The notes under the pieces: model-generated
Told to the model about the DNA's origin: nothing
What the model saw: only the letters and a program-made list of their open reading frames with translations
Databases searched by the model: none
Shown here: in pieces, positions 1 to 64,000 of the stretch
Position numbering within the stretch: position 1 is the first letter of the stretch
Layout of the letters: every line of letters begins with the position of its first letter
Position numbers and translations under genes: made by a program
Origin: an uncultured Flavobacteriaceae bacterium
Lineage (GTDB): Bacteria > Bacteroidota > Bacteroidia > Flavobacteriales > Flavobacteriaceae
Assembly (NCBI GenBank): GCA_905479065.1
Contig: CAJQLB010000029.1
Location: 1-64,000, forward strand
Length of the DNA stretch: 64,000 bases
Direction: 5' to 3'

Positions 1-13
1 TAAAATATGATGG

Positions 14-43
14 TGGATTAATCATGAACTAATCCATTTTTTT
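14..43 (+). terminator. Rho-independent terminator of an upstream gene
   Basis: A perfect 7-bp stem (TGGATTA at 14-20, TAATCCA at 30-36) with a 9-nt loop is followed by seven T residues. It lies upstream of prfA on the same strand, so it probably ends a gene whose body is left of the window. That gene itself cannot be identified. Confidence 0.65.
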
Positions 44-90
44 GTTAATATATTAAAAAGAGTAAGTTTTAAACAATTGATAAATTATCG

Positions 91-98
91 TATTTTTG
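91..98 (+). promoter_or_regulatory. Probable prfA-pyrF promoter -7 element
   Basis: TATTTTTG matches the Bacteroidota -7 consensus TAnnTTTG. It sits 20 nt before the prfA ATG and after the terminator at 14-43, where a promoter is expected. No clear -33 TTG was seen at the usual 17-23 nt spacing, so this is a one-element match. Confidence 0.45.
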
Positions 99-118
99 GA
101 TGATAATTTGTAAACTAA

Positions 119-1195
119 ATGCTAGAAAAAATACAAATAATAAAACAACGATTTGATGAGATTAATGATTTAATTATTCAGCCTGATATCATATCAGACC
201 AAAAGCGATATATTAAATTAAATAAAGAATATAAGGATCTCAAAAAGGTCGTTGATAAAGGACTTCTCTACGAATCTCTACTAAATAACATCAATGAAGC
301 CAATGAAATTATGGCTGAAGAAGATGATGCAGAGATGGTTGAAATGGCCAAACTTCAATTGGAAGAAGCAAAAGAAAAATTGGCTCCTCTCGAGGATGAA
401 ATAAAATTTCTGCTCATCCCTAAAGATCCAGATGATGCAAAAAATATTGTGGTTGAGGTAAGGGCCGGAACTGGAGGTGACGAAGCGAGTATTTTTGCTG
501 GTGATCTTTACAGAATGTACTCGAAATATTGCAGTGATAAAAGTTGGAAAGTTGATGTCGTCAGCTTAAATGAAGGAACTTCTGGAGGGTTTAAAGAAAT
601 TATTTTTGAAGTTTCTGGTGAAGATGTTTACGGAACAATGAAATTTGAAGCTGGCGTGCATCGTGTTCAACGTGTCCCACAAACTGAAACACAGGGCAGA
701 GTTCACACAAGCGCAGCTACAGTGATGGTACTTCCGGAAGCTGAGGAGTTTGATGTAGAACTTGACATGACAGAGGTGCGTATTGAACGTACGACGTCTA
801 CAGGACCCGGAGGCCAATCAGTGAACACTACCTATTCAGCAATCAAACTACATCACGAACCAACAGGTATGATTGTTAGTTGTCAAGATCAAAAATCATC
901 TCATAAAAACTTGGAAAAAGCATTAAAGGTTTTGCGATCAAGATTATATGAAATGGAATTAGCAAAAAAACAAGCTGCAGATTCTGAAAAACGTAAAAGT
1001 ATGGTTTCATCGGGAGATAGAAGTGCGAAAATAAGAACATATAATTATCCTCAAGGTCGTGTTACAGATCATAGAATCGGTTTAACCTTATACGATCTAT
1101 CTAATATTATTAATGGAGATATCCAAAAAATAATAGACGAGTTAATGTTAGCTGAAAACACAGAATTATTGAAGGCTAATGATGACATGATGTGA
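119..1195 (+). CDS. prfA: Peptide chain release factor 1
   Basis: This cytoplasmic class I release factor recognises UAA and UAG stop codons on the ribosome and triggers hydrolysis of peptidyl-tRNA. The 358-residue length is normal for the family. The catalytic GGQ motif is at residues 231-233 (context [10 protein letters not shown]), and PQT at 187-189 fits the RF1-type PxT codon-recognition motif rather than the SPF of RF2. The highly conserved stretch HRVQRVP precedes it. The ATG start lies 20 nt after a -7 promoter match. pyrF follows after 31 nt on the same strand, so the two are probably cotranscribed. Confidence 0.97.
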
Positions 1196-1226
1196 TGTCA
1201 GAGTTATCGAATGAGACTGCTAAACT

Positions 1227-2063
1227 ATGACAATTAAAAAACTGATTGCTGAAATACACCGAAAAAAATCTTTTCTCTGCATTGGGTTGGATACCGATAT
1301 GGATAAAATTCCACCCTTTTTATTAAAAGAGGCAGACCCAATATTTGCATTTAACAAAGCAATTATTGATGCTACGCATCATTTATGTGTTGCTTACAAA
1401 CCAAACACAGCTTTTTATGAGGCCTACGGTATTAAGGGGTGGAAATCATTTGAAAAAACAATCAGCTATTTGAATAAAAATTATCCTGAAATTTTCACTA
1501 TTGCAGATGCAAAGCGAGGAGATATTGGAAATACAAGTCGTATGTATGCTAAAGTATTTTTCCAAGATTTGGGGTTTGATAGTGTGACTGTTGCTCCATA
1601 TATGGGAAAAGATTCAGTTGAACCATTTTTAAAGTTTGATAACAAACATACTATTCTATTGGCCTTGACATCCAATCAAGGAGCTTTTGATTTTCAAACA
1701 AAACTTTTAACTGATAAAGCTCTGTATCAACATGTTTTAGAGGTTTCAAAATCTTGGGTCAATTCCCAGAATTTAATGTACGTTTTTGGAGCAACAAAAG
1801 CAGAATTTTTAGTAAAGGTTCGAGACATCATGCCAGATAATTTTTTGTTGGTTCCAGGAGTTGGTGCACAAGGTGGTAATTTGAAAGATATAAGTAAATA
1901 CGGAATGAATGATAATGTTGGTTTGTTAGTAAACTCCTCAAGAGCTATCATATATGCCTCAGCAGATGAGGATTTCGCCCAAATGGCTGCCAATAGTGCT
2001 TCAAAACTTCAAGAGGAAATGAAAAAACTCCTTTTTCAGAAATTCACTTCATTAAAAAACTGA
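1227..2063 (+). CDS. pyrF: Orotidine 5'-phosphate decarboxylase (long, type 2 form)
   Basis: This enzyme decarboxylates OMP to UMP, the last step of de novo pyrimidine synthesis. The catalytic signature DAKRGDI is at residues 94-100, with the substrate-binding Asp in GLDTD near the N-terminus and a phosphate-binding VPGVGAQGG segment near residue 210. At 278 residues it belongs to the longer OMPDC subfamily seen in Bacteroidota and actinobacteria, not the ~230-residue E. coli type. It follows prfA by 31 nt with no terminator between. Its last 12 bp overlap the end of a small gene on the other strand. Confidence 0.95.
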
Positions 2064-2267
2064 TGTGCTTTTGACAACTTTCCTTAAATGCAAGATTTGT
2101 TGTTTTAGCTTTTGTGCTTCATAATACAGCACATCACTCAAGCCTGAGTCTGTTTGACGAACATTATACGCCTCTTCGTTCGCAATGGAAAGTTGAGCTT
2201 CAAGGCGCTTTAAATCAAATATTTTTGGTGAAACAGGTGTTGTTTTCCCAATTTTACAATACTGCAT
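2052..2267 (-). CDS. Small helical hypothetical protein (Lacal_2735-like)
   Basis: A 71-residue protein, rich in Lys, Gln, Glu and Leu, predicted to be mostly helical. The segment [10 protein letters not shown]...[14 protein letters not shown] resembles the pattern of small flavobacterial Lacal_2735-type proteins (EAY..s..nR..SD...EA..i..qI), but this is recognised by eye only. It lacks a signal peptide or membrane segment, so it is probably cytosolic. It is convergent with pyrF and overlaps its last 12 bp. The opposing-strand reading frame in the same region looks like a shadow, with a less protein-like composition. The function is unknown. Confidence 0.55.
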
Positions 2268-2396
2268 ATTTTTGGGCTTTATTATTACATACGTTCATAG
2301 TGGCTTCGTGGACGCTTGACTCGTTTGAAATAATAATAATTCTTGGTTATGATGTTTTTACATAAAATAAATGGATTTTTGTAATTTAGTTGGAGT

Positions 2397-2412
2397 ACCA
2401 TGATAACATGGT
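2397..2412. promoter_or_regulatory. Perfect hairpin upstream of the MBL-fold lipoprotein gene
   Basis: ACCATG at 2397-2402 and CATGGT at 2407-2412 form a perfect 6-bp inverted repeat around ATAA. No T-run follows, so it is not a terminator. It lies 52 nt before the start at 2465, next to a weak -7-like sequence (TAATTTAG near 2382). It could be an operator or a leader hairpin; it may also be chance. Confidence 0.2.
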
Positions 2413-2464
2413 CGCTGTATCTAGTCGTTGATGTTTTCTTTTAAATAAATAATAATCGTTTTCA

Positions 2465-3433
2465 ATGAATTTTTTTAAAATTATAATGCTGTTTGTTTGT
2501 TTTTTCGTTTTCAATTGTATGTCAAAAGACATCTCAACTGCATCTGATCAAGAATCTGTAGAGTTGGACAAATCGAAGCAATACCTCACTGTTTTGGGTA
2601 TCGCTCAAGATGCAGGTTATCCTCATATTGATTGTTTTAAAGATTGTTGTCAAGTATTTTATGATGGTAATGAGTCAAAAAAGCTCGTGTCTTGTTTAGG
2701 TTTGGTTGATTTAAAGGGTAATAAAAAATACATGTTTGATGCAACACCTAATTTTACAGAACAATCTCGTTACTTAACAGAGTATCATTTAGATAATGGT
2801 CATATCATTGATGGGATATTTTTAACTCATGCTCATATTGGTCATTACACTGGCTTAATGTATTTAGGTTTTGAAGCATTAGGAGCAGAAAAAGTACCTG
2901 TATATATGATGCCGAGAATGAGACAATACATCGAAAACAATGGTCCTTGGAGCCAATTGGTGTCTTATAATAATATCGACATCCATAAAATGAAAAACGA
3001 TTCTGTAATGAGTCTTGACAGTGGCATACAAATTACGCCATTAGTGGTGCCTCATCGTGATGAATTTTCTGAAACGGTTGGATTTAGAATTCAGGGATCT
3101 AAAAAAGCTGCATTATTTATTCCAGATATCGATAAATGGGAGCGTTGGCAGCTTGACATTGTTGAGGAGGTGAAAAAAGTAGATTATGCGTTTTTAGATG
3201 CTTCCTTCTTTAAGGATGGAGAGTTGGATAGAGATATGAGTAGAATTCCACATCCTTTTACAACTGAGACGACTACCTTGTTTGAAAATGAAACTATTGA
3301 AACAAAAAATAAAGTCATATTTATTCATTTTAATCATTCAAATCCAACAATTAGAAAATCACATCATTTAAAAGACAGTATCTTGAATCTCGGCTTTAAA
3401 TTTGCAAAACAAGGGGATGTTTTTAATTTATAA
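2465..3433 (+). CDS. PqqB-like metallo-beta-lactamase-fold lipoprotein
   Basis: A 322-residue MBL-fold hydrolase of unknown substrate. The N-terminus is a lipoprotein signal with Cys18 in the lipobox (VFNC), so it should be anchored in the envelope. The segment LGIAQDAGYPHIDC (residues 44-57), followed by C61 and C62, resembles the N-terminus of PqqB. The metal motif is THAHIGH at 121-127: the two histidines of HxH and the final His are present, but the usual Asp of HxHxDH is Gly. Further candidate ligands are His in VPHRDE and Asp in FIPDID. No other pqq gene is nearby, so a role in pyrroloquinoline quinone synthesis is unlikely. It is followed by icmF, which has its own promoter match. Confidence 0.85.
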   Translation: MNFFKIIMLFVCFFVFNCMSKDISTASDQESVELDKSKQYLTVLGIAQDAGYPHIDCFKDCCQVFYDGNESKKLVSCLGLVDLKGNKKYMFDATPNFTEQSRYLTEYHLDNGHIIDGIFLTHAHIGHYTGLMYLGFEALGAEKVPVYMMPRMRQYIENNGPWSQLVSYNNIDIHKMKNDSVMSLDSGIQITPLVVPHRDEFSETVGFRIQGSKKAALFIPDIDKWERWQLDIVEEVKKVDYAFLDASFFKDGELDRDMSRIPHPFTTETTTLFENETIETKNKVIFIHFNHSNPTIRKSHHLKDSILNLGFKFAKQGDVFNL

Positions 3434-3470
3434 TATTACTTATAAATCACATTAGTTTTTAGTAATTCCT

Positions 3471-3478
3471 TAAATTTG
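3471..3478 (+). promoter_or_regulatory. icmF promoter -7 element, which argues for the ATG start
   Basis: TAAATTTG is an exact match to TAnnTTTG. A TTG that could extend the icmF frame upstream (3476) lies inside this element, so transcription would start after it. This favours the ATG at 3506 as the start codon. Confidence 0.5.
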
Positions 3479-3505
3479 TCACTGATAATAGATAAAAAAT
3501 TACGA

Positions 3506-6500
3506 ATGCATCAAGATTTACCATATAAGCCTAAACATAAAGTTCGTATTGTGACGGCTGCATCCTTATTTGATGGACATGACGCATCAATCAATATCAT
3601 GCGTCGCATTATTCAAGCGACTGGGGTAGAGGTAATACACTTAGGTCATGATAGAAGTGTAGAGGAGGTGGTAAATACAGCAATTCAAGAAGATGCAAAT
3701 GCTATAGCTCTAACATCCTATCAAGGAGGTCATAATGAATATTTTAAATTTATGCTAGACTTACTTAAAGAGCGAGGAGCTGGTCATATAAAAATATTTG
3801 GAGGAGGAGGAGGTGTCATTTTGCCCTCAGAAATCAAAGATTTGATGGATTATGGAATTACTCGTATTTATTCACCTGATGATGGTCGAGAATTAGGCTT
3901 ACAAGGAATGATAAATGATTTAGTTCAGAAATCAGACTTCGCTATTGGGGATGAACTTGATGTAGATATGAATTTATTGACAAAAAAAAGTTCAAATGCC
4001 ATTGCTAGGGTCATATCGTCAGCAGAAAATTTTCCAGAAGTAGCTAAGGCAATGCTGAATAAAATTAGTACTAAAAATAATCATTCGAGAATACCTGTTC
4101 TCGGAATTACAGGAACTGGAGGTGCTGGAAAATCTAGTTTAGTTGATGAGTTAGTTCGACGATTTTTGATAGATTTTCCAGACAAAACGGTTGGAATTGT
4201 ATCAGTTGATCCGTCAAAAAGAAAAACTGGGGGAGCCCTTTTGGGAGACAGGATACGAATGAATGCCATAAATTCTTCTAGGGTTTATATGCGCAGTTTG
4301 GCGACGCGACAGTCTAATCTTGCTTTATCAAAATATGTTCATCAAGCAGTTGATGTACTAAAAGCAGCAGAATATGACCTCATTATTTTAGAGACTTCGG
4401 GAATAGGTCAAAGTGATACTGAAATTATTGAGCATAGTGATGTTTCTCTATATGTAATGACACCAGAATTTGGAGCAGCTACTCAATTAGAGAAAATTGA
4501 TATGCTTGATTTTGCAGATTTAGTAGCGATTAATAAGTTTGACAAAAGAGGCTCCCTCGATGCCTTACGTGATGTCAAAAAGCAATATATGCGTAATAAC
4601 AATCTTTGGGATGTTGAACAAAGTGATTTACCCGTATTTGGCACCATCGCTTCACAATTTAATGATCCTGGTATGAATACCTTATATCGGGCAGTTGTAC
4701 ACAAATTAGAGGAAGTTTCCGACTCAGATTTTACATCGACCTACGAAATATCAAAAGGAACAAGTGAAAAGATTTTTGTGATACCTCCTGCACGAATACG
4801 TTACTTGTCTGAAATTTCTGAAGCAAACCGTTCATACAATCAAGATGTTATTTATCAGTCAGAAATAGCACAGAGGCTTTATGGGATTTATTTAACCATG
4901 CAATCAATTTTTAATGGGCCGTTAGAGTTAGATGCGGCAGGTATTCATTGGGAAAAAGGGCTTTCGTCTGATGATAATAAAGATTTTTTAAAATTACTTG
5001 CAAGCGAATTTGATAGGGTAAAGTTAAACTTAGATCCCTACAACTGGGAAATAATTATAAACTGGGGTCTTAAACTTCAAACATATAAAACTTCAAACTA
5101 TACTTTTAAAGTAAGAGGCAAGGAGATTAATATTCCTACGCATACAGAATCGTTATCTCACTTACAAATTCCTAAAATAGCATTGCCAAAGTATCAAGCT
5201 TGGGGGGATATTTTAACCTGGGTTTTGAAAGAAAATGTCCCTGGAGAATTTCCTTTTACATCCGGGTTATATCCGTTTAAACGAGTTGGTGAAGATCCTG
5301 CTAGAATGTTTGCAGGAGAAGGTAGTCCAGAGCGAACAAATCGTCGATTTCATTATGTAAGCCGAGGGTTGCCAGCGAAACGTTTATCGACAGCTTTTGA
5401 TAGTGTTACTCTCTACGGTAATGACCCTAATCATCGACCAGATATTTATGGTAAGATAGGTAATGCAGGAGTCTCCGTTTGCTGTTTAGATGATGCGAAA
5501 AAGTTGTACTCAGGATTTGATTTAGCCAGTAATATGACTTCGGTGAGCATGACAATTAATGGTCCTGCTCCTATGATTCTTGCGTTCTTTTTAAATGCAG
5601 CCATTGATCAACAATGCGAAATTTACATAAAAGAAAATAACTTAGTTAAAGACACAGAACGTCAAATTAACGACATCTATAAAGGTAAGGAGCGGCCAAA
5701 ATATCATGGAGATTTGCCCAAGGGAAACAATGGTTTAGGTTTATTACTTTTGGGGGTTACTGGAGATCAGATATTACCAAAGAAGATTTATCATGATATC
5801 AAAATTAAAACGATAGCCCAAGTTAGAGGTACTGTTCAAGCTGATATTTTAAAAGAAGATCAAGCTCAGAATACATGTATTTTTTCAACAGAATTTGCCT
5901 TGAGGTTAATGGGTGATGTCCAAGAATATTTTATTAATAACAATATTCGAAATTTTTATTCTGTGTCAATTTCAGGATATCATATCGCTGAGGCCGGCGC
6001 GAATCCAATTACACAACTCGCTTTGACACTTTCTAATGGATTTACTTATGTAGAATATTATTTAAGTAGAGGCATGGATATTAATAAATTTGGACCAAAT
6101 TTATCATTCTTTTTTTCAAATGGTATTGATGCCGAATATGCTGTAATCGGTCGTGTAGCTAGAAAGATTTGGTCAAAGGCAATGAAATATAAATATGGAG
6201 CAAACAAACGGGCACAAATGCTGAAATATCATATTCAGACTTCAGGACGGAGTTTGCATGCTCAGGAAATTGATTTTAATGATATCCGCACAACTTTGCA
6301 GGCTTTATACGCCATATATGATAATTGTAACTCACTACATACCAATGCTTATGATGAGGCAATCACAACACCTACTGAGGAGTCAGTGCGTCGTGCGATG
6401 GCTATTCAGTTAATAATCAACAAAGAACTAGGTTTAAATAAAAATGAGAATCCCATTCAGGGGTCTTTTATAATTGAAGAATTAACGGATTTAGTAGAAG

Positions 6501-6919
6501 AAGCTGTCTTATTAGAATTTGATAGAATTACAGAAAGAGGAGGTGTATTAGGAGCTATGGAGACTATGTACCAACGAAGTAAAATACAAGAAGAAAGCTT
6601 GTACTATGAAACCTTAAAGCATAACGGTAAATTCCCAATTATTGGTGTGAATACATTTTTGAGTTCAAAGGGATCGCCTACCATTTTGCCCGCAGAGGTA
6701 ATTCGCGCTACTGAGGAAGAGAAACAGCTTCAGATAAAAACTTTACAGAACTTACATCAGATAAATAACACCGAGTCTTTGTTACAAGATCTCAAATCGA
6801 AGGCAATTGATAATGATAATATTTTTGAAGTCCTTATGGAGGTTTGTAAGAAATGTTCTCTTGGTCAAATAACAAATGCGTTATTTGAAGTAGGAGGTCA
6901 GTATAGACGAAACATGTAA
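3506..6919 (+). CDS. icmF: Fused acyl-CoA mutase with G-protein chaperone (IcmF type)
   Basis: IcmF is an adenosylcobalamin-dependent mutase interconverting isobutyryl-CoA and n-butyryl-CoA (or related acyl-CoAs). Three parts lie in the fixed IcmF order. First is a B12-binding domain with DGHDAS at about residues 23-28, giving the cobalt-ligating His, followed by a glycine-rich GGGGG loop. A MeaB-like GTPase comes next, with Walker A GTGGAGKS near 203-210 and an NKFD base motif. The mutase barrel occupies the C-terminal half, with the segment [11 protein letters not shown] typical of IcmF. The 1137-residue length fits the family. A TTG 30 nt upstream is less likely to be the start because it falls in the -7 element. 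A helicase-like gene follows after 10 nt, so the two probably share a transcript. Confidence 0.95.
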
Positions 6920-6929
6920 TTTTTTTCAG

Positions 6930-7538
6930 ATGTCTTTTAAAAAATTAAATACAGTAATCACCGAAAGATTGGCTCAATTAGGTTTTGAAGAACCCTTGTC
7001 GTTTCAGAAATCAATGTTGCCTAAACTTAAAGGAGGTGCTAGCATTTATGCAATCTCACCCAGAGGATCCGGCAAAACGACTGCCTTAATTATCTATACA
7101 ATTCATAAATTAGGTAGAGAAATTATCGGCGATTCGCCTCGAGCTTTAATCATGGTCAAAAACAAGGAAGCAGCATTAACTTTGAAAGAGCAATTTGAAG
7201 TCTTTACAAAAAATACGGATTTGAGACTCTATTGTGCCTACGAGGAATATGATATAGATAAACAAAGAGATGATATTTATTATGGTGTAGATATTTTAAT
7301 TGTTACGCCAAAACGGCTTAATAAATTATATTATTTAAATAGTTTACATCTGGGGGAATTAAAATTATTCGCGATAGAGGATGCAGAATTTTTGATAAGA
7401 GATAATATTAATGACCATGTTCATCGAGTGACGGAGAGTATACAGAAATGTCAATACGTCATATGTGCAGAAATCATGCACAATAGATATGAACGCTTAA
7501 AAATAAGCTTCATGCACAACGCGTTACTTATAAGCTGA
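6930..7538 (+). CDS. Single-domain DEAD/DEAH-box helicase-like protein
   Basis: A 202-residue protein equal to only the first RecA-like domain of a DEAD-box RNA helicase. Visible are a Q-motif region (GFEEPLSFQK, residues 18-27), Walker A SPRGSGKTT at 43-51, motif Ib-like TPKRL at 126-130 and a motif II position reading EDAEF at 150-154 instead of DEAD. The SAT motif is not recognisable and there is no second RecA domain, so normal ATP-driven unwinding is unlikely. The reading frame is clean and well conserved in character, so it looks like a maintained gene, not a fresh pseudogene. It starts 10 nt after icmF. A role as an RNA- or nucleotide-binding accessory factor is possible but speculative. 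Confidence 0.85.
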   Translation: MSFKKLNTVITERLAQLGFEEPLSFQKSMLPKLKGGASIYAISPRGSGKTTALIIYTIHKLGREIIGDSPRALIMVKNKEAALTLKEQFEVFTKNTDLRLYCAYEEYDIDKQRDDIYYGVDILIVTPKRLNKLYYLNSLHLGELKLFAIEDAEFLIRDNINDHVHRVTESIQKCQYVICAEIMHNRYERLKISFMHNALLIS

Positions 7539-7575
7539 CATTGATTTAACTTTTCGTATGTGAGTTGAAAAACAC

Positions 7576-7971
7576 TTATAAAGTTAGTGTCCAAGCATGT
7601 TGAATTTGTTTAAATAAATTTAATTCTTTTCTAAGTACTGGGATAAAATCTTTACCATTGCTATGAGTACGCTCTAGACGTGAACAATTTTTCATGAGTA
7701 GATTTATGAGATGTTCTAAACTGTGAGCATGTTTGTGTCTGTTCTCCGAAAACACCTCACTTTCTGCTTTAATTATTTCAGGAACCAAAGATTTTGATTG
7801 TTGAATAATATCACCTGTAAAATAAATAGAATTATCCTCTTTACCGTCTTGCTTCAAATAATTAAGATCAGGTATAAAATATAACGATATACGGCGCGAT
7901 AAAAATAATATTTCTAGAGCTTTTTGATACACGGGTAAATTTGGTAAATGGGATGGGATTGAGGAATACAT
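7576..7971 (-). CDS. Hypothetical helical protein, possibly four-helix-bundle type
   Basis: A 131-residue soluble protein with no signal peptide or membrane segment. The start (LPVYQKALEILFLSRRIS) loosely resembles the beginning of S23/four-helix-bundle proteins, and the rest can be read as further amphipathic helices, including a His-rich stretch (HKHAHSLEHL). It is convergent with the helicase-like gene, with 37 nt between stops. The family assignment is weak; the coding call rests on protein-like composition and an uninterrupted frame. Confidence 0.7.
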   Translation of the reverse strand: MYSSIPSHLPNLPVYQKALEILFLSRRISLYFIPDLNYLKQDGKEDNSIYFTGDIIQQSKSLVPEIIKAESEVFSENRHKHAHSLEHLINLLMKNCSRLERTHSNGKDFIPVLRKELNLFKQIQHAWTLTL

Positions 7972-8065
7972 TAGATTTTTTTAATTCTAACACAAATTTA
8001 ATTGATAAAACAAAATATTGTATTTGAATTTTAATGCAAAAAATATAATATACTTTAAAATTTAA

Positions 8066-8073
8066 TATATTTG
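8066..8073 (+). promoter_or_regulatory. Promoter -7 element of the Lrp/AsnC regulator gene
   Basis: TATATTTG matches TAnnTTTG and ends 17 nt before the ATG at 8091, giving a short leader. No matching -33 TTG was found. The surroundings are almost entirely A and T, so a chance match is possible. Confidence 0.4.
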
Positions 8074-8090
8074 AACTAATTTAGTTAATA

Positions 8091-8540
8091 ATGAAAGTAG
8101 ATTTGATTAATTGGAAAATACTAAAACTTTTACAAAAAAATGCACGTCGTTCTAATACTGAAATTGCGTCATACGTCGGTATATCGTCTCCAGCTGTGGC
8201 GGAGCGGATTCGTAAGCTTGAAGATGCGGGAATAATTTTAGGGTACCGAACAAAGGTTGAACCTCTTGAACTGGGTTATCAGCTCAGAGCTCTTGTAACC
8301 GTTCGAGCTTTTATGGGGCGTTTAAAGCCATTTTTACAAAAGATAAAGACATTTGATGAAGTGATCAACTGCTATCGAATAACGGGTAACGAAAACATTG
8401 TGTTAGAAGTTATCCTAATCAATCAAAAACATCTAGAGCAATTTATTGATCAATTAATAACCTATGGTGAGACGAAAACACAAATTATCCTTTCAAACGT
8501 TATTGATGATCGTGACATTCAACAACATATTAGTCCTTAA
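8091..8540 (+). CDS. Lrp/AsnC family transcriptional regulator
   Basis: A 149-residue cytoplasmic DNA-binding protein. The N-terminal helix-turn-helix runs over about residues 5-50 (NWKILKLLQKNAR, then IASYVGISSPAVAERIRKLE). The C-terminal half has the alpha-beta RAM effector-binding fold with the characteristic GNENIVLEV-type strand. Such regulators usually sense amino acids and control amino-acid metabolism genes; the ligand here is unknown. The gene ends by overlapping 11 bp with the convergent amidohydrolase gene. It stands alone between two minus-strand genes, so its targets cannot be inferred from an operon. Confidence 0.93.
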   Translation: MKVDLINWKILKLLQKNARRSNTEIASYVGISSPAVAERIRKLEDAGIILGYRTKVEPLELGYQLRALVTVRAFMGRLKPFLQKIKTFDEVINCYRITGNENIVLEVILINQKHLEQFIDQLITYGETKTQIILSNVIDDRDIQQHISP

Positions 8541-10083
8541 TTCCAGGTTGCTTTAATTTCCAGTTTGTTTTTTCTTTTTCTTTATCTACCATTTTTTTGA
8601 CATCTGCCAATAACCGTTTAGCGTCATAGATGATCCCATCTTTTATGGTGTATTTCACGCCTCCTACTCTAACCACCTCGTTGTCATCAGTCAATTTTAT
8701 AGCACCAGTACCGTACAATACCTTTAAATTTACAAGAGGATTTTCTTCTACAATTACGAAATCAGCTAATTTTCCAATTTGTACAGATCCTATTTTATCA
8801 TCCCAACCCAAAGCTTCTGCACCGTTTAAAGTGGCGGCCCTTATTACCTCTAATGGATGAAATCCTGCCTCACGTAACAATTCCAATTCTCTTGGATAAG
8901 AGAAGCCATAAAGTTGGTAAATAAATCCTGAGTCAGTTCCAACTGCTACGCGACCGCCTCTATTTTTGTATTCATTAATAAAGGTCATCCACAATTTAAA
9001 ATTCTTTTTCCAAGCAACTTCTTGTTCGGTACCCCAGTAGTGCCAATAACTACCGTGACTAATTTTGCTGGGTTCATAAAATTTCCAAAGTGATGGCATT
9101 GTATAGTCTTCATGCCATTCAGCTCGGCGTGCACGCTGTAAATCGCGACTCGCTTCATAAATATTGAAAGTGGGATTTAATGTGTAATCTAATTTTAATA
9201 ACTCATTCATGACACTATTCCAATGATCTGAATAAGGTTCAGCAGCTTGTTCCCATAATTTACCAGCTTCTTCAAAGCGATGTTGCTCGTTTTGGTAATT
9301 GTAATCTAGCGGGTAGTTTTGAATGGTGCGATCATAAAAGAGTGCCTCTGGTAAACCATACCAATGTTCCATAGAGGTCATACCAGCTCTTGCAGAGTGC
9401 AAAACATTCCATCGAGCAACACTTAATTGTGCATGATGTGCTGTTGATCGCAAGCCAAGTTTTTTATTCTCATCAAGTGCCGCTATCATAATATCTGGCT
9501 CTGCTCCAAAAAACTTTATACCATCAGCACCGTTTTTAGCATTTTGTCTAACCCATTCTCTTGCCATTTCTGGTGTACTAATAGGTTTTTTACTTCCAGA
9601 ACCAAACCCAGTATATTCAAATATTCTTGGGGCTATAATTTCATTTGCAGCACTTTGTCGTTTCAATTCAATTGCATTTCTACCACTCGGTTGTTTGACT
9701 GTTGTGATGCCATGGGCCATCCATAATTTAAAGACATATTCTGGACTTGCTCCTTGTGCTCCACCTCCAATATGGCCATGCATATCGATAAATCCCGGTA
9801 ACAAGTACATGCCATTTGCATCTACTTCTTTTCCGCCTGATTTTAACTTGGGTCTTCTCGTTTCGTTAATTGGAACACCATCATATCCCACAATTTGCAT
9901 ATTAACAATGAGGTTGTTTTCTACGACAATATCCATGGGCCCTCTTGGCGGAGAGCCATCGCCATTAATGAGTGTAATTCCTCTAATTATTAATTGTGAG
10001 TAAGGTCCATCTCCACGATAATCATCTTGGGCGAGTGCACTAAAACTGACGATAAATGATAATAAAATGATGAGCTTTTTCAT
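8530..10083 (-). CDS. Exported amidohydrolase-superfamily metalloenzyme
   Basis: A 517-residue amidohydrolase with a Sec signal peptide (residues 1 to about 18, ending ALA), so it acts in the periplasm or outside. Metal ligands are HGH at 102-104, Lys189 in GIKFFG, His215/216 and His239, and an Asp in VGTDSG, which together fit a binuclear metal site with a bridging Lys. The C-terminal strand (IGKLADFVIVEENPL) is the usual end of imidazolonepropionase/prolidase-like members. The substrate is unknown; dipeptides are one possibility given the peptidase neighbour. It lies 19 nt downstream of the M14 gene on the same strand, so the pair is probably an operon. Confidence 0.92.
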   Translation of the reverse strand: MKKLIILLSFIVSFSALAQDDYRGDGPYSQLIIRGITLINGDGSPPRGPMDIVVENNLIVNMQIVGYDGVPINETRRPKLKSGGKEVDANGMYLLPGFIDMHGHIGGGAQGASPEYVFKLWMAHGITTVKQPSGRNAIELKRQSAANEIIAPRIFEYTGFGSGSKKPISTPEMAREWVRQNAKNGADGIKFFGAEPDIMIAALDENKKLGLRSTAHHAQLSVARWNVLHSARAGMTSMEHWYGLPEALFYDRTIQNYPLDYNYQNEQHRFEEAGKLWEQAAEPYSDHWNSVMNELLKLDYTLNPTFNIYEASRDLQRARRAEWHEDYTMPSLWKFYEPSKISHGSYWHYWGTEQEVAWKKNFKLWMTFINEYKNRGGRVAVGTDSGFIYQLYGFSYPRELELLREAGFHPLEVIRAATLNGAEALGWDDKIGSVQIGKLADFVIVEENPLVNLKVLYGTGAIKLTDDNEVVRVGGVKYTIKDGIIYDAKRLLADVKKMVDKEKEKTNWKLKQPGIKD

Positions 10084-10102
10084 GTGATAGTATTATAATT
10101 AA

Positions 10103-12658
10103 TTAATTTCGTTTTTTTGGAAGAATGATATGATTACCTAAAAATAGAGCATTTAAAAAAAGCTTGTTAGTTCCATACCAAGCTCCTCTAAAATTTGGGT
10201 TATCAGCAAACATAATGACGCGACCTTGACCAATTGGACTTATGATGAGCGATGCCGAAGGTTTAAGGTAAGTATTCATGTTATTTTCAGAAATATAACC
10301 GTCAATATGTGGTTTTTTTGTGTATTTAGCAACTGTACCGTAGGCATTGGTGCTCGGAGCTAAAAAAACATTATTATTTTTATAGACAGGAACTAAATTA
10401 TTGCGGTACCCAAAACCAATAGGATGTGTTACATCTAAATTCACTTGATAAATTCCACCGCCCAGACGCTCTTTTCCTAAGTTTTCTCCTGCATCAACGT
10501 AAGGTAAACGATCGACAAGTTTTACTTCATCTTTTTTGTCTTTTGGTTTGGCCTTTTTAGTGAGCTTTTCTTTTACTAATTTTTTATCAACTACCCATTT
10601 TGAGGCAGAAGCAATTGTCACAAGAGTATTACCTTTAGCAATCCATTCTCTTAGTTTGTTCCGTTGAATGGAATCAAGTGTTTTATAATTACCAGAAACC
10701 ATTACTAGAGTATTATATTTATCTAAAGAAACGCGACCAAACCCATTCGTCTGAAGTTTTGTTATAGGCATATTGGTTCTGGTATCTAATAAGTGCCAAA
10801 CTTCACCCGCTTCATAGCTGTTTACTCCATCACCAACAAGTATTGCTGCTTTTGGTTTTTTTAGGGCTCTAAAATTGTTGCTTCCTAAATCTATTCCTTT
10901 AATGCTGAACCCTGTATTAGCCGAATATATTGGCACATTGAATTTCTCTTGAGCCTGTTTTACAATTTCATAAACTTTGTCTATTGAAAGCTTTTGTTGT
11001 TTGGTTACAGGAATCATTATACTTCCATAATTGAAGTCTTTGTTTCCAACATTTGTCTTGCTTGAAAAGGGTTTAAACGCTGAGGCAGCTATGATGCCTT
11101 TTGATTGCATGTAATGTAATGCTGAAGGGGCATAATAGTCATCCCAATCCATGATGTAAGCATAGTCACTTTTGGGAACAGGGGTAACGCTATTCAGAGA
11201 TTCTGTTGAAATAATTTGTTCTCCAAGATTAGCTGCTTTTAATCCACGATATTTCATGTTATAAAAATTTGCAACACTCCAAGCAGATGCATCATAAAAT
11301 ACGCTATCACGGTATTTACTGTAGGTTTCAAACATGGTTTGAACCATACGACGTTGAGGTTGTTTTAATGGTACTGTAAATTTAGTTCCGTTTTTGTATA
11401 CTTTAATTTTGTGTTTTAAGAGATAGTCAACAAAAGCTTTATTTCTATTGTTGTCATATGCATCACCAAATTCATAAGCTGCAAATCCTGTGGGCGCTTT
11501 TTTTGATATTGCCGTTTTAAAAAATCTTTGCTGATACTCTCTCAAAAATGCTTTATTTTCAACAGAAGCTTTAATTGTAGCAAAACTAGATACAAATTGG
11601 TTTCTAATTGTAAAAGCGAATGACATTGTACCATAATCTGTATCTTGAAGATGACCTCTTGAACTTGCTTGCTCAAACAAAAGTGCTAAACCACCTTGTA
11701 AATCTGGATATGATGAACCGTAACCAGGATAAGTGCCATCAAATGATTCTTTAGTGTAATAGAACGACCCAATATCATCTAGGGCGCTTACAAAATAAGG
11801 AGCAAATAAGTTATTCAAATCTTCATAATTTTCCTCAGGCATAATTGGATCAAGAGATCCAATAGGTTTCATAGGTTCAAAAAAATGGTTGCTATTTGTT
11901 CCCATTTCGTGAAAATCAGTAACAACATTTGGATACCATTTGTGATACCATTTTAATTTTCCTTGACTTTCAGGGTGAACAGCTAATAACCAATCTCTAT
12001 TTAAATCAAACCAGTAGTGATTCGTTCTTCCTCTAGGCCATGTTTCATTGTGTTCGGCGTCAGCACCATCAGAAACTATTTGTTTAGCAAGAAATTGATT
12101 CGCCCATTGTGTATGACGGTCACGACCATCAGGATTGATTGTTGGATCTATAAATATGACTGAATTCTCCAAATAATTTTTTATTTCAGGATTATTGGAT
12201 GCAACCAACGTATAAGCTGTAAGCAAGGCAGCTTCAGAACTTGAGGGTTCATTACCATGCACGTTGTATCCTAGTTGTATAAAAATTGGCAATTCTGCAT
12301 AATTTTTAGGTGATTGATTGGGATCAACAAATTTTAAATGTTCAGATTGAAGAGTTTCTAAATTGTTTAAATGTTCTGGAGCGGAAACACGGAGCATGAC
12401 AAGCTTTCGCATTTCATGAGTGTGACCATATACTTCTATCTCAGCACGATCAGATAATTCTGCTAGTTTAGTGAAATAGGCAACAATTAAATCATGTCTT
12501 GTGTGTTGCGCACCAATAGGCCTTCCTAAAAATTCTTCAGGTGATGGAATATCAGGATTAAAGGGAGCTTTGTTTTTTAAAAAGTAATCTTGTGCGACTA
12601 TTGGATTTATTGTGAGTACAGCAAAGAGTGCTAGCAAAATAGGCGGAAAGGATTTCAT
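10103..12658 (-). CDS. Exported M14 family zinc carboxypeptidase
   Basis: An 851-residue peptidase with an N-terminal signal peptide (residues 1 to about 22, ending VAQ). The M14 zinc motif is HGNEP (His134, Glu137); NPDGRDR at 176-182 and FDLNRDW near 217-223 are typical substrate-binding segments. The third zinc ligand is probably His250 in VTDFHEMG. The C-terminal half (from about 450) looks like a class I glutamine-amidotransferase-like or accessory beta-sandwich extension found in the large Bacteroidota M14 proteins. It probably releases amino acids from peptides outside the cytoplasm. The amidohydrolase follows after 19 nt. Confidence 0.93.
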   Translation of the reverse strand: MKSFPPILLALFAVLTINPIVAQDYFLKNKAPFNPDIPSPEEFLGRPIGAQHTRHDLIVAYFTKLAELSDRAEIEVYGHTHEMRKLVMLRVSAPEHLNNLETLQSEHLKFVDPNQSPKNYAELPIFIQLGYNVHGNEPSSSEAALLTAYTLVASNNPEIKNYLENSVIFIDPTINPDGRDRHTQWANQFLAKQIVSDGADAEHNETWPRGRTNHYWFDLNRDWLLAVHPESQGKLKWYHKWYPNVVTDFHEMGTNSNHFFEPMKPIGSLDPIMPEENYEDLNNLFAPYFVSALDDIGSFYYTKESFDGTYPGYGSSYPDLQGGLALLFEQASSRGHLQDTDYGTMSFAFTIRNQFVSSFATIKASVENKAFLREYQQRFFKTAISKKAPTGFAAYEFGDAYDNNRNKAFVDYLLKHKIKVYKNGTKFTVPLKQPQRRMVQTMFETYSKYRDSVFYDASAWSVANFYNMKYRGLKAANLGEQIISTESLNSVTPVPKSDYAYIMDWDDYYAPSALHYMQSKGIIAASAFKPFSSKTNVGNKDFNYGSIMIPVTKQQKLSIDKVYEIVKQAQEKFNVPIYSANTGFSIKGIDLGSNNFRALKKPKAAILVGDGVNSYEAGEVWHLLDTRTNMPITKLQTNGFGRVSLDKYNTLVMVSGNYKTLDSIQRNKLREWIAKGNTLVTIASASKWVVDKKLVKEKLTKKAKPKDKKDEVKLVDRLPYVDAGENLGKERLGGGIYQVNLDVTHPIGFGYRNNLVPVYKNNNVFLAPSTNAYGTVAKYTKKPHIDGYISENNMNTYLKPSASLIISPIGQGRVIMFADNPNFRGAWYGTNKLFLNALFLGNHIILPKKRN

Positions 12659-12878
12659 AAGAGGTGTTTTTTAAATAAAAATCTTTTAAAAATAAGTAAA
12701 AAAAGATCTTCACAATAAAAATGAAATATATTTAACAGTTTCCAAGTATTTGTATTAGAGAAGTGGTACTTATAGAATTAAGCTAAACAATGAACTATAA
12801 AAAACCTGGGTAAGATTCTTTTAGTTAGTGTTGTAATTGGAAAGATATTTAGTGTTATAACCATGTCATTTTTATTTA

Positions 12879-12886
12879 TAATTTTG
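12879..12886 (+). promoter_or_regulatory. Possible promoter -7 element of the DUF1684 gene
   Basis: TAATTTTG matches TAnnTTTG 45 nt before the start at 12932, in the 273-bp divergent gap between the M14 gene and the DUF1684 gene. No -33 TTG was seen at the proper distance. The rest of this gap is AT-rich with nothing else recognisable. Confidence 0.35.
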
Positions 12887-12931
12887 TTTTAAGGTCATTC
12901 AAATAAATTGAAATGAATATATTGAGTATAC

Positions 12932-13552
12932 ATGATTTGTAAAATGAAATTTATGAAGTCTATTATTATTGCGTTTGTATTTATTACGTATGCGTGTAAT
13001 AATGGTAAAAGACCTATCGTTGGTGCAACTGATTTTCAGCGTGAGATGAATGCTAAATTTAAGGATGCAACAACATCACCGCTGTCTGCTTCAGATTTGA
13101 AAGTTTTTAAAAATCTTAAATTTTTTGAAGTGGACTCAACCTTTGTGGTTAAAGGAGTATTAAAGCGCACTCCAAATGCAGAATTTTTTGAAATGAAAAC
13201 AACAACAAATCGTGTTTCCAGAGAACGTGTTTTTGGCATTATTACAATCAATTTACAAAATAAAATTTATCATTTGAATGTTTACCAAGGGGAGAAGAGT
13301 ATGGAATCTACAGGTAACGAAGACTACCTTTTTCTTCCATTCCTTGATGACACTAATGGTGAAGAAAGTTATGCAGGAGGGCGTTATTTAGATTTAATAA
13401 TTCCAGAAGGAGACTCAATTGTTATTAATTTTAATCAAGCCTATAATCCTTACTGCGACTACAATGAAAAATTTTCGTGTCCCCTCGTACCCAGAGAAAA
13501 CTACATAGACATCCCTGTAAAGGCTGGATTAAAAAAATTTAAACATTATTAA
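12932..13552 (+). CDS. DUF1684 lipoprotein
   Basis: A 206-residue protein with a lipoprotein signal (Cys near residue 22, TYAC), so it should be envelope-anchored. The body matches the DUF1684 family: an N-terminal FQREMNAKF...SPLSASDL segment, then GGRYLDLIIPEGD and the C-terminal YNPYCDYNEKFSCP motif typical of this domain. The biochemical role of DUF1684 is unknown. Two internal in-frame ATG codons (12944 and 12953) also give good lipoprotein signals, so the exact start is uncertain. The stop codon shares TTAA with the stop of the convergent crcB gene. Confidence 0.9.
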   Translation: MICKMKFMKSIIIAFVFITYACNNGKRPIVGATDFQREMNAKFKDATTSPLSASDLKVFKNLKFFEVDSTFVVKGVLKRTPNAEFFEMKTTTNRVSRERVFGIITINLQNKIYHLNVYQGEKSMESTGNEDYLFLPFLDDTNGEESYAGGRYLDLIIPEGDSIVINFNQAYNPYCDYNEKFSCPLVPRENYIDIPVKAGLKKFKHY

Positions 13553-13920
13553 AGTTGCTTTGCAATGAAGAGGCCTGCAAAAACTGCCAGGAAGGCTAAA
13601 ATAAAACTTCCAATAGTGTATAAAGCAAAATTTGTAAAATCACCTGATTTTAAAAACAAGTGATTTTCATAGGTGAAGGTTGAAAATGTGGTAAATCCAC
13701 CACAAAAACCCGTAACCAACAGTAACGTTTGATTGGCAGATAGTGTGTTGTTTTTGGCAGCAAATCCTAATATAATACCAATTAAAAGACTTCCACAAAC
13801 ATTGGAAAACATGGTACCCCATGGAAATCCTGAATCTGAGGAATTTAGTTGTATTCCAATGACGTAACGCAACGTGCTCCCAAAACCTCCGCCGATAAAA
13901 ATAAGTAACAATTGTTTCAT
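13549..13920 (-). CDS. crcB: Fluoride ion transporter CrcB/Fluc
   Basis: A 123-residue, four-helix inner-membrane fluoride channel that works as a dual-topology homodimer. Hallmarks are GGFGSTLRY near the N-terminus, the Asn-bearing helix (MFSNVCGSLLIG) and the polar track GFCGGFTTFSTF. The start chosen is the ATG giving MKQLLLIF; an ATG 12 nt upstream is also in frame. Only one crcB copy is here, consistent with a homodimer. No fluoride riboswitch is recognisable upstream. The gene is convergent with the DUF1684 gene and shares a TTAA stop with it. Confidence 0.95.
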   Translation of the reverse strand: MKQLLLIFIGGGFGSTLRYVIGIQLNSSDSGFPWGTMFSNVCGSLLIGIILGFAAKNNTLSANQTLLLVTGFCGGFTTFSTFTYENHLFLKSGDFTNFALYTIGSFILAFLAVFAGLFIAKQL

Positions 13921-14095
13921 AAAGATTGACATTAAACTTCTAGGAATAGGATTATTTAATAATTAGTTATGTGTAAATAATCTCAAAGGTAAGGATTTCA
14001 CTTTCTTTAAGAAAGTTCTAAAATAATTTATTGAACTTTAAAAAATTCAATGAAATAATCTTATTTTAGACGACCTATTTATTAAAAAAAATAAA

Positions 14096-16132
14096 ATGAA
14101 ATTTAAAGTAATTATTGTGGCTTTTTTAACGGTCACTATGTTCTGGTCTTGTAAGTCCGAAACATCAAATAGTATCAGTAGCAATGAGTTTATCGAGACT
14201 ACAAGTAATGATTTTCCGTATTTTGTTGAACAATTTGCAGATTTAAAAATATTAAGATATCAGATTCCTGGTTGGAATGATCTTTCTTTAAAAGAGCAGA
14301 AGTTGGTTTATTATTTAACACAAGCAGGCTTGTCTGGCCGCGATATTATGTGGAATATGAATTACAGACATAATTTAAAAATAAGAACTGCTTTGGAACA
14401 AGTTTATACGTCTTTTAGTGGTGATAAAAATACTGATAATTGGAACTCTTTTGAGGTGTATTTAAAACGTGTTTGGTTCAGTAATGGAATACATCATCAT
14501 TACAGTAACGCCAAAATTAAACCAGCATTCTCAGAGGATTATTTAAAAAGCTTGTTAGATGAAACAAGTACGACTTTAGAGGGTGAGGCATTTGAAATTA
14601 TTTTTAACGATAGAGATGCTAAAAAGGTAGACAAGTCTAAAAACGTTGATAACGTTTTGGCATCTGCTGTAAATTTTTATGGTGCTGATGTGACCACTGA
14701 AGACGTTGAGACATTTTACGGGCAGTTTGAATCTTCGGATAGGCCTTTATCATATGGTTTAAATTCGATGTTAGTTAAGGAAAATGGTGTCTTAAAAGAG
14801 CGTGTCTATAAATCAGGGGGTTTATATGGTGAAGCAATTGTTGAAATCGTTAAATGGTTAAAATTAGCTCAAGGTGTCGCAGAAAACCAAGCTCAGGGAG
14901 AAGCTCTTGGACTACTTATTGATTATTACAATACAGGAAGTTTACAAACATGGGATGATTACAATGTGGCATGGACAGCTGCTACCGAAGGTAATATTGA
15001 CTATATAAATAGTTTTATTGAAGTGTATAATGATCCTGTTGGTTACAGAGGTTCTTACGAAACAATTGTGCAAATAAAGGATTTTGATATGTCGGCAAAA
15101 ATGGCGGTATTATCAGAAAATGCTCAATGGTTTGAAGATAATTCTCCACTGATGCAGGAACACAAAAAAGATAAGGTGGTTGGTGTAAGTTATAAAACAG
15201 TAAATGTTGCGGGCGAAGCCGGAGACGCATCACCTAGCACTCCAATAGGAGTTAATCTTCCTAATGCCAATTGGATTCGTGCCGAAGTTGGAAGCAAGTC
15301 AGTGTCTCTAGGCAATATCATCAATGCTTATAATAATGCAGGAAGTAGTGGACGATTAAAAGAATTTGTTCATGATGACGAAGAGTATGAGTTGGAGAAA
15401 AAATATGGACAGTTGGGTGATAAGTTACACACAGCACTGCATGAGGTCGTGGGACATGCTTCTGGACAGTTAAATCCTGGTGTTGGAGAAACAAAAGAAA
15501 CTTTAAAAAAATATGCTTCAACTTTAGAAGAAGGAAGAGCAGATTTAGTTGGTCTTTACTATTTATACAATCCAAAACTTCAAGAATTAGGCTTGGTTGA
15601 TGATTGGAAGGCAGTAGGTAAAGCAGCTTTTGATGGATACATTCGTAATGGTTTAATGACCCAATTAATCAGATTAGAGTTGGGAGATGATGTTGAAGAA
15701 GCACACATGGTAAATAGACAATGGGTATCGGCATGGGCATTTGAACAGGGTGAAGCTGACAATGTTATTGAAAAAATAACTAGAGATGAAAAAACCTATT
15801 ATAATATCAATGATTATGATAAACTTCACGAATTATTCGGTCAGCTTTTAAGGGAAACCCAGCGTATTAAATCTGAAGGTGATTACGATGCCGTGGAAGC
15901 GTTAGTAGAGGGATACGGCGTTAAGGTAAATCAAGCTATGCATGCTGAAGTCTTAGAGCGTAACAGGCAGTTTAAGTCAGCACCCTATAGTGGTTTTGTG
16001 AATCCTGTGCTTGTTCCTGAAATGGATTCAGAGGGGAACATTACCCAAATAGTCGTCAAACAACCAGTAGACTTTAAAAGTCAAATGCTCAGTTATTCAA
16101 AACAATTTGGCTTTTTACCAGAAGTAAATTAA
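14096..16132 (+). CDS. Dipeptidyl peptidase III (M49 family), lipoprotein
   Basis: A 678-residue zinc peptidase that removes dipeptides from the N-terminus of oligopeptides. The family motif HEXXGH is HEVVGH at 449-454 and the second zinc motif is EEGRAD at 478-483. The length is close to that of the Bacteroides M49 enzymes. The N-terminus is a lipoprotein signal with Cys19 (FWSC), so the enzyme is envelope-bound here. It is a single-gene unit ended by a strong terminator at 16152. Together with the M14, M28 and gamma-glutamyltransferase genes nearby it suggests growth on peptides. Confidence 0.94.
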   Translation: MKFKVIIVAFLTVTMFWSCKSETSNSISSNEFIETTSNDFPYFVEQFADLKILRYQIPGWNDLSLKEQKLVYYLTQAGLSGRDIMWNMNYRHNLKIRTALEQVYTSFSGDKNTDNWNSFEVYLKRVWFSNGIHHHYSNAKIKPAFSEDYLKSLLDETSTTLEGEAFEIIFNDRDAKKVDKSKNVDNVLASAVNFYGADVTTEDVETFYGQFESSDRPLSYGLNSMLVKENGVLKERVYKSGGLYGEAIVEIVKWLKLAQGVAENQAQGEALGLLIDYYNTGSLQTWDDYNVAWTAATEGNIDYINSFIEVYNDPVGYRGSYETIVQIKDFDMSAKMAVLSENAQWFEDNSPLMQEHKKDKVVGVSYKTVNVAGEAGDASPSTPIGVNLPNANWIRAEVGSKSVSLGNIINAYNNAGSSGRLKEFVHDDEEYELEKKYGQLGDKLHTALHEVVGHASGQLNPGVGETKETLKKYASTLEEGRADLVGLYYLYNPKLQELGLVDDWKAVGKAAFDGYIRNGLMTQLIRLELGDDVEEAHMVNRQWVSAWAFEQGEADNVIEKITRDEKTYYNINDYDKLHELFGQLLRETQRIKSEGDYDAVEALVEGYGVKVNQAMHAEVLERNRQFKSAPYSGFVNPVLVPEMDSEGNITQIVVKQPVDFKSQMLSYSKQFGFLPEVN

Positions 16133-16151
16133 AAGGTATCAGTGAACAATT

Positions 16152-16189
16152 AAAAGACCTCAACGCGTTGCATTGAGGTCTTTTTTTTT
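16152..16189 (+). terminator. Strong Rho-independent terminator after the M49 gene
   Basis: AAAAGACCTCAA and TTGAGGTCTTTT form a 12-bp stem around a 9-nt loop, followed by a run of nine T in total. It lies 20 nt after the M49 stop. The reverse strand has a shorter T-run, so it may also stop the small convergent gene ending at 16201. Confidence 0.9.
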
Positions 16190-16200
16190 ATGATAAGGTT

Positions 16201-16386
16201 TTAGCCTAGAAAAAACTTAATCGCAACGATAAACAATAAAAAGGAGATAAAAGCAATCAATACCCATACACTTCCTCGATAGTATTTTTTGTGGAGTTTG
16301 GTGTCTTTTTTGTAAGCCAAAATTAGAATGATGATGAAACATATGGCGAAAATTATACCAAAATAAATTTGACCGACACTGAACAT
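16201..16386 (-). CDS. Small two-helix membrane protein
   Basis: A 61-residue protein with two hydrophobic segments (about residues 5-24 and 40-59) separated by a basic loop (KKDTKLHKKYYRGS). This arrangement indicates a small inner-membrane protein. I believe similar proteins occur in other Flavobacteriaceae but cannot confirm this here. It is divergent from the MazG-like gene, with 35 nt between starts, and shares the terminator region at 16152 with the M49 gene. No function is known. Confidence 0.75.
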   Translation of the reverse strand: MFSVGQIYFGIIFAICFIIILILAYKKDTKLHKKYYRGSVWVLIAFISFLLFIVAIKFFLG

Positions 16387-16421
16387 AAATGTTTATTTTT
16401 ATGCAAATTTAATTAAATACC

Positions 16422-16808
16422 ATGAAGAATAAAATAGAATCAGTAAAAGCGTTTCACGAAGCCTTTAAAATTGGATATCGTGATTCACCAAAAGCAGATT
16501 TAGGTTCAAGAGTAAATACGTTGCGCTACAAATTAATGCGTGAGGAAAATGAGGAATATCTTGAAGCTGCAAGTGCCAATGATTTAGTTGAAGTTGCAGA
16601 TGCGTTGGGAGATATGTTATACATTTTGTGCGGGACAATCATAGAACATGGATTACAGCACAAAATTGATGAAGTTTTTGAAGAAATTCAGCGAAGTAAT
16701 ATGAGTAAATTAGGAGAGAATCAGCAACCGATTTATCGCGAGGATGGCAAGGTCCTCAAAGGACCAAATTACTTTAAGCCCAACATAAAAGATATCCTAA
16801 ACAATTAA
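16422..16808 (+). CDS. MazG/HisE-like nucleotide pyrophosphohydrolase
   Basis: A 128-residue all-helical protein of the MazG/PRA-PH superfamily. It shows the metal-binding acidic motif EENEEY followed by EVADALGDMLY, the EExxE...ExxD arrangement of these enzymes, which cleave nucleoside triphosphates to monophosphate and pyrophosphate. It is not placed in a his operon, so house-cleaning of non-canonical NTPs is more likely than histidine synthesis. The C-terminal tail (YREDGKVLKGPNYFKP) is typical of the phage- and bacterium-borne short form. Its stop shares TTAA with the convergent ilvE gene. Confidence 0.85.
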   Translation: MKNKIESVKAFHEAFKIGYRDSPKADLGSRVNTLRYKLMREENEEYLEAASANDLVEVADALGDMLYILCGTIIEHGLQHKIDEVFEEIQRSNMSKLGENQQPIYREDGKVLKGPNYFKPNIKDILNN

Positions 16809-17872
16809 ATTTTAACTCTCCATCCGTAATTGTCTTCGACTTTATTGGTTTGAATTGCTGTGATACGATTTTTAAGTAAATCAGCATAAGTGTTATCAAA
16901 CTCTGGTATATGATAATCAATACCTCGAAAACCAAACGTAGAAATTGGAGATACCACAGCAGCTGTACCTGCACCAAACATTTCCCTTAATGTTCCAGCT
17001 TTTGAAGATGCAACAAGTTCAGAAACTGATATTTTTCTGATTTCAACAGAGATGCCTTCTTCCTCAGCAATTTTCAGAATACTTTTTCTGGTAATTCCAT
17101 CTAAAATTCTATCATTTGTTGGAACAGTGATTAGGGTGTCTTTGATTCTAACAAAAATGTTCATAGCGCCAGCTTCTTCGATATATTCGTGTGAAGTATC
17201 ATCTGTCCAAATGACTTGGTCATAGCCTTTTTTCAACGCTAATTGTGTTGGAAAAAATTGCCCAGCATAATTACCTCCTGCTTTTGCAAAACCAACACCT
17301 CCGTTTGCAGAGCGTGAAAACGTTTCCTCAATAAGAACCTTGACCTTTCCAGAGAAATAACTACCGCTAGGAGAAGTGGCTATGATAAACTTATATTCGT
17401 CTGCAGGAGAAGCGTGAAAACCTTGTCCACTAGCGAAAATGAAGGGTCTGATGTAGAGTGAACTACCAGGACTATTTGGTATCCAATCTTTGTCAACAGC
17501 TAATAATTTTTTTAAACCTTCTAGAAAAAACTCCTCTGGTATTTCTGGAATTGCTAGACGTTTAGCTGAAATATTTAACCTTTGTGCATTGTCTTTGGGT
17601 CGGAATAAAAAGATATTGTCATCAACATCTTTATAGGCTTTTAAACCTTCAAAAATAGACTGTCCATAATGAAATATTTTCGATGAAGGATCCAAAGTAA
17701 TGGGTTGATAAGGCACAATTTGCGGAATTTCCCAAGAGCTGTTTTTAAAATTACAAATCAACATGTGATCAGAAAAAATATTTCCAAAACTCAAATTATT
17801 GAAATCTACGCTTGATAATCTTGAAGATTGTGTTGTGGTAATTTTGATATTGTCTTTCATATTTGTCATCAT
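16805..17872 (-). CDS. ilvE: Branched-chain amino acid aminotransferase
   Basis: A 355-residue class IV PLP-dependent aminotransferase carrying out the last step of valine, leucine and isoleucine synthesis and the first step of their breakdown. The PLP lysine is Lys197 in FAKAGGNYAG, and the class IV signature around EYIEEAGAMNIF is clear. Length fits the type II BCAT subfamily. A -7 element (17893-17900) lies on the minus strand just upstream. The MMTNMKDN start has alternatives at residues 2 and 5. Breakdown of valine gives isobutyryl-CoA, the substrate of the IcmF encoded at 3.5 kb. Confidence 0.95.
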   Translation of the reverse strand: MMTNMKDNIKITTTQSSRLSSVDFNNLSFGNIFSDHMLICNFKNSSWEIPQIVPYQPITLDPSSKIFHYGQSIFEGLKAYKDVDDNIFLFRPKDNAQRLNISAKRLAIPEIPEEFFLEGLKKLLAVDKDWIPNSPGSSLYIRPFIFASGQGFHASPADEYKFIIATSPSGSYFSGKVKVLIEETFSRSANGGVGFAKAGGNYAGQFFPTQLALKKGYDQVIWTDDTSHEYIEEAGAMNIFVRIKDTLITVPTNDRILDGITRKSILKIAEEEGISVEIRKISVSELVASSKAGTLREMFGAGTAAVVSPISTFGFRGIDYHIPEFDNTYADLLKNRITAIQTNKVEDNYGWRVKI

Positions 17873-17892
17873 TTTGAATCACTTTGACGTTG

Positions 17893-17900
17893 CAAAATTA
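17893..17900 (-). promoter_or_regulatory. ilvE promoter -7 element
   Basis: Read on the minus strand this is TAATTTTG, an exact TAnnTTTG match, 20 nt before the ilvE ATG. No -33 TTG was found. Confidence 0.45.
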
Positions 17901-17945
17901 CATAATTTAAAGATGAAATAAGATGATTAAGCCTCTTAAAATTTG

Positions 17946-17953
17946 TATCTTTG
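17946..17953 (+). promoter_or_regulatory. Promoter -7 element for the DUF4920-mnmD pair
   Basis: TATCTTTG matches TAnnTTTG and lies 34 nt before the ATG at 17988. It faces away from the ilvE element 45 bp to the left, giving a divergent promoter region. Confidence 0.45.
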
Positions 17954-17987
17954 AATTTTTTAGTAGGTTTAATATAACTAGTGAATT

Positions 17988-18485
17988 ATGAAGAATATTA
18001 TTTTTGCTTTAGCCATTATTATGGTAGTTTTTTCATGTAAAAACGAAACAAAAGCTGACGAGACAAGTGCTGTGCCACAAGACTTAGCGTATGCGTCTTT
18101 TGGAGATGAAATTGACGTCGATGGTGCAATAACCGCATTAGAAATGGCAGTTAAATACGACAATATGAGTAAAAAAGACACTTTAGCCATTAAAGTTAAA
18201 GCAACCATTAATGAGGTATGTTCAAATAAGGGTTGTTGGATGAAACTGGACCTAGGTAATGAGCAAGAAGTGATGGTTCGCTTTAAAGATTATGGTTTTT
18301 TTGTGCCATTAGATGCGACTGGGGAAGTTGTTATAAACGGTAAAGCATATGTGTCGGAAACATCTGTAGAAGAACTAAAACATTACGCAGAAGATGCAGG
18401 TAAAAGTTCGGAAGAGATTGCCATGATAGATAAAGCAGAAAAGACGTTTTCATTTGAGGCAAATGGTGTTTTATTAAAACAATAA
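17988..18485 (+). CDS. DUF4920 lipoprotein
   Basis: A 165-residue protein with a lipoprotein signal (Cys17 in VFSC) and a DUF4920 body: FGDEI near residue 44, then the motif CSNKGCWMKL followed by VRFKDYGFFVP. The two Cys of CSNKGC are suggestive of metal or redox chemistry but no function is established. It is followed after 1 nt by mnmD, which has a TTG start, so the two genes are cotranscribed and probably translationally coupled. Confidence 0.9.
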   Translation: MKNIIFALAIIMVVFSCKNETKADETSAVPQDLAYASFGDEIDVDGAITALEMAVKYDNMSKKDTLAIKVKATINEVCSNKGCWMKLDLGNEQEVMVRFKDYGFFVPLDATGEVVINGKAYVSETSVEELKHYAEDAGKSSEEIAMIDKAEKTFSFEANGVLLKQ

Positions 18486-18486
18486 A

Positions 18487-19158
18487 TTGCATCGACAAAT
18501 TATCACAACTGCCGATGGTTCACGTACAATTCAATTAGAGGATTGGAACGAGGTATACCATTCAAAACACGGTGCAATTGAGGAAGCACGTCATGTTTTT
18601 ATTAATGCAGGATTACATCATGTGTTGGAAACTCACGAACGTTGCGAATTATCTATCCTTGAAATTGGATTTGGAACGGGCCTCAATGCGTTCCTAACAT
18701 TATTAGAGTCTCAAAGAAATCATTTCACAATAAATTATCAAGGTGTTGAAGCATACCCTGTTACTTTAGATGAGATATGTCAATTGAACTATGTCGATTT
18801 AATTTCTCCTCAAGATCAACATATTTTTGATAAACTTCATAGTTGTAATTGGAATAAAAAAGTCAGAATTACATCGTTTTTTGAACTGACAAAAAGGCAA
18901 CAATTTTTTGCAGATATCACTGATGTTAATCAGTTTGATATGATTTATTTTGATGCTTTTGGAGCTCGAGTGCAACCAGAACTTTGGACCAAACACATAT
19001 TTAAAAAGATGTTTGATGCGCTAAAAGTAAATGGAGTTTTGGTAACTTATGCAGCAATCGGTCAAGTAAAAAGGGAGATGATAGAGTTGGGGTTTTTGGT
19101 TGAACGCCTTCAAGGACCGCCAGGTAAACGACACATGCTGAGAGCAACAAAAAAATAA
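18487..19158 (+). CDS. mnmD: tRNA (mnm5s2U34)-methyltransferase MnmD
   Basis: A 223-residue SAM-dependent methyltransferase that performs the last methylation in making mnm5s2U at tRNA wobble position 34. The SAM motif is ILEIGFGTGLNAF and the catalytic-domain segment FDAFGARVQPELWT is characteristic of MnmD (the methyltransferase half of E. coli MnmC). The FAD-oxidase half of MnmC is absent, so this is the free-standing form. The start is TTG at 18487, 1 nt after the DUF4920 stop; it gives the expected N-terminus HRQIITTADGS. Confidence 0.9.
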   Translation: MHRQIITTADGSRTIQLEDWNEVYHSKHGAIEEARHVFINAGLHHVLETHERCELSILEIGFGTGLNAFLTLLESQRNHFTINYQGVEAYPVTLDEICQLNYVDLISPQDQHIFDKLHSCNWNKKVRITSFFELTKRQQFFADITDVNQFDMIYFDAFGARVQPELWTKHIFKKMFDALKVNGVLVTYAAIGQVKREMIELGFLVERLQGPPGKRHMLRATKK

Positions 19159-19235
19159 AAATGTCATCTTCGTAACAGGACTTAAATGTCTGTTAAACCT
19201 TATATAAAGTTTAAGTCCCATCGCAATTTCTGTCG

Positions 19236-19243
19236 TATTTTTG
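19236..19243 (+). promoter_or_regulatory. Promoter -7 element almost touching the SDR39U1 start
   Basis: TATTTTTG matches TAnnTTTG, and the ATG begins only 4 nt after it. If used, transcription would start at or next to the ATG, giving a leaderless mRNA. Confidence 0.45.
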
Positions 19244-19247
19244 TTTT

Positions 19248-20168
19248 ATGATAGTACTTATTACAGGTGCCACAGGACTAATTGGACAGGAAATTGTTAA
19301 ACAATGTCACGAGAACAATATTCAGGTGCATTACCTAACAACCTCAAAATTGAAATTAGAAAACAAAAAGAGTTATCGCGGGTTTTTATGGAATCCTAAA
19401 ATAGGTTTTATTGATTTAGATTGTTTTGAAGGGGTAGAATTTATCATAAATTTAGCTGGGGCTACTATAGCAAAACCGTGGACTGCAAGCTACAAAATTG
19501 ACATCTTATCGAGTAGAATAAATGCAATGAAGTTGCTCTATGACACTATAAAACAACAAGGCATATCTATAAAACATATAGTTACGGCAAGTGCTATTGG
19601 TGTATATCCACATTCACTTACCCGTTACTATCAGGAAAATTTCACTGAATTTGATAACAGTTTTTTATCAGATGTTGTAATTAAATGGGAGGAAGAAGCT
19701 TCTCGTTTTGAAAATCTGAATATCTTAATATCCAAGGTTAGAATTGGCATTGTGTTGTCAAAAAGAGGAGGGGCATTATCAAAGTTAGTAGCACCAGTCA
19801 AATATGGATTGGGTAGTGCCTTTGGTCGTGGGGATCAATGGCAATCTTGGATTCATATCGAAGATTTGGCCTTCTTATTTTTACATGTAATTAAACATGA
19901 ACTTAAAGGAGTTTACAATGCTGTGGCTCCCAATAGCGTCACACAAAAAGATTTTATCCAAACTCTAGCAGAGGTCCTTAAAAGACCTGTTTTCCTACCT
20001 GCAGTACCGAGCTTTGTTTTGAAATTCATCCTAGGAGAGATGAGCACACTCATTTTAGGAAGCCAGCGAGTGAGCTCAAAAAAAATTGAAAGTACTGGTT
20101 TTTCTTTTAGATATCATCATTTAGATAATGCTCTTGAAGATTTATTACAAAAGAAAAGTAACACGTAA
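19248..20168 (+). CDS. SDR39U1-family NAD(P)-dependent epimerase-like protein
   Basis: A 306-residue extended short-chain dehydrogenase of the TIGR01777/YfcH type. The N-terminal nucleotide-binding motif TGATGLIG (residues 6-13) and the C-terminal DUF1731-like region (about 245-295, RPVFLPAVPSFVLK...LGEMS) are both clear. The start is fixed by the short distance from start to the glycine motif. Substrate is unknown. A -7 promoter element ends 4 nt before the ATG. A bidirectional terminator follows. Confidence 0.92.
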   Translation: MIVLITGATGLIGQEIVKQCHENNIQVHYLTTSKLKLENKKSYRGFLWNPKIGFIDLDCFEGVEFIINLAGATIAKPWTASYKIDILSSRINAMKLLYDTIKQQGISIKHIVTASAIGVYPHSLTRYYQENFTEFDNSFLSDVVIKWEEEASRFENLNILISKVRIGIVLSKRGGALSKLVAPVKYGLGSAFGRGDQWQSWIHIEDLAFLFLHVIKHELKGVYNAVAPNSVTQKDFIQTLAEVLKRPVFLPAVPSFVLKFILGEMSTLILGSQRVSSKKIESTGFSFRYHHLDNALEDLLQKKSNT

Positions 20169-20193
20169 TCCACACCTAGTTTTAATCATAAAA

Positions 20194-20220
20194 AAAAACC
20201 ACTCGATGAGAGTGGTTTTT
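20194..20220. terminator. Bidirectional terminator between SDR39U1 and YceI genes
   Basis: AAAAACCACTC (20194-20204) and GAGTGGTTTTT (20210-20220) form a perfect 11-bp stem around a 5-nt loop. The A-run on the left and T-run on the right allow it to end both convergent genes (stops at 20168 and 20237). Confidence 0.9.
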
Positions 20221-20236
20221 GTATTGCGATTATGTG

Positions 20237-20866
20237 TTAAGATTGTGAAACTTTAATCGTTAATTTAAGCTCTATCTCGTCATTGATAAATTTATCACCT
20301 AAATTATCAAAAAAGGATTTTGAACCATATTTCACATTCCACTTTGATCGATCAATTGTAAAAGCTTCACTTGTCAAAGTTACAGTTGTTCCATTTTTGA
20401 CCATCGTCACTGGAAACGTAACGTTGTTTTCAACATCCTTGAGCTTTAAGTTTCCTGAGAGCGTGTTAACACCATTTTCTAAAGCGTACCCCGTAATACC
20501 AAAGGAGGCACTCGCGAAACTTTCAACATCAAAAAAGTCTGCACTTTTTAAATGCCCTTCAAGTCTTTCAGATCCGTCATCATCTTTGATTGAAGTCATG
20601 TCAATTATAAAAGTGCCACTTTCTATTTGGTCTTTATTAATAGTCAAATTACCAGAGTCAATTTGTATCGTGCCAGAGTGTGTACCTGTAGGTTTGAATC
20701 CAGTCCATTGAATGACTGATTCAGTCACATTCGCTTTATATTTTGTTGAATTGCTTTCAGAGGTGGCAACGTTAAGGGCGTCTTTAGTAATGGCTTTCTC
20801 TGCTTTGTTTTTACAACCTAAGAAGGCGATAGTGATGAGGGTTAAAATAGTTATTTTGTGCAACAT
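20237..20866 (-). CDS. YceI-family lipid-binding lipoprotein
   Basis: A 209-residue protein with a lipoprotein signal (Cys18 in FLGC) and a YceI lipocalin-like barrel: ESVIQWTGFKPTGTHSGTI at the start of the domain, SADFFDVESF in the middle and FTIDRSKWNVKYG near the end. YceI proteins bind polyprenyl or other amphiphilic chains in the periplasm. The gene has its own -7 element upstream and is divergent from grpE. Confidence 0.93.
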   Translation of the reverse strand: MLHKITILTLITIAFLGCKNKAEKAITKDALNVATSESNSTKYKANVTESVIQWTGFKPTGTHSGTIQIDSGNLTINKDQIESGTFIIDMTSIKDDDGSERLEGHLKSADFFDVESFASASFGITGYALENGVNTLSGNLKLKDVENNVTFPVTMVKNGTTVTLTSEAFTIDRSKWNVKYGSKSFFDNLGDKFINDEIELKLTIKVSQS

Positions 20867-20898
20867 AGTTTCAATATTATGATGAGTTAATTTTCGTT

Positions 20899-20906
20899 CA
20901 AAATTA
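20899..20906 (-). promoter_or_regulatory. Promoter -7 element of the yceI-like gene
   Basis: Minus-strand TAATTTTG matches TAnnTTTG, 32 nt before the yceI ATG. No -33 TTG was seen at the right spacing. Confidence 0.4.
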
Positions 20907-20959
20907 ATTAACCATAACTCATTTATTGTTAAAAAAATATCAAAATATTTAATGACATT

Positions 20960-20991
20960 TTGACATTTATATCATAATGGCAGTACTTTTG
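20960..20991 (+). promoter_or_regulatory. Complete grpE-dnaJ promoter (TTG / TAnnTTTG)
   Basis: TTG at 20960-20962 and TACTTTTG at 20984-20991 are separated by 21 nt, within the spacing described for the Bacteroidota primary sigma factor. The leader to the grpE ATG is about 35-43 nt. This is one of the two best two-element promoters in the window. No CIRCE element was seen. Confidence 0.65.
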
Positions 20992-21034
20992 ACAATAATT
21001 TGAAAAAACAATTCAATATTAGTGTTATATCACC

Positions 21035-21580
21035 ATGGGTAAGAAAAATAAAAAAAAAGAGACTAGCGATAAGTCAACGAGTAAAGGTAATGTTAATGAA
21101 GCAGCGAAAAATGACGTTGATAATGGCACCACAGAGGAAAAATTACAAGGAGAATTAAAAAATGAAAATGATAAATTTTTAAGACTGTTTGCTGAATTTG
21201 AAAACTACAAAAAACGAACAAATAAAGAGCGAATAGAGCTTTTCAAAACAGCAAGTATGGATGTGATGGTGTCACTTCTACCTATCCTAGATGACTTTGA
21301 ACGCGCTTTAAACCACATTGATGAGGATAAAGAAGCAGAAGATTTAAGAAAAGGAGTGATGTTAATTTATCAGAAATTACTATCGACTCTTGAACAAAAA
21401 GGGTTATCTGTAATGAAAATTGAAAAGGGTGATGCGTTTAATGCAGATGATCATGAGGCAATAACTCAAATTCCAGCTCCAGAAGAGAACTTAAAAGGTA
21501 AAATCATAGATATTATAGAGAAAGGCTACAAACTTGGTGATAAAGTAATACGTTTTCCTAAAGTTGTTATTGGTCAATAA
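21035..21580 (+). CDS. grpE: Nucleotide exchange factor GrpE
   Basis: A 181-residue cytoplasmic co-chaperone that releases ADP from DnaK. The N-terminus is charged and low-complexity (about residues 1-35), followed by a long coiled coil with FAEFENYKKRTNKER, then the GrpE beta domain with FNADDHEAI and the C-terminal GYKLGDKVIRFPKVVI. dnaJ follows after 12 nt, so the two form an operon; dnaK is not in the window. A two-element promoter lies upstream. Confidence 0.96.
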   Translation: MGKKNKKKETSDKSTSKGNVNEAAKNDVDNGTTEEKLQGELKNENDKFLRLFAEFENYKKRTNKERIELFKTASMDVMVSLLPILDDFERALNHIDEDKEAEDLRKGVMLIYQKLLSTLEQKGLSVMKIEKGDAFNADDHEAITQIPAPEENLKGKIIDIIEKGYKLGDKVIRFPKVVIGQ

Positions 21581-21592
21581 AAAAACAGTCAA

Positions 21593-22711
21593 ATGGCAAA
21601 ACAAGATTATTACGAAATATTAGGGATTAGTAAAGGTGCAAGTGCAAGTGAAATTAAGAAGGCATATCGAAAAATGGCTCTCAAGTACCACCCTGACAAA
21701 AACCCCAACAATAAAGAGGCGGAGGAAAGTTTTAAAAAAGCTGCTGAGGCCTACGAAGTTCTGAGTGATTCAGATAAAAAGGCACGCTATGATCAGTTTG
21801 GTCATCAGGCTTTTGAAGGGGGTGCTGGCGGCTTTGGTGGAGGTATGAACATGGATGATATCTTTAGCCAATTTGGAGATATATTTGGTGGTGCTTTTGG
21901 AGGCGGTGGTGGTTTCTCGGGCTTTGGAGGTCAAAGACAAAGAGTTGTAAAAGGGAGTAATTTACGAATTCGAGTAAAATTATCTCTTGAGGAAATTGCC
22001 AATGGTGTTGAAAAGAAAGTAAAAGTAAAAAGAAAAACAAAAGCACCAGGAACTACCTACAAAACATGCTCTACTTGTAATGGTACGGGTCAAGTAACTC
22101 GTATTGCAAATACGATATTGGGACGTATGCAAACAGCATCGCCTTGTACAACCTGTGGTGGTGCAGGTGAAATGATTGATAAAAAACCAGCGGGGTCTGA
22201 TTCACAGGGATTAATATTGAATGAAGAAACAGTTTCTATAAAAATTCCAGCCGGTGTTGTTGATGGAATGCAATTAAAGGTGTCAGGTAAAGGTAATGAC
22301 GCTCCAGGGAATGGTATATCTGGTGATTTGTTGGTAGCAATAACTGAGCAAAATCATCCTAGCTTGCAACGGGAGGGCGATAATTTACATTACGATTTGT
22401 ATGTCAGTATACCAGACGCTGTACTTGGGTCTTCAACCGAAATCGATACTGTTACAGGTAAGGTTAGAATAAAAATTGATGCTGGTGTACAGTCAGGTAA
22501 GATTTTACGATTAAGAGGGAAGGGAATTCCGAGCATTAATGGTTATGGAAAAGGTGATTTATTAGTTCATGTCAATGTATGGACTCCCAAAACATTAGAC
22601 AAAAAACAAAAAGAGTTTTTTGAAAATATGAAAAATGATGAGCATTTTAAACCAAAACCAGAAAGTTCGGATAAGTCGTTTTTTGAGAAAGTAAAAGATA
22701 TGTTTTCATAA
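21593..22711 (+). CDS. dnaJ: Chaperone DnaJ with a reduced zinc-binding domain
   Basis: DnaJ (Hsp40) delivers unfolded proteins to DnaK and stimulates its ATPase. The 372-residue protein has a J domain with HPD at 33-35, a Gly/Phe region at about 70-115, and a C-terminal substrate-binding region with [17 protein letters not shown]. The zinc region has only two CxxCxGxG motifs, with cysteines at 159, 162, 185 and 188, instead of four. The two kept motifs align with motifs 2 and 3, which make up zinc centre II; the flanking motifs of centre I are replaced by KTKAPGTTY and [10 protein letters not shown]. The frame is clean, so this is a family variant, not damage. Confidence 0.95.
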
Positions 22712-22808
22712 ATTTTAAAAACATATATTGGACAAAAATTAAGTGTTCAAATGTGTCTCGAAATAGAAAGTAATCAACATGATTTTCTGTTAATAAAATA
22801 AAAAATAG

Positions 22809-22816
22809 TATATTTG
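22809..22816 (+). promoter_or_regulatory. Orphan promoter -7 element in the dnaJ-ABC gap
   Basis: TATATTTG matches TAnnTTTG but no ORF begins soon after it; instead a hairpin-rich stretch and a terminator (22869-22908) follow. The predicted start point is near 22823. No -33 TTG was seen. Confidence 0.3.
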
Positions 22817-22822
22817 ATTTAC

Positions 22823-22908
22823 TGCTGTTTTTAACAGTGGTAATTTTTCTTTTTCATAGCAATTTTTTCCCATCCTTAATTCATTTTGAGGGTGGGTTTT
22901 GTTTTTTT
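22823..22908 (+). ncRNA. Candidate small RNA, about 85 nt
   Basis: Between a -7 element and a good terminator lies a short stretch without an ORF. It would begin with a small hairpin (CTGTT TTT AACAG, about 22825-22837), then a U-rich single-stranded segment, then the terminator stem. This is inferred only from layout. The alternative is that this is simply the 3' end of the dnaJ message, with the -7 match due to chance. Confidence 0.2.
22869..22908 (+). terminator. Rho-independent terminator downstream of dnaJ
   Basis: CCCATCCT (22869-22876) pairs with AGGGTGGG (22889-22896) through 8 bp including one U-G wobble, with a 12-nt loop, followed by TTTTGTTTTTTT. It separates grpE-dnaJ from the ABC exporter operon, 157 nt after the dnaJ stop. 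Confidence 0.75.
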
Positions 22909-22989
22909 ATCAAATCTTACATTAATTATGAATGATGCTGTAACATTTAATATCTTAGCGAGACCAATCTTATTATAATATTTATTTTT

Positions 22990-23916
22990 ATGAAGCATTT
23001 ATTAGTGACGAAATCAGTCTCTAAAAGTTTTGGAAATTTCAAAGCTTTAAATGACGTCTCAATTGAGGTCCCTACCCGAAGTATTTTTGGACTACTTGGA
23101 CCAAATGGAGCTGGCAAAACAACATTAATAAGGATTATTAATCAAATTACTATGCCAGATTCTGGAAGTGTTTTATTAGACGGAGAGCTTTTACAACCTA
23201 ATGATATTCAGTACATAGGTTATCTCCCTGAGGAGCGCGGTTTATATAAATCCATGAAAGTAGGTGAACAAGCTTTATACTTGGCGCAACTCAAAGGAAT
23301 GAGCAAAGCAGAGGCCAAAAAACGCTTAAAGTATTGGTTTGATAAACTTGAAATTGGAGATTGGTGGGACAAAAAAATTCAAGAGCTTTCCAAAGGGATG
23401 GCTCAAAAAATACAATTTGTAGTGACCGTTTTACACCAACCAAAACTATTAATATTTGATGAGCCTTTTTCAGGATTTGATCCGATCAATGCAAACTTGA
23501 TAAAGGACGAAATACTGCAACTTAGAGATGAAGGATCCACGGTTATTTTTTCAACTCATAGAATGGAGTCTGTTGAGGAACTGTGTGATCACATTGCTCT
23601 TATTCACAAGTCCAATAAGATTTTAGAAGGACCATTACAAGATATCAAAAAAACCTATAAGACACATACTTTTGAGGTTGGTTTGGTTACAGATAATGAA
23701 GATAGATTGAAAGAAATTATTCAGCAAAATTTTGAAATTGCGCAGGCAGATTTTAAGTCGTTAAATGATGACCTGAAATTAAATATCAAGCTAAAACCAA
23801 ATGAAACATCAAATGATTTATTATCTTTTTTAACTCAAAAGGCAGAAGTCAATCACTTTATTGAGTTAATTCCTACTGCAAATGATATTTTTATTCAAAC
23901 CATAAAAAATTATTGA
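22990..23916 (+). CDS. ABC exporter ATP-binding protein (NatA-like)
   Basis: A 308-residue ABC ATPase. Walker A is GPNGAGKTT at 37-45, the signature is LSKGMAQK near 129-136, and Walker B is LLIFDEPFSGFDP followed by the switch His in STHRMES. The C-terminal ~90 residues are a DUF4162-like extension common in NatA-type exporters. It partners with the permease that follows; their reading frames meet at TTGATAATG. It is the first gene of a four-gene operon that also holds a mechanosensitive channel and a response regulator. Substrate unknown; sodium, drug or lipid export are all possible. Confidence 0.93.
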   Translation: MKHLLVTKSVSKSFGNFKALNDVSIEVPTRSIFGLLGPNGAGKTTLIRIINQITMPDSGSVLLDGELLQPNDIQYIGYLPEERGLYKSMKVGEQALYLAQLKGMSKAEAKKRLKYWFDKLEIGDWWDKKIQELSKGMAQKIQFVVTVLHQPKLLIFDEPFSGFDPINANLIKDEILQLRDEGSTVIFSTHRMESVEELCDHIALIHKSNKILEGPLQDIKKTYKTHTFEVGLVTDNEDRLKEIIQQNFEIAQADFKSLNDDLKLNIKLKPNETSNDLLSFLTQKAEVNHFIELIPTANDIFIQTIKNY

Positions 23917-23918
23917 TA

Positions 23919-25229
23919 ATGAACCACCTACCGCTTATTATTAAAAGAGAATATTTAACTAAAGTTAAAAATAAATCGTTCATTATTATGACTATTTTGA
24001 GTCCAATCATATTGATGGCTCTTTTTGCTGTAGTTGCTTATTTATCTCAATTAAACAACAATAAAGAACGTACTATTTCTATATTGGATGAATCTGGTCA
24101 AATTAGTGTCATTTTCAAAAATACAGAAAACACAAAGTACACTATGTTAGAAGACATGTCTTTGAAAGAAGCCAAAGACTTGGTAGAATTAAACGGTAAT
24201 TATGGTTTGTTGCATATTCCAAATAATACAAATTTAGATAACATTGCTCAGGACATTCGTTTTTACTCTGAAGATACGCCTTCGTTAACGGTGATCTCAA
24301 GAATTGAGAGTAAGTTGGAGAAAAAAATTACTGATTTAAAATTACAACAAGCGGGTGTTGACATTGCACAAATTAAAGCTTCAAAAACTTATATTGATGT
24401 CGTACAGGAAAGCTATCAAGGCGAGAAAACCTCTAAAATGGATAATGTGATAAAATTGGCATTTGGTGGCTTTGCAGGATATTTACTATTTATGTTTATT
24501 ATCATTTATGGTAATATGATTATGAGAAGTGTAATTGAAGAGAAAACTAGCAGAATTATTGAGGTTATTATTTCTTCTGTCAAACCAATTCAGCTAATGA
24601 TGGGTAAAATTATTGGAACTTCTTTGGCAGGAATAACTCAATTTGTTATTTGGATTGTTTTAGGAGGAGTTTTAATGACTGTCGTATCGATAGTATTTGG
24701 AATTAATGTTGCCGAAATGCAAACACCCCAGCAGGAGATTATGCAACAAGCTGCACAATCTGTGGAAACTAATGAAATGCAAAATTTGATTTCTGCTATT
24801 TATCATCTTCCCATGACTAACTTAGTCGTCGCGTTTATTTTATTTTTTATTGGAGGCTATCTTTTATACAGTGCCCTTTATGCGGCGATAGGAGCTGCTG
24901 TGGATAATGAAACTGATACACAGCAATTTATGTTGCCTATTCTGATGCCCCTAATATTAGCGGTGTATGTTGGAGTTTTTACGGTTATTGAAGACCCTCA
25001 CGGCACAGTATCCACAATTTTTTCATTTATACCACTAACCTCACCGGTTGTGATGCTTATGAGAATTCCTTTTGGTGTCCCTATTTGGCAGCAATTGTTG
25101 GCTCTTGGTATACTAATTGCTACTTTTATTGTTATTGTTTGGTTTGCAGCAAAAATTTATCGAGTAGGCATATTAATGTATGGTAAAAAACCGAGCTACA
25201 AGGAGCTTTATAAATGGTTGAGGTATTAA
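23919..25229 (+). CDS. ABC exporter permease (NatB/ABC-2 type)
   Basis: A 436-residue ABC-2 membrane protein. It has one N-terminal membrane segment (about residues 20-43), a large extracytoplasmic domain (about 45-175), and five further segments in the C-terminal half. The motif EEKTSRIIEVIISSVKP near 208 is typical of NatB/YhaP permeases. I chose ATG at 23919, 2 nt after the ATPase stop; a TTG two codons earlier would overlap it. The mscS-like gene starts 7 nt after its stop. Confidence 0.93.
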   Translation: MNHLPLIIKREYLTKVKNKSFIIMTILSPIILMALFAVVAYLSQLNNNKERTISILDESGQISVIFKNTENTKYTMLEDMSLKEAKDLVELNGNYGLLHIPNNTNLDNIAQDIRFYSEDTPSLTVISRIESKLEKKITDLKLQQAGVDIAQIKASKTYIDVVQESYQGEKTSKMDNVIKLAFGGFAGYLLFMFIIIYGNMIMRSVIEEKTSRIIEVIISSVKPIQLMMGKIIGTSLAGITQFVIWIVLGGVLMTVVSIVFGINVAEMQTPQQEIMQQAAQSVETNEMQNLISAIYHLPMTNLVVAFILFFIGGYLLYSALYAAIGAAVDNETDTQQFMLPILMPLILAVYVGVFTVIEDPHGTVSTIFSFIPLTSPVVMLMRIPFGVPIWQQLLALGILIATFIVIVWFAAKIYRVGILMYGKKPSYKELYKWLRY

Positions 25230-25236
25230 AGGATAA

Positions 25237-26061
25237 ATGAAAAACATAAAAGACTTATTAAACATATCATTTAATTTGACGCAAGGTGTTGAGATATCGA
25301 TTCAAGATATTTTAATTTTAATTGTTGTTTTAATCATAGCCAATGTTCTTCTTCGTTTGATTCGAAAATTGATGACAAGAAGAATGCCAGATGATGATAA
25401 GTTAAAATTTAAAGCTGTTTTTTCATATGGTAAATGGTTCGTCTATGTCATTATTTTTTTAATTACTCTGCACTCAGTTGGTGTCAATGTGACGGGTGTA
25501 TTCGCTGCTTCAGCAGCACTTCTTATAGGTATAGGTTTGGCATTACAAACACTGTTTCAAGATATTATCTCTGGGATATTTATTTTAGTGGATCAAACAG
25601 TTCATGTTGGTGATATTATAGAAATAGAAGGAAAAGTTGGTCGCGTTGAAGAAATAAAGCTGAGGACAACAAGAGCAACAACAGCAGACAATAAAGTACT
25701 GGTGATTCCCAATCATTTGTACTTAACCAACAGTCTTTATAATTGGACTCAAAATGGTGCTATAACTAGAGAAAGTGTGACGGTAGGTGTTGCATACGGC
25801 AGTGATATTCGTTTGGTAGAACAATTGTTGTTACAGGCAGCAGGTAACCATGTCCGTGTTTTGTCAAAACCTTTGCCAACCGTTTTATTTACAGATTTTG
25901 GAGATAGTTCATTAAATTTTAAACTAGTTTTTAGTTTGGAAGATAGTTTTAATGCAAGATTTACACAAAGCGATATTAGATTCGAAATAGATAAACTATT
26001 TAAAGAGCATAACATAACAATACCATTTCCACAACGAGAAGTTCACTTATACAAACAATAA
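25237..26061 (+). CDS. MscS-family mechanosensitive ion channel
   Basis: A 274-residue small-conductance channel homologue in the inner membrane. Membrane segments are at about 22-42, 63-82 and 88-110, the last being the glycine/alanine-rich pore helix (SAALLIGIGLALQTLFQDIISG). The MscS beta domain follows with VGDIIEIEGKVGRVEEI and the C-terminal alpha-beta domain. It probably opens under osmotic downshock. It lies 7 nt after the ABC permease and 13 nt before a response regulator, an arrangement that suggests a joint envelope-stress task. Confidence 0.94.
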   Translation: MKNIKDLLNISFNLTQGVEISIQDILILIVVLIIANVLLRLIRKLMTRRMPDDDKLKFKAVFSYGKWFVYVIIFLITLHSVGVNVTGVFAASAALLIGIGLALQTLFQDIISGIFILVDQTVHVGDIIEIEGKVGRVEEIKLRTTRATTADNKVLVIPNHLYLTNSLYNWTQNGAITRESVTVGVAYGSDIRLVEQLLLQAAGNHVRVLSKPLPTVLFTDFGDSSLNFKLVFSLEDSFNARFTQSDIRFEIDKLFKEHNITIPFPQREVHLYKQ

Positions 26062-26074
26062 TTAAGTATAAATT

Positions 26075-27238
26075 ATGTCAAAAATATTAGTCATTGAAGA
26101 TGAGGCAGCTATCAGACGAGTTCTGATAAAAATATTATCAGAGGAAAATGAAAGTTATCAAGTAGAGGAAGCCGAAGACGGATTAGTGGGGATAGAGAAG
26201 GTTAAAAATGATGATTATGATCTCATTTTATGTGATATTAAAATGCCAAAAATGGATGGTGTTGAGGTCCTTGAGGCTGTTAAAAAAATTAAGCCTGAAA
26301 TTCCAATTGTTATGATTTCGGGACATGGTGACTTGGATACTGCAGTCAACACCATGCGATTAGGTGCTTTTGATTATATTTCAAAACCTCCTGATTTAAA
26401 TCGGCTACTTAATACGGTTCGAATTGCACTTGACAGAAAAGAACTTGTTATTGAAAATAAACTTTTGAAGAAAAAAGTTAGTAAGAATTACAGAATGATT
26501 GGCGAAAGTAAAGCCATAACTCACATAAAGGAGATTATTGAAAAAGTTGCTGGAACTGATGCCCGTGTACTAATTACTGGTCCAAATGGTACAGGAAAAG
26601 AGTTAGTGGCTCATTGGTTACACGAAAAAAGTACACGTTCAAAAGGAGCACTGATTGAGGTGAATTGTGCTGCCATTCCTTCAGAACTTATCGAGAGCGA
26701 GCTTTTTGGACACGTCAAAGGGGCTTTTACAAGCGCTAATAAGGACAGGGCGGGTAAATTCGAAGCAGCAAATGGAGGTACAATATTTTTAGATGAAATT
26801 GGTGACATGAGCTTATCTGCACAAGCAAAAGTATTACGGGCTCTTCAAGAAAGCCGAATACAAAGAGTAGGGAGTGATAAAGACATAAAGGTTAATGTGC
26901 GTGTGGTCGCAGCGACTAATAAAAATTTAAAAAAAGAAATTCAAGAGGGAAATTTTAGAGAAGATTTATATCACAGACTAGCCGTCATATTAATCAAGGT
27001 ACCGTCGTTAAATGATAGACGTGAAGACATTCCATTGCTCATTGATTATTTTTCAAGAAAAATAGGAACTGAGCAAGGTAACGTCAAAAAAGATTTTTCT
27101 AAAAGTGCAATAAAATTGTTACAAGCTTATGATTGGACAGGAAATATACGAGAATTGAGAAATGTTGTGGAACGACTGATTATTTTGGGAGAACAAGAAA
27201 TAAGTGAAAGTGATGTCAGATTATTTGCCAGTAAATAG
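26075..27238 (+). CDS. NtrC-like response regulator lacking a DNA-binding domain
   Basis: A 387-residue protein with a receiver domain (acidic ED at 9-10, phospho-acceptor Asp54, Lys104) and a sigma-54-interaction AAA+ domain: Walker A GPNGTGKE at 169-176, Walker B GGTIFLDEIGD at 234-244. The sigma-54-contacting loop reads GAFTSA (216-221) instead of GAFTGA. The protein stops about 25 residues after WTGNIRELRNVVERL, so the Fis-type HTH is missing. It may act on sigma-54 from solution, or do something else. No histidine kinase is encoded nearby. It is the last gene of the ABC-MscS operon and is convergent with the next gene. Confidence 0.92.
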   Translation: MSKILVIEDEAAIRRVLIKILSEENESYQVEEAEDGLVGIEKVKNDDYDLILCDIKMPKMDGVEVLEAVKKIKPEIPIVMISGHGDLDTAVNTMRLGAFDYISKPPDLNRLLNTVRIALDRKELVIENKLLKKKVSKNYRMIGESKAITHIKEIIEKVAGTDARVLITGPNGTGKELVAHWLHEKSTRSKGALIEVNCAAIPSELIESELFGHVKGAFTSANKDRAGKFEAANGGTIFLDEIGDMSLSAQAKVLRALQESRIQRVGSDKDIKVNVRVVAATNKNLKKEIQEGNFREDLYHRLAVILIKVPSLNDRREDIPLLIDYFSRKIGTEQGNVKKDFSKSAIKLLQAYDWTGNIRELRNVVERLIILGEQEISESDVRLFASK

Positions 27239-27246
27239 TCTTTGTT

Positions 27247-28482
27247 TTATAAATTAAAAGAGACGTTTATTCCTGTTTGAATGTCAGGATTATTGTTTAC
27301 CGTCAAATCTTGTTGTAAATAAAAAGTTGTTGTGAGTTTTTTTTCTACGGAGTACATGAAAGTCCAATAATTATTGTTCTTGTATAAATTTGAGATTCCT
27401 GAATTCCAAGATTTAAAAGAAACACCATTTTTTGTTGGTATTAAATAATTAAATTCACTTTTTTTGTTTAAACTAGTTTGAAAATAAAAGTCTATTCCGA
27501 TGCGATGCTTGGTAGGTTTCTTTGTTCTAAAAGTTAATTCAGTGATTGCTTCAAGGTAACCAATAAATCGATTATTATTAAATTCTATATTAGCTTGTTT
27601 CAATGTGATAACATTTGTTCGAGATGTTCCAAGACTAAGCCCTACATTCAATTTTTTTTGATTTTTAATATTGAAAACTTTCAGGAGGTTAGTTGAAATC
27701 CCAAGATCTACAGAACGATTGTATTTTGACGTATTTACACCAGCATGTGTTCCAAAATTCATATAAGTAATGTTCTTGGCGGCGTGATTGTTACTTAAAT
27801 AGTAATAATAACTAAATTCAAAACCACTTAATATTATGTTCCCAGCTTCAATATTAAGTACATTATCGTTTTGATCTTTATACCTTATTTTCCCTTCATT
27901 TAATCCATAAAGTTTTCTGTCAAAGGGATCATTCCCGCCAGCAATATTATCATGAAAAAACTCTATTGTTTCATCATTCGTTATTAATGAAAAAGGTAAT
28001 TTTCCTTTTGTTAAAAGAAATGTTCTGATGCCAATTTTTAATTCACTGTTACGACCTACTGGCATTGTTGCATGAACTTTCATTCCTTTAAGAACACCAT
28101 CATTTTGCACCTCAATTGACTTGGCGTTCAAGGTATCTACATCGACTGTAAACTCTCTAGCATGCCATGGAAATTGGCTTACAAATAAACGATCATTTGG
28201 ATTGTTTGGGAGGTATCCAACAACCGGTGGCGACCAAATATTAGCGCTCGATATTTGCATGTCAAAAGAGATGCTTTTTTGTGCATTTGATTTAAAATTT
28301 CCTTCCCATCTGGAAAAAAAAACACCGTATGGATGTGATGCTATAAGACTTGGCTTAACAATTTTTTGAGTAAACATTAATGAGGTCGAATCAACCACGG
28401 TTCGTTGTGAGTGTATGCTGTTTAAAAAACATAAAGTAAGAACAAATAAATATTGATTTAAAAAAGCAATAATAGATTTCAT
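27247..28482 (-). CDS. Outer-membrane beta-barrel protein, possibly DUF3187
   Basis: A 411-residue exported protein with a signal peptide (about residues 1-25, ending IHSQ). Alternating polar/aromatic strands and the final strand ending in Phe-Asn-Leu fit an outer-membrane barrel with a C-terminal insertion signal. The internal text HPYGVFFSRWEGNF and EFFHDNIAGGNDPFDR resembles DUF3187 proteins, but I am not sure of that family. Function unknown. It is convergent with the response-regulator gene, 8 nt apart, and so is not in its operon. Confidence 0.8.
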   Translation of the reverse strand: MKSIIAFLNQYLFVLTLCFLNSIHSQRTVVDSTSLMFTQKIVKPSLIASHPYGVFFSRWEGNFKSNAQKSISFDMQISSANIWSPPVVGYLPNNPNDRLFVSQFPWHAREFTVDVDTLNAKSIEVQNDGVLKGMKVHATMPVGRNSELKIGIRTFLLTKGKLPFSLITNDETIEFFHDNIAGGNDPFDRKLYGLNEGKIRYKDQNDNVLNIEAGNIILSGFEFSYYYYLSNNHAAKNITYMNFGTHAGVNTSKYNRSVDLGISTNLLKVFNIKNQKKLNVGLSLGTSRTNVITLKQANIEFNNNRFIGYLEAITELTFRTKKPTKHRIGIDFYFQTSLNKKSEFNYLIPTKNGVSFKSWNSGISNLYKNNNYWTFMYSVEKKLTTTFYLQQDLTVNNNPDIQTGINVSFNL

Positions 28483-28808
28483 GATCTTTTTATAATGGCA
28501 TTCAAATTTTATTTTTTTTAGTTACTTCTGAGTTTCTCATCATATTTATCAAATCAAAATTGTGTAACGATGGTTATTGCTGTAAAGACTATTTTGGTTG
28601 TCAACCACTGTCGAAAAATAATCTAAATATGCAGTTTTACCTAATTACATAGAGTTATTTTTAATCAGTTTAAAAAGTCAAATATTTATATATTTTGATA
28701 AATATGCTAAAGTATTGCTCCAAACAAATTTAATTTGAAGTTGATTATAAGATAATCATACTTTATATTTAATGCGTTCTTACATTTTAATTAAAAACTT
28801 AATGAATC
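28483..28808. other. 326-bp divergent gap with AT-rich inverted repeats
   Basis: No ORF or RNA gene is recognisable. Two inverted repeats stand out: ATATTTAT/ATAAATAT (28682-28689 and 28698-28705) and TGATTAT-AAG-ATAATCA (28742-28758), the latter 50 nt before the M28 start. A minus-strand TAAATTTG (28725-28732) matches the -7 consensus but is 243 nt from the barrel gene. These may be regulatory or just products of the AT bias. Confidence 0.4.
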
Positions 28809-30212
28809 ATGAAATATGTCTTTTTTCTTTTATATGGTGCTTTTACATTACAGTTGACCTCTCAAACTGACACTGAAGTTATTCGAAACATTTACAGTTA
28901 CTCTTTAAGTAACGGACAAAGTTATCAGTGGCTTGATCATTTGTCAAATCAAATAGGAAGTCGTTTGTCGGGTTCTTTAGGTGCCGAAAGAGCTGTGGCA
29001 TACACAAAGGAAGAATTGCAAAAATTAGGCCTAGATAAAGTTTGGTTACAACCTGTGATGGTTCCAAAATGGGTGAGAGGTAATCCAGAATTCGCTTATA
29101 TTGAAACAGCGCCTGGAGAAACACTTTCTGTAAATATTTGTGCCCTTGGCGGATCTGTTTCTACACCTCTTCAAGGACTAAAGGCGCAAGTCGTTGAAGT
29201 TCAAGGATTAGATGAATTGGAATTATTGGGACGTGAAAATATAGCAGGTAAGATTGTATTTTTTAATCGCCCTATGGATGAAACTCTAATACATACTTTT
29301 AGAGCCTATGGAGGTTGCGTTGATCAACGAGGATCAGGAGCAAAAGAGGCGATAAAATATGGGGCAGTTGGTGTTGTTGTACGATCTATGAATTTACGCC
29401 TAGATGATTTTCCACACACTGGCTCTACAAATTATGGAGATACTCCGGTAAATAAGCGTATTCCTGCTGCTGCAATCAGTACCAATCATGCAGAATTATT
29501 AAGTAGTATGCTTAAGATGGATAAAAATTTAAAATTTTATTTTAAGCAAAATTGTAGACAATTGCCCGATGTCCAGTCGTACAATGTTATTGGTGAAATA
29601 AAAGGAACTGAATTTCCAAACGAAATCATTGTTGTTGGTGGACATCTTGATTCATGGGATTTAGGTGATGGATCTCATGACGACGGCGCTGGTTGCACTC
29701 AGTCAATGGATGTTATTCGCATTATAAAAAAATTAGGAATAAAGCCAAAAAGAACTATTCGAGTTGTCATGTTTATGAACGAGGAAAATGGCATGAGAGG
29801 AGGGAACAAGTATGCTGAAATTGCTAAACAAAAATCGGAAAATCATGTATTTGCATTAGAAAGTGATTCAGGAGGTTTTACACCACGAGGATTTTCTTTC
29901 GATGCCGATGACACAAGTTTTAATCAAATATTGAATTGGAAAACACTGTTTGATCCTTATTTGATTCACTATTTTGAAAGAGGAGGTAGTGGCGCTGACA
30001 TTGGACCGCTGAAAGACGGGACTGTTGTATTGGCAGGTTTACGTCCAGACTCACAGCGATATTTTGATTATCATCATGCTGCCAATGATACATTTGAGGC
30101 TATTAATAAGCGTGAATTAGAACTAGGTGCGGCAACAATGACAGCATTAGTGTATTTAGTTGATAAGTATGGGTTTAATGATATTAAAAATACGCCTCAA
30201 ATTAAAAAATAG
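28809..30212 (+). CDS. Exported M28 family aminopeptidase with PA domain
   Basis: A 467-residue zinc peptidase with a signal peptide (about residues 1-18). A PA (protease-associated) domain insert lies at about 125-240. Catalytic residues are visible in GGHLDSWD (His279, Asp281), HDDGAG (Asp291/292), MNEENG (Glu325/326), ESD and the C-terminal HHAAND. It should remove N-terminal residues from peptides in the periplasm or outside. It stands alone on its strand, with a 326-bp upstream gap. Confidence 0.94.
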   Translation: MKYVFFLLYGAFTLQLTSQTDTEVIRNIYSYSLSNGQSYQWLDHLSNQIGSRLSGSLGAERAVAYTKEELQKLGLDKVWLQPVMVPKWVRGNPEFAYIETAPGETLSVNICALGGSVSTPLQGLKAQVVEVQGLDELELLGRENIAGKIVFFNRPMDETLIHTFRAYGGCVDQRGSGAKEAIKYGAVGVVVRSMNLRLDDFPHTGSTNYGDTPVNKRIPAAAISTNHAELLSSMLKMDKNLKFYFKQNCRQLPDVQSYNVIGEIKGTEFPNEIIVVGGHLDSWDLGDGSHDDGAGCTQSMDVIRIIKKLGIKPKRTIRVVMFMNEENGMRGGNKYAEIAKQKSENHVFALESDSGGFTPRGFSFDADDTSFNQILNWKTLFDPYLIHYFERGGSGADIGPLKDGTVVLAGLRPDSQRYFDYHHAANDTFEAINKRELELGAATMTALVYLVDKYGFNDIKNTPQIKK

Positions 30213-30305
30213 AACGTTATCATATATCACAATGACTAAGAATTTAATAGTACCGTTAATTATTTTGGATGTTATTACCAAGGACTTGGCACTTCATAGC
30301 TACAA

Positions 30306-30590
30306 TTAATTTCCTGCAATTGGGGTTCCAAAAATTCCTACGGCCAATTCGATCCAGGTCAAAAAAAGTATCGTAATGATTAAAGTGACCAAAATCACTT
30401 TAATTTTTGGATATTTAGCTGTTTTTAGTACCACTAAAATTAATTGTGTTACACTAAAAATAATAATTCCAGCTAGAATAAAATCAGCCATGCTCCAAAT
30501 AACGCTATCGGTAAATTGCATCGCAATCAATGGGATTGACAATAGTAAGATCACAATAATAACGCCAATTAAGATTGGATGATTTTTCAT
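30306..30590 (-). CDS. Small three-helix membrane protein
   Basis: A 94-residue protein with three hydrophobic helices (about residues 7-25, 32-55 and 64-87) and few charges, so a small integral inner-membrane protein. The pattern IPLIAMQFTDSVIWSMADF looks like a family I have seen in Flavobacteriaceae, but no function is known. It is between the M28 gene and ggt and is probably transcribed alone, since 90 nt separate it from the upstream ggt stop on the same strand. Confidence 0.75.
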   Translation of the reverse strand: MKNHPILIGVIIVILLLSIPLIAMQFTDSVIWSMADFILAGIIIFSVTQLILVVLKTAKYPKIKVILVTLIITILFLTWIELAVGIFGTPIAGN

Positions 30591-30680
30591 ACGATTAAAC
30601 TATTTCAAATAAGTAAGCATGTTAAAAATGACATATTAAAATTCAAAATTGTTAAGATGACTTAGATTTGAAATATGTTA

Positions 30681-32378
30681 TTAATATCCTATGGCTGCAC
30701 CTTCAGGTCGTGAGGAGTCAGCCGCTCCCGTAATTATTTTTGTTTTTGGATCAATTGTAATACCCATCAACGCTCCAAGTCCATTGGTTGCACGTACTTT
30801 ATGTCCCATAAGCTCAAGTTCTTTTCTAGTGTCTGGTGACATCAAATATTTTTCAAAAACTAAAACATCTGGTGACCATTGATGATGAATTTTCATTGCT
30901 TCGATGGCTTTATCAATGCGCATATCGAATTCTAGAACATTGAGAGTAGTTTGAAAAACAGTGTTGATGATGGTCCGTCCTCCCGGACTTCCGATAATTA
31001 AGTAGGGTTTTCCGTCCCTAGCAACGATGGTTGGTGACATACTCGATAGCATTCTTTTTTGTGGTGCCACTAAATTTGGTTTTGTCCCAATTTGCCATCC
31101 AGAGGTTGTAATTCCTGGAACAGGGTTAAAATCTCCCATCTCATTATTAAAGATAAATCCCAGAGCTTTCGATCCCATTTTGACTCCGTAACTGTTTTCT
31201 AATGTGTAGGTTACAGAAACTGCATTTCCTGACTTGTCAAGAACAGAAAAATGAGTCGTATTTTTGCCATCATAAATTTGACCAAATTTTGAAGAATCAC
31301 TCACTGAGGCTTTCTCCATATTTAGATTTTTAAATCGATTTTTTGCATGTTTTTTTGAAATTAAGCGCTCTAATGGCATGTCGAGGTTAAAATCAGGATC
31401 TCCCAAAAACTCAGCTCTGTCTGCAAATGCCCTTCTCATAGCTTCCGTTAAAATATGGACATATTCCTTTGAATTAAATTCAATAGTGTCCCAATTGACT
31501 AATTCCATGATGTTCATCATTTCTATCAAGGCAATGCCACCAGAACTTGGCGGTGGCATGCCGTAAATGTCAAAACCTTTATACGTTCCAATTATTGGTT
31601 TTCGTTCAATAGCCTCGTATTTTTCCAGATCTTCTGTGGTTATAATGCCTCCATTTGCGCTCATATATGTTGCTATTTCCTCAGCGATGTCACCTTTGTA
31701 AAAACCATCTCTACCATTATCTCTAATTTTCTTTAAAGTATTGGCCAAAGCCTGTTGTTTCCAAATTTCATTAGGTTGTGTTAACTCTCCTTTTTTATTG
31801 TCAAAATAGGAGGACATGAAAGGAAATTGATCTGATGCTTCTTTAAAACGTTGTCCAGCTCGATATAAATTCCAATTAAAAATAAACCCTTGTTCTGCAA
31901 GATTGATGGCAGGCTGAACTAATTTTGACCAAGGAAGCTTACCATACTTTTGATGTGCCAAAAAAAGCCCTGCAACTGTACCTGGAACGCCAGTTGCAAG
32001 TAATCCTTTATGATTACTGTTGTTTTTTATGTTTCCGTTTTCATCAAGAAACATTGTTTTAGATGAAGCTAACGGTGCTTTTTCTCTAAAATCTATGGTG
32101 GTAGTTTCACCATTAGAGTTCATGAACACCATGAAACCACCTCCACCAATATTGCCAGCTGTTGGATGAGTTACAGCTAGAGAAAATGCAGTAGCAATGG
32201 CGGCATCTACGGCATTTCCACCTTGCTTCAAAATATGGATACCAGTTTGAGATGAAATTTTACTTGCAGAAACGACCATCCCATTTTTAGCATAAGTTTG
32301 AGCCTTTATACTGGTTATGCTTATAATTGATAACAGGGTTAGAGCAAAAAATAGAGAGTGTTTGATACTTGTTTTCAT
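30681..32378 (-). CDS. ggt: Gamma-glutamyltransferase
   Basis: A 565-residue N-terminal nucleophile hydrolase that cleaves glutathione and other gamma-glutamyl compounds in the periplasm. It has a signal peptide (about residues 1-26). Self-cleavage should occur before Thr374 in the TTHFSV motif, giving large and small subunits. The conserved PPPSSGG (275-281) and the C-terminal PGG(R) oxyanion region are present. A lone gene on the minus strand, 80 nt after kdsA. Confidence 0.95.
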   Translation of the reverse strand: MKTSIKHSLFFALTLLSIISITSIKAQTYAKNGMVVSASKISSQTGIHILKQGGNAVDAAIATAFSLAVTHPTAGNIGGGGFMVFMNSNGETTTIDFREKAPLASSKTMFLDENGNIKNNSNHKGLLATGVPGTVAGLFLAHQKYGKLPWSKLVQPAINLAEQGFIFNWNLYRAGQRFKEASDQFPFMSSYFDNKKGELTQPNEIWKQQALANTLKKIRDNGRDGFYKGDIAEEIATYMSANGGIITTEDLEKYEAIERKPIIGTYKGFDIYGMPPPSSGGIALIEMMNIMELVNWDTIEFNSKEYVHILTEAMRRAFADRAEFLGDPDFNLDMPLERLISKKHAKNRFKNLNMEKASVSDSSKFGQIYDGKNTTHFSVLDKSGNAVSVTYTLENSYGVKMGSKALGFIFNNEMGDFNPVPGITTSGWQIGTKPNLVAPQKRMLSSMSPTIVARDGKPYLIIGSPGGRTIINTVFQTTLNVLEFDMRIDKAIEAMKIHHQWSPDVLVFEKYLMSPDTRKELELMGHKVRATNGLGALMGITIDPKTKIITGAADSSRPEGAAIGY

Positions 32379-32458
32379 AGTGTTTAATTTTGAAAAATAG
32401 GATTCTTAAGGATGATCCTTTAATTATGACTGGCTGACTAATTAAAACATTCTTAATG

Positions 32459-33277
32459 TTAGAGTTTATTAACTGTTTTTCTAATTTCAACTAAATTAAT
32501 AAGTAATTGTTCAAGCTTGTCTAAGTGTAGCATGTTGGCACCATCACTTTTGGCATTCGTAGGGTCAAAATGTGTTTCGATAAATAGGCCATCAACATTA
32601 TTGACAATTCCAGCTCGAGCAATTGTTTCAATCATGTCAGGTCGCCCACCTGTGACTCCAACAGTTTGATTTGGTTGTTGTAGAGAATGAGTAACATCTA
32701 AAATTGTAGGTGCAAATTTTCGCATTGTTGGAATACCTCTGAAATCAACAATCATATCTTGATATCCAAACATAGTGCCTCTATCTGTAATCCAAGCGTT
32801 ATTATTCCCGGCATCATTTACTTTTATTACCGCGTGCTTCATTGCCTCAGGGCTCATAAATTGACCTTTCTTTAGATTAACAATTTTACCTGTTTTAGCT
32901 GCAGCAACCACCAAATCTGTTTGACGTACAAGAAATGCGGGAATTTGTAAAACATCTACATACTGAGCTGCTTTTTCTGCATCATTAATTTCATGAATGT
33001 CTGTCACTGTCGGGACATCTAATAGTGTTGATACTTGTTTTAAAATTTCTAAAGCTTTATCGTCACCAATACCCGTGAAACTGTCAATTCGACTTCTGTT
33101 AGCTTTTTTAAAACTGCCCTTAAATACAAATGGAATTTTTAATTTATCGGTAATGTTAAGAATTCGTTCCGCAATTTCTATTGCCATTTTTTCACCTTCA
33201 ATTGCACACGGTCCTGCTAAAAGGAAAAAATTATTGGATGCTGAATGTTTTATTTTCGGAATTGTCTGTAAGTTCAT
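32459..33277 (-). CDS. kdsA: 3-deoxy-8-phosphooctulonate synthase
   Basis: A 272-residue cytoplasmic enzyme that condenses phosphoenolpyruvate with arabinose 5-phosphate to KDO-8-phosphate for lipopolysaccharide. Key segments are the KANRS motif in FKGSFKKANRSRIDS, QIPAFLVRQTDLV and VTHSLQQPN. The N-terminal motif AGPCAIEGE has Cys where the E. coli metal-independent enzyme has Asn, so this should be the metal-dependent class. It has a complete two-element promoter just upstream. Its presence shows that the organism makes KDO-containing LPS. Confidence 0.95.
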   Translation of the reverse strand: MNLQTIPKIKHSASNNFFLLAGPCAIEGEKMAIEIAERILNITDKLKIPFVFKGSFKKANRSRIDSFTGIGDDKALEILKQVSTLLDVPTVTDIHEINDAEKAAQYVDVLQIPAFLVRQTDLVVAAAKTGKIVNLKKGQFMSPEAMKHAVIKVNDAGNNNAWITDRGTMFGYQDMIVDFRGIPTMRKFAPTILDVTHSLQQPNQTVGVTGGRPDMIETIARAGIVNNVDGLFIETHFDPTNAKSDGANMLHLDKLEQLLINLVEIRKTVNKL

Positions 33278-33297
33278 TTGTTCGTTTTATAAAGGGA

Positions 33298-33329
33298 CAA
33301 AGATACATAATTTAGAGGCTTTGTTTCAA
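33298..33329 (-). promoter_or_regulatory. Complete kdsA promoter (TTG / TAnnTTTG)
   Basis: On the minus strand TTG (33329-33327) and TATCTTTG (33305-33298) are 21 nt apart, the same spacing as at grpE. The -7 element ends 20 nt before the kdsA ATG. Confidence 0.65.
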
Positions 33330-33490
33330 GTGTGATATCTCCTTAAAGATGCTGGAGCGATTGTTTGTTGGTTACATCATTCAATATGCTTAAATTGAAT
33401 AAATTAGTTTCCAAGTCCAGTAATTTTTTTTAAACGAAGTTTAGGTGTTATTAGTTTGATATTTGTGAAATTCGATTAAATCATAAAATT

Positions 33491-33510
33491 AAGCGTACAT
33501 TTGCACGCTT
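33491..33510 (+). promoter_or_regulatory. typA promoter -7 element inside an inverted repeat
   Basis: TACATTTG (33496-33503) matches TAnnTTTG and is enclosed by AAGCGT (33491-33496) and ACGCTT (33505-33510), a perfect 6-bp inverted repeat. The typA ATG is 23 nt after the element. A repressor binding the repeat would block the promoter; alternatively the repeat is a coincidence. Confidence 0.45.
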
Positions 33511-33526
33511 AAAATATGGCTTTATT

Positions 33527-35326
33527 ATGGCTCAAATAAAAAACATTGCAATTATCGCTCACGTTGATCACGGTAAAACAACCTTGGTTGATAAAATTAT
33601 GTACCACTGTCAACTGTTTAGAGAAAACGAAAATACAGGAGATTTAATCTTGGACAACAACGACTTGGAAAGAGAACGAGGAATCACAATTACCTCAAAA
33701 AATGTCTCTGTTGTTTATCGAGATACCAAAATTAATATCATTGATACACCGGGACACGCTGATTTTGGAGGTGAAGTAGAACGTGTACTAAACATGGCTG
33801 ATGGTGTATTATTATTAGTTGATGCTTTTGAGGGGCCAATGCCACAAACTCGATTTGTTCTGCAAAAAGCAATTGATTTGGGGTTAAAACCTTGTGTTGT
33901 AATTAATAAAGTTGACAAAGAAAATTGTACCCCAGAAGAAGTTCACGAAAAAGTATTTGACTTGATGTTTGAACTTGGTGCTGAAGAGTGGCAATTAGAT
34001 TTTCCTACTGTTTATGGTTCAGCAAAAAACAATTGGATGAGTGATGATTGGCAACAGGAAACAGATAATATTGAACCACTATTAGATATGGTAATTGAGC
34101 ATATCCCTGAGCCTGAAATTCAACGAGGGAACACACAGATGCTAATTACCTCGTTAGATTTTTCATCTTTTACTGGACGTATTGCTATTGGTCGTTTAAC
34201 GAGAGGTTGTCTGAAAGTTGGTCAACAAATTTCATTGGTTAAAAGGGATAGAAGTATTGTGAAATCTAAAATAAAAGAGTTGCACACTTTTGAGGGTCTT
34301 GGTCGTAAAAAAATTGATGAGGTTCATGCTGGTGATATTTGCGCTATTGTTGGTCTAGAGGGTTTTGAAATTGGTGATACAGTTGCAGATGTAGAAAATC
34401 CTGAAGCACTTAAAACAATCGCTATAGACGAACCAACCATGAGCATGTTATTTACAATTAATGACTCTCCGTTTTTTGGAAAAGATGGTAAATATGTAAC
34501 CTCAAGACATATCAAAGATCGTTTAAATAAAGAATTAGAAAAGAATTTAGCTTTACGTGTTCAAGACACGAACAGTGCTGACAAGTTTTTGGTGTTTGGA
34601 CGAGGTGTATTGCATTTGTCTGTGCTAATTGAAACCATGCGTCGCGAAGGCTATGAATTACAAATAGGTCAGCCTCAAGTTATTATCAAAGAAGTTGATG
34701 GAGCGAAATGTGAGCCAGTTGAGGAGATGACGATTGATTTACCAGAGAGTGTTTCAGGCAAGGCGATAGAAATGGTGACGATGCGTAAGGGCGAAATGAT
34801 GAGTATGGAAGCAAAAGGAGATCGTATGATCTGTGAGTTCATAGTGCCTTCTCGTGGAATCATAGGTTTGCGAAATCAATTATTAACTGCTACTGCCGGT
34901 GAAGCCATCATGGCCCATCGTTTTAAAGAGTATCAACCGATTAAGGGTGGTATTCCTGAGCGTCAAAATGGTAGCTTGGTATCAATGGAAAAAGGTACAG
35001 CCATACCTTACTCAATCGATAAGTTACAAGACAGAGGTAAATTTTTTGTTGATCCAGGTGAAGAAATTTATGAAGGTCAAGTAATTGGTGAGAACTCTCG
35101 TGGTGATGACATGACCATTAATATTACCAAAACAAAAAAATTAAGTAATGTTCGTTCGGCGGGTGCTGACGACAAAGCAAAAATTGTACCGGCCATTAAA
35201 TTTTCATTAGAAGAAGCTCTAGAGTATATTCAAAAAGACGAGTATGTAGAGGTAACTCCGAGTCATTTGAGATTACGTAAAATATTTTTAAAGGAAGTTG
35301 ATAGAAAACGAAACAAATCCCTTTAA
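33527..35326 (+). CDS. typA: Ribosome-associated GTPase TypA/BipA
   Basis: A 599-residue translational GTPase that helps 50S ribosome assembly, especially under cold or stress. G1 is AHVDHGKTT at about residues 10-18, with the switch segment [21 protein letters not shown] and NKVDKE. EF-G-like domains II, III and V follow, then the BipA-specific C-terminal domain ending [11 protein letters not shown]. Length is normal. A small membrane-protein gene starts 15 nt after its stop. Confidence 0.97.
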
Positions 35327-35341
35327 TAAAGACGTCCAAGT

Positions 35342-35557
35342 TTGAATACCACTGAACTAATAGGCTACTTAGCCATGATTTTATTGCTCATCTCATTTAC
35401 GATGAAAGATCTTCGTAAGTTAAGGGCTATCAACTCGCTAGCTTGTGTTTTTTTTGTGATTTATGGGTTTATGTTGGCCATATCCTGGCCAATAATCATT
35501 TCTAATACTGCTATTTTTGGTGTTAACTTCTATTATTTATTTGTAAAGAAAAATTAG
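35342..35557 (+). CDS. Small membrane protein, YgjV-like
   Basis: A 71-residue protein with two or three hydrophobic segments (about 8-20, 30-50 and 52-66) and a basic cytoplasmic turn (MKDLRKLRAINS). The order of motifs (GYLAMILLLISFTMKDLRKLRAINS) resembles the YgjV family of small inner-membrane proteins. It starts with TTG, 15 nt after typA; the first ATG would remove the first helix, so TTG is favoured. Probably cotranscribed with typA. Confidence 0.75.
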   Translation: MNTTELIGYLAMILLLISFTMKDLRKLRAINSLACVFFVIYGFMLAISWPIIISNTAIFGVNFYYLFVKKN

Positions 35558-35591
35558 TACTTTCACGATATAATTAGAAATCTTAGCAGTC

Positions 35592-36566
35592 ATTTTTTCG
35601 GTAGAGAAATATCATAGTCACCACAGGGACCTTTGGAATGCATTTGTTGCCTCATCTAAAAACGCAACATTTTTATTTCAACGTAATTTTATTGAATATC
35701 ACCAAGATAGATTTGATGAACATTCTTACATTATTTACAAAAAGACCAAACCTTTTGCATTACTTCCTGCAAATAAAAATAAAAAGAAACTAATATCTCA
35801 CCAGGGGTTAAGTTATGGAGGGTTAATTCTCCAACCTGATGCGAAGTTTAAAGATGTCTTAAATAGTTTTGTAACCCTTTTAGAACAAATAAATGACGAT
35901 GGCTTCTCTAATTTAATAATTAAAACTATTCCTAAAATCTATCATGATTTACCATCTGATGAAATGGATTATTTACTCTTTAAAACAAAGGCTAATTTAC
36001 TTCGACGAGACTTAAGTTCTGTTATTGAAACACAACGGTCACTAGAAATACAGTCATCTAATCGTAAAAGAGGATTGAAACGAGCTTTGAATGCAGAATT
36101 GGAGATACTTGAGTCTTTAGATTTTAAGATGTTTTGGAATGATATTTTAATACCAAATTTAAAGTCAAGACATCAAGTTACCCCAACTCACAGCCTAGAA
36201 GAGATAATAAAATTACATGCTTATTTTCCCAAAAATATTAGACAATTCAATGTCTTTAATAAGCAGACTCTGGTTGCAGGTGTTACTATTTTTGAATCAA
36301 AGCATGTGGCTCACGTTCAGTACATATCAGGCAATGATGAGAAACAAAAACTTGGTAGTCTTGACATGATTTTTGACCATTTAATAAATAACGTCTACAA
36401 AACTAAAAAGTATTTTGACTTTGGTATTTCTAACGAAAGTAGTGGGCACTTTGTAAATGAGGGCTTAATATCTTGGAAAGAATCATTCGGTGCTCGAAGT
36501 ATCGCCATAGATACCTATAGCATAGATACTAAAAATCATCATAAATTAAGGGATACGTTGATATGA
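35592..36566 (+). CDS. FemAB/GNAT-type acyltransferase with a non-standard start
   Basis: The frame is open from 35574, after a TAA at 35571, and reads [18 protein letters not shown] from 35592, then [29 protein letters not shown] and [10 protein letters not shown] near the end. The first ATG is at 35964, but about 125 upstream codons carry clear family-like sequence, so the true protein starts earlier. No ATG, GTG or TTG exists in that open stretch; ATT at 35592 (or ATC at 35580) is the likely initiator, giving 324 residues, the usual family length. It probably N-acylates the amino sugar made by the overlapping DegT gene (ATGA overlap at 36563). The other option is an upstream frameshift. 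Confidence 0.75.
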
Positions 36567-37663
36567 TAAAATTTCAAGATTTACAATTGTTTAATTCGCA
36601 ATTTGAAGATGAATTTATGCGAGTTTGTCAGCAATTTTTGCATTCTGGAAATTATATTTTAGGAAATCAGGTTGATAGATTTGAAAATTCTTTTGCTACT
36701 TATACTGGTGCCAAATATTGTATTGGCACTGGTACTGGTTTAGATGCTCTTTTTTTAATTTTTCAAGGTTATAAAAAGCTCGGAAAGTTAAAGGATGGAG
36801 ATGAGGTTGTTGTTCCAGCGAACACTTACATAGCTTCAATTTTAGCCATTATTCACGCAGGTTTAGTTCCAGTATTTTCAGAGCCAAATAGTCACACCTT
36901 TAATATATCTGCTAAAAATATTGAAGACGCGATTACCTCGAAAACAAAGGCAGTTTTGGTTGTTCATTTGTACGGGCAACTGGCAGATATGACTGCAATC
37001 AATGCTGTTTCAAATAGCCATAATTTGTTGGTTATAGAAGATGCTGCTCAGGCTCACGGAGCGCGAGACAGCGGCGGATTTAGATCAGGTGATTTTGGTC
37101 ATGCCGCAGGATTCAGTTTTTATCCAAGTAAAAACCTTGGTGCTTTGGGAGATGGGGGTGCTGTAACAACCAGCGATGAAGAACTATATAATGTTATTTA
37201 TAAGCTTAGAAATTATGGAAGTTCGAAAAAATACATTGTTGATTTTCCCGGTTATAACTCCCGATTAGATGAAATTCAAGCTGCGTTTTTAAATATTAAA
37301 TTACCGTTGTTGGATACGCATAATTCGAAACGAATTTCATTGGCAAAATTTTATACCGATTCAATTGATAATAAAAAAATACTTCTGCCATATTCAAAGG
37401 GTCATTTGGATCATGTATTTCATCAATTCGTTTTGCGTACAAAAGATAGGGATGGATTGCAAGAGTATTTAAAATTACATGGTGTTGAAACATTAATACA
37501 TTATCCAGTACCGCCTCACAAACAACCTGGATTAATTAAATATAAAAGCTTAGATTTACCAATTACCGAAGAAATTCATGAGACAGTAATTAGTCTTCCA
37601 ATTGGACCAACACTCAATAGGAGCGACTCAGAAAAGATAGTGGAACTACTTAACGCTTATTAA
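36563..37663 (+). CDS. DegT/DnrJ/EryC1 sugar aminotransferase (FdtB-like)
   Basis: A 366-residue PLP-dependent aminotransferase that adds an amino group to a nucleotide-linked ketosugar. The PLP lysine is Lys190 in [13 protein letters not shown] and the PLP-binding Asp is Asp160 in [11 protein letters not shown]. With the FdtA-like isomerase at 43.2 kb it would make dTDP-3-amino-3,6-dideoxyhexose (Fuc3N or Qui3N type). It overlaps the acyltransferase by 4 nt and abuts the flippase gene (stop TAA at once followed by TTG). Confidence 0.92.
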
Positions 37664-38974
37664 TTGAAGAAAATAATTGATTACATAAATAATAAAGTTT
37701 TAGTAAGGGTTGTTTGGTTGCACTCCGCAACAGTATTTACTAAAATTTTTGCTGGTTTTTTAACCACCAAATTTATTGCAATTTTTATCGGTGCTGAAGG
37801 ATTGGCATTAATAGGTAATTTAAGAAATTTCCTAACGTCTGTTCAGTCTTTCGCAACCCTAAATTTGTATAATGGGATTGTCAAGTTTATTGGAGAATTC
37901 AAAAACGACTTGACCAAACTCAGTAAAATCTTATCAACCGTTTATTACATTGGATTTGTATCCATGTTCTCAATAAGTTTGTTGTGTTATTTTAATTCAG
38001 ATTTCATAAATGATATCATTTTTTCAGATCGTTTTAATTACGGCTACGTTATAAAAATATTGGCTATTGCACTACCCTTTTACGCTTTGAACATGTTTAG
38101 TTTTTCAATAATGAATGGGTTCGCCAAGTATAAGTTTTTGATGATTATCAATATAATTGGGCAAATAATGGGACTATGTGTTACCCTAATTTTAATTTGG
38201 CAGGATAAGATAGATGGTGCATTAGTATCTGTGGTGATTTCTCCATCATTAATTTTCTTGATTACTGTGGTTGGGATCGTTAATAGACGAAATTTTATTT
38301 CGCATCTAAAAGTCTCGAATATCGATTTTCAATTAATAAAAAAGTTAAGCCCTTTTTCATTAATGGCTATTGTTTCTGGTTTTGCACTGCCATTTGTTAT
38401 GATCGCGATTAGGAATTATATCATTAAAGTTGAAGGCATGGAAGCGGCTGGATATTGGGAAGCGATGAATAGAATTTCTGTTTATTATTTAATGTTCGTC
38501 AATTCAATTATGACGTTATATTTTCTTCCACGTTTCCAAGAAATAGAAAATAAAAAAGAATTTAGGAAGGAAGTTTTTGATTTTTATAAAACGATGATTC
38601 CTGTTTTTGCAATGGGGTTATTGGCGATATATTTATTAAGAACGTTTATCATTACATTATTTTTAACAGATGAGTTTGCACATGTAGAGGCGTTGTTTGG
38701 TTGGCAATTGCTTGGTGATTTGGTAAAGGTATTGGCTGTAGTGATTGCCTACCAGTTCATAGCAAAAAAGATGCTGGTGCATTTCATTATTACTGAACTT
38801 TTTCTAGTTGTCATGTTATATGTAAGTAGTATTTATTTTATTGATTTGTTCGGTGTAAAAGGTGCAAATATTGCACATTTTGTGAGTTATGTCTTTTATT
38901 ACATTATTATTTTGATGATTTTTGGCAGTTCATTATTTGGCATACTGCCAGATGATGATGAGTTAATTCATTAA
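37664..38974 (+). CDS. O-antigen flippase Wzx, first copy
   Basis: A 436-residue polytopic membrane protein of the Wzx/MATE-like polysaccharide transporter type, with about 12 hydrophobic segments. It flips undecaprenyl-linked oligosaccharide to the periplasmic side. The N-terminal FAGFLTTKFIAIFIGAEGL is typical of flavobacterial O-antigen translocases. It starts with TTG placed right after the DegT stop, so translation is probably coupled. Its stop shares TTAA with the stop of a second flippase on the other strand. Confidence 0.9.
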   Translation: MKKIIDYINNKVLVRVVWLHSATVFTKIFAGFLTTKFIAIFIGAEGLALIGNLRNFLTSVQSFATLNLYNGIVKFIGEFKNDLTKLSKILSTVYYIGFVSMFSISLLCYFNSDFINDIIFSDRFNYGYVIKILAIALPFYALNMFSFSIMNGFAKYKFLMIINIIGQIMGLCVTLILIWQDKIDGALVSVVISPSLIFLITVVGIVNRRNFISHLKVSNIDFQLIKKLSPFSLMAIVSGFALPFVMIAIRNYIIKVEGMEAAGYWEAMNRISVYYLMFVNSIMTLYFLPRFQEIENKKEFRKEVFDFYKTMIPVFAMGLLAIYLLRTFIITLFLTDEFAHVEALFGWQLLGDLVKVLAVVIAYQFIAKKMLVHFIITELFLVVMLYVSSIYFIDLFGVKGANIAHFVSYVFYYIIILMIFGSSLFGILPDDDELIH

Positions 38975-40221
38975 GATTTTGACCAGAGCAGTTTTCTGAA
39001 ATAAATATTCATAAGTGTAAAATGAATACAATATGCTGTAAAATAGGCTATACCAACTCCAATGAAACCAAAATGAAGGACGAAAACATAGGAGAGTGCG
39101 CTAAATACAAGAGCCCATTCAATTTGAAATAAAACAAAGATGTTCGTTTTTGCTTTGGCTATAAGAATATTTCCAAGTACCCATGCATTAATTTTTATAA
39201 TATCGCCAAGCAATTGCCACCCAATTAAAATAGATATTAAATAAAATTTCTCATCCAAAAGAGTATTTACTACAAAATCTCTCAAGACATAAACAGAGAG
39301 CGTGATCAATACGATGACTGGAAACATAAATTTCCAAACCTTAAATACTTCGGTTCTTAACTCTGACGCTTGTAAATTTGAAAAGGCAGGAATTAGGTAA
39401 AATTTAAAAGTTGTGGTAAGAAATAATAAATACATTGCAGAAATTCGCCACATACCTTCCCAGGAACCAGCGTGACTTTGGTCAAATTCATGTGACAAAA
39501 AGTTTCTCACAAAGTACGTTGCTGAAATCAAACAGATTGGTGCGGCAATTGCCATTATTGAATATTTCGATAGTTTTTTAAATTGATTTAGATTGAAAGA
39601 AGAAAAAAGTAACGTTAACTGAAAGGGCTTATAGATTAACAAGATAATTACCGTTATTAAAAATGCAAGAAATTGATTTATTGCGAACGCATAAAGAGCT
39701 CCTTTAATATCAAAATTAAGAATAAGAAAAACCATAATAATGGCTCCGAGAATGGCACTAATTACGTTTATTAAGACATAAACTTTAACTCGCCCTAAGC
39801 CATTAAGGATACTTAAAAAAAGTGTTTGAATAGAAACACTGACTATTGAAAACCCCAAAACAATTAAAAAGTTGGCGTAGTCTGTATTTTTGAAAAGGTA
39901 GTATGACAAGGACTCGTTAAACATTAACAATACAAACAGAACAATTACTGAAAAGTAGAAGTGAATTTTAAAACTGGTTCCAAGAATAGCTTTGAATTGT
40001 GTCTCATCATGATGATATTGAGCTGTGTATTTTATGGTGCCGTTTACAGTTCCTAGATTGCTGATAACGTGAGATACTTTTAAAAAATCTTTTAGCTGTC
40101 CCAATAAAAACATACCCTCAGTACTCAGATATACGGCCACAATTTTATTCGTTATTAATTTAGTGACTAAATTAATCGCTGTACCAATACCTGAAAAAAA
40201 TGATGTTTTGAAAAAATTCAT
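38971..40221 (-). CDS. O-antigen flippase Wzx, second copy
   Basis: A 416-residue polytopic membrane protein of the same type as the convergent gene. The two share the layout NKIVAVYLSTEGMFLLGQLKDF versus TKFIAIFIGAEGLALIGNLRNF at the N-terminus and GWQLLGDIIK versus GWQLLGDLVK near residue 335-345, so they are paralogues of moderate divergence. It is the last gene of a minus-strand group (GT4, sulfotransferase, flippase), 2 nt after the sulfotransferase. Two flippases suggest two different repeat units or a recombined locus. Confidence 0.9.
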   Translation of the reverse strand: MNFFKTSFFSGIGTAINLVTKLITNKIVAVYLSTEGMFLLGQLKDFLKVSHVISNLGTVNGTIKYTAQYHHDETQFKAILGTSFKIHFYFSVIVLFVLLMFNESLSYYLFKNTDYANFLIVLGFSIVSVSIQTLFLSILNGLGRVKVYVLINVISAILGAIIMVFLILNFDIKGALYAFAINQFLAFLITVIILLIYKPFQLTLLFSSFNLNQFKKLSKYSIMAIAAPICLISATYFVRNFLSHEFDQSHAGSWEGMWRISAMYLLFLTTTFKFYLIPAFSNLQASELRTEVFKVWKFMFPVIVLITLSVYVLRDFVVNTLLDEKFYLISILIGWQLLGDIIKINAWVLGNILIAKAKTNIFVLFQIEWALVFSALSYVFVLHFGFIGVGIAYFTAYCIHFTLMNIYFRKLLWSKS

Positions 40222-40223
40222 CT

Positions 40224-41126
40224 TTAGTTATTAAAATCACACCATCCATTGAATGCGTGTCCTGTTAGTTCTTTGAGTCTCTTGACATCATTTTCATAAT
40301 AAGATTTAATCAATGATCTGTCCTGTTCACTAAGCTCTGGGTAATTTAGGGGTTTATGAGTCTTGAAAAATGTATTCGTTTGGAGTCTGTTTTTTAGATA
40401 TACACGTTGTTTTTTTGATATTAAGTATTTTGAAAACTTGGTGATGGAGTATTTCCCAGCTAATATTTTACGATTTAAATGATAAAGTTTTGGATATTTT
40501 AATCTTACCGTGACATTAGATTTGATAGGACTTAATGTGGTTAACTCTGAAATTGACAAAAATGAAAAACAACTATTTATTGTTTTTAATGGATTAATTT
40601 TCAAATCTTCAAGAGTTATTATTTTAATATTTTTTGATTCGAAATTAGAGTAGAATGCCTCTAGCCAGTGAGCATATCTTCCAAAATGATAATAATAATT
40701 GGGAAGGTCTCCATAGTGTGAAAACTCCCTTTTTGCATCATTTGTAAAACTTGTTTTGAAACTCCTATTTTCTTGGCCTCTTCCTACGAGATACCAATAA
40801 TGTGAATAACATCTATCGACAGGATTTCTCAAGATAAAAATAAATTTTGGAGATTTTTTGAAGTGTTTTCTTACACGTAAAATGAAATTTGAGTAGAACA
40901 TGTATGATGTTGTTGACTCTCCAATTATTTTTGATTTTGAATTGTTAAATAAGGCATTGTAACGATTTATTTTTTCATCACTTGTATAATCGACACTATT
41001 CCAATAGACAGGTTCTTTTTTGCTAGACATAGTGACGTCTGGATGTAAATCTAATAATTGATGTAAGCTAGTTGTACCAGATTTGGCGGCACCGGGAATA
41101 AAAAGATTTGGTTGAATCGCTTCCAT
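40224..41126 (-). CDS. PAPS-dependent sulfotransferase
   Basis: A 300-residue cytoplasmic sulfotransferase. The 5'-phosphosulfate loop is PGAAKSGTTS (11-20) and the 3'-phosphate motif is RNPVDRCYSHY (100-110). It transfers sulfate from PAPS, most likely to a sugar of the surface polysaccharide, given its neighbours. It is 2 nt upstream of the second flippase and 106 nt downstream of a GT4 gene on the same strand. Sulfated polysaccharides are unusual in terrestrial bacteria but common in marine settings. Confidence 0.9.
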   Translation of the reverse strand: MEAIQPNLFIPGAAKSGTTSLHQLLDLHPDVTMSSKKEPVYWNSVDYTSDEKINRYNALFNNSKSKIIGESTTSYMFYSNFILRVRKHFKKSPKFIFILRNPVDRCYSHYWYLVGRGQENRSFKTSFTNDAKREFSHYGDLPNYYYHFGRYAHWLEAFYSNFESKNIKIITLEDLKINPLKTINSCFSFLSISELTTLSPIKSNVTVRLKYPKLYHLNRKILAGKYSITKFSKYLISKKQRVYLKNRLQTNTFFKTHKPLNYPELSEQDRSLIKSYYENDVKRLKELTGHAFNGWCDFNN

Positions 41127-41232
41127 GTTGTTTAAAGATTACTAAAAAGACACCAATAAATTGCAAAAAAAACATGCAGAATATTATTGCATAATTGTAA
41201 TATTAAGCTTTTCAATTGAATATGCTTATGTT

Positions 41233-42372
41233 TTAGCTTGTCCATTTTTTTAAATACTCATTTGAAATATGTATATAATCATGTTCTTTCTCAATAAAAT
41301 CTCGAGCATTTTTTGAAATTTCTATGATTTTTTTTGGGTTATTGATTAACCACTCTAATTTTGAAACAATGTAATCAGTATTTGGTAGTGCATTTATAAC
41401 GACCTTTGTCTCGTCGACATTGTAATACTCTAACCATTCTTCTTCTGCCCCTGTAAAAACTACTTTGCCAATTGCCATTGCCTCAAGGGCATTATATCCT
41501 TGATCATAAGAATATACCTGATCTAATAAGATGTGACAACTTTCAAAGGCTTTCATGTAAGCCTCATAGGGTAAATCTTCTGATGCAATAATATCTACTT
41601 TGTTTCGATATTTATGTTTTATGATATTAAGGGCATCAGTGAAAAACTTATTTCCTTTCTTAATGGCATTATTTGTATTAATACCATGAAAAATAATAAT
41701 CTTATCTCCAATTAGTAATTGTCTGTATTTCAAGGCATCGATATTAATTGGATTTGGAATTAATCCAAGATACTTCGGTGCCCCATTGAGTGGAATGTGG
41801 TAGTCCAAATCAGACGAGATGACACCTTTGATCTTACTAAATAAAAAGTTGTGTAATATTTTATTAGGGATTGAAACATATTTTAATATAAATTGATAAT
41901 GGTTTTTTAGAGCTTTATTTTTAAAGTAGGGCGTTAAAATTGAATATTTTAGCTTTTTATCTAAAGCATATTTTACGCTTGTATAATCAGTTCCACAAGA
42001 CAACAAAAACACGTGTTTATTTTGCTTAATTAATCTTGTTATGAGTTTGATTTCATGTTGAGGTGAGACTCGAAATGCTTGTTCATTTATAAGTTGTACA
42101 ATATCAAATCCAGATAGGCTTGGCACTAGTTTATTGATGTTGTAGTAATATTCATGTTTATTTAGTTGAATGTCAAAAAATTTATCAAAAAACTTAGCAA
42201 ATATTTTCAAGCCAGGTTTATCAAATATAGATGGTTTAATTAAGATATCGGAAGGGTATTTTTTAAAACCATCACCAGAACTAACTAAGACAACTTCATG
42301 TCCTAGTGCCGTTAAACCCTCCTTAAGAGAATTGTGAAGCCTGCTGTACTCACCAACCAATAAAATCTTCAT
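41233..42372 (-). CDS. Family 4-type glycosyltransferase
   Basis: A 379-residue GT-B fold glycosyltransferase. The N-terminal Rossmann half starts MKILLVGEYSRLHNSL; the C-terminal half has the nucleotide-sugar-binding segment QGYNALEAMAIGKVVFTG (about 292-309), where the Glu corresponds to the E of the family EX7E motif. Sugar specificity cannot be read. It is the first gene of the minus-strand GT4-sulfotransferase-flippase group and is divergent from a GT2 gene, with interleaved promoter elements between them. Confidence 0.9.
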   Translation of the reverse strand: MKILLVGEYSRLHNSLKEGLTALGHEVVLVSSGDGFKKYPSDILIKPSIFDKPGLKIFAKFFDKFFDIQLNKHEYYYNINKLVPSLSGFDIVQLINEQAFRVSPQHEIKLITRLIKQNKHVFLLSCGTDYTSVKYALDKKLKYSILTPYFKNKALKNHYQFILKYVSIPNKILHNFLFSKIKGVISSDLDYHIPLNGAPKYLGLIPNPINIDALKYRQLLIGDKIIIFHGINTNNAIKKGNKFFTDALNIIKHKYRNKVDIIASEDLPYEAYMKAFESCHILLDQVYSYDQGYNALEAMAIGKVVFTGAEEEWLEYYNVDETKVVINALPNTDYIVSKLEWLINNPKKIIEISKNARDFIEKEHDYIHISNEYLKKWTS

Positions 42373-42382
42373 TTAAATTTTA

Positions 42383-42402
42383 TACATTTGTTTTCAAAGA
42401 TA
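42383..42402. promoter_or_regulatory. Interleaved divergent promoter elements
   Basis: TACATTTG (42383-42390, plus strand) serves the GT2 gene at 42410, and TATCTTTG (42402-42395, minus strand) serves the GT4 gene starting at 42372. Only 4 nt separate the two, so the two promoters should compete for RNA polymerase. No -33 elements were found. Confidence 0.45.
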
Positions 42403-42409
42403 ATTTTTA

Positions 42410-43246
42410 ATGCTCAAAGCCACTAAAAAAAGTCATAATTTAGAAATACTTATCTCAACAATGAATAGAGCCTCGTTGTCATTTTTAAACAACATGCTCC
42501 CATCAATTAGCGATCCTAACATTAATATGCTTATTGTTAATCAAACAAATGAATCGTCAATTTTGGTGTCAAATTCAAATCATATAAAGGTTTTAAATAC
42601 ACTTGATAAAGGGTTGCCACAAAGTAGGAATTTAGCAATTGAGAATGCCTCTGCTGATATTTGTTTAATCGCTGATGATGACATTCATTATGTGAGCAAT
42701 TTTAAGGAGATTATTCTCGATGCTTTTGAAAAATATCAAGAGGCAGATATTATAACATTTAAAATGACTAATCAAGATGGGCAGTTTTTTAGAGATTATA
42801 GAAATATCATTAAACATGACAAGAATACTATCAATACAGTAAATTCTGTGGTCATTGCGTTCAAATTAGAAAGTGTAAAAGGCAATGTTCATTTTAATAA
42901 TAATTTTGGATTAGGTGCCCAATTTCAGGTAGGTAATGAATTTGTTTTTTTAAGAAATGCCATCAATGCGGGTCTTAAAATTTTTTTTGAGCCTAAAGTG
43001 ATCTTATCACATCCCAACTTTAGTTCAGGACAAGACGGTGCAAGTGATAGAGTGATTTATGGAAGAAGTGCCTTGTATTATAAATATTATGGACTTAAAG
43101 CCTATGCCAAAATTGGAATAGATCTTATTATTACATCAATGCGAGGTAAATTAGCTCCTTCAAAAATTATCTCTAAATTCAGGGTCGGATTAAATGGAAT
43201 AAACGATTACAAGCTACTCGTAATGAATGGAACGGAAATCAGATAA
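42410..43246 (+). CDS. Family 2-type glycosyltransferase
   Basis: A 278-residue GT-A fold enzyme. The nucleotide-binding start is ILISTMNRASL, and the metal-binding DxD motif is in LIADDDIHY (about residues 85-90). Segments LPQSRNLAIENA and the later LGAQFQVGNE are typical of GT2. It adds a sugar to the growing repeat unit. The FdtA-like gene follows after 3 nt, so the two form an operon. Confidence 0.9.
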   Translation: MLKATKKSHNLEILISTMNRASLSFLNNMLPSISDPNINMLIVNQTNESSILVSNSNHIKVLNTLDKGLPQSRNLAIENASADICLIADDDIHYVSNFKEIILDAFEKYQEADIITFKMTNQDGQFFRDYRNIIKHDKNTINTVNSVVIAFKLESVKGNVHFNNNFGLGAQFQVGNEFVFLRNAINAGLKIFFEPKVILSHPNFSSGQDGASDRVIYGRSALYYKYYGLKAYAKIGIDLIITSMRGKLAPSKIISKFRVGLNGINDYKLLVMNGTEIR

Positions 43247-43249
43247 ATC

Positions 43250-43660
43250 ATGAAAAACACACACATGGATAACGTAAGGATTATTGAAATTCCTAAGATA
43301 ATTGATGAGCAAGGTAGAGGTAAATTATCCTTTATCGAAAAGGATGTAATACCATTTAAAATAAAACGTGTTTATTATTTATATGATGTGCCTAGTGATG
43401 CTTATCGCGGAGGACATGCTCACAAAAAGCTTAAACAATTTATAATTGCTTTAAGCGGCAGTTTTGAGGTTTTGTTAGATGATGGTGAGTCAAAGCAAAA
43501 AATTATGCTTAATAAACCTAACAAAGGACTTTTAATTCCAACAGGTGTTTGGAGGGAACTAGATAATTTCTCATCTGGAGCAGTTTGTTTAGTGTTAGCC
43601 TCAGAGGAGTACGACGAAGAGGATTACATAAGAGATTATAAACAATTTACACAAGTATAA
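43250..43660 (+). CDS. dTDP-4-oxo-6-deoxyhexose 3,4-ketoisomerase (FdtA/QdtA-like cupin)
   Basis: A 136-residue cupin that shifts the keto group from C4 to C3 of dTDP-4-keto-6-deoxyglucose. Typical features are RGKLSFIE, the VPSDAYRGGHAHKKLKQ segment with catalytic His residues, and the WRELDNFS end motif. It provides the substrate for the DegT aminotransferase at 36.6 kb. It stands apart from that gene by about 5.6 kb, where related loci usually keep them adjacent. A second in-frame ATG (43265) is possible as start. Confidence 0.9.
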   Translation: MKNTHMDNVRIIEIPKIIDEQGRGKLSFIEKDVIPFKIKRVYYLYDVPSDAYRGGHAHKKLKQFIIALSGSFEVLLDDGESKQKIMLNKPNKGLLIPTGVWRELDNFSSGAVCLVLASEEYDEEDYIRDYKQFTQV

Positions 43661-43661
43661 T

Positions 43662-44540
43662 CTATTGGCTACATAAATATCCAAGCCTATACAAATCAAA
43701 TAAGACAAGACTCGGTTCTTGACGAAATAAGTGTCGTTCTAATTTTGATTTTAGTTTCGTAAAAAACCATTTTAATGGTGTTTTAAGGCCTAATTTTACA
43801 ATGACGTTGTAAGTTTTAAGAAGGCTGATATTATGTGCCGGTAACATTTGTAATTTTGACGCTGTATATAATGCTTTTACTGCATTTTGGGTTTTTTTTA
43901 GAAATTCTTCATTCTTGTCCAGACCTAAATGCCAAACTTCATTGTCAATATGAAAAACTGAAATATTGTTTGTTTTTAATTGTGAGCTAAACAAATAATC
44001 AAGTCCGTAGGTATTTTGATTACAGTGCTTACTAACATTTAAAAACACTACTTTACGAATTAAAAAATTTGCAGAAATAATGACTTTATACGGGTTTTTA
44101 TTTCTTTTAGCTGATTGAATTTCTTCACGATTTTTCCCAAAATAATGACGAAGTGATTGATTTGGATCTTTTAAAGTTGAATCGTAAGCAAATCCACCGA
44201 AAATAGCATCAAAAGGTCTGTCACACATGTCGATGTATTTGGATAAAAATAATGTTGATTTTGGTTTTGAATCAGCATCAATAAATAATAACCAATTATA
44301 CTGAGCTAATGTTGCAAGTCGTCCCCTATTAGCTTTACTTCCTACATTTTTTTTATGTTCGATAAACTTTGAATGGCTTAATGAATTAATGTGTTGGTTG
44401 TGCCTATTCTTATTTGAAAAAGACCCATCATCCATACAAATCAATTCAAATACAATACCAAGTTTTAGAGCTTGACTCTCTAAAATTTTTGCCAATGGCA
44501 ATGCATTATAATTAAATGTAGGAATTAAAATTGATAACAT
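43662..44540 (-). CDS. Family 2-type glycosyltransferase
   Basis: A 292-residue GT-A enzyme with the start LSILIPTFNYN, an aspartate in CMDDGS (about residue 37) and the DxD-like FIDADSKP (about 92-99). NVGSKANRGRLATLA is the conserved loop before it. It is convergent with the FdtA gene (1 nt between stops) and marks the right end of the polysaccharide locus. Acceptor and donor sugars are unknown. Confidence 0.9.
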   Translation of the reverse strand: MLSILIPTFNYNALPLAKILESQALKLGIVFELICMDDGSFSNKNRHNQHINSLSHSKFIEHKKNVGSKANRGRLATLAQYNWLLFIDADSKPKSTLFLSKYIDMCDRPFDAIFGGFAYDSTLKDPNQSLRHYFGKNREEIQSAKRNKNPYKVIISANFLIRKVVFLNVSKHCNQNTYGLDYLFSSQLKTNNISVFHIDNEVWHLGLDKNEEFLKKTQNAVKALYTASKLQMLPAHNISLLKTYNVIVKLGLKTPLKWFFTKLKSKLERHLFRQEPSLVLFDLYRLGYLCSQ

Positions 44541-44624
44541 CTTTTTAAAATACTTTTATATGGTTCATGATTGATCCATTCTCTTAACAAGCGATGTGAT
44601 TTAATTATGATATTTTACGCGGTG

Positions 44625-45308
44625 TTAATCTTTTCTTTGGACTACCTCAAAAACTTTATTTTCATCACATTTAAGTGTTTTGTGAGGATATTTTAGCAAC
44701 ATGGCATAATCGTGTGTAGCCATCAAAATAGTATGTCCCTTTTTATTTAAATCCTGCAAAACCTCCATCACTTCTATACTTGTTTGAGGATCTAAATTTC
44801 CAGTAGGCTCATCTGCTAAAATAAGTTCAGGATTATTTAAAAGAGCTCGTGCGATGGCAATACGTTGTTGCTCTCCACCTGATAATTCAAAAGGGAATTT
44901 GAAACCTTTAGTCTTCATTCCAACTCGGTCAAGTACTTCGTCTATTCGAATCTTGATATCCTTTTTATTTTTCCATCCTGTTGCTCTCAAAACAAAATCC
45001 AGATTATCATTTACAGTGCGATCATTTAAAAGTTTAAAATCTTGAAATACAATGCCTAATTTTCTTCTTAAAAAAGGAATGTCACTTTCCTTGAGCTTCC
45101 TTAAATTTAAATCAACAATATGTCCTTGACCCTCGGTGAGTTCTAAATCTCCATAAAGAGTTTTCATAAAACTACTTTTCCCTGTCCCTGTTTTTCCAAT
45201 AAGATACACAAAATCGCCTTGCTTCATTGCAAAATTCACCTTTGAGAGAACGAGACTCGTCCCTTGATAAATTGAGGCATCTTTTAATTCTAATACAGTA
45301 TCGGGCAT
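44625..45308 (-). CDS. ftsE: FtsE-like ABC ATPase
   Basis: A 227-residue ABC ATPase of the FtsE type, which with FtsX controls peptidoglycan hydrolases at the division site. Walker A is GKTGTGKSS (38-46), the signature LSGGEQQR, and Walker [14 protein letters not shown] with H-loop ATHD. FtsE-type features are the short length and [15 protein letters not shown]. No ftsX adjoins it here, as is common in Bacteroidota. Divergent from a large TPR gene. A LolD-like function cannot be excluded by eye. Confidence 0.85.
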
Positions 45309-45463
45309 AATGACATTTCTTTTTAGAGTTGTGTAAATGTATTATTTATTAAGCCAAAAGACAAAACAAGATGAATTCATCGGTAGATACAAATAAAAAT
45401 TTAACATTTAATAAATCCTTCATAATTATCCCGAAATTTTAACGTTTAAGATAAGAGATAAAT

Positions 45464-45471
45464 TATATTTG
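45464..45471 (+). promoter_or_regulatory. Promoter -7 element of the TPR gene
   Basis: TATATTTG matches TAnnTTTG, 11 nt before a TTG codon (45483) and 23 nt before the ATG at 45495. No -33 TTG at proper spacing. Confidence 0.4.
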
Positions 45472-45494
45472 ATAAGTCTAAATTGAAGTATTTA

Positions 45495-48400
45495 ATGATA
45501 AAAAATCTATTCATAATTCTAGCATTTACTTTAGTCAATAACCACACTTTAGTTTCCCAACAATCTGCTATTTATACCCATCAGTTGGTTGATTTTCAAA
45601 AGGGACTATTGTTATATAATGACCAACAATATCAAGCTGCGCAAAATTTATTTACTAAGGTATTGAGTGCTTCTCAAAAAACAACTATTCAGTCAGATTG
45701 TAACTATTATATCGCTAACTGTGCAATTCGTTTGAGTCAGAGCAACGCTGAAGAGCTAGTTCTCAAATTCGTTGCCGACTATCCAGTTAGTATACGTCGT
45801 AATACTGCCTATTTAGACATTGCAAATTATTATTTCGACAAATCACAATTTGCTTATTCATCGAAATGGTATGATAATGTTGAGGATAAAGAATTATCAG
45901 AAAACAAACGAGATGAATTTTATTTTAACTTTGGATATTCACTGTATAAAACGAACCAAACAACAAAAGCAAAAAAATATTTATCACAAGTTGAAACGTC
46001 AGAAGTTTATGGCTCTCAAGCAAAATACTATATTGGATTTATTGCATATGGTGAAGACAACTATGATGAAGCCACCAGATATTTTAATCAAATAGGTGAT
46101 CAATCCAAGTACACAAAAAAGATATCTTATTACCAAGCAGATTTAAACTTTAAATTAGGAAATTTTAAAAAAGCAATTGCTTTAGCAGAGGCACAATTAG
46201 AGTCTAGTAGTAAAGAAGAGATATCTGAACTTTCAAAAATCATAGGAGAGAGTTTTTTTAATCTTAATAACTACGATGAGGCGATTCCTTATCTAGAAAA
46301 ATATGAAGGGCGTGGTGAACGTTGGAATAATACAGACTATTATTTGTTGGGATATGCCTATTACCAACAACAGCATTATGATCGTGCTATTTCTGAATTT
46401 AATAACATCATTGATGGTCAGAATAATGTGGTTCAAAATGCCTATTACCATTTGGGAGAATGTTACATCCAAGTTGGTAAAAAACAAGAAGCTTTAAATG
46501 CCTTCAAAAATGCTTCTGAATTAGATTTTAATTTGAAGATTCAAGAAGATGCATGGCTTAATTACGCTAAAATTAGCTACGATATAGGAAATCCTTACCA
46601 GTCTGTACCTCAAGTATTGTCTGATTATTTAACTAACTATCCCAACTCCTTATATACGGAGGAAATTCAAGGATTACTCATAAATTCCTACATCACCTCT
46701 AAAAACTACAAAGAGGCCATGAGGCTATTGGATCGAAATAACAATTTTGATAATAAAGTGACCTATCAGATAGTAGCCTTCTACCGAGGAATAGAATTAT
46801 TTAATGAATCAAATTATGTACAAGCCAAGATATATTTCAATAAATCTTTAAAAATAGCACAAGATATATTCTATACAGCTAAGGCAACTTTTTGGAAAGC
46901 AGAAACTGACTTTAGTCTGGCTAATTATGATGATGCATTGATAGGATATAAACAATTTAAAGGCTTCAATCTGGCAGAATCAACTCTAGAAATAAAAAAT
47001 ATTGATTATAATTTGGCCTACAATTATTATAAACAACAAAATTATGATAATGCTGTAAAGTATTTTTTAAGTTTTATTGACAACCCTTCTCAGGACAGTG
47101 TTAGGTTAAATGATGCGTTACTTCGTCTTGGTGACAGTTATTTTGTAAAAAGCGAATTTGATAAAGCCATAGAGGCTTACGATCGTGCAATAAGACTTGA
47201 CCAGTTAGAAGCTGATTATGCATATTTTCAAAAGGCTATGAGCCATGGATATATCGGAGAGGAATCAATTAAAATACAAGAGCTTTTGACCTTCATAAAG
47301 CGTTTTAATAATTCAATGCTCAGAGATGACGCTCTATATGAGCTTGGGAATTCATATGTGAAAGCCAACGAGGCTGAAAAAGGGATGCGTGTCTATGATC
47401 AATTAAATTCGGAATATTCGCAAAGCTCTTTTGTTGTCAAATCAATGCTGCGTCAAGGATTGATTCTTTATAATCAAGGAAAAAATGAATTGGCTTTAGA
47501 CAAATTTAAACATATTACGACATTATTTAAGGAAACGTCTGAGGCTTATCAAGCGATAGCCTCAGCTCGTTTAATTTATATAGATTTAGGTCGTGTTACT
47601 GAATATGCTAATTGGATAAAAACATTAGATTACGTGATTGTTTCAGATACTGATCTTGATAATACTTCCTATGAAGCAGCCGAAAAACAGTATTTGGTTG
47701 GCAATACATCAAAGGCAATAAAACTGTTTAATGCATATTTAAATCAATTTTCTGCTGGTAGTCATACATTGAAAGCGCATTTTTATTTAGCGCAATTATA
47801 TGACGGAAAAGATTTAAAAACAAATGCAATTCCTCATTACAAATATGTTGTAGAGAAAATGAGTTCAGAATACAAAGAACAAGCACTGCTTAGATTATCA
47901 GAAATTTATCTCAATGATAAACAATGGGATAATGCTAGACCATTACTAATGACTCTTGAAATTGAGTCCGAATTTTCACAAAATAGAATTTTTGCTCAAT
48001 CTAATTTGATGAAAATTTATGATTTGACTGAAGGTTCAGATAACGCTGTAATGTATGCAAAAGTAGTACTTCAAAATCTCAAAGTTGATAACTACATTAA
48101 GAGTGATGCTTATGCAATTATTGCTAGAAATTATATGTCGCATGGTGATGACGAGAATGCAGAGAGAACTTATTCAGAACTTGAACAAATTGCATCAGGT
48201 GAATTAGCCGCTGAGGCACTATATTTTAAGGCTTATTTTAAATCAAAATCAGGACTTTACAACGAATCAAATAATGTTATACAAAAATTAGCGAGAGATT
48301 TTTCAGGATATAAATACTTTGCAGCCAAAGGATTAATAGTTATGGCCAATAATTTTTATTTATTAAAGGATCCTTATCAAGCTACTTATATCTTAAAAAG

Positions 48401-48524
48401 TATATCTGAAAATTTTCAGGAGTTTGAGGATATTGTTGATCAAGCAAAACTTGAATTAAGCCGAATTAAATCTGAGGAATTAAAAACAAATTCATCTGTA
48501 ATTATAAACGAAGATCAAAATTAA
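45495..48524 (+). CDS. Large exported TPR-repeat protein
   Basis: A protein of about 1009 residues with a signal peptide (ending near LVSQ) and a body made of tetratricopeptide repeats from about residue 30 to 990 (for example YYLGYAYYQQQHYDRAISEF and LLRLGDSYFVKSEFDKAIEAYDRAIRL). Such solenoids usually bind other envelope proteins, in the periplasm. ATG at 45495 gives the neatest signal; TTG at 45483 would add four residues. An outer-membrane barrel gene follows after 52 nt, so the pair may form a periplasm-to-outer-membrane assembly. Confidence 0.9.
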   Translation: MIKNLFIILAFTLVNNHTLVSQQSAIYTHQLVDFQKGLLLYNDQQYQAAQNLFTKVLSASQKTTIQSDCNYYIANCAIRLSQSNAEELVLKFVADYPVSIRRNTAYLDIANYYFDKSQFAYSSKWYDNVEDKELSENKRDEFYFNFGYSLYKTNQTTKAKKYLSQVETSEVYGSQAKYYIGFIAYGEDNYDEATRYFNQIGDQSKYTKKISYYQADLNFKLGNFKKAIALAEAQLESSSKEEISELSKIIGESFFNLNNYDEAIPYLEKYEGRGERWNNTDYYLLGYAYYQQQHYDRAISEFNNIIDGQNNVVQNAYYHLGECYIQVGKKQEALNAFKNASELDFNLKIQEDAWLNYAKISYDIGNPYQSVPQVLSDYLTNYPNSLYTEEIQGLLINSYITSKNYKEAMRLLDRNNNFDNKVTYQIVAFYRGIELFNESNYVQAKIYFNKSLKIAQDIFYTAKATFWKAETDFSLANYDDALIGYKQFKGFNLAESTLEIKNIDYNLAYNYYKQQNYDNAVKYFLSFIDNPSQDSVRLNDALLRLGDSYFVKSEFDKAIEAYDRAIRLDQLEADYAYFQKAMSHGYIGEESIKIQELLTFIKRFNNSMLRDDALYELGNSYVKANEAEKGMRVYDQLNSEYSQSSFVVKSMLRQGLILYNQGKNELALDKFKHITTLFKETSEAYQAIASARLIYIDLGRVTEYANWIKTLDYVIVSDTDLDNTSYEAAEKQYLVGNTSKAIKLFNAYLNQFSAGSHTLKAHFYLAQLYDGKDLKTNAIPHYKYVVEKMSSEYKEQALLRLSEIYLNDKQWDNARPLLMTLEIESEFSQNRIFAQSNLMKIYDLTEGSDNAVMYAKVVLQNLKVDNYIKSDAYAIIARNYMSHGDDENAERTYSELEQIASGELAAEALYFKAYFKSKSGLYNESNNVIQKLARDFSGYKYFAAKGLIVMANNFYLLKDPYQATYILKSISENFQEFEDIVDQAKLELSRIKSEELKTNSSVIINEDQN

Positions 48525-48576
48525 TTTTTTCCGTAACGGGCATATGATTAGTTATTTCCATGGTAAATAGAAATTT

Positions 48577-50316
48577 ATGTTAATAAAAACAAATCACATA
48601 CTATACATTCTTCTAGGACTTATTTCTTCCCGAATAATGTCTCAAGAATCGTCAAGAATGAAGAATGACACGATTACTACAGAAACGACTTATATTGTAA
48701 AGCCTTATTCTCCAAAAATTTCTGATGCATTTAAAGTGAAGGAAATTCCATCAATTAGTGAAGACTTGGCCTTAAAAAGAAAAAGTATTAAGTATAATAT
48801 TTTTTCGATACCTGTTGCTTCAACATTTGTTCCTGCGAAAACTTTGGCAAGCTCCATAGAAAAATCAGCACCGTTAAGATTATTTGATAATTATGTATCT
48901 GCAGGTGTTGGCTCTTACACTAGTTTTTTAGCTGAATTATATCTTAATCACTCAATAAATAACAATGAAACTATTGGAAGTTCATTAAGTCATCAATCAT
49001 CTGAGGGAGGTATCGATGGAAGTATTGTGGATAACAATTTTCTCGATACCAATTTTAAGGGTTATTATTTAAAAAAACAAAGTGATTATACGTTAGAGAT
49101 AGAGTTCGATGCGGCTTATGAAATGTTTAATTGGTACGGAGTTCCCGAGAATCAATTTGAAGATACAGTACTTCAGTCGTTAGAGCCTAAACAATATTTC
49201 ATAGATTTCGATTTAGGAGCCCACATAGATTTTGAAAATAAAGCTTTTAATAGCGGATCTATCCTGTTTTCGCGGCTGATTGATGCATTTGAATCTCATG
49301 AAAATAGATTACAATTAAATTCAAATATAAATTTTCAATTACAAAAAGGTGTAGTAAACACGACCTTTAAATTAGATTATTTAGATGGTGAATTTCAGAG
49401 ATCATTGTTTAATGATGAACCCATTAATTACAGTAATTTTCAATTTGGTGTCATTCCAAATTATGAAATTAAAAAGAGTAACTTAATCTTAAATCTAGGT
49501 GTTTCTGCATACTATATGAATGATTTGAAGTTCGGGAAAAATAAATTTTATATTTTCCCGAAAATAACCATGCAATATAGTATTGTTGATGATGTTTTGT
49601 TAACGTATGGGGGTATTGAGGGTGATTTAATTCAAAATACGTTTGATGTTTTTAGACAACAAAATCCGTTTATGTCTCCCACACTGTCTATAGTTCCAAC
49701 AGACCAACAATACGATGTTTATGTCGGACTAAAAGGAAGGTTAGCACAAGCGTTGAGTTATCATATTAAAGGAGTGTACAAGGCTGAAAATAATAGTCCC
49801 TTAATTAAGTCAAATGTTGTACAACTTGGTGAAACAAAGAGTTATCAATATGGAAATTCATTTGGAGTTGTTTACGATGATTTAAAAATGTTTAGTCTAT
49901 TTGGTGAGTTAAATATGGGTGTCAGTGATAAATTTAATCTTGGTATGACAGCAGAATACATTACATATGCAATCGATACTGAGTCTGAAGCTTGGAATCG
50001 ACCAAATTTTGAAGCATCCTTGTTGATGAATTTGCAATTTAATGACCGCTGGTATGCCGGAGCCAACTTGTTTTACACAGGAAAAAGAAAGGATGAAATT
50101 TATATTATAGATCCTCTAGTCATGACAACAACTAGGACTATTGCATTACAGAGTTATTTGGACGCTAATATGTACGTTGGATTCCACGTTAATGATTTAT
50201 GGTCTGTTTTCATGAAGGCAAACAATATTACAAATCAAAATTATGACCGTTGGATGAACTATCAAGTTCAAGGATTTCAGGTTTTAGCCGGAACGACCTT
50301 TAAATTTGACTTTTAG
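48577..50316 (+). CDS. TonB-receptor-like outer-membrane barrel without a clear plug
   Basis: A 579-residue exported protein with a signal peptide (residues 1 to about 22, ending IMSQ). From about residue 110 it shows many amphipathic strands and ends in TFKFDF, with the C-terminal Phe expected of an outer-membrane barrel. The tail NNITNQNYDRWMNYQVQGFQV resembles the last strands of TonB-dependent receptors, but the N-terminal plug domain is not obvious. Probably cotranscribed with the TPR gene 52 nt upstream; a partner function is likely. Confidence 0.85.
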   Translation: MLIKTNHILYILLGLISSRIMSQESSRMKNDTITTETTYIVKPYSPKISDAFKVKEIPSISEDLALKRKSIKYNIFSIPVASTFVPAKTLASSIEKSAPLRLFDNYVSAGVGSYTSFLAELYLNHSINNNETIGSSLSHQSSEGGIDGSIVDNNFLDTNFKGYYLKKQSDYTLEIEFDAAYEMFNWYGVPENQFEDTVLQSLEPKQYFIDFDLGAHIDFENKAFNSGSILFSRLIDAFESHENRLQLNSNINFQLQKGVVNTTFKLDYLDGEFQRSLFNDEPINYSNFQFGVIPNYEIKKSNLILNLGVSAYYMNDLKFGKNKFYIFPKITMQYSIVDDVLLTYGGIEGDLIQNTFDVFRQQNPFMSPTLSIVPTDQQYDVYVGLKGRLAQALSYHIKGVYKAENNSPLIKSNVVQLGETKSYQYGNSFGVVYDDLKMFSLFGELNMGVSDKFNLGMTAEYITYAIDTESEAWNRPNFEASLLMNLQFNDRWYAGANLFYTGKRKDEIYIIDPLVMTTTRTIALQSYLDANMYVGFHVNDLWSVFMKANNITNQNYDRWMNYQVQGFQVLAGTTFKFDF

Positions 50317-50376
50317 GTTTTATTTATTTGTGTTGACTCTAAAAGTTTTTATATTTTTAAACTCAATTTTAGACTT

Positions 50377-51996
50377 ATGAGCAAAATAGTAATTTACTTT
50401 GGAATCTTTATGTCAATTGTGAGTTGCTCTTCAAAATCTGAAGTAGATCTCATTGTATTTAATGGTAATATTTACACAGTAAATGAAGGTTTTGATACTA
50501 TTGAAGCTTTTGCTGTTTACAATGGAAAATTCATTGACACAGGAACCACCGAACAAATTTTCTCAAAATATACAGCTCTAGACATCATTGACGCACAGGA
50601 GCAAACTATTGTGCCAGGGTTAATTGATGCGCACGCCCATTTTATGCGTTTGGGAACGACGATGCAAGAAGCGAATTTAGTAGGAACAGAAAGTTACGAT
50701 GAGATGATTCAGCGTGTCATTGATTTTCAAAAGAACAAGAATCTTGATTTTATAAGAGGCAGGGGTTGGGACCAAAATGATTGGGAGGACAAACAGTTTC
50801 CAACTAAATCTAAACTTGACAAATTATTCCCAAATACGCCTGTTGCATTGACACGTGTTGACGGTCATGCAGCTTTATTTAATCAAGCAGCATTAGATTT
50901 GGGTGACATAACAAATAATAGTTTTGTTGAAGGTGGACAAATAATTAAAGAAAAAGGGAAACTAACGGGTGTTTTGGTAGATAAGGCGCAAGGATTAGTC
51001 TGGAGAAATTGGCCGAAATCAACAAGAGCCGATAATATCCAAGCTTTATTAGCAGCACAAAAAGAGTGTTTCAAATATGGTTTATCAACTGTAAATGATG
51101 CCGGTGTAGAAAGAGGTATTATTGAACTTATGGATAGCCTTCATAAGTCAGGTGATTTAAAAATTCGTATTTATGCTATGGTTGCAGGAGGTGATAAAGA
51201 CAATTTAGATTATTATCTTGAAAGAGGTACCAGTAAAACAGATCAATTAAACATTCGATCATTTAAAATATCAGCAGACGGCGCCTTGGGGTCACGAGGA
51301 GCTCTTTTGAGAAAACCATATAGTGATAAGCATGATACCTATGGGCTGCCAGTAACCAACATGGCATATTTTAATGAAGCAGCTCAGCGCATCGCATTAT
51401 CGGATTATCAATTAAATACACATGCTATTGGCGATTCTGCAAATCATTCAGTTCTAAAAACATATACCAAGGTTTTACAAGGAACATCCGATCGTCGTTG
51501 GAAGGTTGAACATGCTCAAGTTGTTTCTCCTTCAGATTTTCAATATTTTAAAAATATTATTCCATCAATACAACCAACCCATGCAACAAGTGACATGTAT
51601 TGGGCTGAGGAAAGAATTGGTAAAGATCGTATGAAAGGTGCGTATGCCTATAAGAAATTATTAGATATTCATGGGAAAGTTGCTTTAGGAACTGATTTCC
51701 CTGTTGAGTATGTGAGCCCTTTTTACACGTTTCATGCTGCAGTAGCAAGACAAGATGGAAATAATTATCCGTCAGGGGGATTTCAAAAACACGATGCGTT
51801 AACGCGTGAGGAAACCTTGAGGGGAATGACTATTTGGGCTGCCTATTCTAATTTTGAAGAAAATGAGAAGGGTAGTATTGAAAATGGAAAATTTGCAGAT
51901 TTTGTTTTTTTAGACAAAAATATCATGGAAGTTGATGAAAAGGTTATTAGAGATATTAAAGTAACCGCGATTTTTGTTGGAGGAGAAAAACAATAA
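50377..51996 (+). CDS. YtcJ-like amidohydrolase lipoprotein
   Basis: A 539-residue metal-dependent hydrolase of the Amidohydrolase_3 (YtcJ) type. It carries a lipoprotein signal (Cys17, VSCSS). Metal ligands include DAHAHF (about 85-90), His in LNTHAIGDSAN and KVEHAQVV, and Asp in ALGTDFPVE. The C-terminal GSIENGKFADFVFLDKN is the usual end strand. Substrate unknown. It starts 60 nt after the barrel gene and is convergent with the methyltransferase gene, 6 nt between stops. Confidence 0.92.
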   Translation: MSKIVIYFGIFMSIVSCSSKSEVDLIVFNGNIYTVNEGFDTIEAFAVYNGKFIDTGTTEQIFSKYTALDIIDAQEQTIVPGLIDAHAHFMRLGTTMQEANLVGTESYDEMIQRVIDFQKNKNLDFIRGRGWDQNDWEDKQFPTKSKLDKLFPNTPVALTRVDGHAALFNQAALDLGDITNNSFVEGGQIIKEKGKLTGVLVDKAQGLVWRNWPKSTRADNIQALLAAQKECFKYGLSTVNDAGVERGIIELMDSLHKSGDLKIRIYAMVAGGDKDNLDYYLERGTSKTDQLNIRSFKISADGALGSRGALLRKPYSDKHDTYGLPVTNMAYFNEAAQRIALSDYQLNTHAIGDSANHSVLKTYTKVLQGTSDRRWKVEHAQVVSPSDFQYFKNIIPSIQPTHATSDMYWAEERIGKDRMKGAYAYKKLLDIHGKVALGTDFPVEYVSPFYTFHAAVARQDGNNYPSGGFQKHDALTREETLRGMTIWAAYSNFEENEKGSIENGKFADFVFLDKNIMEVDEKVIRDIKVTAIFVGGEKQ

Positions 51997-52002
51997 AGTC
52001 AA

Positions 52003-52698
52003 TTAACTAAGTTTCGCTAAATAATCATGATGGGGTCCTCGAAACATTAATTCACACGTTAGTCCAACAGAATTAGACAAGGTTTTTAATTTTAAAAAAT
52101 CAAGGTATAACCACTTCATTGGGATTTCTTTGACACCACGATAACTTAAATAATAGTCCAACTCACCATAATATTTATCTGAATTCTCTACTAAATAATG
52201 TTTCTCTTGTCCTTTATACATGTACTTAATGTCAGATGAGTCAATTAAAATTTGGCCACCTGGGCTGAGTAATGATTTTAGATGGGTTAGGTATTTGGGA
52301 GTGCTTTTAATAGTTTGAAAAATACCTGTTCCGTTCATAAGAACTAAGATCGTGTCATATTGTACCATTACATCTAAAACATCCAACTTTTGTGCATTCA
52401 TGACACCTCGATGTTTCGTTACAATTATTGCTCCCTCTGAAACATCAATCGCTTTGACGTTATAACCCAAACTTTTGAGGTATAAACTGTGACTTCCAGC
52501 ACCACAGCCTACGTCAAGAATCCGTCCGTAAGACAAGTCTAGAGCCTTTTTTTCAATAATTGGCATATCATTATAATCTCTAAACAAATAGGAAAGAGGT
52601 AAGGTGTCATTTTCTGAGATAGAAGTTGACGTAATGATATCTTTATCATTAGTTCCTAATAAAAAATCTACCAGCGCTTTTCCAAAAATATCTTTCAT
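52003..52698 (-). CDS. Class I SAM-dependent methyltransferase
   Basis: A 231-residue Rossmann-fold methyltransferase with SAM motif I in ILDVGCGAGSHSLYL (about 57-71) and motif II-like VKAIDVSEGAI. The substrate is unknown; small molecules or a protein are both possible. It is divergent from the YkgJ gene with only 22 bp between starts; its own -7 element seems to lie inside that gene (52756-52763). Confidence 0.88.
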   Translation of the reverse strand: MKDIFGKALVDFLLGTNDKDIITSTSISENDTLPLSYLFRDYNDMPIIEKKALDLSYGRILDVGCGAGSHSLYLKSLGYNVKAIDVSEGAIIVTKHRGVMNAQKLDVLDVMVQYDTILVLMNGTGIFQTIKSTPKYLTHLKSLLSPGGQILIDSSDIKYMYKGQEKHYLVENSDKYYGELDYYLSYRGVKEIPMKWLYLDFLKLKTLSNSVGLTCELMFRGPHHDYLAKLS

Positions 52699-52708
52699 AT
52701 AAAAACTT

Positions 52709-52716
52709 TACCTTTG
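52709..52716 (+). promoter_or_regulatory. Promoter -7 element almost touching the YkgJ start
   Basis: TACCTTTG matches TAnnTTTG and ends 4 nt before the ATG at 52721, again suggesting a leaderless or nearly leaderless mRNA. Confidence 0.45.
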
Positions 52717-52720
52717 TTAA

Positions 52721-53212
52721 ATGCAAGAAATAATTAACAATCTACCAAAGTTTGTCAAAGATAAGCATAAGGAAAATAAAGCGTTTTTTAATAAATTAAA
52801 AAAAAGACCACCAAAGCAGTTAGATTATTTAATGCAGGACTTACATGACAATGAATTTCAAAGGACAGATTGCTTAAAATGTGCTAATTGTTGTAAAACA
52901 ACAGGCCCTTTGTTCACTGACAAGGATGTTAATCGGATTTCAAAATACTTGAGGCTAAAAGCTCCTCAGTTTATTAATAAGTATTTAAGGTTTGATGAGG
53001 AAGGCGATTATGTTTTAAATACTTTACCTTGTGTATTTTTGGGGGATGATAATTATTGTTCGATTTATGAGGTAAGACCGAAGGCATGTCGAGAATTCCC
53101 ACACACAAACAGAAAAAAGTTTTATCAAATTTCAAATTTGACATTAAAAAATGTGGCTATTTGTCCAGCTGCATATAATATCGTTGAAGCCCTCAAAAAG
53201 AATATGAAGTAA
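52721..53212 (+). CDS. YkgJ-family cysteine-cluster protein
   Basis: A 163-residue cytoplasmic protein of the zinc/iron-chelating domain family (YkgJ/CxxCxxCC). Cysteines are at 51, 54, 57 and 58 (CLKCANCC), 104 (LPCVFL), 113, 123 (KACREFP) and near 147 (AICPAA). The family may hold a metal or Fe-S site; function is unknown. It opens a three-gene operon with a thioredoxin-like protein and a sterol-desaturase-like enzyme (gaps of 28 and 5 nt). Confidence 0.9.
   Translation: MQEIINNLPKFVKDKHKENKAFFNKLKKRPPKQLDYLMQDLHDNEFQRTDCLKCANCCKTTGPLFTDKDVNRISKYLRLKAPQFINKYLRFDEEGDYVLNTLPCVFLGDDNYCSIYEVRPKACREFPHTNRKKFYQISNLTLKNVAICPAAYNIVEALKKNMK
52756..52763 (-). promoter_or_regulatory. Possible methyltransferase promoter inside the divergent gene
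   Basis: On the minus strand this reads TATCTTTG, a TAnnTTTG match, 57 nt before the methyltransferase ATG and within the first codons of the YkgJ gene. It may be chance. Confidence 0.3.
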
Positions 53213-53240
53213 AGTATAAAAAGAATTAACCTACAAATAA

Positions 53241-54134
53241 ATGAAAAATATAATTTTATCTACGTTCATCCTACTTCTCCCCCTCCAGAGTCTTGAATCA
53301 CAAGAGTGGTTTACTAATTTTGACATTGCTAAGAGATTGGCTTTGGTTCAAGATAAGATGCTATTTGTTGTGTGGGAAGAATCTTTATTTCAGAGATATC
53401 CATTAACATACAATACTGCTGAGGGAGATATGATTATCACTGATTTGTCACAAGACAATAATTTTGATGAATTAATTTGGGAATATTTTGTTCCCGTATT
53501 ATTACCTGAATCAGCTTACGAGAAAATACGTCAGACTTCTGAAGGGCGATCGGCAGAATATTTAGCTAAACTCAATGATGACAGTATTAAAATTATGGAT
53601 GTAAATATGAATATTTTTAATAGTACTGATCCCTTCAATTTTGAACAAAACTTATCAAAAATAATTAAAACTTATTCCTTGAGGACGACACTCATTAAAC
53701 AAGATTTAACTAATTATTTAAAACATAAAAATTTCACAACCGCCTTTAATTTAGCGTCTAAGTATCTTGATTTAGCGATGTTTGTTGAGACTGATGCTAG
53801 AGAAGAAATTGTTGTTTTAGCAAATATTTATTTTAATGAATCAATTGCTTTTTTAGACAAAACAAAAACAGATAATCGTGAAGCTTATTTGCAACGAATA
53901 AAGCTTCTTTCGATTAAAGAAAGCCTACTGTTAAATGCGGGAAAAAAAGCGAAGAGACAGCTTAAGAAACTAGTAATTTCAGATATTAATAAAATTAATA
54001 TACAGCTTTATGATTTTTTAAAATACACTACTTTTATGTGCTTAGGAGATAATGACTCAGCAGCTTTACACCTCAGTAAGCTCTCTAATGTTAATCTAAA
54101 AAAAGCAAATCTCATTATTAAAATGAACAATTAA
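53241..54134 (+). CDS. Exported thioredoxin-like protein lacking catalytic cysteines
   Basis: A 297-residue protein with a signal peptide (about residues 1-20). The N-terminal part (EWFTNFDIAKRLALVQDKMLF, VVWEES) resembles the start of thioredoxin-like DUF255/thioredoxin_7 domains, but the place of CxxC holds no cysteine; the only Cys is near residue 270. The C-terminal half is helical (about 150-290) with a basic stretch (GKKAKRQLKK). I cannot name a family with confidence. The gene is flanked by YkgJ and sterol-desaturase genes in the same operon. Confidence 0.75.
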   Translation: MKNIILSTFILLLPLQSLESQEWFTNFDIAKRLALVQDKMLFVVWEESLFQRYPLTYNTAEGDMIITDLSQDNNFDELIWEYFVPVLLPESAYEKIRQTSEGRSAEYLAKLNDDSIKIMDVNMNIFNSTDPFNFEQNLSKIIKTYSLRTTLIKQDLTNYLKHKNFTTAFNLASKYLDLAMFVETDAREEIVVLANIYFNESIAFLDKTKTDNREAYLQRIKLLSIKESLLLNAGKKAKRQLKKLVISDINKINIQLYDFLKYTTFMCLGDNDSAALHLSKLSNVNLKKANLIIKMNN

Positions 54135-54139
54135 TTGCT

Positions 54140-54979
54140 ATGGAATCCTTGTTAAATTATTTTGAGAATATACCATCTTTACACAGAAGTTTTATCCTTG
54201 TGGGTGGACTGACTTTTTTTTGGATTTTAGAAGGTTTGTTTCCGCTATTTAGATTTAATTACAAAAAGTGGCGTCATGCAGCGCCTAATATTTTTTTTAC
54301 AATCACCACAATTATTATAAATTTTGCTCTTGCGTTCTTACTGTTGAAATCATCTGATTTTGTATCAGATAATCAATTTGGAATCCTCAATTGGCTACCT
54401 AATATACCTGTTTGGCTATTCATAACGCTAGGTGTATTACTAATGGATTTGATTGGTGCTTATCTGCCGCATTACCTTGAACATAAAATAAAGCCATTAT
54501 GGATGATTCATTTAGTTCATCACACGGATCACAAGGTTGATACAACAACTGCAAATAGACACCATCCTCTTGAAAGTTTTATACGGTATACGTTTACGTT
54601 AATGGGTGTTTTTGTTATTGGTGCTCCTATTGGAATTGTTATGTTATATCAATCTCTGTCGTTAGTCGCGACTCAATTTAGTCATGCAAATATCAAATTC
54701 CCTAAACATATTGATACATTAATCTCATTAGTTTTGATATCTCCTGATATGCATAAAGTACACCATCATCATGTATTACCTTACACAGATTCAAATTATG
54801 GGAATATTTTTTCTATTTGGGATAGATGTTTTGGAACTTTTATGAAGCTTGATCGTGAAAAATTGATTTATGGTGTTGATGTTTTTCCTAATGAGAAAGA
54901 GAATGGAAATATTTTGGTTTTATTAAAACAGCCTTTTCAGAAATATCAAAAATCCACAACCATCCCAAGTAAGAAATAG
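54140..54979 (+). CDS. Sterol desaturase/fatty acid hydroxylase-family membrane enzyme
   Basis: A 279-residue integral membrane di-iron oxygenase. Histidine motifs are HYLEH (111-115), HLVHH (124-128), H131, HH at 141-142 and HKVHHHH (205-211), the eight-His set of the family, separated by about four hydrophobic segments. Bacterial members hydroxylate lipids such as carotenoids, fatty acids or ornithine lipids. No sterol genes are nearby. It starts 5 nt after the previous gene. Confidence 0.92.
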   Translation: MESLLNYFENIPSLHRSFILVGGLTFFWILEGLFPLFRFNYKKWRHAAPNIFFTITTIIINFALAFLLLKSSDFVSDNQFGILNWLPNIPVWLFITLGVLLMDLIGAYLPHYLEHKIKPLWMIHLVHHTDHKVDTTTANRHHPLESFIRYTFTLMGVFVIGAPIGIVMLYQSLSLVATQFSHANIKFPKHIDTLISLVLISPDMHKVHHHHVLPYTDSNYGNIFSIWDRCFGTFMKLDREKLIYGVDVFPNEKENGNILVLLKQPFQKYQKSTTIPSKK

Positions 54980-55166
54980 AGCTGCTTCATGTGTGTGAAA
55001 ATTGTGAGATAAGAGGACCTGTTTTTTTTAATAATGTGCGGTTATCCCTTTTTTTGTGTACTTCATAGGTTTTTTTAATTGTTTACATATGTTTTAATTT
55101 AGATTTATCCTGAGGGAATAGGAATAATCATTGAGTTTAATCTTTTTTGAACTTAATTTAGAACAT

Positions 55167-55544
55167 ATGTATAAAGTATTAACGACGCTAGTTATAGCGT
55201 TTTTTTGTCTCTCAAATCTTCAAACATTCGCACAACAGGGTTTTGCTGAAATAGAGAAAAATATTAATTTTCGAGCACGTTCGCTTGTCCATGAGTTAAA
55301 TGCAACAAAAGATTCCTTGTTTCTTAAAAGCGAAAAAGATATCAAATCCATCTATACGATTCACAATCAAATAAAACACGACTTAATAAAGCATGTTAAT
55401 AATAAAAATTATAAGTTGTCATTAAGAGATTTTAATAGAGGAAAACATGTTTTTGTAGTTGTCCAACAATTACTCAAAATCGTATTTGTGGTTCGTGTGT
55501 ATGGAGAAAATGAAGTTTCTGGTTCAATAATGACAGGTAAATAA
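55167..55544 (+). CDS. Small exported hypothetical protein
   Basis: A 125-residue protein with a clear signal peptide (about residues 1-22, ending TFAQ). The mature part is basic with a helical N-terminal half (EIEKNINFRARSLVHELNAT), and a C-terminal stretch of beta character (KHVFVVVQQ, FVVRVYG). The ATG at 55167 is preferred because it makes the signal start at the N-terminus; an upstream alternative at 55131 does not. No family recognised. Downstream gene is convergent. Confidence 0.65.
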   Translation: MYKVLTTLVIAFFCLSNLQTFAQQGFAEIEKNINFRARSLVHELNATKDSLFLKSEKDIKSIYTIHNQIKHDLIKHVNNKNYKLSLRDFNRGKHVFVVVQQLLKIVFVVRVYGENEVSGSIMTGK

Positions 55545-55555
55545 CGTGCGTTGTT

Positions 55556-56764
55556 TTAGTCATAAATGAGATACTTTTTTCGAATCTTTTTAAATGCCTC
55601 TAGGTCGTCTATCCAAGTGGCTTTTATGTCCTCTTCAGTTAATCCTTTTTCTATTTGAGTTTGCAGGGTAACAGTTCCTGCGTGCTTTGTAAATCCTTTT
55701 TTTAAGAAAAATTGAGATTTATCTTTACAATTTTCATACGCCTTAATTAACCACTTTAACGTTAACTCTTTTTTTACTAGGACATTTTGTAAGTTTTCTC
55801 CAAAACATAAAATATCATTGTGCTTTGGATTTTTTGCTCCAAAATTAGGATGAGGTATGTAGGTAAATTTCATGACTGTTGAATCAAGAAATGGAGCACC
55901 ATAACGTTGAAATTGAAATTCAGTACCTCTACCAGCATTAATATTAGTTCCTTCAAATAAGCCCAGACTAGGATACAGCTTAACAGCAAGGTCATTGGGA
56001 ATATTAGGAGAAGGCCTAATTGGTAGACTGTAGGATTTGTCGTGATTATAGTTAGAACATGAAACAATTATTAATTCGCAAACTTTTGAATCAGATAACC
56101 ATTTTTCTCCGTTAATCATTTGTGCATATTCAGCTAATGTCATTCCGTGGACTAAGGGAATTTCGTGCATTCCAAGGAAACTACGATGTTTTTTTTCCAT
56201 AGTTGGTCCATCAACGTATTGCCCATTTGGATTAGGTCTATCTAAAATGACAAGTGGAATATTCGCTTCTGCGCAGGACTCCATTATGTAATGTAGTGTT
56301 GATAAATAGGTGTAAAATCTCACACCAATATCTTGAATATCAAAAATCATGATATCTAAATTTTCAAGCGTTTCTTTTTTAGGTTTTTTGTGAGAGCCGT
56401 GCAATGATATTATTGGAACTCCTGTTTTAATGTCTACACCATTCTCCACGCTTTCTCCGGCATCTTTGTTGCCTCTAAAACCATGCTCAGGTGAAAATAT
56501 GGTAGTTACATTAATGTTCAAAGATATAAGTGAATCAATTAAATGGGTGTAAGAATGATCATCTTTAAAAATAACTGATGTCTGATTAGCGACAACGCCA
56601 ATACGTTTTTCCTGAAGTAGGGAGACATACGTTGACGTATTATTGGCACCAACAATGATGGAATGATCGTTTTTTTTAAATGTTTCAGATTTGAATTTGT
56701 TTCCACATGAAATTAATAAGAGAACAAATAATAAAACAGTATTTTTGACTTTATCTAATTTCAT
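55556..56764 (-). CDS. NamZ-like exo-beta-N-acetylmuramidase (DUF1343) lipoprotein
   Basis: A 402-residue protein of the DUF1343 family, in which NamZ of Bacillus releases terminal MurNAc from peptidoglycan fragments. It has a lipoprotein signal with LLISC, so it would be in the envelope and could serve cell-wall recycling. Family text includes FSPEHGFRGNKDAGE, SLHGSHKKP, FDIQDIGVRFYTYLSTL and DRPNPNGQYVDGP. I chose the ATG giving MKLDKVKN; a start three codons upstream (56773) would overlap the first base of the divergent gene. Confidence 0.9.
   Translation of the reverse strand: MKLDKVKNTVLLFVLLLISCGNKFKSETFKKNDHSIIVGANNTSTYVSLLQEKRIGVVANQTSVIFKDDHSYTHLIDSLISLNINVTTIFSPEHGFRGNKDAGESVENGVDIKTGVPIISLHGSHKKPKKETLENLDIMIFDIQDIGVRFYTYLSTLHYIMESCAEANIPLVILDRPNPNGQYVDGPTMEKKHRSFLGMHEIPLVHGMTLAEYAQMINGEKWLSDSKVCELIIVSCSNYNHDKSYSLPIRPSPNIPNDLAVKLYPSLGLFEGTNINAGRGTEFQFQRYGAPFLDSTVMKFTYIPHPNFGAKNPKHNDILCFGENLQNVLVKKELTLKWLIKAYENCKDKSQFFLKKGFTKHAGTVTLQTQIEKGLTEEDIKATWIDDLEAFKKIRKKYLIYD
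56740..56747 (+). promoter_or_regulatory. Promoter -7 element inside namZ for the divergent permease
   Basis: TATTTTTG matches TAnnTTTG and lies 25 nt before the TTG start at 56773, within the first codons of the namZ-like gene on the other strand. No -33 TTG was found. Confidence 0.4.
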
Positions 56765-56772
56765 TAGCAACA

Positions 56773-58008
56773 TTGAATTTCGAATATTTTATAGCAAAAC
56801 GTATTATTGGAACTAAGTCGTATAAAAGTAGTATATCGGCGCCAATAATAAAAATTGGTATTACTGCAATTGCCATCGGAATTATAGTCATGCTTATTGC
56901 CATTGCAACAGGAACTGGTTTACAGCAAAAAATACGTGATAAAGCAGTAGCTTTTAATGGGCACATTACTGTTTCAAACTTTGATAGTAATCGGTCTGAG
57001 GAATCTCAAGTGCCTGTGTCACTTGATGAAGAATTTTATTCAAAAGTTTTGAATATTGAAGGTGTCACACACTTTCAAGCAGTAGCAGCAAAATTTGGTA
57101 TCATTAGAACTGAAAATGATTTTGAAGGCGTTGTCATGAAGGGTGTTGGGAATGATTATGATTGGCAATATTTTAAAGAGTTTCTTGTTGACGGAACCTT
57201 GCCATCTTACGAAAAAGGAACTAATAATGATGTTCTTATTTCTCAATATTTAGTAAATCGATTAGATTTGACTGTTGGTAGTAGTTTTCAGATGTTTTTT
57301 ATGAAAAATGAGGGGAATCAAGTACCATCAATACGAAAATTTAATATTGTTGGAGTGTTTAATTCAGGATTTCAAGAACTGGATGAAACTTATTTTATAG
57401 GAGATATCAAACATGTTCAGCGTTTAAATAAATGGAAGTCTGAAGAGGTGGGGAATTTTGAAGTTTTTATACGTGACCATTCTGATTTAACGGTGATTGC
57501 TGAGGAGATTTACAAAAACACACCATCTCATATGAATACAACGACTGTTGCTGAAAAGTATGCATCTATATTTGAATGGATCAGTATTTTTGACAATAAC
57601 ACAAATGGGATTATTTTAATTATGATTTTTGTTGCGGGTATAAATATGATAACAGTGTTATTGGTGTTAATACTCGAACGAACACCAATGATAGGACTAT
57701 TGAAGGCTCTTGGAGCTCGAAACTTCAGCTTGCGAAAACTATTTTTATACAACGCCTCATACCTTATACTGCTTGGAATGTTTTGGGGGAATTTAATTGG
57801 TTTAGGATTATTATATGTACAACAACAATTCGGTTTGTTTCCACTTAATCCTGATGTCTATTATGTCACTCAAGTTCCTGTTAATATAACCTTTACACAT
57901 GTAATTATGTTAAACCTAGGAACCTTTAGTTTATGCCTTTTAATGTTGTTCATCCCGTCTATTGTAATTTCAAGAATTTCTCCAATTAGGGCAATGCGCT
58001 TTGACTAA
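56773..58008 (+). CDS. LolE/FtsX-like ABC permease
   Basis: A 411-residue MacB/LolE-type permease: one membrane segment near residues 26-46, a large periplasmic domain (about 50-270), and three C-terminal segments with the LLKALGARNFSLRKLFL cytoplasmic loop and SPIRAMRFD tail. In the LolCDE system such permeases extract lipoproteins for transport to the outer membrane, consistent with the many lipoproteins here. Start is TTG, the only acceptable codon in the open frame after a TGA at 56746, giving the expected NFEYFIAKR N-terminus. Confidence 0.9.
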   Translation: MNFEYFIAKRIIGTKSYKSSISAPIIKIGITAIAIGIIVMLIAIATGTGLQQKIRDKAVAFNGHITVSNFDSNRSEESQVPVSLDEEFYSKVLNIEGVTHFQAVAAKFGIIRTENDFEGVVMKGVGNDYDWQYFKEFLVDGTLPSYEKGTNNDVLISQYLVNRLDLTVGSSFQMFFMKNEGNQVPSIRKFNIVGVFNSGFQELDETYFIGDIKHVQRLNKWKSEEVGNFEVFIRDHSDLTVIAEEIYKNTPSHMNTTTVAEKYASIFEWISIFDNNTNGIILIMIFVAGINMITVLLVLILERTPMIGLLKALGARNFSLRKLFLYNASYLILLGMFWGNLIGLGLLYVQQQFGLFPLNPDVYYVTQVPVNITFTHVIMLNLGTFSLCLLMLFIPSIVISRISPIRAMRFD

Positions 58009-58028
58009 ATAAAATCGATTTATTCTTC

Positions 58029-58055
58029 TTGTACTGTAGTTTTAGCTTAAATTTG
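58029..58055 (+). promoter_or_regulatory. Probable cysM promoter (TTG / TAnnTTTG, 16-nt spacer)
   Basis: TTG at 58029-58031 and TAAATTTG at 58048-58055 are separated by 16 nt, one shorter than the usual range. The ATG of cysM is 17 nt after the -7 element. Confidence 0.5.
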
Positions 58056-58072
58056 CAGAGCAAAATCAACTT

Positions 58073-59053
58073 ATGGAATACGCAGAAAATATTTTAGGGA
58101 CGATAGGAAACACACCCATGGTAAAACTAAATAAATTAGTTGAAGATTTACCGTGCTTGGTGCTAGCGAAATATGAGACGTTCAATCCAGGAAATTCTGT
58201 AAAAGACAGAATGGCCTTAAAAATGATTGAAGATGCAGAAGCCGATGGGCGTTTAAAGGCAGGAGGGACTATCATTGAAGGAACTTCTGGAAATACTGGT
58301 ATGGGACTTGCTTTGGCTGCGATAGTAAAGGGTTACAAATGTATTTTTGTGATGTCCGACAAACAATCTAAAGAAAAAATGGATATTCTTAGAGCAGTAG
58401 GAGCTGAAGTTGTTGTGTGTCCCACAGACGTTGAACCAACTGATCCAAGAAGCTATTACTCTGTTTCAAAACGCTTAGGCGATGAAACTCCAAATTCATG
58501 GTATGTCAATCAATATGACAATCCTAGTAATGCCATTGCCCATTATGAAAGCACTGGTCCAGAAATTTGGAAACAAACTGATGGTAAAATCACTCATTTT
58601 ATTGTCGGGGTTGGCACTGGAGGAACAATCTCAGGGGTTGCTAAATACCTAAAAGAGCAAAACCCGGAAATTAAAATATGGGGGATTGATACTTATGGGT
58701 CTGTTTTTAAAAAATATCATGAAACTGGAGAATTCGATGAAAAAGAGATTTATCCTTATGTTACTGAGGGAATTGGTGAAGATATTTTACCTGAGAATGT
58801 GAATTTTAATTTGATTGATGGTTTTACAAAAGTAACCGACAAAGATGCAGCTGTCTACACGCAACTTTTGGCTAAAAAAGAAGGAATGTTTCTTGGTAAT
58901 TCTGCGGGAGCAGCTATCAAAGGGTTACTTCAATTAAAAGATAAATTTCAAAAAGAGGATGTTGTAGTTGTCTTATTTCATGATCATGGTAGTCGCTATG
59001 TTGGCAAAATGTTTAATAATGATTGGATGCGGAAAATGGGGTATATCGCCTAA
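58073..59053 (+). CDS. cysM: PLP-dependent cysteine synthase, CysM-like
   Basis: A 326-residue O-acetylserine sulfhydrylase-family enzyme. The PLP lysine is Lys44 in NPGNSVKDRM and the substrate loop is SGNTG at 72-76; VGTGGTISGVA binds the PLP phosphate. It makes cysteine from O-acetylserine and sulfide (or a related beta-replacement, such as cystathionine beta-synthase). The last 30 residues (FHDHGSRYVGKMFNNDWMRK) are typical of the short CysM/CBS-like form without CBS domains. Confidence 0.9.
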   Translation: MEYAENILGTIGNTPMVKLNKLVEDLPCLVLAKYETFNPGNSVKDRMALKMIEDAEADGRLKAGGTIIEGTSGNTGMGLALAAIVKGYKCIFVMSDKQSKEKMDILRAVGAEVVVCPTDVEPTDPRSYYSVSKRLGDETPNSWYVNQYDNPSNAIAHYESTGPEIWKQTDGKITHFIVGVGTGGTISGVAKYLKEQNPEIKIWGIDTYGSVFKKYHETGEFDEKEIYPYVTEGIGEDILPENVNFNLIDGFTKVTDKDAAVYTQLLAKKEGMFLGNSAGAAIKGLLQLKDKFQKEDVVVVLFHDHGSRYVGKMFNNDWMRKMGYIA

Positions 59054-59059
59054 GAAGGA

Positions 59060-60310
59060 TTAGTCAGTTAAATCATGAATAAATAAACCACTTCTTAATT
59101 TTGGCTCAAACCATGTCACCTTTGGGGGCATCAGTAAATCGTTGTCAGAGATATTAATAAGTTGTGTCATGCTTACTGGATACATTGAAAAAGCAACCTT
59201 CATGTCACCACTATCTACACGTTTTTCTAATTCACTTAAACCTCTCATACCACCTACAAAATCGATTCGAATATCTTTTCTCAAGTCAATGATATCAAAA
59301 ATGGGTTCCAAAACATTTTTTGAAAGAATGGTGACATCGAGTTGTCCTATAGGATCAGAATCATCATAACTATCGGGTAATGAAGAAAGTTTATACCATT
59401 GGCCTTCTAAGTACATGCCAAAAGTATGAAGACTCTCAGGACGATACTGTGTTGCACAAGTCACGACGTCAAATTTATTTTTTAAACGCTGAATAAGTTC
59501 ATTTTTAGTGAATCCGTTGAGATCTTTTACGACACGATTATAATCAAGAATTTTTAACTGATTATCAGGAAACACAACAGCCATGAAATAATTATCTCTT
59601 TTTTTATCGTCAAGATTCCCATTTCTTGAATCTCTAAATTCTTTGCCTACAAGAGCTCCTGCAGCGGTGCGATGATGGCCATCAGCAATATAAATTTTTG
59701 GAACTTTTGTTTTAAAAAGGGCAGTTATTTTTCGAAGTATCTCTTTGTTGGTAATGGCCCATAATCGATGTCGAATGTCATCATCTGAAATGAAATCATA
59801 TAGGTGTTTCTCTTTCTTAGTAATGTTGACGAGTTGGTCAATGCCTGTAACTTGAGGATATGATAAAAAGACAGCTTCATAATTTAGTGCACTGTAACGC
59901 ACATGATTTTTTCTATCCTCCTCTTTGTCAGGACGAGTTAATTCATGTTTTTTAATCGTATTATTAAAATAATCATCAATGGAACAACAACCAACTAATC
60001 CCGTTTGAGTGTGATTTCCCATAGTCAATTCGTAAACATAATAGCTCTCATGAGAATCCTGTTTTAAAATATTTTTTGAAACAAAATCATCAAATACAGC
60101 TTTACCTTTTTCGTATACTCGTGGAGCATAATAATTTGAATCCTCTGAAAAATTTATTTCAGGTTTTATAACATTATAAAAAGAAATAGGATTGTTTAAT
60201 GCTTCCAATTTTGCCTCCTTTGCATTAAGTACGTCGTATGGTTTACTCGCTATATTCTGTGCATATTTTTGTTGTGGGCGATATGCTTTAAATGGAACAA
60301 AAATAGACAT
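59060..60310 (-). CDS. DUF1015 family protein
   Basis: A 416-residue cytoplasmic protein of the DUF1015 family, recognised by SKPYDVLNAKEAK near residue 22, YYVYELTMGNHTQTGLVGC, and IADGHHRTAAG (about 208-218). The DGHHR motif is the most conserved part and may hold the active site. These proteins often neighbour serine-biosynthesis genes; here the neighbour is cysM, which uses a serine derivative. Exact reaction unknown. Convergent with cysM, 6 nt between stops. Confidence 0.9.
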   Translation of the reverse strand: MSIFVPFKAYRPQQKYAQNIASKPYDVLNAKEAKLEALNNPISFYNVIKPEINFSEDSNYYAPRVYEKGKAVFDDFVSKNILKQDSHESYYVYELTMGNHTQTGLVGCCSIDDYFNNTIKKHELTRPDKEEDRKNHVRYSALNYEAVFLSYPQVTGIDQLVNITKKEKHLYDFISDDDIRHRLWAITNKEILRKITALFKTKVPKIYIADGHHRTAAGALVGKEFRDSRNGNLDDKKRDNYFMAVVFPDNQLKILDYNRVVKDLNGFTKNELIQRLKNKFDVVTCATQYRPESLHTFGMYLEGQWYKLSSLPDSYDDSDPIGQLDVTILSKNVLEPIFDIIDLRKDIRIDFVGGMRGLSELEKRVDSGDMKVAFSMYPVSMTQLINISDNDLLMPPKVTWFEPKLRSGLFIHDLTD

Positions 60311-60403
60311 CTCGTGTTAGTTTTAGTTAGGTGTTAGTTCTTACGAAGTTATCTCTAAACGAGGGTTTAGACAAAAAAACAGTCACAATGTTATTGATAG
60401 TTA

Positions 60404-60925
60404 TCAACCTATTTTTAGACCGTAAACATACTGACCACAAACTTTTTTATTTAAATCAATAATACCCGGAAAATGACCCCATTTTTTAAAATTATAGTTC
60501 TCTAATAACGAGATACTTGCGGTGTTGTTGTCCAAAAGAATAGCGAGTAGACTATGCTTTTTAAGCCGCTTGCAATCTTTTATTGCATACTTCATGAGTG
60601 TTGATCCAATCTGTTTTAGATGATGGTTGTAATCTACATAGTAGCTGATTTCAGCAACCTTTGACATGGCTTGTCGACCGCGTCTATAGGGTGATAAATA
60701 GCAAAAGCCAACAATTTGTTTATTAAGTGTGGCGACATAAATTGGGTGGGTGTTTATATCAAATTCATGAAACCATTTTAATTTACTTTCCACAGTTTCT
60801 TTTATTAAAATACCATTTGCTTGAGCATCAATTGCTTGATTCAAAATGAAGATTATTTTAGGGAGGTCTGTAATATTTGCGTATCTAACGACAATACGTT
60901 GTGATTTAGTTTTTAAAGTATTCAT
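60404..60925 (-). CDS. GNAT family N-acetyltransferase
   Basis: A 173-residue acetyltransferase of the phosphinothricin/MDD-like type. Conserved parts are VRYANITDLPKI at the N-terminus, AEISYYVDYNHHLKQIGSTLMKYAI (acetyl-CoA-binding region, with a less typical QIGSTL in place of RxxGxG) and NTASISLLENYNFKKWG near the end. Substrate unknown; amino acid or small amines are likely. It follows the DUF885 gene by 1 nt, so the two are cotranscribed. Confidence 0.88.
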   Translation of the reverse strand: MNTLKTKSQRIVVRYANITDLPKIIFILNQAIDAQANGILIKETVESKLKWFHEFDINTHPIYVATLNKQIVGFCYLSPYRRGRQAMSKVAEISYYVDYNHHLKQIGSTLMKYAIKDCKRLKKHSLLAILLDNNTASISLLENYNFKKWGHFPGIIDLNKKVCGQYVYGLKIG

Positions 60926-60926
60926 A

Positions 60927-62615
60927 TTAATGTTTTGACAGCCCTTTTAATATGGGGCTCATATGATTTTTATTTCCAGTCATTTCCCAATGTCCTAAAG
61001 ATATTGGGATGTTACCGATAGTGTTGAGAGTGTCAAAAAAATCCTTTGTTTTAAATTGTAATCCATCACGTTCTTTAATCCTTGCGAAATTAGCCATGGT
61101 GTCCTCCAGTAAATATTTTCCCGTAATGTAACTTGTTCCGTAACCTGGTTGTCTTAGATATAAATGTTGTTCAAATATAAGTAGTTCTTTTTCGGTTTTC
61201 ATCCAGCCCCTTGGCGTATAATCAGAATGAATACTTCCTGCCTCCTCCATGGTCATTAAATTTGCATGCGCGTACAAAGAACCTAAGCCTCTCGCTGCTC
61301 TCTGTGCAATCATGATGTATACAATTTCTTTAGTTCTTGGACTGTTATCATATAAGCCAGATTGCATGAACATTTCTTCAACAGCTGTCGCAGTTCCTTC
61401 ATTTCGAGAATCAAAAATATTATATAGTAAGGGGCCTCTGCGTATAAGACTTGGATTTGGTTCTGTATCCATTCGTGCAAGTTCAAACCAATGATAAAAA
61501 TGAGAATATAAAGGTCTCGGATCGTAGTGTTCCCCGATTAAAAAAAAATTTCGTTGCTCTCTGGGGACATAACTTCCAAGATGTTCTCGCAAGGCAGTAT
61601 CAAAATAGGGTTTTACGGAGACGATCTCTTGTTTATCAAGAAAATTAATGAGACTCGTTGCTCCTTCATCAGCCAGTTTTTCATATTCCATAACTGATAT
61701 GGCATCTTTTAATTGAGGTATATTTCTGTTTCGATGTTCCTCTAATTTTAATGAAGACCACGCTCGAGCTAACTCACGCTTTAGAATCATGACCTCGTCA
61801 GACCAAGTTAGTGGAACTAAATGCACATTTTGCATATACCACGTGTAATTATCTCGCCCGATACCAGAAGGACCTGTTTTTGAAGCAGCTTCTTGTTTTA
61901 ACCATGTAACAAAACTATTTGTTGAAACAATGGCATGGTCGATATGTGATATAAGTTCAGTGTCGGTTTTTAAGAAATCCTTATTTTTTAATTCATTGAG
62001 GACAATACTTTGTCGTTCAATGTCCCGAATACCAGTAATCCATAAATCTTTTGCATTTCCAGTTAAATTATACTGAGCCTGTTTGTTTAATGATGGAATA
62101 ACTTGAAGATCACTTATTAGACGAATTCGTTCAGATTTATTCAGTGGAAATTGATAAGTCCACAATTCTGTAGTATGGTGATGAGTTGGTCCTTCGTGTG
62201 CAGGCACATCACTTCTCGCACTCCAAACAGATTTATAAAATGCAGGATCGCGATTCCAGGGTTTAAGTATGTTATGATTAAAATCGTAACCATTCATTTC
62301 AGCCCATACAATCATCCAATCAACTTGTTTATCAATACTCCAATTCGTTGTGTCAATTGATAGTAATGTTGATCTTAATTCTAAAAATTTAGGCCAGCGA
62401 TTCTCAAAAGATTTTTTCGTGTAATCTGGAGCACCCTCATTTTTGGGAGGATTTTCAAACGTTCGCCAGTTAACAAATAAGTTTTCTAAGTCAGTGTAAT
62501 TATTTAAGTTTTTTGATATTTTTTTTGTAGTGTTGCTGATTTTTGAGCTTTCACTGTTACAACTTAAACAAATTGAAAATCCAATTAGCAATAAGAGAAA
62601 GAAGATGTGTTTCAT
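60927..62615 (-). CDS. DUF885 lipoprotein (putative metallocarboxypeptidase-like)
   Basis: A 562-residue helical protein of the DUF885 family with a lipoprotein signal (Cys19, LSC). Family-type text includes [19 protein letters not shown] (Glu-rich motif with a possible zinc ligand), GEHYDPRPL and [12 protein letters not shown] near the end. DUF885 proteins are related to M32-like metallopeptidases and some hydrolyse peptides, but activity here is not shown. It heads a two-gene operon with the GNAT gene. Confidence 0.88.
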
Positions 62616-62845
62616 TTTTAGTTTTTATTTTACAAGGTTCTTTTAATTTTTTTTATCAACCATTCGATATCATTAACATAGCAAAAAATTGATACTAATT
62701 TAGTTTTTTTTCTTCAATCATGTAAGCTTGTGTGATACGTAGAATATCTTAAAATTAATAGTTTACATCAAGAAGACATCGTTTTACTGCTAGATAATGT
62801 TTAGACAACTTTTTTTTACACATAAAATTTATCAACTTTGTAACT

Positions 62846-63073
62846 ATGACAATTATCTATAATGCGGTATTATATTTTCAAAAACACGGTTACTATGTCT
62901 GTCAACGAATAGCAGATCGATTTGGAATAAGAGCCAAAGTAGTGCGTACGTCGTTTATGTATTTAACCTTTGTAACGCTGGGTTTTGGGTTTACCTTATA
63001 TCTGTTTATTGCTTTTTGGATTCGAATTAAAGACCTGTTGTACACTAAACGCAGTTCTGTTTTTGATTTATAG
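62846..63073 (+). CDS. PspC-domain membrane protein
   Basis: A 75-residue protein with a PspC domain: FQKHGYYVCQRIADRFGIRAKVVRTSF is the family pattern, followed by one long membrane segment (about 36-60). PspC proteins sense or respond to inner-membrane damage in the phage-shock response, but no pspA is nearby. A potassium channel gene starts 2 nt after its stop, so the two are cotranscribed. A CAACTTTG near 62833 is one base off the -7 consensus. Confidence 0.88.
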   Translation: MTIIYNAVLYFQKHGYYVCQRIADRFGIRAKVVRTSFMYLTFVTLGFGFTLYLFIAFWIRIKDLLYTKRSSVFDL

Positions 63074-63075
63074 CT

Positions 63076-64000
63076 ATGGAAAACCCTTTTTTTAAAGTTT
63101 TCAGATCTAAAATTAATACCGCCATCGCGTTGTTAATCATACTGTTAATTATTGGTGTTGTTGGTTTTAGGATATTGACTAACTATACCTGGATTGACGC
63201 AGTGTATATGACTGTCATTACGATAACCACAGTGGGTTTTGGAGAAGTAAACCCATTAGATGATGATTCGAAAATTTTTACGATATTTTTAATTTTGACA
63301 AGTGTTATAATTGTTGGTTACGCTATCAAGGTAATTACTGAATACATACTCACAAAGAATAATATTGAAGAACTTAAACAGAAAAAAATGCAAAAAAAGA
63401 TTGATGCACTTAGTAACCATGTCATCATTTGTGGATATGGTAGAAATGGAAAGCAGGCAGCAAAAAAATTGTTAGCACATAAACGATCTTTTGTTGTTAT
63501 AGAGGCAAACAAAGAAACAGTTGAGAAATATCAAAGCGCTTTGGTTCCTTTTATATACGGAAATGCTAATGAAGATGACATTTTGCAAAGAGCGGGTGTT
63601 GAAAGAGCAAAATGTTTAATCTCGGCATTACCAAGTGATTCTGACAATGTTTTTGTTGTGCTTTCAGCACGACAAATGAACGATAAAATTAGAATAATAA
63701 GTCGTGCTTCTCAGGAAACCACCTACGGAAAACTTAAGCTCGCCGGAGCTAATAATGTAATATTACCTGATAAAATTGGTGGGGATCACATGGCTTCCTT
63801 AGTGGTTGTTCCTGATTTATTAGAGTTCATTGACAATCTTTCAATTGTAGGTGAATCAAACATTAATATTGAAGAAATTGCAGTGGAACAACTTTATGAT
63901 ACTTCTAAATTAAAAACCATTAAAGATCTTGATTTGCGCAAGAAGACGGGTTGCAATGTAATTGGTTATAAAAATGACAATGGGAAGTATCTTATAAACC
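63076..64000 (+). CDS. Potassium channel with RCK/TrkA-N domain (partial, runs off the edge)
   Basis: The frame is open from ATG 63076 to the window end (308 codons). Two membrane segments (about residues 15-33 and 67-88) flank a pore loop with selectivity filter TTVGFGEV (52-58), where most K+ channels have TVGYGD. From about residue 111 there is an RCK/TrkA-N domain with GYGRNGKQAAKKL, the NAD-binding glycine motif. A TrkA-C domain appears to begin after about residue 270. It resembles MthK/Kch-type channels. The stop codon is outside the window. Confidence 0.9.
   Translation, partial: MENPFFKVFRSKINTAIALLIILLIIGVVGFRILTNYTWIDAVYMTVITITTVGFGEVNPLDDDSKIFTIFLILTSVIIVGYAIKVITEYILTKNNIEELKQKKMQKKIDALSNHVIICGYGRNGKQAAKKLLAHKRSFVVIEANKETVEKYQSALVPFIYGNANEDDILQRAGVERAKCLISALPSDSDNVFVVLSARQMNDKIRIISRASQETTYGKLKLAGANNVILPDKIGGDHMASLVVVPDLLEFIDNLSIVGESNINIEEIAVEQLYDTSKLKTIKDLDLRKKTGCNVIGYKNDNGKYLIN

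Follow-up and report, generated by a model that had tools for sequence, protein, structure and literature searches.

A gene of 202 codons lying directly downstream of icmF in an uncultured Flavobacteriaceae bacterium is best explained as encoding a pseudohelicase, that is, a non-catalytic binding module derived from a DEAD-box protein; judged from its sequence and that of its relatives, we put the probability of this reading as a whole at roughly 80%. The product would be a lone first RecA domain (RecA1) descended from a two-domain DEAD-box protein, in which catalysis was apparently lost before the second domain (RecA2).

The gene and its product

The window, meaning the whole 64,000-nt stretch of DNA that was analysed, contains at 6930-7538 on the forward strand an intact open reading frame (ORF) that starts with ATG and encodes 202 aa with a computed pI of 8.6. 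It begins 10 nt after the stop codon of icmF, which ends at 6919 and was identified by NCBIfam model NF045497 with a score of 1726.7 bits, the cut-off being 1500, so that a preliminary description of this DNA was right about both the spacing and the upstream gene; an ORF on the opposite strand comes after it. Pfam DEAD (PF00270) matched residues 25-175 of the product (E = 1.3e-17), and the Pfam scan gave no Helicase_C match on the 202 residues at E ≤ 0.001. The P-loop (SPRGSGKT) is intact, the motif II position reads EDAE and SAT is replaced. The same description had claimed a first RecA domain only, with an intact Walker A motif and EDAE at motif II, and this was borne out by Pfam and by the motif reading: the protein consists of RecA1 alone, its length leaving the second RecA domain no room. 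Scores against the NCBIfam helicase models were far under their cut-offs (64.1 bits against 750 for RhlE1). Since none of the PADLOC anti-phage families matched the protein at E ≤ 0.001, a known defence gene was rejected. The features referred to below are as follows.

3476..6919, forward strand: icmF, fused isobutyryl-CoA mutase/GTPase, a context gene only (NCBIfam; the listed TTG start is mechanical)
6930..7538, forward strand: putative pseudohelicase gene derived from a DEAD-box protein, with RecA1 as its sole domain, 202 aa (ORF, Pfam, orthologues, AlphaFold2 model)
7005..7007, forward strand: Gln26 of the Q motif, which we take to be the adenine-recognition position, kept in 69/69 one-domain rows
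7029..7031, forward strand: Lys34, a derived residue found in 68/69 one-domain proteins, 0/6 two-domain relatives and 0/15 canonical helicases
7056..7082, forward strand: motif I (Walker A), SPRGSGKTT, intact (alignment)
7242..7247, forward strand: position of the GG motif, presumably RNA-contacting, here Glu-Glu (alignment)
7305..7316, forward strand: motif Ib, TPKR for the canonical TPGR, largely kept (alignment)
7377..7388, forward strand: position of motif II, EDAE for DEAD, with the catalytic Glu replaced by Asp (alignment)
7467..7475, forward strand: position of motif III, AEI for SAT (alignment)

The best Foldseek match to an AlphaFold2 model of the protein (mean pLDDT 88.0, pTM 0.87) was the N-terminal domain of Hera with AMP (2gxs; E = 3.2e-16, TM 0.92), and VIA-align ranked Dbp10 first, with its RecA1 domain, at Z 30.3 and an rmsd of 1.4 over 202 residues. 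The predicted fold is that of a DEAD-box RecA1 domain, a common fold being no proof of function. With bacterial RecA1 domains of the RhlE, CshA or Hera type the protein shares this fold, the Q-motif Gln, the P-loop and the TP of motif Ib, but it differs from them in having no RecA2, Asp for the catalytic Glu, no SAT, a replaced GG and an altered motif Ia. Measured against an active DEAD-box helicase, it therefore has the Q motif and motif I, and is without the two domains, the catalytic Glu and SAT. Helicase activity is not expected of a protein that lacks RecA2, including motifs V and VI, carries Asp for the catalytic Glu and has no SAT; the Asp in motif II could leave slow hydrolysis if a RecA2 were supplied in trans.

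Motifs kept and lost across the one-domain family

One-domain homologues were compared in a set of 69 proteins (186-240 aa), made up of 58 loci (the window and 57 others) and 11 proteins from an order-wide search; among the matches listed in that search, 14 short-frame homologues were chosen, one in the same family and 13 spread over two others of the order, and 11 of these were used. Residue 1 was excluded from the comparisons, as the first Met was possibly forced on trimmed rows. In DEAD-box proteins the catalytic Glu belongs to motif II and the arginine finger to motif VI, SAT is motif III, and GG and motif Ib are RNA contacts. Counts for the main positions are given below in the order canonical rows (15), two-domain sister proteins (6), one-domain proteins with a P-loop (62) and one-domain proteins without it (7).

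Q-motif Gln: 15/15, 6/6, 62/62, 7/7
P-loop Lys: 15/15, 6/6, 62/62, 0/7
Catalytic Glu of motif II: 15/15, 0/6, 2/62, 0/7
First Gly of GG: 15/15, 1/6, 0/62, 0/7
Second Gly of GG: 15/15, 2/6, 1/62, 7/7
Thr of motif Ib (T126): 15/15, 5/6, 61/62, 7/7
Arg of motif Ib (R129): 15/15, 6/6, 42/62, 6/7

The catalytic Glu is thus lost in 67 of the 69 one-domain members and replaced by Asp in 59, and SAT is found whole in 0/69. EDAE itself, singled out in the preliminary description, is not a conserved motif, being present in exactly that form in just 22/69 homologues. GKT or GKS is kept in every P-loop-bearing member (62/62) and in 0/7 of the others. Ser170 occurs in 63/69 one-domain proteins and 6/6 two-domain sisters, and in 0/15 canonical rows. 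Nucleotide or RNA binding had been proposed for the protein at the outset. The first is plausible from the sequences, given the Gln and the GKT or GKS in 62/62 members, whereas there is reason to doubt that RNA binds in the usual groove, since the first Gly of GG is acidic in 58/62 and motif Ia is altered.

Direct binding of RNA in that groove is nonetheless a live rival, if a rather unlikely one. It would have a nucleotide-bound RecA1 grip single-stranded RNA through motif Ib and serve as an RNA chaperone or as a competitor of helicases. Such a role is consistent with motif Ib in the P-loop-bearing members, where in addition to T126 and R129, P127 is found in 59/62 and Lys at position 128 in 46/62, with the second Gly of GG in all seven P-loop-less proteins, and with the basic pI of the window protein. 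The GG position speaks against it, as neither Gly is maintained in the P-loop-bearing members and position 105, that of the first, is Asp or Glu in 58/62. So do the loss of Pro-Thr from motif Ia (Pro in 2/62, Thr in 4/62), the missing second domain that would close over the RNA, and a pI of 4.4-5.4 in 10/62 P-loop-bearing members.

The seven proteins that have lost the P-loop come from one family of the order. Their branch has low dN/dS values (NG86 0.032-0.038, YN00 0.046-0.071, in three pairs sharing rows), and a model of one member has the same RecA1 fold (pLDDT 91.2), with the Hera N-terminal domain again the best match. The function selected in this branch is probably not an ATP cycle, and that one branch shed its P-loop suggests that what is conserved in the family is binding and not a cycle of ATP use.

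Probable origin from two-domain relatives

The 69 one-domain proteins formed one clade in a tree of 90 rows (support 100/98). The clade was recovered at 99/94, with the bootstrap not settled, when 42 motif columns were left out, so shared decay of the motifs is not what drives it. Its sister group (100/99; 99/96 without the motif columns) consisted of six two-domain proteins of 436-484 aa (L115-L118, L122, L123) from another family of the same class. Two more proteins of that family (L199, L203) and one of a further family (L206), all outside the tree, bring the two-domain proteins read to nine; a tenth row, L201, was left out as the wrong ORF. Catalytic Glu, SAT and HRIGRTGR are lost in 9/9 of these and kept in 3/3 canonical relatives. 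A degenerate Helicase_C was matched at the right place in five of the six sisters scanned (E 2.4e-8 to 6.3e-4), in three of the six over the Pfam cut-off.

With the one-domain family the sisters have in common the loss of the catalytic Glu and SAT, Ser170 and a basic residue at 157; they differ from it in retaining a degenerate RecA2 and in having neither Lys34 nor the acidic GG position. They look like pseudohelicases as well, and we know of no name for the group. Since they are already without the catalytic Glu, SAT and motif VI, catalysis was apparently lost before the second domain. Five genomes (G300, G375, G414, G428, G548) carry, in addition to the two-domain pseudohelicase, a second homologue that is of ordinary length and less similar, suggesting a duplication. 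The simplest order of events would be duplication, loss of catalysis and loss of RecA2; that the two-domain group decayed in parallel after the split is a less simple alternative. We give an even chance to the fuller picture of a lineage in Bacteroidota-type bacteria stripped stepwise, with every stage extant and conserved, from an active two-domain helicase through a non-catalytic two-domain protein and a nucleotide-binding RecA1 to a RecA1 without P-loop, the function residing wholly in the RecA1 surface and needing no ATP. A family with living two-domain, one-domain and P-loop-less proteins amounts to a natural experiment that could show which portion of a DEAD-box protein remains of use once ATP is no longer hydrolysed.

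In the pseudohelicase reading, the window protein has most likely retained the ability to bind ATP or ADP, by way of the intact P-loop and the Gln of the Q motif. The domain, whether nucleotide-bound or not, would act as a non-catalytic adaptor that docks on a protein or ribonucleoprotein partner, and the docking surface held by selection may comprise the TP-[K]-R region of motif Ib together with the derived residues Lys34, Phe89 and Ser170; one branch would later have shed the P-loop entirely. As a guess from ancestry, and at somewhat less than even odds, the partner might belong to RNA metabolism, for example in ribosome assembly or in the regulation of an active DEAD-box helicase.

Gene neighbourhood and linkage to icmF

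Neighbouring genes were taken from uncurated longest-ORF calls, with about 3-8 kb of upstream sequence read. At the 58 one-domain loci no gene was a constant neighbour across clades. Immediately upstream and in the same orientation lay a YceI-like gene in eight loci, a sigma-54-type activator in seven, icmF in five and a member of the sigma-70 family in three, and a few gene clusters, among them c73, c143 and c24, were seen occasionally near both one-domain loci and two-domain relatives, at no constant place. A constant operon partner was rejected, as no neighbour held a constant place in the 58 loci. A sigma-70 family (ECF-like) gene of ~180 aa lies close by in 5/58 loci (L069, L071, L073, L076, L081), in three of them as the next gene upstream and in two on the downstream side.

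icmF was near the one-domain gene in 12/58 loci, upstream and on the same strand in all 12 and immediately adjoining in five, and within the 3-8 kb of upstream sequence read it was not near in 46/58. Of these 12 loci, eleven belong to a single subclade of 12 rows, which had SH-aLRT 98 in a quick tree and reappeared without additional rows in both careful trees; the twelfth (L090) lies outside it, so the arrangement arose mainly once. The pairing proposed as a sign of common function does recur, but in these 12 of the 58 loci, and recurrent linkage across independent lineages was not found among the 58. Across genomes, icmF was present in 76/94 of those with the gene, a tally made by hand from the genome match listings, and in 142/205 of those without it (p = 0.037 by Fisher's test, with no correction for kinship), which is at best a weak association; in 18/94 genomes with the gene there was no icmF match at E ≤ 1e-100. 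Within the genus of the window, one congener (G835) has icmF followed by the one-domain gene after 89 nt. A second (G197, a draft 93% complete) has the gene and no icmF, only a mutase relative that is 34% identical, and in a third (G834, a draft 90% complete) icmF is followed by different genes and the one-domain gene has no match; both absences are uncertain, because the drafts are incomplete and the site in G834 is split over contigs.

The preliminary description had linked the protein to the mutase, and as an accessory of IcmF it would bind nucleotide or RNA and modulate either the mutase or the GTPase chaperone of the mutase, and the adjacency of the genes would follow from this. The 10-nt spacing in the window, the similar order in the congener, the uniform upstream position of icmF with one case outside the main subclade, and the weak co-occurrence are what such a role would predict. 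It is made highly improbable by the 46 loci in which icmF is not near and by a linkage that mostly arose once, and the two genes also occur apart, in the 18 genomes that have the gene but gave no icmF match, in the 142 where icmF alone was matched and, so far as incomplete drafts tell, in G197 and G834. The link to the mutase was accordingly found unsupported and the accessory role was rejected. From their spacing, icmF and the pseudohelicase gene may be co-transcribed in the window, which is a matter of synteny and not evidence of joint function; researchers working on IcmF should read no function into this neighbour.

In G834 (L194, contig C29, 110-6277), the place after icmF that the pseudohelicase gene occupies in the window is taken by a pair resembling an Xre/RES-type toxin-antitoxin, a 1287-aa Cas9-like ORF and a small toxin-antitoxin-like pair (names from ORF reading).

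Candidate partners supplying a second domain

The invariance of the P-loop and the Q-motif Gln in all 62 P-loop-bearing members would also suit a split helicase, in which this RecA1 completes an ATPase in trans with the RecA2 of another protein. In four of the 58 loci (L104, L106, L125, L126), all in one nine-row subclade, one or two genes for full-length DEAD-box proteins (437-450 aa) occur on the opposite strand at a distance of 0.9-6.3 kb, which is a weak lead and not a link. In the window's genome, however, no gene for RecA2 only was found, all 15 of its Helicase_C matches (E ≤ 0.01) lying in frames of at least 433 aa, and among the Helicase_C matches listed for ten other genomes the frames were at least 373 aa with one exception, an open frame of 260 aa (G220:C1:2723839-2724147, E = 1.5e-9). 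A RecA2-only partner was rejected on these frame lengths. Together with the loss of the catalytic Glu in 67/69 and of SAT in 69/69 members, and with a branch that has no P-loop, they leave a split helicase very unlikely.

Distribution and selection

Matches to the window protein at E ≤ 1e-20 were found in 94 of 299 genomes of the same family, a recurrence well past what chance would give. Among the matches listed, none had an internal stop and the open frames were 203-242 aa, at a threshold beneath which badly decayed copies would fall; a match in G157 was flagged with a stop where the profile match extends onto the gene's own terminal stop. The order-wide profile search extended the one-domain form to two more families, and in a phylum sample the frames among the matches listed outside the family were at least 383 aa. 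The patchy presence, 94/299 at the threshold used, implies that the function is dispensable in many relatives. In genus g128, four members (L108, L111, L113, L114) have an Asp/Glu-rich C-terminal tail, which two others (L109, L110) and the window protein do not have.

Of 15 homologue pairs, 12 yielded an NG86 estimate of dN/dS, with values of 0.032-0.122, and YN00 gave 0.014-0.071 in the five of them on which that method ran. Three pairs gave no estimate, among them both with the window protein, which were saturated at synonymous sites, and dS by NG86 exceeded 1 in nine of the 12 estimated pairs; the values are rough for these reasons and still far below 1. Judged from these comparisons, relatives of the window protein are under purifying selection.

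Selection for a role other than unwinding, as first suggested for this gene, is supported by the near-constant length across the family, the low dN/dS, the loss of the catalytic Glu and SAT in nearly all or all members, the missing second domain, and a genome in which no RecA2-only gene was found. No decayed copy was seen in relatives among the matches at E ≤ 1e-20, and at none of the loci read does a full-length helicase replace the gene. The word remnant used in the preliminary description is therefore wrong for a family so old and constrained. A decaying piece of a helicase gene, still open by chance in this genome, would account for helicase homology with half of the protein missing, but is refuted by near-constant length, open frames, low dN/dS and a single ancient origin of the one-domain form, and can be dismissed.

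Relation to known pseudohelicases

Pseudohelicases are a known, small category, of which a 2022 paper (PMC9539457) counts only two proposed members; the term pseudo-helicase also appears in PMC4490356. According to the former paper, Utp25 of the yeast small-subunit processome is a pseudohelicase whose helicase fold is conserved while its DEAD-box motifs are vestigial, maintained in the absence of catalysis, and a role as helicase cofactor is offered there as one option for it. Utp25 resembles the one-domain family in its degenerate motifs and retained helicase fold, the latter being present in the predicted models of both the window protein and the P-loop-less member. It differs in being eukaryotic, in having two RecA domains and in being essential by experiment (same source, in part), whereas the family described here is bacterial, one-domain and known from sequence.

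The Pfam DEAD cut-off was exceeded by far by the window protein and by two of three other one-domain members scanned, and was passed by the third as well. These proteins are therefore likely to be labelled helicases, though their sequences argue against RNA unwinding.

PriA is a DNA replication-restart protein, which belongs to another helicase group and is not one-domain. That of Deinococcus radiodurans is termed the first identified pseudohelicase in the same paper (PMC9539457) and, like the window family, is a bacterial relative of helicases; its ATPase is described there as negligible, with partners still bound. Among the papers listed by searches of open-licence PMC text, none dealt with a bacterial pseudohelicase of one domain, and none paired icmF with a helicase. 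Nor did those listings contain a bacterial one-domain family whose sister group is a two-domain pseudohelicase, as the sequences appear to define here.

Other genes near the locus

Upstream of icmF, the gene at 2465-3433 on the forward strand encodes a PqqB-like protein of the metallo-beta-lactamase fold, which scored 81.7 bits and thus well under the PqqB cut-off of 245. On the reverse strand, a 131-aa ORF without Pfam or NCBIfam match (7576-7971) adjoins the gene for an AsnC-type regulator, and its cluster is present in 10/58 homologue neighbourhoods.
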